DNA of 33,218 nucleotides from Myxococcales bacterium (GTDB lineage: Bacteria > Myxococcota > Myxococcia > Myxococcales > Anaeromyxobacteraceae), in the NCBI GenBank assembly GCA_021782135.1, contig JAJXVM010000003.1, positions 1-33,218 of the forward strand. Reading direction: 5' to 3'. Of the stretch, positions 1 to 33,218 are shown piece by piece (position 1 is the stretch's first letter; each line of letters begins with the position of its first letter). The notes beneath the pieces were generated by a model. It saw nothing but the letters and a program-made list of their open reading frames with translations. It did not search any database and was not told the DNA's origin. The position numbers were made by a program, and so were the translations under genes.

Positions 1-2
1 TG

Positions 3-335
3 CGCGCGGTCGATCCGCGCGGCGAGGCGGCGGCCACGCGCTACCGCACGCTCGCGACCGCCCCGGGCGGCGAGGCGCTGGTGGAGGCCCGCCCCGAGAC
101 CGGCCGCACCCACCAGATCCGCGTGCACCTGGCGCACCTCGGCGCCTCGCTGCTCGGCGACCCCCGCTACGGCGGGCCGCGCCAGGTGGGCGAGCTGCGG
201 GTGCCCCGCGTGATGCTCCACGCGCGCCGGCTCGAGCTGGCGCACCCGGTCACCGGCGCGCCACTGGCGTTCGAGGCGCCGGTGCCGGAGGACTTCGCCG
301 CGGTGGGGCGGGCGCTCGGGCTCCCCCCTCCCTGA
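3..335 (+). CDS. RluA-family pseudouridine synthase, C-terminal part (5' end outside the window)
   Basis: Open frame from the window edge; RPETGRTHQIRVHLAHLGASLLGDPRYGG motif typical of the RluA family C-terminal part. Confidence 0.88.
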   Translation, partial: RAVDPRGEAAATRYRTLATAPGGEALVEARPETGRTHQIRVHLAHLGASLLGDPRYGGPRQVGELRVPRVMLHARRLELAHPVTGAPLAFEAPVPEDFAAVGRALGLPPP

Positions 336-489
336 CCCTCCCCCGCTTCGCGGGAGAGGGAACGGAGCACGCACCGCGGTTCACGCCCGAGGGTGCACCA
401 GGAGCCCCTCCCTCCCCGCCGCACGGGGAGGGCAGAGGTCACCCCCAGGCGACTCCCTCCCCGTCGCACGGGGAGGGCCGGGGAGGGGC
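336..489. repeat. Cluster of three GC-rich palindromic elements (copy A of a dispersed family)
   Basis: 336-360 CCCTCCCCCGC-TTC-GCGGGAGAGGG; 410-432 CCCTCCCCG-CCGCA-CGGGGAGGG; 455-477 CCCTCCCCG-TCGCA-CGGGGAGGG, followed by CCGGGGAGGGG. Confidence 0.8.
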
Positions 490-515
490 GACCCCGAGGC
501 CTGCCCGCCCCCTCC

Positions 516-1520
516 TTACGCCACGCACCAGAAGTCGCGCAGCTCCCGAAAGCCCTGCTTCTCGAGCTCGGCGCGGATGAGCGGCCGCGCGCCGGGAGCG
601 CCGACGGCCACCAGGAGCGGGAGCCCGCGGGCCCGAGCGGCGTCCTCGTAGCCCACCACCTCGGCGCCGGCCACGCGGCGGCCCACCTTCTTGCGGTCCA
701 CCTCGACGAAGAGCGCCGGCGCGATCCCGGCGGCGCCGAGCGCGCGGGCGAAGGCGCGGCCGGTCTCGCCGGCCCCCCAGATCGCCACCTCGCGCCGGCC
801 GGCGAGCGGCCCGGCGGCGAGGTGCTCCACCTTGAGCGCCATGTGGCGGGAGAGGGCGTAGCGCGGGTCGGCCCGGGTGAGCCGCCCGGGCGACTCGCGC
901 CAGTCGAGCAGCGTCTCGGGCACGTTCCCGAGCCGGCCGCCGGCGGCGGCGAGCCGGAGCCAGAGGTCGTAGTCCTCGGGGAAGTCGCCCTGGCGCCAGC
1001 CGCCGGCCGCCCGCAGCGCGCTCGCGCGCAGCGTCGCCGCCGGGTGGACCAGCGGCGCCTCGACGAAGAGGTCGCGGGCGCACAGCGCGGGCGCGGTGAG
1101 CCCGTTCAGCCAGGCGGCGTAGCGGGCCATCCCGGGCCGCACCTCCCGGCGCGGGAAGAGGCGCACCCGGCTCCCCACCGCCGCGAGCGCCGGGTCGGCC
1201 GCGAGCGCCGCGAGCTGCCGCTCGAGCCGGCGCGGGTGGGCCACGTCGTCGGCGTCCATGCGCGCCAGGTACTCGGCGTCGGCCGCGGCGAGGGCGCGGT
1301 TCAGGGCGGGGGCGATCCCCTCCCCCGGCCCGCGCAGCACCGTCACGCGCCGGTCGCGGGCGGCGAGCCCCTCGAGCACCGCCGCGGTCGCGTCGCGAGA
1401 GCCGTCGTCCACCGCCACCAGCGCGAGGTCGCGCAGGCTCTGGCGCAGGATCGAGGCCGCCGCGGCGCGGACCGTGCGCGCGGCGTCGCGGGCGGGGAGG
1501 AGGACGGCGACGCGGGGCAT
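516..1520 (-). CDS. Family 2 glycosyltransferase with C-terminal Rossmann-like domain
   Basis: N-terminal VAVLLPARDAARTVRAAAASILRQSLRDLALVAVDDGSRD and ARMDADDVAHPRRLERQ (GT-A DxD); C-terminal VAIWGAGETGRAFARAL glycine-rich motif. Confidence 0.85.
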   Translation of the reverse strand: MPRVAVLLPARDAARTVRAAAASILRQSLRDLALVAVDDGSRDATAAVLEGLAARDRRVTVLRGPGEGIAPALNRALAAADAEYLARMDADDVAHPRRLERQLAALAADPALAAVGSRVRLFPRREVRPGMARYAAWLNGLTAPALCARDLFVEAPLVHPAATLRASALRAAGGWRQGDFPEDYDLWLRLAAAGGRLGNVPETLLDWRESPGRLTRADPRYALSRHMALKVEHLAAGPLAGRREVAIWGAGETGRAFARALGAAGIAPALFVEVDRKKVGRRVAGAEVVGYEDAARARGLPLLVAVGAPGARPLIRAELEKQGFRELRDFWCVA

Positions 1521-1553
1521 GGCCTCGGCGCTCGGGGCGTCGCCCGGCGCGCC

Positions 1554-1988
1554 TCAGCGGCCGGCGATCTTCGAGAGCAGGTACTCGGCGGCGAGCCGGT
1601 AGCCGAGCACGCCCAGCCCCACCACCTGCCCGTCCATGGCCGGGGCGAGCACGCTGCGGTGGCGCCACTCCTCGCGGGCGTGGACGTTCGAGATGTGCAC
1701 CTCGACCTTGGGGAAGGCGAGCGCCTTGAGGCAGTCGTGGAGCGCGTAGCTGGTGTGGGTGAAGGCGCCGGGGTTGAGGATCAGCCCCTTGGCCATCTTC
1801 CGGTGCTGCTGCAGGAAGTCGAGGAGCGCCCCCTCGGAGTTCGACTGGAACGCGGTCACCTCCACGCCCGCCGCCGCGCAGGTGTCGCGCACCAGCCGCT
1901 CCACGTCGGCCAGCGTGGCGGAGCCGTAGACCGCCGGCTCGCGCTCGCCCAGCAGGTTCAGGTTCGGTCCGTTGACGAGCAGGATCAT
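1554..1988 (-). CDS. aroQ: 3-dehydroquinate dehydratase, type II
   Basis: MILLVNGPNLNLLGEREPAVYG, NSEGALLDFLQ, LNPGAFTHTSYALHDCL, VEVHISNVHAREEWRHRS motifs. Confidence 0.96.
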   Translation of the reverse strand: MILLVNGPNLNLLGEREPAVYGSATLADVERLVRDTCAAAGVEVTAFQSNSEGALLDFLQQHRKMAKGLILNPGAFTHTSYALHDCLKALAFPKVEVHISNVHAREEWRHRSVLAPAMDGQVVGLGVLGYRLAAEYLLSKIAGR

Positions 1989-3067
1989 GCGTCCTCCGCG
2001 ATGTCGCCGAGGGCGGCCCGCAGCGCCGCCGGGTCGGCCGCGACGTCCCACTCCACGCCCCAGCCGTCCCCCACCCGCTCCGGCAGCACCCAGCGCAGCC
2101 CGGCGGCGGTGCGCTTCTTGTCGGTGGCCATGAGGGCGGCCGCGCGCTTCGCCACCGCGGCCGGCACCCGGATCGGCAGGCCGGCCTCGGAGAGCGCCGC
2201 CTCGACCTCGAAGGCCTGCTCGTCGGCGACGCGCCCCATCCGCGCGGCGAGCCGGAAGGCGAAGGCCAGCCCCACCGAGACCGCCTCGCCGTGGGTGTAG
2301 CGGCGGAAGCCGCCGGCCGCCTCGACGCCGTGGCCGAAGGTGTGGCCGAGGTTGAGGAGCTTGCGCTCGCCGCGCTCGAGCGGGTCGCGCTCCACCACCT
2401 CGAGCTTGATGCGCGCGCAGGCGGCGACCAGGTCGGCGTCGGCCTTGCCGCGGGCGGCGGCGCGGGCGGCGGCCGGCAGGAGCGAGGGGCGGAGCGCGGC
2501 GTACTTGAGCACCTCGCCGAAGCCGCTGCGCAGCTCGCGAAACGGCAGCGTGGCGAGGGCCGTCGGGTCCATGAGCACCGCCGCCGGCGGGTGGAAGGCG
2601 CCGACGATGTTCTTGGCCTGCGGCAGGTTCACCGCCGTCTTGCCGCCCAGGGCGGCGTCCACCATCCCGAGCAGGGTGGTGGGGACCGCCATCCAGTCCA
2701 CCCCGCGCATGAAGGTGGCGGCGAGGAAGCCGGCGGCGTCGGTCACCGCCCCGCCCCCGACCGCGATCACCAGGCTCCTGCGGGTGGCGCCGGCGCGCAG
2801 CAGCTTCGCCGCCGCCCGCTCCAGCTCGGCGAGCCGCTTGCCCTTCTCGCCGTCGGGGAGCACGTGCACCAGCTTCAGGTTTCCGGCCCGGGCGAGCTGC
2901 CGCTCCAGCCGCTCGGCGAACGGGGTGGCGCGCACCGGGCCGCAGGTGACGAGCGCCACCAGGTCGCGGTCGGAGGTCAGCTCGGCGGCCGCCGCGGCGG
3001 CCCGCGTGCCCACGCAGACCGGGTACTCGCGCCCCTCCTGGCGCGCTTCGAGGATCTCGATGCTCAT
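1985..3067 (-). CDS. aroB: 3-dehydroquinate synthase
   Basis: VIAVGGGAVTDAAGFLAATFMRGV, PTTLLGMVDAALGGKTAVN, LLNLGHTFGHGVE motifs; start chosen at the internal ATG (MSIEILEA), 4-nt overlap with aroQ. Confidence 0.96.
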   Translation of the reverse strand: MSIEILEARQEGREYPVCVGTRAAAAAAELTSDRDLVALVTCGPVRATPFAERLERQLARAGNLKLVHVLPDGEKGKRLAELERAAAKLLRAGATRRSLVIAVGGGAVTDAAGFLAATFMRGVDWMAVPTTLLGMVDAALGGKTAVNLPQAKNIVGAFHPPAAVLMDPTALATLPFRELRSGFGEVLKYAALRPSLLPAAARAAARGKADADLVAACARIKLEVVERDPLERGERKLLNLGHTFGHGVEAAGGFRRYTHGEAVSVGLAFAFRLAARMGRVADEQAFEVEAALSEAGLPIRVPAAVAKRAAALMATDKKRTAAGLRWVLPERVGDGWGVEWDVAADPAALRAALGDIAEDA

Positions 3068-3114
3068 GCTCGCCTTTCGAGGTGCCTCGCGCCCGGGAGC
3101 GGGCGCGGCCCTCC

Positions 3115-3603
3115 TCACAGCAGCCCCAGGATACGCCGGGCCACCGCCTCCGGCGCGTTTCCGTCCACGCGCACGGTGAGGTGGGCCCGGCGGTAGAGCG
3201 GCAGCCGCCGCCGCAGCAGCGGCTCCCAGCTCGCCGCCAGCGGCCGGTGGGTGGTGGCGCCGATGCGGCGGGCCGCCTCGCGCGACGACACGTCGAGGAA
3301 GACCACCCGGCCGGCCCGCAGCAGGTGCTCCGCCGAGCGCGGGTCGCAGAAGGCGCCGCCGCCGAGGTCGGCCACCAGCGGCCCGGACAGCGAGGCGACC
3401 ACCTCGCGCTCCAGCGCGCGGAAGGCCGGCTCGCCCTCCCCGGCGAAGATGGCGGCGATGGGCTTGCCGGCCCGGGCCTCGACGAGCGCGTCGGTGCAGA
3501 CGAAGCGCCGGCCGAGAAGCCGCGCCAGGCAGCGGCCCACGGTGGACTTGCCGGCGCCCATCATGCCGGCGAGCGCCAGGGTCTCAGCGGAGCCGAGCGG
3601 CAT
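3115..3603 (-). CDS. aroK: Shikimate kinase
   Basis: P-loop [41 protein letters not shown] lid region. Confidence 0.93.
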
Positions 3604-4729
3604 AGGCCTCGACGGCGCGCTGCACGTCGCCCACGGTGTCGCCGCCGAACTTCTCGAGGAGGGCGTCGGCGAGCACCCAGGCCACCACCGCCTCGCCCAC
3701 CACCGCCGCGGCCGGCACCGCGCAGACGTCGCTCCGCTCGTACTTGGCGGAGACCGCCTCGCGGGTGGCGATGTCCACCGAGGGGAGCGGGGTCATCATG
3801 GTGGGGATGGGCTTCATGAAGCCGCGCACCACCACCGGCGCGCCGTTGGTGACGCCGCCCTCGAGCCCGCCGGCGCGGTTGGTCTCGCGGTAGAAGCCCC
3901 TGTCGGCGCCGTAGCGGATGGGGTCCTGGAAGCGGTCGCCGGGCAGGTCCACCCGCGTCCCCTCGCCGATCTCGGCGGCGCGGATGGCCTGGATGGCGCA
4001 GAGCGCGCCGGCGAGGCGGCCGTCGAGGCGCCGGTCGGGGTGGACGAAGCTGCCGAGGCCGGGCGGGAGCCCCTCGGCGTAGACCTCGAAGGCGCCGCCG
4101 ATGGCCGAGCCGCGCGCCTTCTCGCGGTCGATGACGGCGCGCCAGATCCCGGCCGCCTCCTCGTCGTCGGTGTGGACGTCGGAGGCCTCGATGGCGGCGC
4201 GCTGCTCGGCGGTGGGCGGGACCCCGCCGCGGCGCAGCTCCTCCCCGATGGCCACCACCCGCGAGCTCACCGTGATCCCGAAGCGGGCCAGCAGCTGCCG
4301 GGCGAGCGCGCCCAGCGCCACCACGGTGGCGGTGCCGCGGGCGCTGGCGCGCTCCAGCACGTCGCGGGCGTCGTCGAGGTCGTACTTCTGCACCCCGGCG
4401 AGGTCGGCGTGGCCGGGGCGCACCTGGGTGAACTTGCGGCCGCCGCGCGCGTAGGGGGAGACGAGCTCCTTCCAGTTCTCGTGGTCCTTGTTCCAGACCA
4501 GCAGCGCGATGGGGGAGCCGGTGGTGACCGCGCCGCGGATGCCGGAGAGGAACTGGGCCTCGTCGGTCTCGATCTTCATGCGGCCGCCGCGGCCGTAGCC
4601 CTTCTGGCGGCGGCGCAGGTCGCGGTTCACGGCGTCGAAGTCCACCGCGAGGCCGGCCGGGAAGCCCTCGGCGATGGCGCAGAGCGCGGGGCCGTGCGAC
4701 TCGCCGGCGGTGAGGTACCTGAGGGTCAT
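3584..4729 (-). CDS. aroC: Chorismate synthase
   Basis: [51 protein letters not shown]; 4-nt overlap with aroE and 20-nt overlap with aroK. Confidence 0.97.
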
Positions 4730-5601
4730 GGGGTTGCTCCGTCGAGCGCGCTTCGCATGGCCGCCTCGGGCGCCGGGCGGCCGGTCCAGATCTCGAAGGC
4801 CAGGGCGCCCTGGCGCAGGAGCACCTCCTCGCCGGAGACGAGGACGGCGCCCGCCTCCTCGGCGGCGCGGGCGAAGGGGGTGTCGCCGTAGACGAAGTCG
4901 AGCACCACCTGGCCGGAGCGCAGCGGCACCGGACAGGGGCCGCCCTGGTGCAGGCCGATGGAGGTGGCGTTCACCACGGCGTCGAAGGAGGCGGAGTCGC
5001 GGCGGGCCTCGGTCCAGGACAGGACGGCCACCGGGCCACCCCCTCCCCTGCCCTCCCCCGAGGCGGCGGAGGGAGAACCGTCACGGGAGGGGGAGGAAGG
5101 CCTCGAGCCACCCGCGGCCAGTTCCGTCGCCTTCTCGTCCCGGCGCGCGGAGATCGTCACCTCCAGGCCGAGCTGGGCGAGGGCCCAGAGCGCCGCCCGG
5201 GCCGCCCCGCCGGCGCCGAGCAGCAGCGCGCGCTGCCCGGGCTTCACGCCCGCGGCCCCGAGGAGCGCGACGCAGGCCGAGGCGTCGGTGTTGGAGGCGA
5301 TCCAGCCGTCCGGGCCGCGCCGCAGCGTGTTCGCGGCCCCCACCGCGCGCGCCACCTCGTCGGCCGAGGCGGCGGCCGCGAGCGCCTCCCGCTTGTGCGG
5401 CACGGTGACGTTGAGCCCCTGGAACCCCAGCGCGTAGGCCCCGCGGAGCGCCTCGGCCACGCGGGCCGGCTCGACCGGCAGGGCGACGTAGGCGGCGTCG
5501 AGCCCGGCCGCGGCGAAGGCGGCGTTCTGCATCGCGGGCGAGCGGCTGTGCGCGACCGGCCAGCCCACCACGCCGTACAGGGAGGTCCGCGCCGAGATCA
5601 C
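4726..5601 (-). CDS. aroE: Shikimate dehydrogenase (contains an atypical repeat-derived insertion)
   Basis: [55 protein letters not shown] start giving a GTGA overlap with the aroA stop. Confidence 0.94.
5036..5106. repeat. Dispersed GC-rich repeat, copy B, inside aroE
   Basis: 5039-5060 CCCCCTCCCCTGCCCTCCCCCG is 21/22 identical to copy C (24170-24191). Confidence 0.7.
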
Positions 5602-6890
5602 GCCTCGCCTCCGCAGAGCCGGTCGAGGATGTCGAAGAAGCCGGGGAAGCTGGTGCGCACGCAGGAGACGTCGTCCAGGGTCACCTCGTCGCCGGGCGTG
5701 AAGAGCTGCGCCACCGCCATGCTCATGGCGATCCGGTGATCGAGCTTCGTCTCGACCGAGACGCCGCGGAGCGGCGTCGGCCCCTCGATGGCGCAGCCGT
5801 CCTCGAAGAGCTCGATGCGCGCGCCGGCCCGGTGGAGCAGGTCGCCCATGGTGGCGAGCCGGTCCGACTCCTTCACCCGCAGCTCCTTCGCGTCGCGGAT
5901 CACGGTGCGGCCGCGCGCCTGGGTGGCGAGCACCATCAGCACCGGCAGCTCGTCGATGAGCCGGGGGATGAGCGGCCCGGCGATCTCCGTCCCGGCGAGC
6001 GCCCCGCCCTCCACCGTCACGTCGGCGCGCGGCTCGCCGGCGCTCTCGCGCGGGTCCCCGACCGCGACCCGCGCGCCCATGGCGCGGAGCACGTCGAGCA
6101 GCCCGGTGCGGGTCGGGTTCACGCCCATGCCGAGCGCGGTGACGCGCGAGCCGGGCAGCCCGGCGGCGGCGCAGAGGAAGAAGGCGGCCGAGGAGATGTC
6201 GCCGGGCACGTCCACCGCGCCGCCCGAGGGGCGGCCGGGGCGGATGGTCACCCGGGTGCCGTCCACGCCGAGCGACACGCCGCGGCCGGCCAGCATGCGC
6301 TCGGTGTGGTCGCGGGAGGGCGCCGGCTCCTCCACCACCGTCTCGCCCTCGGCGAAGAGGCCGGCCAGCAGCAGGGCGCTCTTCACCTGCGCGCTCGCGA
6401 CCGGGAGCACGTGGGTGGCGCCGCGCAGGCGCGCGCCCTTCGCCACGACCGGCGGCAGCTTGTCGCCGTCGCGGGCCGAGAGGTCGGCGCCCATCCGGCG
6501 CAAGGGCTCGAGCACGCGGCGCACCGGGCGCCGGCGCAGCGAGGCGTCGCCGGTGAGGACCGAGAGGCCGGGCACCGCGGCGAGGACGCCGCAGAGGAGC
6601 CGCAGGCTGGTGCCGGAGTTGCCGCAGTCGATGACGTTGGCCGGCTCGACGAGCCGCTCGGGGGGCTCGACGATCACGGCGGCGCCGTCCCGACACACCC
6701 TCGCCCCGAGCGCCTCCACCGCCTTCCAGGTGGAGTGGACGTCCTCGGCCTCGAGCAGCCCGGTGACCCGCGAGGGCGAGGTGGCGAGCGCGCCGAAGAG
6801 GAGGGCGCGGTGCGAGATCGACTTGTCGCCGGGCACGGCGAAGCCGCCCCGGAGGGGACCCTTGCGGCGGCAGACGAGCGGGGTTGTCAA
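5598..6890 (-). CDS. aroA: 3-phosphoshikimate 1-carboxyvinyltransferase (EPSP synthase)
   Basis: [58 protein letters not shown] start giving a TTGA overlap with the tyrA stop. Confidence 0.96.
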
Positions 6891-7732
6891 AACAGCTCCT
6901 CCCGGAAGGCGCGGGCCTCCTCGAGCGCGGCGCGGGCGCCGTCGGGCGAGGTGGCGATGTCGGACAGGATGCGGGCGAGTCGGTCCTGCAGCCGCCGGGC
7001 GGCCTCGGGGAGGTGGCGGTTGCGGCGCGCCACCTCGCCCTGGATGTCGAAGGCGAAGCCGGCGAGGCGGGTCATGCCGTCGAGCCCCGGGCCGGCGAGC
7101 GCCGCCGCGAGCGGCCCCGCCTCCTTGACCGAGAGGGTCAGCGCGCAGGCGACCAGGTAGGGCAGGTGCGAGACCATGGCCACCGCGCCGTCGTGCTCGG
7201 CGGCGGTGCAGCGCAGCACCTCGGCGCCGAGCGCCCGGTGGAGCGCCTCCACCCGGTCGAGCGCCCCGGCCGGCGCGCCGTCGGTGCAGAGCGCGACCGT
7301 GCCGCCCTTCCAGCGATCGGCGCGCGCGCCGTCGTAGCCGCCCCGGCCGCCGAACATGGGGTGGGCCCCGGCGAAGGCCACGCCCGGGCGCACCTCGCGC
7401 CGCGCCGCCTCCACCACCTGCTCCTTGGCGCCGCCCACGTCGGTGAGCACCGCGCCGTCGCGCAGGAGCCGCGACACCGGCCCGAGCAGCCGCTCGATGA
7501 CCGCCACCGGCGTGCAGAGCACCACCAGCTCGCAGGCCTCCAGCTCCGGGCCGGGCCCGGCCAGCGCCACGTCGGCGACGCCGTCGGCGAGCGCCCGGGC
7601 GCGCACGCCGGCGTCGGGCTCCACCGCCACCACCCGCGCGCCCGGCGCGGCGGCCTTGAGGCCGCGGGCGAGGCAGGCGCCCATGAGCCCCAGCCCGGCG
7701 ATCCCGAGCGTGCCCGGCAGCGGGGCGCTCAC
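6887..7732 (-). CDS. tyrA: Prephenate dehydrogenase
   Basis: [20 protein letters not shown]-binding motif, [26 protein letters not shown] start at 7732. Confidence 0.9.
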
Positions 7733-7779
7733 GGCCGCACCGGCCCGGGCCCGGGGCCCTGGTTGCTCGAGACGTTCAC
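7729..7779 (-). CDS. Putative 16-aa leader/coupling mini-ORF ([16 protein letters not shown])
   Basis: Strong Shine-Dalgarno AGGAGGAG (+ strand 7785-7792), 5-nt spacer, GTG start at 7779, 16 sense codons, TGA stop overlapping the tyrA GTG start as GTGA. Confidence 0.5.
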
Positions 7780-7807
7780 GGCGGCTCCTCCTGGCACGGG
7801 GATCGGC

Positions 7808-8182
7808 TCAGCGGGCGAGGGGCATCCGGCCGGCGAGGTCCGGGCGGAGCGCCTGCGCGCCGCGCAGGTAGACGTGGCGCGCGTCGGCGTTGGTGCCCCC
7901 GTCCACGTGCAAGAGCACCCGGACCACCCGCGGCAGCGAGCCCGGCACCGGGATCTCCTGCGAGCAGATCATCGGCACCCGCGACCAGCCGCCGGCCTCG
8001 CGCGCCGCCCGCGCCGGGAAGTCGGCGTCGAGATCGTGGGTGACGGTGAAGATGGCCCAGACGATCTCGGCCTGGGTGAGGTGGTTCTGCGCGTTGAGCG
8101 CCCCGCACAGCTCGACCACGCCCTCGTAGAGGTCCTGGACGGTGTTCGAGGCGATCTGCGTGGCTCCACGGATTCCGCGCAT
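7808..8182 (-). CDS. aroH: Monofunctional chorismate mutase, AroH class
   Basis: MRGIRGATQIASNTVQDLYEGVVELCGALNAQNHLTQAEIVWAIFTVTHDLDADFPARAARE, RVPMICSQEIPVPGSLPRVVRVLLHV: AroH family. Confidence 0.95.
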   Translation of the reverse strand: MRGIRGATQIASNTVQDLYEGVVELCGALNAQNHLTQAEIVWAIFTVTHDLDADFPARAAREAGGWSRVPMICSQEIPVPGSLPRVVRVLLHVDGGTNADARHVYLRGAQALRPDLAGRMPLAR

Positions 8183-8193
8183 GGGGGCCGTGC

Positions 8194-8223
8194 AGTATAC
8201 GTGCGCCGCGCCGGGGGTGTCCA
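8194..8223 (-). promoter_or_regulatory. Putative sigma70-type promoter for aroH and the aromatic operon
   Basis: On the - strand: TGGACA - 18 nt - TATACT (each 5/6 to consensus); the -10 ends 11 nt before the aroH ATG. Confidence 0.55.
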
Positions 8224-8254
8224 CGGCGCGGCGCCGCGCGGGACGGCGGCGACG

Positions 8255-8599
8255 CTAGCCGGGAGGCCAGCCGAAGGCGCGCCCGCCGAGCAGGTGCAGG
8301 TGGATGTGGAAGACGGTCTGGCCCGCCGCGCGGTTGCAGTTCATCACCGCGCGCCAGCCCTCGGCGGCGAAGCCGCGGTCCTGGGCGATCTTCGCGGCGA
8401 CCCGGTGGAGCTTGCCGAGGGCGGCCTCGTCCTCGGGGCCGAGGTCGTTGAGGGTGGGGACGTGCTTGCGCGGCACGATCACCACGTGCGTGGGCGCCTG
8501 CGGGTGGATGTCCTCGAAGGCCACCGTGTCGGCGTCCTCGTGGACCACCCGGGCCGGGAGCTGCTTCGCCACGATCTTGCAGAAGAGGCAGTCGGACAT
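8255..8599 (-). CDS. HIT family hydrolase (HINT-like)
   Basis: CLFCKIVAKQLPARVVHEDADTVAFEDIHPQAPTHVVIVPRKHV and QTVFHIHLHLLGGR (HxHxH HIT motif). Confidence 0.94.
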   Translation of the reverse strand: MSDCLFCKIVAKQLPARVVHEDADTVAFEDIHPQAPTHVVIVPRKHVPTLNDLGPEDEAALGKLHRVAAKIAQDRGFAAEGWRAVMNCNRAAGQTVFHIHLHLLGGRAFGWPPG

Positions 8600-8675
8600 G
8601 CGCCGGAGCATAACCCGCGCGCGGCGGGCGCACCGGCGGAAGGTGGTCCCGGCGGGGCGCGCCCCCGCCCGCGCC

Positions 8676-9125
8676 TCAAAACAGCTTCTCGGAGTCGAGC
8701 AGGATCGTGACCGGCCCGTCGTTCACCAGCTCCACCTGCATGTCGGCCCGGAACACCCCCTGCGCGACCGGCAGCCCCTTCTCGCGCAGGAGCGCGCAGA
8801 CCTTCTCGTAGAGCGCGTTCGCCGCCTCGGGCGGCGCGGCGGCGCTGAAGCCGGGCCGGTTGCCCTTGCGCGCGTCGCCGAGCAGGGTGAACTGCGAGAC
8901 CACCAGGATCCCGCCGCCCACGTCCGCCACCGAGCGGTTCATCTTGCCGGCCTGGTCCTCGAAGACGCGCAGCCCGGCGAGCTTGTCGGCCACGAAGCGC
9001 GCGTCCTCCTCGGCGTCGCTCGCCGCCACCCCGAGCAGCACCAGGAGCCCCCGCTCGATCCGGCCCACCACCTCGCCGGCGACCCGCACCTCCGCCCGGG
9101 AGACCCGCTGGACGACCACGCGCAT
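8676..9125 (-). CDS. dtd: D-aminoacyl-tRNA deacylase
   Basis: [69 protein letters not shown] motifs. Confidence 0.95.
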
Positions 9126-9218
9126 GGGAACTCCATGGCACGGGCGCGGCCGGGGGGCAACGGACACGCGCGCGCGCCGGCACGGGCCGCGGGGTCGGGG
9201 TGCTATGGTGTTCACCGC

Positions 9219-10250
9219 ATGTACCTCCTCCGGGACGCGCGCAAGGGCGACTTGAAGGGGCTCGGCGCGCTGGCCGCGGCGCTCGACTCGGTGAACCTGC
9301 CCGACGACGAGCGCGCCCTGGCCGAGATCCTCGAGCGCTCCTGCCGCAGCTTCCAGGGGCGCATCCGCGACCCGCTGCGCCGCGCCTACGTCTTCGTGCT
9401 GGAGGAGGCGCGCACGGGGCGGCTCGCCGGCACCTCGATGCTCATCGCGCAGCACGGGACGCACGACTCGCCCTGCGCCTTCTTCCAGGTCTCGACCCGC
9501 GAGCACTACAGCTCCACCCTCGACCGCCACTTCAAGCACCAGGTGCTCTCGATCGGCTACCACTTCGACGGGCCGAGCGAGATCGGCGGCCTGGTGGTGA
9601 GCCCGTCCGACCGGGGCGGGCCGGAGCAGCCCGGCAAGCAGCTCAGCTTCGCGCGCTTCCTCTACCTCGCGATGTTCCCGGAGCGCTTCCGCGACGTCGT
9701 GCTCGCCGAGCTCATGCCGCCGCTCGCCGGGGGCAAGAGCCCGTTCTGGGAGAGCTGCGGCAAGCGCTTCACCGGGCTCGAGTACCCGGAGGCCGACAAG
9801 CTCAGCCGCGAGAACAAGGAGTTCATCCAGCAGCTCTTCCCGCCCGGCGAGATCTACGCCACCCTGCTGCCGCCCCGGGTGCGGCGGGCGCTCGGCGCGG
9901 TCGGGCCCGCCACCGAGCCGGTGAAGCGGATGCTCGAGGCGATCGGCTTCCGCTACGCGAGCCGCGTCGACCCCTTCGACGGCGGCCCGCACTACGAGGC
10001 CCCGACGAACGCGATCGCGCCGGTGCGCGCCTTCCGCCGCGCCCGCGTGTCGGCCGCGCCGCTGTCCCCGGCCGCCGCCGAGCGCCCGAAGCTGGTGGGG
10101 CTCGCCCGCCCGACGGGACGGGCGCGCTTCCGCGCGGTGCGCGCGCCGGCGCGCTTCGAGGGCGAGGAGGTGCTCCTCACGCCCGAGGCGCGCGAGCGGC
10201 TCGAGGTCCTGCCGGGCGACCGCGTGGGCGTGGTCCCGCTCGACCTCTGA
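9219..10250 (+). CDS. Arginine/ornithine N-succinyltransferase-like protein (AstA family)
   Basis: AstA-like pattern: [86 protein letters not shown]. Confidence 0.78.
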
Positions 10251-10338
10251 GGCCCTCCCCGCCGGCGCCGCCGCTCCCCGCTGGCTCCGCGCCGCGCCGC
10301 CGGTTAGATTGCGCGGCGCACCCGAACCGGAGCGACGC

Positions 10339-10662
10339 ATGGCCAAGCCGAAGATCGAGGATCTCGTGAAGGGGAAGGGCCCGGAGGCGGTCCGGGGCAA
10401 GAAGGTGCAGGTGCACTACACCGGCTGGCTCACCGACGGGAGCAAGTTCGACTCCTCGGTCGGCGCCGATCCCTTCGAGTTCGAGCTCGGGGCCGGCGAG
10501 GTGATCGAGGGCTGGGACCGCGGCGTGGCCGGGATGAAGGTGGGCGGGAAGCGCAAGCTCACCCTGCCGCCGGAGCTCGCCTACGGCCCGGCCGGCGCCC
10601 CGCCGGCCATCCCGCCGAACGCGACGCTGGTCTTCGAGGTCGAGCTGCTCGGGGTCTACTGA
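10339..10662 (+). CDS. FKBP-type peptidyl-prolyl cis-trans isomerase
   Basis: [52 protein letters not shown]; no signal peptide; GGAG SD upstream. Confidence 0.96.
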
Positions 10663-10663
10663 A

Positions 10664-11752
10664 TCAGGGCGGGGGGAGCGGCAGCGTGAAGGAGAAGGTG
10701 CTGCCCTCGCCCGCCCGGCTCTCCACCCAGATGCGCCCGCCGTGGGCGTCCACGATGCCCTTGGCGATGGCGAGGCCGAGGCCGGTGCCGCGGTAGCGCG
10801 CCGCCTTGGCTCGCCAGTAGCGGTCGAAGATGTGCGGGAGGTCCTCCTCGCGGATGCCGGGCCCGCTGTCGCGGACCTCGAACCGCACCGCCCCGCTCAC
10901 CGGGCGGACCGCGAGGGAGACGAAGCCGGCCTCGGTGGCCTGCACCGCGTTCATGGCCAGGTTCCCGAGCGCCTGGATCACCCGGTCGCGGTCGCAGGGC
11001 AGCTCGACCCCTTCGTCGCAGGTCTCGAACGAGAGCTCCAGCCCCTTCCTCTCCGCCGCCGGCCGGAGCGCCTCCGCCGCCTCGCGGACCAGCAGCGCCG
11101 CCGAGCAGGGGGCGGTCCGGATCGAGAACCGCCCCGCCTCGATGCTGGAGAGGTCGAGCAGGTCGCCGATGAGCCGGTCGGCGCGCTGCGCCGAGCGCTC
11201 GATCATGGCGGCGTGCTTGCGCACCCGCGCCCCCGCGTCCCCCTCGGGCGCCGCCCGCGCCGCGTTGCGGGCGGCGAGCAGGATGGTGGCGATGGGGTTG
11301 CGCAGGTCGTGCGAGACCACCGCCATCACCTCGTCGCGCTGGCGGCGGGCCCGCTGCTCCTCGCGGTAGAGGGCGTCGTTCTCGCCGGCGAGCTGCTCGG
11401 CCCGGATGCGGGCCTCGCGCGCCGCGCCGCTCATCACCGCCACGCCGATGGCGACCACGACGAAGATGAAGAGGGTGTAGAACTCGCTGAACTGGTCGCC
11501 GCCGCGCGGCCCGACCCCGAGGAGCATCCACTGGGTCACGGAGGCGGTGATGCCGGTGGCCAGCAGCCCCGGCCCCCGCCCGCCGAGCAGCCCCGCGCCG
11601 GCCACCGACGCGAGGAGCAGGAAGTAGCGGGTGCCCTCGAAGACCCCGGAGAAGACCGCGGTGAACACCAGCGCCACCGCGGCCATGACGACCGCCACGC
11701 CGTAGGCGGCCGTGCGGTTCTGGATGGGGCGGACCTGCACCGGCAGGCTCAC
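10664..11752 (-). CDS. Membrane sensor histidine kinase (DUF4118-like transmembrane region, HisKA, HATPase_c)
   Basis: N-terminal hydrophobic helices resembling the KdpD-type DUF4118 region; H-box VVSHDLRNPIA; N-box NLAMNAVQA; G-boxes DSGPGI and GTGLGLAI. GTG start overlaps the argB stop. Confidence 0.88.
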   Translation of the reverse strand: MSLPVQVRPIQNRTAAYGVAVVMAAVALVFTAVFSGVFEGTRYFLLLASVAGAGLLGGRGPGLLATGITASVTQWMLLGVGPRGGDQFSEFYTLFIFVVVAIGVAVMSGAAREARIRAEQLAGENDALYREEQRARRQRDEVMAVVSHDLRNPIATILLAARNAARAAPEGDAGARVRKHAAMIERSAQRADRLIGDLLDLSSIEAGRFSIRTAPCSAALLVREAAEALRPAAERKGLELSFETCDEGVELPCDRDRVIQALGNLAMNAVQATEAGFVSLAVRPVSGAVRFEVRDSGPGIREEDLPHIFDRYWRAKAARYRGTGLGLAIAKGIVDAHGGRIWVESRAGEGSTFSFTLPLPPP

Positions 11753-12564
11753 GGCTCCAGCACCGTCCCGACGCTGCCCGGCTCGAGCACGGCCCGGACG
11801 AGCTCGCCGGGGGCGAGCTTGCCGACGATGACGATGGAGCGGGCCCCCCGCGCCAGCACCTCGAAGGACTCCTCGAGCTTCGGGATCATGCCGCCCGAGA
11901 TGCTGCCGTCCGCCACCCCGCGCAGGAAGGCGGCCCGGTCCATGCGCGCCACCCGGCTCGACGGATCCTTCACGTCGCGCAGCACGCCGGGGGTGGAGGT
12001 CACGAGCACCAGGGCGTCGGCCCGCAGCGCCGCCGCGAGCTGGCTCGCCACCGTGTCGCCGTTGATGTTGAGCGGCTGGCCGGCGGCGTCGCAGCCGAGG
12101 CAGGCGAGCACCGGGACGTAGCCGCGCTCCTGCAGGTCGCCGAGGAGCGGGAGGTTGAAGCCGGTGACCTCGCCCACCAGCCCGAGGTCCACCGGGTCCG
12201 GGCCGGCGCCGGTCATGACCTGCGGCGGGCGGCGCACCGCCTGGAGGACGTGACCGGAGGCGCCGTGGAGCCCCACCCCCACCACCCCGTGGGCGAGGAG
12301 CTTCGCGCAGAGGTCGACGTTCACCTTCCCGGCGACGACGTACTTCATCACCTCGAGGGTGGCCGGATCGGTGTAGCGCCGCCCCGAGACCATGCGCGTC
12401 TCGAGCCCGAGCGTCCGCTGGAGCGCGGAGGCCTGCGGCCCGCCGCCGTGGACGATGGTCACCCGGTGGAAGCCCTCCACCAGCGCGCGCACGTCCCCGG
12501 CGATGGCGTCCGCCTCCGGGCTCGACACCACCTCTCCCCCCACCTTGACGACGACGTTCTTCAT
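11749..12564 (-). CDS. argB: Acetylglutamate kinase
   Basis: VVVKVGGEVV, VTIVHGGGPQASALQ, LNINGDTVASQLA, GGMIPKLE; ATGA overlap with argC. Confidence 0.93.
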   Translation of the reverse strand: MKNVVVKVGGEVVSSPEADAIAGDVRALVEGFHRVTIVHGGGPQASALQRTLGLETRMVSGRRYTDPATLEVMKYVVAGKVNVDLCAKLLAHGVVGVGLHGASGHVLQAVRRPPQVMTGAGPDPVDLGLVGEVTGFNLPLLGDLQERGYVPVLACLGCDAAGQPLNINGDTVASQLAAALRADALVLVTSTPGVLRDVKDPSSRVARMDRAAFLRGVADGSISGGMIPKLEESFEVLARGARSIVIVGKLAPGELVRAVLEPGSVGTVLEP

Positions 12565-13619
12565 GGCGGCCACGGTCCCCGGTCCTCGAGGGACAGCGTC
12601 TCCTCGAGGCCCAGCATGAGGTTCATGTTCTCGATGGCCTGGCCCGCCCCGCCCTTCACCAGGTTGTCGAGGGCGCAGAACAGGGTGGCGGTGCGCCGGC
12701 CGCCGAGGGCCGGGCCGGCGAAGACGCCGACCTCGGCGAAGTTCGAGCCCGACACCGCCGCCACCTCCGGCAGCCGCCGCGCCGGGACCCGCACGAAGGG
12801 CTCGCCGGCGTAGGCCTCGCGGTAGAGGGCGGCGAGCCGCTCCCCGGTCCACTCCTCCGGCAGCTCGACGAAGCAGGTGGAGAGGATGCCGCGCCCGAGC
12901 GGCGCCGAGACCGGCACGAAGCGCAGCGCCAGCCCGCGGGCGCCCGCGCGCGCCAGGGTCTCCGCGATCTCCGGGACGTGCTGGTGCTCGAGCGGCCGGT
13001 AGGCCTTGAGGTTCCCGGCCCGCACCGGGTGGTGGGTGCCGGCCGAGGGGGCGGCGCCCGAGCCGGAGCTGCCGGTGATGCCCTGCACGTGCACCACGCC
13101 CTCGAGGAGCCCGGCGCGGGCGAGCGGCAGGAGCGCGAGCTCGATCGAGGTGGCGAAGCAGCCCGGGCTGGCGACGAGGCGCGCCGCCCGGATGCGCTCG
13201 CGGTTCAGCTCCGGCAGCCCGTACACGAACCGGCCGAGCAGCTCCGGGTGCGGGTGGGCCTGCCCGTAGTGGCGGGCGTAGGCGGCCGCGTCCTCGAGCC
13301 GGAAGTCGCCGCTCATGTCCACCACCCGGACGCCGGCCGCCACCAGCTCGGGCATGAGCGTGGCCGAGACCTTGTGGGGGAGGCCGAGCAGCACCACGTC
13401 GGCGCCCTCGGCCGCCTCGCGCGGCGGGAGCTGCTCGTAGGCGAGCGGGACGCCCTCCAGGGACGGGTGGGCGGCGCCGAGCGGCTCGCCCACGTGGTCC
13501 ACCGCGACCACGCGCCGCAGCTCCACCTCGGGGTGCAGGAGCAGGCGCCGGACGAGCTCGGCGCCGCCGTAGCCGGTGCCGCCGATCACGGCCGCCTGGA
13601 AGGTCCTCCGCTTCGCCAT
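12561..13619 (-). CDS. argC: N-acetyl-gamma-glutamyl-phosphate reductase
   Basis: AAVIGGTGYGGAELVRRLL, LGLPHKVSATLMPEL, VYGLPELNRERI, LVASPGCFATSIELAL. Confidence 0.95.
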   Translation of the reverse strand: MAKRRTFQAAVIGGTGYGGAELVRRLLLHPEVELRRVVAVDHVGEPLGAAHPSLEGVPLAYEQLPPREAAEGADVVLLGLPHKVSATLMPELVAAGVRVVDMSGDFRLEDAAAYARHYGQAHPHPELLGRFVYGLPELNRERIRAARLVASPGCFATSIELALLPLARAGLLEGVVHVQGITGSSGSGAAPSAGTHHPVRAGNLKAYRPLEHQHVPEIAETLARAGARGLALRFVPVSAPLGRGILSTCFVELPEEWTGERLAALYREAYAGEPFVRVPARRLPEVAAVSGSNFAEVGVFAGPALGGRRTATLFCALDNLVKGGAGQAIENMNLMLGLEETLSLEDRGPWPP

Positions 13620-13643
13620 GCTCCGCCTCGATGGGGAGTGGGC

Positions 13644-13671
13644 AGTGTAGCGCGGCCTCGCCCCCGGCCAA
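13644..13671 (-). promoter_or_regulatory. Putative argC promoter
   Basis: - strand TTGGCC - 16 nt - TACACT, followed by a leader with a GGAG SD before the argC ATG. Confidence 0.4.
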
Positions 13672-13688
13672 GCGGATATAACGACCGG

Positions 13689-14849
13689 GTGAGCCCCGGT
13701 TCCGATCCGCACCTCGAGACCGCCCTCCTCTGGCTCGTGGACCAGCGCGCGTCGATGACGGCGCTGCTCGAGGAGCTGGTCCTGCAGAACTCCTTCACCG
13801 GCAACCCGGCCGGGGTGGCGGCGGTGGCGCGGACGGTGGCGGAGGAGCTGCGCCGGCTCGGGCTCCGGACCGAGCTCGTCCCGAGCGCGCGCTTCGGCCC
13901 GCACCTCGCCTTCGCCGGACGCGCCGAGGGGCCGCCGGTGTTCCTCGTCGGCCACACCGACACCGTCCACCCGCCGGAGGGCTTCCAGGGCTTCCGGGTG
14001 GAGGGCGACCTGGCGCGCGGGCCGGGCGTGTTCGACATGAAGGGCGGGCTGGTGGTGGCCCTCTTCGCGCTCGAGGCGCTCCTCGTCGGGCGGGCGCTGG
14101 GGCGGCTCCCGCTGCGCGGGATGTTCGTCGCCGACGAGGAGGTGGGCTCGCCCGAGTCCTCCACGCTCCTGGCGGCCCGGGCGCGCGGGGCCGCCTGCGC
14201 GCTCGGCTTCGAGTCGGGCCGGAACGGCGACCTGGTGGTCACCGCGCGCAAGGGCGTCGCGGCGCTGCGGGCGGAGGCGTCCGGCGTCGCCGCGCACGCC
14301 GGGAACGAGCACGAGAAGGGCCGCAACGCGGTCTGGTCGCTCGCCCGCTTCGTGGACGCGGCCCAGCAGCTCACCGACTACGGGCGCGGCGTCACCGTGA
14401 ACGTGGGCCGGTTCGAGGGGGGGGCGAGCAAGAACACCGTCCCCGATCGCGCCAGCGCGCAGGTGGACCTGCGCTACCTCACGGCGGAGGACGGGGACCG
14501 GCTCTTCCGCAGGCTCGAGGAGCTCGCTGCGGAGCGGGCGGTCCCCGGGACCCGCGTCGAGGTCACCCGCGGCGCGGCGCGGCCGCCGCTGGCCCGCACC
14601 GAGGCCTCCGCGGCGCTCGCGGCCGAGTACGGCGCCTGCCAGCGGGCCGCCGGCCTCGGCAGCGGCGAGGCGCCGCTGGTGGGCGGCGGCTCCGACGCCA
14701 ACACCACCGGCGCCGCCGGGGTTCCGTCCATCGACGGCCTCGGGCCGCGCGGCGCGGCGTTCCACACGCCGGAGGAGCGGATCGAGCTCTCGTCGCTCGT
14801 GCCCAAGGCGGCGGCGCTGGTCCGCTTCCTGGCGGGGCGGGCGAGGTAG
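13689..14849 (+). CDS. M20 family metallopeptidase (carboxypeptidase G2-like)
   Basis: VFLVGHTDTVHPPEGF, GPGVFDMKGGLVVALFAL, VADEEVGSPES, GRNAVWSLARFV, GGGSDANTTGAAGVPSIDGLGP. Confidence 0.92.
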   Translation: MSPGSDPHLETALLWLVDQRASMTALLEELVLQNSFTGNPAGVAAVARTVAEELRRLGLRTELVPSARFGPHLAFAGRAEGPPVFLVGHTDTVHPPEGFQGFRVEGDLARGPGVFDMKGGLVVALFALEALLVGRALGRLPLRGMFVADEEVGSPESSTLLAARARGAACALGFESGRNGDLVVTARKGVAALRAEASGVAAHAGNEHEKGRNAVWSLARFVDAAQQLTDYGRGVTVNVGRFEGGASKNTVPDRASAQVDLRYLTAEDGDRLFRRLEELAAERAVPGTRVEVTRGAARPPLARTEASAALAAEYGACQRAAGLGSGEAPLVGGGSDANTTGAAGVPSIDGLGPRGAAFHTPEERIELSSLVPKAAALVRFLAGRAR

Positions 14850-14870
14850 CGCCCGCCTCCTCGTCCGCCA

Positions 14871-14904
14871 CCAGGCGCTCGCCTGGCCGGTCGCTTTCCG
14901 ACCG
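14871..14904. terminator. Tandem hairpins downstream of the M20 gene (possible terminator)
   Basis: CCAGGCG-CT-CGCCTGG (14871-14886) then CGGTCG-CTTTC-CGACCG (14888-14904); no T tract. Confidence 0.35.
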
Positions 14905-15037
14905 CTTGGGGACCGCTCCGGGTGGTGGTCGCGCGCCGGGCGCGGCCCCTGCATCTCCGCCCTCGCGACGGCCCCCGACTTTGCCCGCGCAACGTCCGGC
15001 GCCGTCCCGTGTTCAAGGGGCACAGGAGAGACCAACC

Positions 15038-16195
15038 ATGCACCTGCTCGATCGACGAAACACCCTGCTCGCGCTCGCCGCCCTGGCGGCCGGCGGCCTG
15101 GCCGTGGGCTGCGGCGGCAGCACCAACTCCGGCTCCGGGATGATGAGCGTCCACCTGGTGGACGCCCCCGGCGACTACCTCCACGTGGACCTCGACGTCC
15201 AGACGGTGGAGATCCACTCGAACGCCACCGGCTGGGTGACGCTCGGCCACCCGGCCAAGGTCATCGACCTGCTCTCGCTGACGGGCGGGGTGGACGAGAC
15301 CCTCGCCGACGGCGCCAGCCTCCCGGCCGGCCACTACGAGCAGATGCGGCTCGTGCTCGGCTCCGACAACACCGTGACGCTCGCCGACGGCACCGTGGAG
15401 CCGCTCAAGGTCCCCTCCGGCAGCCAGTCGGGGGTGAAGCTGCCGGTGAGCTTCGACGTCGCGGCCGGCACCACCAAGGACGTGTTCATCGACTTCGACG
15501 CCCACCGCTCGGTCTTCATCCACGAGGCCGGGAAGTCGGGGATGTACATCCTGCGGCCGGTGGTCCGCGCCTACGACCGCGTGGTGACCGGCACCATCAG
15601 CGGCCACCTCTTCGACTCCGCCACCAAGGCGCCGCTCGCCGGCGCGACCGTCACCGCGCAGGACCTCGACTCGACCGGCGCGCCCGAGGTGGCGCGCACC
15701 GTCACCACCGGGCCGGACGGCTCCTACGCGCTCGACCTCCTGCCGATCGGCACCAGCTACTACGTCGTGGCCCAGCCGGTCGTCGGGCCGGTCTCGTACC
15801 AGGCCAAGGCGAGCGCGCCCGTCGCCCTCGCCGCCTCCGCGCCGCTGTCCGCGGTGGACCTCGACCTCGACGCCGCGACCGCCACCGGCGCGGTGAGCGG
15901 CGGCGTGCTCCCGGCCGCGGGCGTGGACGACGCCGACGAGGTGGACGTCCGGGAGACGCTCGCCGCCACCCCGCTCGACGTCCTGCCGTTCGTGGTGCGC
16001 ATCACGCTGCCGACCGAGACCGCCGGCGTCGAGAGCTACGCCGTGGACGCGCTGCCCTTCGGGACCTACTCGCTGCAGCTGCTCCGCCGCACCATCGCCG
16101 CGGACGGCACCGAGAGCACCGCCGCGAGCGCGGCCGCCACCGCCACGCTCGCCACCGTCACCCCGGCGGCCACGGTGAACTTCACCCTGCCGTAG
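15038..16195 (+). CDS. DUF4382-type lipoprotein with carboxypeptidase-regulatory-like domain
   Basis: Signal with lipobox-like GLAVGCGG; MSVHLVDAPGDYLHVDLDVQTVEIH and LPAGHYEQMRLVL typical of DUF4382; GTISGHLFDSATKAPLAGATVTAQD beta-sandwich repeat; AGGAG SD. Confidence 0.82.
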   Translation: MHLLDRRNTLLALAALAAGGLAVGCGGSTNSGSGMMSVHLVDAPGDYLHVDLDVQTVEIHSNATGWVTLGHPAKVIDLLSLTGGVDETLADGASLPAGHYEQMRLVLGSDNTVTLADGTVEPLKVPSGSQSGVKLPVSFDVAAGTTKDVFIDFDAHRSVFIHEAGKSGMYILRPVVRAYDRVVTGTISGHLFDSATKAPLAGATVTAQDLDSTGAPEVARTVTTGPDGSYALDLLPIGTSYYVVAQPVVGPVSYQAKASAPVALAASAPLSAVDLDLDAATATGAVSGGVLPAAGVDDADEVDVRETLAATPLDVLPFVVRITLPTETAGVESYAVDALPFGTYSLQLLRRTIAADGTESTAASAAATATLATVTPAATVNFTLP

Positions 16196-16210
16196 CGGCC
16201 GCCGAGGGAC

Positions 16211-16260
16211 AAAAAGGACCCGGCCCCGACGGCCCGCTCGCAGCGGGCCGCCGGGGCCGG
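16211..16260 (-). terminator. Intrinsic terminator for the TetR gene
   Basis: CCGGCCCCG-A-CGGCCCGCT-CGC-AGCGGGCCG-C-CGGGGCCGG (16220-16260): 18 paired bases with one mismatch; on the - strand it is followed by TCCTTTTTG. Confidence 0.75.
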
Positions 16261-16297
16261 TTCGTTCCCGGGCCCGGAGGGTGGGGCCCGGAAAGCT

Positions 16298-16921
16298 TCA
16301 GGCGCGGTAGGCGCGCAGGAACACGTCCACCGCCCCGCGCACCGTCTGGCGGATCTGCTCGTCGGAGGGCTCCGGCACGACCCCGAGCTCGACCTGGAAG
16401 TAGAGCTCGCCGCGGCACAGGGCGAAGAAGTGCCCGGCGGCGGAGGAGAGGTCGTCGATGCCCAGCGCCCCCGCGTCCGCCCAGCGCCGCAGGAAGTCGG
16501 CGAAGCTCGTGCGCATGCTGCAGGCGCCGTCCTCCCAGAGCGCCTGCCCCAGCTCCGGGAAGCGCGAGGCCTCTCCGACGATCACCCGGCGCAGGGCGAT
16601 GGCCGGCCGGGAGAGCACGTAGCGCATGGCCGTCTCCCCGATCTGCAGCAGGTCGCGCTCGAGGTCGCCGCTCGAGGCCTGGAGGAGCTTCAGCACGTCC
16701 TCGCGCATGCTGGCCGACTGCGCGGAGGCGCAGGCCACGAAGAGCGCCTTCTTGTCCTGGAAGTGGCTGTAGATGGTGGCCTTCGAGACCCCGGCGCGGG
16801 AGGCCACCACGTCGAGGCAGGCGCGCTCGTAGCCGGCCTCCAGGAACAGGGCCTGGGCCCCTTCCAGGATCTGCTGCTGCTTCGCGCGTGAGAGCGCCGC
16901 GCGCCCGCTGGTTTCCGCCAT
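16298..16921 (-). CDS. TetR/AcrR family transcriptional regulator
   Basis: ILEGAQALFLEAGYERACLDVVASRAGVSKATIYSHFQDKKALF helix-turn-helix; divergent from an RND efflux operon. Confidence 0.93.
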   Translation of the reverse strand: MAETSGRAALSRAKQQQILEGAQALFLEAGYERACLDVVASRAGVSKATIYSHFQDKKALFVACASAQSASMREDVLKLLQASSGDLERDLLQIGETAMRYVLSRPAIALRRVIVGEASRFPELGQALWEDGACSMRTSFADFLRRWADAGALGIDDLSSAAGHFFALCRGELYFQVELGVVPEPSDEQIRQTVRGAVDVFLRAYRA

Positions 16922-16949
16922 GCCTGGTTTTTCCCCTATGGACACCTAT

Positions 16950-16964
16950 ACTGAACCGTTCAGT
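16950..16964. promoter_or_regulatory. Putative TetR operator 1
   Basis: Perfect palindrome ACTGAAC-C-GTTCAGT in the divergent intergenic region. Confidence 0.65.
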
Positions 16965-16965
16965 C

Positions 16966-16994
16966 TTGACCGTCAAGGACGCAAGGTCTAGAAA
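16966..16994 (+). promoter_or_regulatory. Putative promoter of the RND efflux operon
   Basis: TTGACC - 17 nt - TAGAAA placed between the two operator-like palindromes. Confidence 0.5.
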
Positions 16995-16995
16995 G

Positions 16996-17010
16996 ACTGA
17001 ACCGTATAGT
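16996..17010. promoter_or_regulatory. Putative TetR operator 2
   Basis: ACTGAAC-C-GTATAGT; 13/15 identical to operator 1, centre-to-centre distance 46 bp. Confidence 0.6.
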
Positions 17011-17070
17011 TTCGATTTCTCGGGGACGCCCCGCGCTGTTCCGCGCCCCCCTATGGAGAGCGAAGACCGA

Positions 17071-18351
17071 ATGATTTCGCGTTGCTTGACCCTGCCCGCC
17101 CTGGCCGCCGCCGCCGCCCTCTGGCCCGCGGCCCCGGCGCGAGCGCTGCAGCCGCTCGACACCTTCCTGCGGGGAGCCCGCACCTTCTCCCCCGACAATC
17201 GCGAGGCGCGCGCCAACACCCAGCTCTCGCGGGCCCAGTCCACGGCCGCGGTGAGCCGGCTCCTGCCGGGGCTGTCCGCCAACGGCAGCTACACCGCCAA
17301 CCAGTACGAGGAAGTGCTGCCGCTCGGGAACGGCCAGTCGGCCGTGCTCCAGCCGAAGGACCTGTGGCAGGGGACCGCCGTCCTGACCGTGCCGCTCGCC
17401 GACCTCGGCAACTTCGTTCGGGCGCGGGCCGCCCGGACCGCGGAGCGCTCGGCCGCGCTCTCGCAGGAGGACGTGGCGCTCCGGGACGAGTCGCTGACCG
17501 CGCAGCGCTACTACCAGGTGCTCGCGGATCGCGGCCTGGTCGAGTCCTCCGAGCGCGCCCTCGAGGTCGCCCGCGTGAACCTCGCGCTCAGCCAGCACCA
17601 GCGCGAGGCCGGGGCGGCGGCCGGCCTCGACGTGGACCGGGCGCAGGCCGAGGTGGAGCGCCAGGTGCAGCAGCTCGCGGGGGCGCGGCTCGGGCTCGAG
17701 GTGGACGCGCGCGCGCTCGCCTCCCTCACCGGCGTCGACCCCCAGCTCGAGGGCCCGGTGGCGCTCGCGGACGACCTCCACGAGGAGCCGCCGGTCGAGA
17801 GCTTCGTGCCCTCCGACGCCGAGCTCCCCTCGCTCGCGGCCGCCATCGAGGCCCGGCGGTCGCAGGAGCAGACCGCCAGCGCCCAGCGGCTGTCGCTCCT
17901 GCCCACGCTCTCGGGCAGCTTGAGCGAGTACGCCACCACGGCGCCCGGCATCCCCGAGCCGGCCTGGCAGGCGGTGCTCGGGCTGCGCTGGAGCTTCGAC
18001 GGGACGAACCTCGCGGCCATCCGCGCCGAGGACGCCCGGCTCGACGCGGCGGCGGCGCGCGAGGTGCGCGCCCGGCTCGCCGCCCACGACGCCATCCACG
18101 ACGCCTGGCACACGGTGCGGACGGACATCGCCCGCAGCCGCTCCGCCCGCGCCCAGCTCCAGGTGAGCCAGCGCGCCGCGGACCTGGCCCGCGACCGCTA
18201 CCGCGTGGGCGCCTCGGCGCAGCTCGACCTGCTGCAGGCGCAGCGCGACGCCTTCGCCGCCGACGTGAACCGGATCCAGGCCGACGCCGACCTCGCCAAC
18301 GCGCGCGCGCAGCTCCGCCTCGCGGCCGGCCGCTCGCTCCTCCCCAACTGA
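17071..18351 (+). CDS. TolC-family outer membrane efflux protein
   Basis: Signal peptide; repeated helical heptads (NLALSQHQREAGAAAGLDVDRAQAEVERQ, DRYRVGASAQLDLLQAQRDAFAADVNRIQADADLANARAQLRLA). Confidence 0.93.
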   Translation: MISRCLTLPALAAAAALWPAAPARALQPLDTFLRGARTFSPDNREARANTQLSRAQSTAAVSRLLPGLSANGSYTANQYEEVLPLGNGQSAVLQPKDLWQGTAVLTVPLADLGNFVRARAARTAERSAALSQEDVALRDESLTAQRYYQVLADRGLVESSERALEVARVNLALSQHQREAGAAAGLDVDRAQAEVERQVQQLAGARLGLEVDARALASLTGVDPQLEGPVALADDLHEEPPVESFVPSDAELPSLAAAIEARRSQEQTASAQRLSLLPTLSGSLSEYATTAPGIPEPAWQAVLGLRWSFDGTNLAAIRAEDARLDAAAAREVRARLAAHDAIHDAWHTVRTDIARSRSARAQLQVSQRAADLARDRYRVGASAQLDLLQAQRDAFAADVNRIQADADLANARAQLRLAAGRSLLPN

Positions 18352-18370
18352 CGAAGAAGAAGAGGACGCC

Positions 18371-19600
18371 ATGTTCCAGCGCTTCAGCCCCACCACCCTC
18401 TTCGCCGCCCTCGCCGGCCTGGCCCTCCTCGTCTCCGGCTGCGCCAGGCCGGCCGCCGCGAAGGCGCCCCCGCCGCCCGCGGTGACGGTCACCCCGGTGG
18501 TCCGCAAGGACCTCCCGGTCTACGTCGAGGCGGTCGCCACGGTCGACGGATGGGCCAACGTGGACATCCGGGCCCGGGTCCGCGGCTTCCTCGAGAAGCA
18601 GCACTACCAGGACGGCGCGACCGTGCGGGAGGGGCAGCTCCTCTTCACGGTGGAGCGGAGCGAGTACGAGGCGGCGGCGGCGAACGCCCGGGCCGCGCTC
18701 TCCCGCGCGCTCGCCGCCCAGGCGCACAACAAGTCCCAGCTCGAGCGCCGCCGCGCCCTCGCCAAGGTGGACGGGCTGAGCCAGCAGGAGCTCGAGGACG
18801 CCGAGGCCCAGGCCCGCGACGCCGACGGACAGGTGGAGGCGGCGCGCGCCCAGCTCAAGCAGGCCGAGCTGAACCTCTCCTACACCACCATCCGCGCCCC
18901 GCTCTCGGGCGTGGCCGGGCTGGCGCAGGTCCGGCCGGGCAACCTGGTGGGCCAGGACGGCCCCACCCTGCTCACCACCGTGTCGCAGGTGGACCCGGTG
19001 CGCGTCACCTTCCCGCTCTCGGAGATCGACTACGTGCGCGCCCCCGACCGGCTGAAGAGGCTCGCCGGCCGCGACCTCGCCTGGGCGCGGCGGCAGTTCC
19101 CCCGGCTCGATCGCGGCGCCGCCGCCGAGGGCGGCGACCCGGGCGTGCGGCTCGTGCTCTCGGACGGGAGCGTCTACGCGCACCCCGGCGTGGTCGTCGC
19201 CGCCAACCGGCAGGTGGACGCGACCAGCGGCACCATCCAGCTCGAGGCGCTCTTCCCTAACCCCGACCACGCGCTGCGGCCGGGCCAGTACGGCCGGGTG
19301 CGGCTGCGCCAGGAGGGGGCCGGCGCGAACGCGCTGGCGGTCCCGGAGAAGTCGCTGGTCCAGGTGCAGGGCACCTACTCGCTGGCGGTGGTCGGTCCCG
19401 ACTCCAAGGTCCAGCTCCGCCCGGTCAAGGTGGGCCCCAGCGTCGGCGCGCTGCGCATCGTCCAGTCGGGCGTGAGCGAGGGCGAGCGGGTGGTGGTCGA
19501 GGGGCTGCAGGCCGCGCGCGACGGCGCCACGGTGACGGCGAAGGAGGCGGTGACCACCGCCTCGAACGACCCGGCGCCCGCCGCCGGCCAGGGCCGCTGA
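18371..19600 (+). CDS. RND efflux periplasmic adaptor (membrane fusion protein)
   Basis: Lipobox LLVSGCARP, RARVRGFLEKQHYQDGATVREGQLLFTVE, YTTIRAPLSGVAGLAQVRPGNLV. Confidence 0.95.
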   Translation: MFQRFSPTTLFAALAGLALLVSGCARPAAAKAPPPPAVTVTPVVRKDLPVYVEAVATVDGWANVDIRARVRGFLEKQHYQDGATVREGQLLFTVERSEYEAAAANARAALSRALAAQAHNKSQLERRRALAKVDGLSQQELEDAEAQARDADGQVEAARAQLKQAELNLSYTTIRAPLSGVAGLAQVRPGNLVGQDGPTLLTTVSQVDPVRVTFPLSEIDYVRAPDRLKRLAGRDLAWARRQFPRLDRGAAAEGGDPGVRLVLSDGSVYAHPGVVVAANRQVDATSGTIQLEALFPNPDHALRPGQYGRVRLRQEGAGANALAVPEKSLVQVQGTYSLAVVGPDSKVQLRPVKVGPSVGALRIVQSGVSEGERVVVEGLQAARDGATVTAKEAVTTASNDPAPAAGQGR

Positions 19601-19615
19601 GCGAGGGGAGCGTCC

Positions 19616-22600
19616 ATGTCCAACTTCTTCATCCGCCGGCCCATCGTGGCGATCGTGATCGCCATCGTGACCGTGCTGCTCGGCGCCGTCTCCCTCGCCG
19701 GGCTCCCCATCTCGCAGTTCCCGCAGATCCTCCCGCCGCAGATCAACCTCACCACCAACTACACCGGCGCCGACGCGCTCACGGTGGAGCAGGCGGTGGC
19801 GACGCCCATCGAGCAGCAGATGAACGGCGTCGATCAGTCGCTCTACATCAAGTCGACGAACGCCAACGACGGCTCGATGACCCAGCAGGTCACGTTCGAC
19901 GTCGGCACCGACATCGACATCGACAACGTCCTCGTCCAGAACCGCTTCTCCCAGGCGCAGCCGTTCCTGCCCCAGGACGTGAAGAACCTCGGCGTCACCA
20001 TCAAGAAGTCGCTCAACTTCCCGCTGATGGTGATCGCGCTCTACTCGCCCGACGATCGCTACGACGCCAAGTTCCTCGGCAACTACGGCGTCATCAACAT
20101 CAACGACGCCCTGCTGCGCATCAAGGGCGTGGGCGACATCAAGAACCTGGGCGGCGGCGACTACGCCATGCGCGTCTGGCTCAAGCCCGACGTGCTGGCC
20201 CGGCTCGGGCTCAACGTCTCGGACGTCCAGAACGCCATCCGCGCCCAGAACGTGGTGAACCCGGCGGGCCAGGTGGGCGGCGAGCCCTCCGCGGCCGGCC
20301 AGCAGTTCTCCTACACCGTCCGCGCCCAGGGGCGGCTCTCCACCCCCGAGGAGTTCGGCGACATCCTGGTGCGGCAGAACCCGGACGGCTCGAGCGTGCG
20401 CGTGCGCGACGTGGCGCGGGTGGAGCTCGGCAGCGCCAACTACATGCAGGCCGGGCGCATCAACGGGAAGCAGGCCGGCATCGTGGCCATCTTCCAGTCC
20501 CCCGGCTCGAACGCCCTGGACGTGGCGGCGAGCGTGCGCGCCACCATGGCGGACCTGTCGAAGCAGTTCCCGCCCGGGATGAAGTACGACATCTCGCTCG
20601 ACACCACCGCGCCGGTGAAGGCCGGCATCCACGAGATCCTGGTGACCCTCTTCGAGGCCATCCTGCTGGTGGTGCTGGTGGTCTTCGTCTTCCTGCAGAG
20701 CTGGCGCGCGACCCTCATCCCGCTGCTCACCGTGCCGGTGTCGCTCATCGGCGCCTTCGCGTTCTTCCCGCTCCTCGGCTTCTCGGTCAACACCCTCTCG
20801 CTCTTCGGCCTGGTGCTCGCCATCGGCCTGGTGGTGGACGACGCCATCGTGGTGGTGGAGGCGGTGGAGCACCACATCGAGCGCGGCCTCCCGCCGCGCG
20901 AGGCGACCAAGAAGGCCATGAGCGAGGTCTCGGGCCCGGTGATCGGCATCGCCCTCATCCTGGCGGCGGTCTTCGTGCCGGTGGCCTTCATGAGCGGCAT
21001 CACCGGCCGGCTCTACCAGCAGTTCGCCCTCACCATCGCGGTGTCGGTGCTCATCTCGGCCTTCAACGCCCTCACCCTCAGCCCGGCGCTGGCGGCCATC
21101 CTGCTCCGGCCCCGCAGCCACTCCCCCCACGGCCTGGTCGGGCGGCTGGGCGGCGCCTTCAACCGCTGGTTCGAGCGGGTGACCCACGGCTACGTGAGCA
21201 TCAACCGCCGGCTCATCCGCAAGATCGCCATCCCCCTGCTGCTCCTCGCCGGCGTGGCCGGCCTCTCGGCGGCGCTCGGCCACGAGCTCCCGGCCGGCTT
21301 CCTGCCGCAGGAGGACAACGGCTACGCGGTGGCGGTGGTGCAGCTCCCCGACGCCGCCTCGCTGCAGCGCACGCAGGAGGTGTTCCGGCAGGTGGACGAC
21401 ATCCTGTCGAAGGTCCCGGGGGTGAAGTTCCGCACCACCATCGCCGGCTACAGCGCCGTCTCCGGCGCGAGCGCCACCTACCTCGGCACCGCCTTCCTCA
21501 ACCTCGCGCCCTGGGAGGAGCGCGCCTCCCCCGACCTCGAGGCGGGCGCCATCGTGCGGCGCGCCAACGCCGCCCTCTCGAAGATCCAGGGCGCGCGCGC
21601 GATCGTCATCGCGCCCCCGGCCATCCCCGGCATCAGCGCCGCCGGCGGCTTCAGCATGATGCTGCAGGACAAGACCGGCGGGTCGGTGGAGTTCCTGGCG
21701 GAGAACGTGAAGAACTTCCTGGCCGAGGCGCGCAAGCGCCCCGAGCTGGCGAACGTCATGCCCAACTTCTCGCCCTCGGTGCCGCAGGTGTTCGCCGAGG
21801 TGGACAAGGAGAAGGCCATGAAGCAGGGCGTGCCCATCGCCGACGTCTACGCGGCGCTGCAGGCCTTCCTGGGCGGCTCCTACGTGAACGACTTCACCCG
21901 CTTCGGGCGCCAGTGGCGCGTCTACGTGCAGGCCGAGCCGGAGTACCGGCGCAAGGCCGAGGATCTGCGCTCCTTCTACGTCCGCGCCGGCAACGGCCAG
22001 ATGGTGCCGCTCTCCTCCTTCGTGACCGTGCGCGAGACCTCCGGCCCCGAGTACACGGTGCGCTTCAACCTCTTCCGCTCGGCCGAGATCATCGGCGCCC
22101 CGGCGCCCGGCTACAGCTCGGGCCAGGCGCTCGACGCCCTCGAGGACGTGGCCGCGAAGACCCTGGCCCCCGGCATGGGCTACGCCTGGAACTCGCTCTC
22201 CTACCAGGAGAAGACCGCGGCCGGCGGCACCGCCAAGGTGCTCGGGCTCTCGCTGGTGTTCGTGTTCCTCATCCTGGCGGCGCTCTACGAGAGCTGGTCG
22301 CTCCCGTTCAGCGTCCTCCTCAGCACCCCCATCGCCGTGCTCGGCGCCTACCTCGGCATCCTCTCCCGCCACTTCGACAACAACGTCTACGCCCAGATCG
22401 GCCTGGTGATGCTGGTCGGGCTCACCGCCAAGAACGCCATCCTCATCGTCGAGTTCGCCAAGGCGGAGCTCGAGAAGGGGCGGCCGCTGGTGCAGGCGGC
22501 GCTCGAGGGGGCGAAGCTCAGGCTCCGCCCCATCCTCATGACCTCCTTCGCCTTCATCTTCGGCTGCATCCCGCTCTGGGTGGCCGACGGCGCCGGCGCG

Positions 22601-22789
22601 GCCGCGCGGCAGGTGATGGGGACGGTGGTGGTCTCGGGCATGCTGGCGGCGACGCTGTTCGGCGTCTTCTTCATCCCCTCGCTCTTCGTCTTCGTGGAGC
22701 GGCTCGCCGGCGGCCACCACCGGCCCGCGCCGGCCGCGGCCGGCAACGACGTGGCGCCCGAGCGGGAGGACGCGGAGCGCGCCTCGTGA
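19616..22789 (+). CDS. RND multidrug efflux permease (HAE1 type)
   Basis: MSNFFIRRPIVAIVIAIVTVLLGAVSLAGLPISQFPQI, GLVVDDAIVVVEAVEHHIE, GLTAKNAILIVEFAKAELEKG. Confidence 0.97.
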   Translation: MSNFFIRRPIVAIVIAIVTVLLGAVSLAGLPISQFPQILPPQINLTTNYTGADALTVEQAVATPIEQQMNGVDQSLYIKSTNANDGSMTQQVTFDVGTDIDIDNVLVQNRFSQAQPFLPQDVKNLGVTIKKSLNFPLMVIALYSPDDRYDAKFLGNYGVININDALLRIKGVGDIKNLGGGDYAMRVWLKPDVLARLGLNVSDVQNAIRAQNVVNPAGQVGGEPSAAGQQFSYTVRAQGRLSTPEEFGDILVRQNPDGSSVRVRDVARVELGSANYMQAGRINGKQAGIVAIFQSPGSNALDVAASVRATMADLSKQFPPGMKYDISLDTTAPVKAGIHEILVTLFEAILLVVLVVFVFLQSWRATLIPLLTVPVSLIGAFAFFPLLGFSVNTLSLFGLVLAIGLVVDDAIVVVEAVEHHIERGLPPREATKKAMSEVSGPVIGIALILAAVFVPVAFMSGITGRLYQQFALTIAVSVLISAFNALTLSPALAAILLRPRSHSPHGLVGRLGGAFNRWFERVTHGYVSINRRLIRKIAIPLLLLAGVAGLSAALGHELPAGFLPQEDNGYAVAVVQLPDAASLQRTQEVFRQVDDILSKVPGVKFRTTIAGYSAVSGASATYLGTAFLNLAPWEERASPDLEAGAIVRRANAALSKIQGARAIVIAPPAIPGISAAGGFSMMLQDKTGGSVEFLAENVKNFLAEARKRPELANVMPNFSPSVPQVFAEVDKEKAMKQGVPIADVYAALQAFLGGSYVNDFTRFGRQWRVYVQAEPEYRRKAEDLRSFYVRAGNGQMVPLSSFVTVRETSGPEYTVRFNLFRSAEIIGAPAPGYSSGQALDALEDVAAKTLAPGMGYAWNSLSYQEKTAAGGTAKVLGLSLVFVFLILAALYESWSLPFSVLLSTPIAVLGAYLGILSRHFDNNVYAQIGLVMLVGLTAKNAILIVEFAKAELEKGRPLVQAALEGAKLRLRPILMTSFAFIFGCIPLWVADGAGAAARQVMGTVVVSGMLAATLFGVFFIPSLFVFVERLAGGHHRPAPAAAGNDVAPEREDAERAS

Positions 22790-23244
22790 GCGGGCCGGGG
22801 CGGATCCTGGTCGCGACCGACCTCTCGCCCTCCGCGGCGCCGGCCTTCGAGCAGGCCCTCGCGCTGGCGCGCGGCTTCGAGGCGAAGCTCCTCGTGGCCC
22901 ACGCCTACCAGGACCACCACCTCCCCCGCGCGGGCTTCGCCACCCCGGAGAGCTGGGAGGAGTGGGACCGCGGCTACCGCGAGGAGGCCCGGCGCGCCCT
23001 CGCGCCCCTGGTCCAGCGGGCCTGGGAAGAGGGGCTCGAGGCCGAGGCGGTCCTGCTCACCGGCTTCCCCGACGAGGCGATCGTCGAGGCGGCGCGCCGC
23101 CTCGAGGCCGACCTGGTGGTCGTCGGCACCCACGGCCGGCGCGGCGCGGCCCACTTCCTGCTCGGCAGCGTGGCGGCGCGGGTGGTCGCGACCGCGCCGT
23201 GCCCGGTGCTGGTCGCGCGCCCGGCCGCGCCGCCGGCCGCCTGA
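22786..23244 (+). CDS. Universal stress protein, UspA family
   Basis: GRILVATDLSPSAAPAFEQALALA; ADLVVVGTHGRRGAAHFLLGSVAARVVATAPCPVLVAR; GTG start overlaps the RND stop (GTGA). Confidence 0.95.
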   Translation: MSGPGRILVATDLSPSAAPAFEQALALARGFEAKLLVAHAYQDHHLPRAGFATPESWEEWDRGYREEARRALAPLVQRAWEEGLEAEAVLLTGFPDEAIVEAARRLEADLVVVGTHGRRGAAHFLLGSVAARVVATAPCPVLVARPAAPPAA

Positions 23245-23349
23245 GTCGGACCGTTCCGGCCGACCGCCGGCCGCGCGGACGAGGCCGGCGCTCCGCCCGC
23301 CGAGAGCCGCCCTTGCAACTTTGCGCCGCCTCTGGAATGACGGGCGCGC

Positions 23350-24645
23350 ATGCGGCCGTCCGCCACCCGACAGCTCGCGCCCTACGCGCTGGCCGCGACC
23401 TTCCTCCTCGCCGGCTGGCTCAACCTCGCGCGCGGGGCGGCGCACCCGGGCGTCTCCTACCGCCCGTGGGCCTTCGCGCACCAGAGCTACTCGGACCTGC
23501 TCGCCATGGGCGGCGACCGCTACTTCAACGGCGGCCGCCCGCTGCCCTACCTCGAGGACCGGATCGAGTACCCGGTCCTCCTCGGCCTCGCCCTGTGGCT
23601 CCCCTCCTTCGCGCCCGGGGGCCCGCTCGGCTACTTCACGGCCGGCTACCTGCTGCTCGCGGCCTGCTGCCTGGGGACGATCTGGCTGCTGCGGCGCCTG
23701 CCCGGGGCCGACGCCTGGTGGCTCGCCGCCTCCCCGGCGCTGGCCTGGTACGCCGGGCTGAACTGGGACCTCCTCCCCATCCTCCTCACCGTGGGCGCGC
23801 TGGCCGCCCTGGCGCGCGGGAGGCCTGGGCTCGCGGGGGCGCTCTGCGCGCTCGGCGTCTCCGCCAAGCTCTACCCGGTGGCGCTCCTCCCCGGCGCGGC
23901 CGGCCTGCTCTGGCGCCGGCCCCGCGACCTGGCGCGCTTCGGCGGGGCGCTCGCGGCGGTGCTGCTGGCCGTGAACCTGCCGGTGGCGCTGGCCGCGCCC
24001 GCGAACTTCGCCTGGTTCTTCCGGTTCAACGGGCAGCGCGGGGCCGAGAACTCGATCTGGGAGGCGCTGCCGTTCGCGCTCTCGCCGGCCGCGCTCAACC
24101 GGATCACCGCGGCGGCGCTGCTGGCGGTCGCCGCGTTCGCGGGGCTGGCGGCGTGGCGCGCCGGGGGGGCCCCCTCCCCGGCCCTCCCCCGCCGCGCGGG
24201 AGAGGGAGAGCTTCCCGGCGACGCCGGTGGCCTCCCCTCCCCGGACCTCACCGAGCGGCGGGGAGGGAGCGGCCTCGCGCGGGCGATGGCGCCCGGCGGC
24301 CGAGGACTCCTGGCGGTCCGGCTCGGCGCCGGGCTGGTGCTCGTCACCTGGGTCGCGGCGAACAAGGTCTGGAGCCCGCAGTACGCGCTCTACGCGCTCC
24401 TCGCCGGCGCGCTCGCGGCCGCGCCCCGCGCCTGGATGGGCGCCCTCTCGGCGATGGCCATCCTCGACTACTGGCTCGCCTTCGAGTACCGCGCGCGCCT
24501 CCTCGATCCCTGGTTCCGCGATCACGCGGTCTCCCCCGGCGAGTGGGCCCGCACCGCCCTCCTCGCCGCCTTCGCCGTCTGGCTCGCCCGCGCGCTCTGG
24601 CGCGCCGCCGGCGCGCCCCCCTCCTCGCCGGAGCCCGCCCCGTGA
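23350..24645 (+). CDS. GT87/DUF2029-like polytopic membrane glycosyltransferase
   Basis: Many hydrophobic segments; WDLLPILLTVGALAALARGRPGLAGALCALGVSAKLYPVALLPG and ANKVWSPQYALYAL pattern. Confidence 0.72.
   Translation: MRPSATRQLAPYALAATFLLAGWLNLARGAAHPGVSYRPWAFAHQSYSDLLAMGGDRYFNGGRPLPYLEDRIEYPVLLGLALWLPSFAPGGPLGYFTAGYLLLAACCLGTIWLLRRLPGADAWWLAASPALAWYAGLNWDLLPILLTVGALAALARGRPGLAGALCALGVSAKLYPVALLPGAAGLLWRRPRDLARFGGALAAVLLAVNLPVALAAPANFAWFFRFNGQRGAENSIWEALPFALSPAALNRITAAALLAVAAFAGLAAWRAGGAPSPALPRRAGEGELPGDAGGLPSPDLTERRGGSGLARAMAPGGRGLLAVRLGAGLVLVTWVAANKVWSPQYALYALLAGALAAAPRAWMGALSAMAILDYWLAFEYRARLLDPWFRDHAVSPGEWARTALLAAFAVWLARALWRAAGAPPSSPEPAP
24168..24270. repeat. Dispersed GC-rich repeat, copy C (two palindromes), inside the GT87-like gene
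   Basis: 24182-24206 CCCTCCCCCGC-CGC-GCGGGAGAGGG has the same arms, including the same internal mismatch, as 336-360; a second palindrome CTCCCCTCCCCG...CGGGGAGGGAG at 24232-24269. Confidence 0.75.
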
Positions 24646-26918
24646 ACCCGCCGCGCCCGAAGCGCCTCCTCACCTGGCCCGTGGCGTTCCTGCTCGTGCC
24701 CGCGCTGGTGCTCGCCGTCCACTGGCGCGCCGCGGCCCCCGGGCAGACCTTCGTCAACTTCGACCTGCCCGCCTTCTTCATCCAGATGCGCGACGCGCTC
24801 CAGCAGTCGCTCCGGCGCGGCGAGCTCCCCCTCTGGCAGCGCGGCATCTTCCTCGGCTTCCCCCTCTTCGCCGACCCGCAGGTGGCCGCCTTCGAGCCGA
24901 CGGTCTGGCTCACCCTCGGCCTCGACCCGGCCCGCTCGCTCACCGTCGGGACCCTGATCCACCTCGTCGTCGCCGGCTGGGGCGCGCTCTACTGGGCGAA
25001 GCGCCGCGGGCTGGGGGCCTCGGAGGGGCTCCTGGCGGCGATCGTCTTCGCGCTCGGGGGCAAGGTCACGGTCCACCTGCTGCACTGGAACTTCCCCGCG
25101 TCGCTCTGCTGGTGGCCGTTCCTGCTCGGCGGGATCGACGGCTTCGTGCGCGAGGGGCGCGGGCGCCACCTGGCCGTCACCGCGGTGGCCGGCTGCCTCT
25201 CCTGGCTCGGCGGCGCGCCGCAGATGGGCTACTTCGGGACCGTGCTCGCCGGCCTCTACGCGCTCGTGCACGCGCCGGTGCTCTGGAGGCGCCGCCCCGT
25301 CGACGCGCTCCTGGCGCTCGCCGCGGCGCCGCTCGGCTTCCTGCTCGCCGCCCCCTCCGTGCTCCCGGTCTCGGAGCTGGCCGCGCTCGGGCCCCGCGGC
25401 GCCGGGGTGAGCTACGCGTTCGCCACCTCCTGGAACTGGAAGTCGTGGACCGATCTCTCCGCCCTGGTGGTCCCGCGCGCCTACGGGATGGGCTGGGGCT
25501 ACCGCGGCCCGCTCAACGCCTGGGAGAACATCGGCTACCTGGGCGTGTTCGCGCTCGCGCTCGCCTGCGCCGCGCCGCTCCGCAAGCGCGGGAACGCGGT
25601 CCTGGCCGCGGTGGCGGCGCTCGGCATCGCGCTCGGGTTCGGCGAGCGCGCCCCCCTCGGCCTGCACTGGCTGCTCTACAAGTACCTCCCCGGCTTCGGC
25701 AGCTTCCGCAACCCCACCCGGCTCGCGCTGGTGAGCTCCCTCTGCGTGGCGATGCTGGCGGCGGAGGGGCTGGCCGCGCTGCGCGCCTCCCGCCGCCGCG
25801 TGCCGCGGGTCGCGGCGGCGCTGGCCCTGCTCGAGTGCGGCGCCCTCTTCTTCCTCTTCTTCGTGCCGGGCTTCCGGCCGGCGGAGCTGGCGCAGTCGGC
25901 CGCGATCACCGGCGCGGTCACCGCCGGCGGGTTCGCCTTCCTCTGGCTCTCGCGGCGAGGAGTGGCGCTCGGCCTGGCCGCCGCCAGCATCGCCCTCCTC
26001 GACTCGAGCCTCAACTTCCGCGACGCCAACCCCATCGGCGCGGTCTCGGCCCAGCGGCCGCGGCTCGACGCGTTCCAGCCGCTCGTGCCGGCGCCGCCCG
26101 CTCCGCGCCGGGTCGCGGTGATCACGCGGGACGGGTTCGGCCTCGCCAACGACGTCATCCGGCACGACTGGGAGGGCGTGAGCGGCTGGGGGCCGACGAC
26201 GATCGGCCGGGTGCGGGCGCTGCTCGAGGCCACCCGGGACGGCGCGCTCGGCGGCGTCAACCAGGTGGACCGGGACACGCTCTGGCCACGCCCGGACCCG
26301 ACCTCGCCCCTGTGGCCGCTGCTCGATTGTCCGCTGGTCGTCTCCGACGAGCGGCCGAAGCTCCCGCCGATCGGGCCGGGCGTGAAGGTCGAGGACCGGC
26401 AGCTCGTGCCCTACCGCGCCCCGGCGCTGCCGCGCGTCTTCTGGTCCGGCGCCCACGTCGTCGCGGCGGACGAGGCGGTGGCGAAGCCGCTGCTCCGCGC
26501 GGCGCGGGGCGACGAGGTGGTGGTCCCGTCGCAGGACCCGCGGCTCCCGCCCTCCGGCCCGCCGGCCGGTCCGGTCGCCGCGTCGGCGGTGCGGGTCCAG
26601 GGGCCGCGGGTCGAGGCGGAGCTCGACGCGCCGCGCGACGGGCTCGCCGTGGTCCTCGACCCCTGGTTCCCCGGCTGGAGCGCCACCGTGGACGGCCAGC
26701 CCGCCCCCCTGGTGCGGGCCGACTACGCCTTCCTGGCGGTGCCGGTGAAGGCCGGCCACCACGCGCTCCGGCTCCGGTACCGGCCGCGGCTGCTCTGGCC
26801 GGGCGTGGCGCTCTCGGCCGCCACCGCGCTCGCCCTCGCCGCCGCGCTCGGCTGGCGGCGGCGCCACCCCGTCCCGAAGATCGCCGGCGGCGCGGCGCCC
26901 AAGGTCGCGGCGGCGTGA
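24642..26918 (+). CDS. YfhO-like integral membrane protein (putative GT-C type)
   Basis: Polytopic; GQTFVNFDLPAFFIQMRDALQQSLRRGELPLWQRGIFLGFPLFADPQVAAFEP; C-terminal DPWFPGWSATVDGQPAPLVRADYAFLAVPVKAGHHALRLRYRP typical of YfhO-like proteins; GTGA overlap with the previous gene. Confidence 0.75.
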   Translation: MNPPRPKRLLTWPVAFLLVPALVLAVHWRAAAPGQTFVNFDLPAFFIQMRDALQQSLRRGELPLWQRGIFLGFPLFADPQVAAFEPTVWLTLGLDPARSLTVGTLIHLVVAGWGALYWAKRRGLGASEGLLAAIVFALGGKVTVHLLHWNFPASLCWWPFLLGGIDGFVREGRGRHLAVTAVAGCLSWLGGAPQMGYFGTVLAGLYALVHAPVLWRRRPVDALLALAAAPLGFLLAAPSVLPVSELAALGPRGAGVSYAFATSWNWKSWTDLSALVVPRAYGMGWGYRGPLNAWENIGYLGVFALALACAAPLRKRGNAVLAAVAALGIALGFGERAPLGLHWLLYKYLPGFGSFRNPTRLALVSSLCVAMLAAEGLAALRASRRRVPRVAAALALLECGALFFLFFVPGFRPAELAQSAAITGAVTAGGFAFLWLSRRGVALGLAAASIALLDSSLNFRDANPIGAVSAQRPRLDAFQPLVPAPPAPRRVAVITRDGFGLANDVIRHDWEGVSGWGPTTIGRVRALLEATRDGALGGVNQVDRDTLWPRPDPTSPLWPLLDCPLVVSDERPKLPPIGPGVKVEDRQLVPYRAPALPRVFWSGAHVVAADEAVAKPLLRAARGDEVVVPSQDPRLPPSGPPAGPVAASAVRVQGPRVEAELDAPRDGLAVVLDPWFPGWSATVDGQPAPLVRADYAFLAVPVKAGHHALRLRYRPRLLWPGVALSAATALALAAALGWRRRHPVPKIAGGAAPKVAAA

Positions 26919-28549
26919 GGCTCGGGACGCTCGCGCTCGAGCGGCTCCTGCTGGCGCTGCTCCTGGCCCTCGCGGCCGCGCCGCTCTTCCTGCCCACCCT
27001 GGGGCTCCTCGACTTCCCCGAGCACCTGCTCCAGCTCACGCTGGCGCGTCACCTCGGCGAGCCCCGCTTCGGCGGCGGCGCGCTCTACGGCCGCCACCTG
27101 CTCTCGCCGTACGGGGGGATGGTGCTCCTCGGCGCGCCCCTCGCGGCGGTGCTCGGCGAGGAGCGCGCCCTGCGCCTCCTCTGCTTCGCCGGGGTGGCGG
27201 GCTTCGCCCTGGCCGCGCGCCGGCTGCTGGGCGTGCTCGGGCGGGACCGCGGCCTCTCGCTGGCGGCGGTGCCGCTCGGCTGGAGCTGGGTCGCCTGGAT
27301 GGGGTTCGTCCCGTTCCAGCTCTCGCTGCCCGCGGTGCTCCTCTGCGCCGCCGCCGCCTGGGAGCTGGCGCTCCGCCCCGCGGTGGGGATCCCGGCGCTC
27401 CTGCCGCTGGCCGCGCTCGCGCTCCTCGCCTTCGGCCTCCACCCGTTCGCGCTGCCGCTGGCCGGGCTGGCCGCGGTGCTGCTCCCGCTCGCCGCCGGCC
27501 GGCCTCGCCGCTCGCTCTGGGCGGCGCTGGCCCTCGGCGCCGCCGCGGTCGCGGCGCTCGCCTGGTTCGCCTGCCGCCCGCGGACGCCGCACCCCGAGCC
27601 GCTCCCGCTCTTCTGGTGGACCGCCGCCTCGCGCTTCGAGTGGTTCTGCGCCTACCTGAACGGCCTCGGCCCGGCGGAGCTCCGGCCCCGGCTGTTCGCG
27701 GCGGCGCTCCTCCTGCTGCTCGTCGCGACCGCCCTCTCGAGCCGCTACGAGGGCGAGCGCCGCGGCCGGCGCGCCTGCGCCCTCCTCGCCGGCGCCCTGT
27801 TCCTGGCCATGTTCGCGGTGCCGCAGCAGGCGCTCGACGCCTGGGGGCTGCCCGGCCGCCTCCCTCCCCTGGTGGCGGTCTTCGCGCTCGGCGTCTCGCG
27901 CCTGCCGCGCCGGCCTGGGCGGCGCGCCGTCGCCCTCGGGGCGCTGGCGCTCGTCTGCGCCGCGGACCTCGCCGGCGTCGGCGCGCAACTCGCCGCCTTC
28001 TCGCGCGAGGCCACCCCCGGCCGCCGGCTCGTCGAGGGGCTGCCGGCGGGGGCGGACGTGCAGGTCCTCTTCCGCCTCACCAGCCGCCACCTGCCGCAGT
28101 CCGTCTACCGCCACTTCGGCGCCTACCACGTGGCGCGCGCCGGGGGCTCCACCAGCGGCGGGTTCCTGGAGATGCCGCACCAGCCGGTGCGGCTGCGGCC
28201 GGGCCGCGCCCTCCCGCCGCCGGCGCTCTCGGAGTACGTGCTCCTGCAGGCCGAGGACGACACCTGCCCCGTGCCGCCGCCGCTCGCCGGCGACCTCGTC
28301 GGCGCGGCGGCGCCGCTGTGGCTGTTCCGCGGCCGGCTCTCGGCCGAAGGATGGCGGCTGGTGCTGGACGGCGGGGCGCCGCGCGGGCGTTGCCGGTTCT
28401 CGGCGCTGCTCGGCGCGCCCTCGGTCTGGTGCGAGGAGGAGGGGAGCGGCGACTGGGAGCCGCCCTTTTCGCCGTGGCAGGGCCCGATGACGCCCGGGGT
28501 CCGCACGGCGGCGGCCGGGTTCCCGGATTCCGCGGTCGGGCTGCTCTAG
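26915..28549 (+). CDS. Uncharacterised polytopic membrane protein
   Basis: Open frame with many hydrophobic helices; GTGA overlap with the previous gene; no family recognised. Confidence 0.75.
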   Translation: MRLGTLALERLLLALLLALAAAPLFLPTLGLLDFPEHLLQLTLARHLGEPRFGGGALYGRHLLSPYGGMVLLGAPLAAVLGEERALRLLCFAGVAGFALAARRLLGVLGRDRGLSLAAVPLGWSWVAWMGFVPFQLSLPAVLLCAAAAWELALRPAVGIPALLPLAALALLAFGLHPFALPLAGLAAVLLPLAAGRPRRSLWAALALGAAAVAALAWFACRPRTPHPEPLPLFWWTAASRFEWFCAYLNGLGPAELRPRLFAAALLLLLVATALSSRYEGERRGRRACALLAGALFLAMFAVPQQALDAWGLPGRLPPLVAVFALGVSRLPRRPGRRAVALGALALVCAADLAGVGAQLAAFSREATPGRRLVEGLPAGADVQVLFRLTSRHLPQSVYRHFGAYHVARAGGSTSGGFLEMPHQPVRLRPGRALPPPALSEYVLLQAEDDTCPVPPPLAGDLVGAAAPLWLFRGRLSAEGWRLVLDGGAPRGRCRFSALLGAPSVWCEEEGSGDWEPPFSPWQGPMTPGVRTAAAGFPDSAVGLL

Positions 28550-28767
28550 GGAAGAGGAAAGGTCCGGGCGACCGCGCTGGCCGAAGCGAGCGCGGTCCCC
28601 CCCTGCACCCGGACTCCACGGATGAATGCGAAGAGGATGCCAGCGCGCGCGCCGGCCGTTTCCGGTCGCCCCGGCGCCAAGGGAAGAGCGGAATACCGCC
28701 GTCCCGAGCCCCCGGCGCGGCATTTCCTGCGCGCGGCGGCGACCGTGGCGCGCACCTTTCGCGACAA

Positions 28768-28797
28768 CCGACCCTGCGTGAAATGACGCAGGGTCGG
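28768..28797. terminator. Strong hairpin in a convergent intergenic region
   Basis: CCGACCCTGCGT-GAAATG-ACGCAGGGTCGG: perfect 12-bp stem, 6-nt loop; no T tract on either strand. Confidence 0.4.
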
Positions 28798-28882
28798 GCA
28801 AGGAGACGCGATCGCGGGGAGCCCCGGCAGGCGAGCGGGCGCTCGCCTCGGTCCGAGCCCTCGCCGCCGGTCCAGGCGCGGA

Positions 28883-28909
28883 CGAGGGCGCGAGCCGCGC
28901 CCGCCCTCG
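28883..28909 (-). terminator. Possible hairpin terminator after ahcY
   Basis: CGAGGGCG...CGCCCTCG immediately after the ahcY stop, with an alternative stem GGGCGCG-AGC-CGCGCCC; no T tract. Confidence 0.3.
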
Positions 28910-30382
28910 CTAGTAGCGGTAGTGCTCCGGCTTGAACGGGCCCTTCGGCGCGACGCCGATGTACTCGGCCTGCCGCTTGGTGAGCTTGGTGAGCGTGGCG
29001 CCGATCTGGTCGAGGTGCAGCCGGGCCACCTTCTCGTCGAGGTGCTTCGGGAGCACGTAGACCTTCTGCTCGTAGCGGTCGCGGTGCTGGGCGAGCTCGA
29101 TCTGCGCCAGGGTCTGGTTGGTGAAGCTGTTGGACATCACGAAGCTCGGGTGCCCGGTGGCGCAGCCGAGGTTGAGCAGCCGCCCCTCCGCCAGGATGAG
29201 CACCCGGTGGCCGTCCGGGAAGGTCCACTGGTCGTACTGGGGCTTGATGTTGACCCGCTTCACGCCCGGGAACTTCTTCAGGCCGGCCATGTCGATCTCG
29301 TTGTCGAAGTGGCCGATGTTCCCGACGATGGCGCAGTCCTTCATCTTCCTCATGTGCTCGACGGTGATGATGTCCAGGTTGCCGGTGGCGGTGACGAAGA
29401 GGTCGGCCTCCTTCACCACGTCCTCGAGCCGGACCACCTGGTAGCCCTCCATGGCGGCCTGCAGCGCGCAGATGGGATCGACCTCGGTCACGAGCACGCG
29501 GCAGCCCTGGCCGCGCAGCGACTGGGCGCAGCCCTTGCCCACGTCGCCGTAGCCGCAGACCACCGCCGTCTTGCCGGCCAGCATCACGTCGGTCGCCCGC
29601 ATGATCCCGTCCACCAGCGAGTGGCGGCAGCCGTAGAGGTTGTCGAACTTCGACTTGGTGACCGAGTCGTTGACGTTGATGGCCGGGAAGAGGAGCGTGC
29701 CGGCCTTCTGCATCTCGTAGAGCCGGTGCACGCCGGTGGTGGTCTCCTCGGTGACGCCCCGGCAGCCGGCCGCCACGCGCTCCCAGCGGCCGGGGTCGGC
29801 CTTGCGGATCCGGCCGAGGAGCTTCAGCACCACCGCGAACTCCTCGGAGTCGGCGGTCTTCGGGTCGGGCACCTTGCCGGCCCGCTCGTACTCGAGCCCC
29901 TTGTGCAGGAGCAGGGTGGCGTCGCCGCCGTCGTCCACGATCTGCGTCGGGCCCCGCCCGCCGCCGAAGTCGAGGGCGCGCTCGGTGCAGTCCCAGTACT
30001 CGTCGAGGGTCTCGCCCTTCCAGGCGAAGACCGGCACGCCGCGCGGGTCCTCGGGGGTGCCGCCGCGCCCGACGGCGATGGCCGCCGCGGCGTGGTCCTG
30101 GGTCGAGAAGATGTTGCAGGAGCACCAGCGGACCGAGGCGCCCAGGTCGACCAGGGTCTCGATGAGCACCGCGGTCTGGATGGTCATGTGCAGCGAGCCG
30201 GTGATGCGCTGGCCGGCGAGCGGCTGCTTCGCCGCGTACTCGGCGCGCACCGCCATCAGGCCGGGCATCTCCTTCTCGGCCAGCTCGATCTCCTTGCGGC
30301 CCCACTCGGCGAGCGAGAGGTCCTTCACCTGGAACTCGATGCGGGGCGCGACCTTGCGGGTGCGGGCGGTGCTCACGGCCAT
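28910..30382 (-). CDS. ahcY: Adenosylhomocysteinase
   Basis: [76 protein letters not shown]-terminal FKPEHYRY. Confidence 0.98.
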
Positions 30383-30406
30383 GGCTGCTCTCCTTGTGGG
30401 CTCGAC

Positions 30407-30435
30407 CGATTAACCCGGCGCCCGGGGCGCGTCAA
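30407..30435 (-). promoter_or_regulatory. Putative ahcY promoter
   Basis: - strand TTGACG - 17 nt - TAATCG, followed by AAGGAG SD and ATG at 30382. Confidence 0.45.
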
Positions 30436-30466
30436 CCGGCTGTCCGTCTCCGGGGCCGCGGGGCCG

Positions 30467-30495
30467 CCCCTCCCCGGCCCAGGCGGCGGGGAGGA
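30467..30495. repeat. Degenerate copy D of the dispersed GC-rich repeat
   Basis: CCCCTCCCCGGCCC (14 nt identical to copy C) with stem CTCCCCG (30470-30476)/CGGGGAG (30487-30493). Confidence 0.45.
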
Positions 30496-30517
30496 GCAGG
30501 CGCCCGGGCGGCGCGCC

Positions 30518-33218
30518 TCAGTAATCCTTCGACCAGATGAGGCTGGCCGCGCCCGAGTTGGCGTCGCCGTACGAGGACTCGAAGGTCCAGCGCGGGGTGA
30601 TCTGGTACTCCACCCGCACCTCGTTCTGGTTCGCGTACTGTTCCAGCGAGGCGTTGAAGTTGCGGGTGTAGCCCACGTAGATCTTGTCGGTCACGTACTT
30701 GCCGGCGCGCAGCTGCGAGCTGTCGAGCGACACCGAGTCGATGGGCAGCTTGTCCGCCAGCACCTCCTTGAAGGCGAGGGTGGCGGCCGCGCCCAGCGCC
30801 GCGCGCCCGGCCTCGTCGCCGGTGAGGGTGCCCACCCCGCCCGTCCCGGCCTTGAGCTCGGTGCGGCCGGTGGCGATGAGGAGCGCGATCTGCGACTCGT
30901 CCATGACGGGGTCGCTGCTGAGGGCGATCTTCGGCTTCTGGGTGGTGCCGGTGACCCGCACGGTGACCTTGGCGGTCTGGCTCTGCCAGAGGGCGGCCAC
31001 GTCGAGCGCGGCCACGTCGGGGGACTCGCCGGTGAAGGTGATCTTGCCGCGCTGGATGTTGAACACCCGGCCGCCGATGGGCTCGACGAACCCGCGGACG
31101 GTCTCGAAGCTGCCGGTGGCGGTGAGATCGCGCCGGTACTCGAAGCGCGTGTCCCCCTTGAACTCGAGGTCGAGGCGCGGGTTGTCGCTCTTCACGAAGA
31201 GGTGGTTCGGGACGAGCAGGCGGACGACGGCGCGGAAGGGCTGGCGGTCCGTCGGGCCGCCCTGGGCCGGGGCCGCCGCGGCGGGCCGCTTCCCCGCGCC
31301 GCCCACCACGATGTCCGTGCGGTCGGCGAGCGGCTGCAGCTTGCGCGGGGTCCGCTTGGGCAGCCGCACCGTCGCCTGGGGGACGGTCACCTCGGCCTCG
31401 AGCCCGCTCGCCGACCAGGTCCCGCTGCCGTTCGCGTCCAGGTCCATCGTGGCGAGGTCCTGGCCGGCGCTCGCCAGGGTGAGCCCGCTCATCTTGAGGG
31501 TGAGGGTGACGTCGGCCGGCGATCCCTTCCGCGCCAGCCCCACCGCCTCGGCCGTCAGCACCACCTTCCCGCCGCCGCGCCAGGCCTCGAGCCGGGCCAG
31601 CCGGAACAGGTCCTCCGAGAGCGAGGCGTCGGCCGTGATCCGGTTCCACTCGCCCAGCTCGACCACCGCGATCTGCCCGTCCACCACCCGCAAGGTCCCG
31701 AGCGGCCGCAGCCGGCCGAGCGGGCCGCGCGCCACCAGGTCGGCCCCGAGCTTGCCGCCGCCGGACCGGATCAGCTCCGGCGCCACCGCCGGCAGGAAGC
31801 CCAGGTCGAGCCGGTCGGCCACCAGGCTGGCCTGCGCCGGCGCGTCCCGCCACTCACGCCGGCGCAGCGCCGGCAGCGCCAGGTCGGCGTCGGCGGCGAG
31901 CTTCGCCGAGAGGGTGCCTCCCTGCGCGGCGCGCAGGTCGAGGGCGGCGGTGGCGCGGCGCCCGGCGTAGTCGGCCGCCACCGCCAGCTCGCCGAGCGGG
32001 TGGCCCTTCACGGCCAGCGCCCGCCCGTGCAGCCGGAGCGTCGCCCGCGGCGCGGCCAGGCTCCCCTCGACCAGCGCGTGCCCCTCGAGCTCGCCGGCGA
32101 TGGGCGCCCCGGCGCGCGCCCGCGCGAGGTCGCCGCGGGGGATGGTCAGCTCCACCCGCAGCGGCGCCTCCTCCCGCGCCCGCTCCTCGCCGAGCCGCTC
32201 CGGCGGGAGATCCAGCGCGAGCGCGAGCCGCGCCACCTCGGCGCCGGCCAGCGCGGCGCGGGCGTCGCCCTCGAGCCGCTCGTCGGCCGCGACCAGGCGC
32301 GCCGAGAGGTCCGCCCCCTCGTACCCGTCCCAGCGCCCCCCGCCCACGGCCACCTCCACCGTCCCTCGCGGCGCGGCGACGGTGCCCGCCAGGACCACCG
32401 TCCCGTCGAGCCGGCCGGCGAGGTTCGGCGGCGCGCCCCCCTTGCCGGCGAGGAGGCCGAGGTCGTACCCGGGGACGCGGGCGGCCAGGTGGAAGTGGGC
32501 CTGCCGCAGCCGCCGGACCTCCTCCACCGGCGCGCGGAGCAGCGCGCCGAGCCGCGCCGGCACGGAGCCCTCCGCCTCGAGGAGCCGCGCCCCGAGGAGG
32601 TCGGCGGCGAGCGAGAGCGACAGGGTCGAGCCGCTCCCCTCCAGCCCGGCCTGCGCCGAGGCCGGGCCCCACTCTCCGTGGCGCAGTCCGTCGAGCCGCA
32701 GGGTCGCCGCGAGCTGGGGCGCCCCGACGGTCCCGGACAGCTCGGCGTCGAAGGCGGCGACGCCCTCGGCCTCGGGCTCCCGGCCCGCGAGCCGGAAGGC
32801 GGTGGCGAGCGGCAGCGCGGCGAGCCGCACGCGCGCCGAGACTGGCGCCGCGCCGCGGTCCCGGGCGGGCTCCACCGGCGCGCTGACGGAGCCGCTCAGG
32901 GTGGCCCCGCTCGCCTCGGACAGCTCGAGCGACACGTCGGCGCGGCGGTCCGCGCCGTCGTAGCGCGCCTCGGCGTGGGCGCGGACCCCCTCGAGCGTGC
33001 GCAGCCGGCCGCCCTCGAGGGCGAGCTGGAGCTCGGCCCGGGGCGCCTCGGCGGGGCCGCGCGCGGTGACCGTCCCCGAGAGCCGGCCGGCTAGGTTCGT
33101 CCCCGGCGGCAGGAGCTTCGGCGGGATGCCGCCCAGGTCGAGCCGCTCGAGGGCGAGGCGCACGTCGAGCTCCTTCGAGCCGGGCCGCGCCTCCGGGGCC
33201 TTCGCGCGGCCGGGCCCG
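30518..33218 (-). CDS. TamB/DUF490 (translocation and assembly module) protein, 3' part; 5' end outside the window
   Basis: Long AsmA/TamB-like repeats; C-terminal TGSFETVRGFVEPIGGRVFNIQRGKITFTGESPDVAALDVAALWQSQTAKVTVRVTGTTQKPKIALSSDPVMDESQIALLIATGR and YQITPRWTFESSYGDANSGAASLIWSKDY. Confidence 0.9.
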   Translation of the reverse strand, partial: GPGRAKAPEARPGSKELDVRLALERLDLGGIPPKLLPPGTNLAGRLSGTVTARGPAEAPRAELQLALEGGRLRTLEGVRAHAEARYDGADRRADVSLELSEASGATLSGSVSAPVEPARDRGAAPVSARVRLAALPLATAFRLAGREPEAEGVAAFDAELSGTVGAPQLAATLRLDGLRHGEWGPASAQAGLEGSGSTLSLSLAADLLGARLLEAEGSVPARLGALLRAPVEEVRRLRQAHFHLAARVPGYDLGLLAGKGGAPPNLAGRLDGTVVLAGTVAAPRGTVEVAVGGGRWDGYEGADLSARLVAADERLEGDARAALAGAEVARLALALDLPPERLGEERAREEAPLRVELTIPRGDLARARAGAPIAGELEGHALVEGSLAAPRATLRLHGRALAVKGHPLGELAVAADYAGRRATAALDLRAAQGGTLSAKLAADADLALPALRRREWRDAPAQASLVADRLDLGFLPAVAPELIRSGGGKLGADLVARGPLGRLRPLGTLRVVDGQIAVVELGEWNRITADASLSEDLFRLARLEAWRGGGKVVLTAEAVGLARKGSPADVTLTLKMSGLTLASAGQDLATMDLDANGSGTWSASGLEAEVTVPQATVRLPKRTPRKLQPLADRTDIVVGGAGKRPAAAAPAQGGPTDRQPFRAVVRLLVPNHLFVKSDNPRLDLEFKGDTRFEYRRDLTATGSFETVRGFVEPIGGRVFNIQRGKITFTGESPDVAALDVAALWQSQTAKVTVRVTGTTQKPKIALSSDPVMDESQIALLIATGRTELKAGTGGVGTLTGDEAGRAALGAAATLAFKEVLADKLPIDSVSLDSSQLRAGKYVTDKIYVGYTRNFNASLEQYANQNEVRVEYQITPRWTFESSYGDANSGAASLIWSKDY

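Follow-up and report, generated by a model that had tools for sequence, protein, structure and literature searches.

The aroE gene of a Myxococcales MAG from the family Anaeromyxobacteraceae (assembly GCA_021782135.1) raises the question of how a housekeeping enzyme came to contain a stretch of protein whose DNA resembles a dispersed repeat, and whether this is an isolated event. The stretch of DNA analysed, here called the window, comprises positions 1 to 33,218 of contig JAJXVM010000003.1, and its relevant features are collected in Table 1. On the basis of the sequence alone, the original prediction held that a palindromic repeat at 5036-5106 was inserted in frame in aroE and resembled the RPEs of Rickettsia.

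Table 1. Coordinates of aroE, of the repeat copies and of a second host gene in the window.
Feature	Position	Strand	Basis
aroE, shikimate dehydrogenase, 291 aa	4726..5601	-	TIGR00507 match; GTG at 5601, stop at 4726
Lineage-specific extra segment, aroE codons 163-191, 29 aa	5029..5115	-	Orthologue alignment, pLDDT
REP-like copy in aroE: 5' stretch and hairpin	5037..5098	+	R1 40.2 bits; HMM 18.3 bits
Second in-gene element, A then B-like, translated as APSPALPRRAGEGELPGDAGGLPSPDLTERRGGSG	24168..24272	+	A 37.5, B 25.5 bits
GT87-family host gene, open frame	23341..24642	+	Pfam GT87; same-frame open coding flanks the 24168-24272 element
REP type A copy	322..365	+	65.8 bits
REP type B copy	406..437	-	HMM 29.1 bits
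REP type B copy, convergent with the A copy at 322-365 in a BIME-like array	448..490	-	R2 66.6 bits

The extra segment of AroE and its repeat copy

The gene order around aroE is aroA-aroE-aroC, with overlaps of 4 nt at both ends of the gene, between its GTG start and the aroA stop and between its stop and the aroC start. The frame is open throughout the segment, as had been claimed. In the alignment of orthologues the stretch between 'EL' and 'VAVLSW' comprises 29 residues in the MAG, 18 in G001, the one other genome of the genus in the comparison, and about 11 in some 16 genomes from five other genera of the family, and the segment of the MAG thus exceeds that of the other genera by about 18 residues. 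Close homologues had been expected to be shorter at this site rather than to share a segment of the same length across the family, and the alignment bears this out, since the other genera have no same-length segment. The segment is rich in Gly, Ser and Pro. The remainder of AroE aligns well with the orthologues, and residues that are invariant in the 37-sequence alignment are retained, K70, N91, N104-T105-D106 and Q264 among them.

An AlphaFold model based on the 37 sequences had a mean pLDDT of 92, with most positions outside the insert above 90. Values were low only at about 161-190 (pLDDT approximately 55-73, and below 50 at 179-186) and in the C-terminal tail. The model places the insert after the helix at 155-164, and comparison with solved AroE structures gave top TM-scores of 0.83-0.86. 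Structure prediction, which had been proposed as a check, agrees with the claim in that the insert is predicted to be a disordered loop on an otherwise confident fold, in the NADP-binding half of the protein. The simplest reading of the model would be a floppy loop on an intact enzyme.

The repeat models that scored the aroE site were built from other copies. By the covariance model R1 the site is best described as a type A unit with an enlarged loop of 23 nt (5037-5098; 40.2 bits), and by a sequence-only HMM as a B-like hairpin at 5040-5077 (18.3 bits). The top non-repeat site in the window reached 14.5 bits under the structure model, and HMM decoys made from repeat-masked DNA, shuffled or reversed, reached at most 8.4 bits; reversed unmasked DNA was dropped as a decoy because reversed palindromes still match. 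The 22-nt core at 5039-5060 is identical to 24170-24191 at 21 of 22 positions, as originally reported, and to a third site, 324-345, at 19 of 22. Three such sites in the window compare with 0.02 expected from dinucleotide shuffles. A 90-nt query gave 48 partial DNA matches in the MAG, the best with 88% identity over 47 nt (E 2e-8).

The aroE site is a genuine but diverged member of the repeat family, and the presence of a repeat copy in frame inside this gene is confirmed. Two parts of the original prediction need to be narrowed. The repeat proper covers approximately 5037-5080, and the remainder to about 5106 is weakly repeat-like. The family does consist of hairpins, but the palindrome in aroE is imperfect, with a folding energy in the range of same-composition shuffles (z -0.6 / -0.8), a comparison that is uninformative because shuffles of C-then-G-rich DNA fold equally well.

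A genus-specific repeat family with copies inside genes

A search for the repeat across the genome, proposed along with the prediction, gave a high copy number, far beyond chance, with in-gene copies among the matches. The family consists of two related hairpins of 43-44 nt, A (CACCCCCTCCCCGRCCCTCCCCCGCTYCGCGGGAGAGGGA) and B (CGCCCCTCCCCTGCCCTCCCCGTGCGACGGGGAGGGAG), and the stem of A has 10 pairs including one conserved C.A mismatch. As in REPs and BIMEs, the hairpins are short (within 20-45 nt), have 10-bp stems and occur in more than 100 copies per genome. Structure models of each hairpin found at least 128 A and 114 B copies in the MAG and at least 138 A and 144 B copies in G001, counts that are lower bounds because 150 candidates were scored per genome. 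Inverted pairs are also present, A and B lying on opposite strands about 40-200 bp apart in many elements of both genomes. The outer ends of A and B, CACCCCCTCCCCGRCCCTCCC and CGCCCCTCCCCTGCCCTCCC, are similar and are inverted in A...B pairs, corresponding to the terminal inverted repeats of MITEs. The GTAG or CGTC tag that marks the REP superfamilies of those names is absent from the positional consensus of 159 A and 87 B copies. Among 97 genomes of the class the repeat was found in two, both of this genus, and was not detected in the other 95, including 16 of the same family, which indicates that it entered or arose in this genus. The family is therefore REP/BIME-like, composed mostly of convergent A...B pairs, and genus-specific. 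The type A copy at 322-365 supplies the TGA stop (333-335) of the upstream RluA-like gene, whose final residues, PPP, are encoded by the repeat. Tentatively, the type A copies listed in G001 (loci L275-L334) are distributed very unevenly, with about 7 over the first 2.0 Mb of the chromosome against about 60 over the other 2.6 Mb.

The positions of the copies relative to genes were surveyed in 60 repeat-bearing stretches each from the MAG and G001, chosen by repeat score. An element was called in-gene when codon log-odds, computed for the 240 nt flanking it on either side, revealed one continuously open coding region in the same frame. This was so for 15 of 73 elements in the MAG (away from contig ends) and 14 of 91 in G001, about a fifth of the sample, a fraction that is approximate because the samples were chosen by repeat score and the genes called by a codon statistic. 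A further 20 elements in the MAG and 16 in G001 lie between convergent genes, and others are found beside one gene or between same-strand genes. As the genome is mostly coding, in-gene copies look strongly depleted, as would be expected if most have been purged. The insertion in aroE as a one-off event is rejected in view of the 14 further in-gene copies in the MAG. The copy at 24170 used for comparison above is itself in frame inside another gene, of the GT87 family (23341-24642), and the A and B-like hairpins of that element (24168-24272) are in direct, not inverted, orientation.

Profile searches placed many of the inserts between domains of their host proteins. In the E2 acyltransferase the insert (99-131) lies between the lipoyl (10-82) and E3-binding (137-170) domains, in HypF (232-266) between the zinc fingers and the Sua5 domain, in DnaE2 (383-411) between the PHP and polymerase domains, in AddA (264-330) between helicase and nuclease, and in a dual-ATPase ABC protein (247-293) between the ATPase domains. 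The inserts of MEMO1 (156-170) and of a protein with a beta-lactamase fold (205-216) are inside the domain. Further hosts recognised by profile search are a PfkB-family protein and the GT87 glycosyltransferase in the window. The AddA insert (L226 1506-3011) has a short tandem unit, GLAVSARAAPPT, present twice and followed by GLTVPAPAA, between its two hairpins.

The reading frames of the repeat were examined in 148 strong A and 59 strong B copies. In ten of the 12 frames 98-100% of copies are free of stops, in one frame 95% and in A frame 3 64%. Ten of the 12 frames are used by in-gene copies, and A frame 3 is not one of them. Type A copies inside genes are found preferentially in two frames, giving PLSR.AGEGQGGG-like and PS.LPR.AGEG-like peptides, a bias that is a hint only because several of the cases are one site counted in two species. 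In the two genomes the repeat thus stands in frame in unrelated protein genes, as RPEs do, in 15 and 14 open cases, and from their sequences we infer that the in-gene inserts are translated.

Site history and origin of the inserts

Comparison of the MAG with its sister species G001 revealed both shared and lineage-specific sites. Both species have the insert in the E2 acyltransferase, which other genera lack, and that in MEMO1, which is absent from G004, G003 and G019. Shared sites with differing hairpin content were seen in three further proteins, one with a VWA domain, a neighbouring one and one without a family. One in-gene site (L207 12114-12224 / L290) holds two tandem A hairpins in the MAG and a different hairpin pair in G001, which suggests that an occupied site underwent exchange or conversion. 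In HypF the MAG has the insert, and the site is empty in G001 and in three other genera (G004, G006 and G010), with a net gain of 42 residues over G001. This difference between the sister species points to movement since they separated; the filled and empty sequences have diverged beyond the point where a target-site duplication could be resolved.

The history of the aroE insert is less direct. The AroE loop of G001 was not recognised by the repeat models. It shares 28 of 42 DNA positions with the copy in the window, a level reached by none of 102,276 random windows, but a control with synonymous recoding attains 28 of 42 in 13% of trials (p 0.13), and the likeness is therefore at the level of the peptide (a 13-residue stretch against AAGAGTGGGAPV). 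The position, intermediate length and similar peptide of the G001 loop provide modest evidence that aroE may have acquired the insert before the two species separated. Judged from these sequences, common descent of the insert in both species is plausible, though short of proven.

The most plausible explanation of these observations, and in our judgement a very probable one, is that a genus-specific REP/BIME-like family has spread, that its in-frame copies are translated, tolerated in loops and linkers, inherited and subject to decay, and that aroE carries one of them. Palindromic A...B pairs would have spread through these Anaeromyxobacteraceae genomes, most copies landing between genes. As the GC-rich sequence is nearly free of stops, copies that fall in genes with a net length divisible by three would be translated, each adding about 12-65 residues, mostly Gly, Pro, Ser, Arg and Glu. 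A copy in a surface loop or an interdomain linker would be tolerated and inherited and would then decay, and aroE would carry one such copy, tolerated in a loop of the NADP-binding half and already partly decayed. The inserts are probably near-neutral, comparable to RPE-like selfish repeats tolerated in frame. The analysis established how many copies there are and how they are built, their restriction to the genus, their in-frame location and open frames, and the existence of shared as well as lineage-specific sites. Local assembly errors are possible in the MAG, and G001, a single contig, shows the same phenomenon.

That HypF is filled in one species and empty in the other speaks for the units having moved as mobile elements, presumably by transposition with a trans-acting transposase. 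Three Y1/RAYT-like genes in G001 (L145 1258-2124, L336 and L337) have no repeat copy within about 2 kb and, being without flanking copies, are rejected as a demonstrated mover; no RAYT-like gene was found in the incomplete MAG. Two of the three are close paralogues (MTAPRQ.LPG..YLVTRRCSERR), and one resembles NF047646 below the cut-off.

One may ask whether codon slippage in this GC-rich genome instead lengthened a low-complexity loop native to AroE, which would then resemble the repeat only by coincidence. Its Gly/Ser/Pro-rich composition, the 18-residue loop of G001 without a recognisable repeat and the unremarkable folding energy would all fit such an origin. The scores of 18.3 bits (maximum elsewhere 8.4) and 40.2 bits (maximum elsewhere 14.5), the near-identical core in another copy and the 14 further unmistakable in-gene copies do not, and slippage alone is rejected for aroE and, as a reading of the segment, considered quite unlikely. 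That the host genes are pseudogenes or mis-called frames from which nothing is translated is very improbable. The MAG is fragmented and 81% complete, and the gene calls are based on codon statistics, not annotation, but codon usage is strongly coding in the same frame on both sides of the inserts, Pfam and NCBIfam matches flank or span them, the conserved residues of AroE are kept, and insert-bearing orthologues have persisted in two species.

If in-gene repeats had been co-opted, their peptides or their RNA or DNA hairpins would be under selection, e.g. as flexible linkers or as signals in transcription or mRNA stability, and the several sites kept in frame in both species and the preference of in-gene A copies for two frames could be taken as indications of this. 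This frame bias is based on few independent events, however, and frame and orientation differ between hosts. Shared-site copies differ in length and hairpin content, the host genes are functionally unrelated, and the G001 AroE loop has no recognisable copy, leaving co-option with a low probability. Unlikely, too, is the proposal that the repeat itself evolved to be compatible with translation, being stop-free in nearly all frames and biased towards those that give flexible Gly/Glu/Ser/Arg peptides, and can thereby live inside genes, repeatedly providing natural loops and linkers that persist, and are at times put to use, as species diverge.

Relation to other translated repeats

Rickettsia and Wolbachia are the best-known sources of translated palindromic repeats, and for translated REPs a number of other bacteria are on record. 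Among the REPs and REP dimers of the GTAG and CGTC superfamilies some are intragenic, lying wholly inside ORFs and contributing 20-30 or more residues (PMC3733652). The present repeat is like them in being a high-copy short palindrome that frequently forms inverted dimers and resides mostly between genes, in supplying the stop codon of a neighbouring gene, and in occurring in genes for repair and replication, which are uvrA, uvrB and recB for the GTAG/CGTC REPs and dnaE2 and addA here (PMC3733652). It differs from them in lacking the tag, in pairing two different hairpins and in that no repeat-flanked RAYT was found. Neither Myxococcota nor Anaeromyxobacter is mentioned in the main text of that survey (PMC3733652).

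RPEs are found in 19 Rickettsia frames, and Gmk, the one enzyme tested, remains active (PMC2229807; reviewed also in PMC10969869). The resemblance to RPEs that had been suggested for aroE is upheld insofar as a palindromic repeat lies in frame, and is apparently translated, in loops and interdomain linkers of unrelated conserved proteins, with some elements common to more than one species (PMC2229807, PMC10969869). The likeness is one of behaviour rather than of demonstrated descent. The hosts of RPEs are intracellular Rickettsia and the present host is a GC-rich member of the Myxococcota, a different phylum. Furthermore, an RPE is one palindrome of 105-146 bp encoding a conserved peptide, whereas the present repeat has two short hairpins that are open in nearly all frames. 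In-frame fusions in some genes are also documented for enterobacterial RU-1/ERIC, the 107-bp Correia elements and the QMITEs of Coxiella (PMC2229807, PMC2759123, PMC5896051), which share with the present repeat their small, non-autonomous nature and open frames. In contrast to it, these are MITEs of 100-400 bp, often with TA ends or target duplications, neither of which could be resolved here. No paper on repeats in Anaeromyxobacter was found in the open literature searched. The family described here is a new one of a known kind, that of intragenic REPs and RPEs, and as far as this literature shows the phylum is new for it.

Annotation and structure pipelines meet such inserts as puzzling low-complexity loops. 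With HypF empty in the sister species and the E2 acyltransferase and MEMO1 filled in both, the cost or benefit of an insert is directly testable. A family in the Myxococcota with both inherited and species-specific in-gene copies in conserved enzymes offers an independent experiment of nature, in which the entry of selfish repeats into proteins, and the sites that tolerate them, can be studied.
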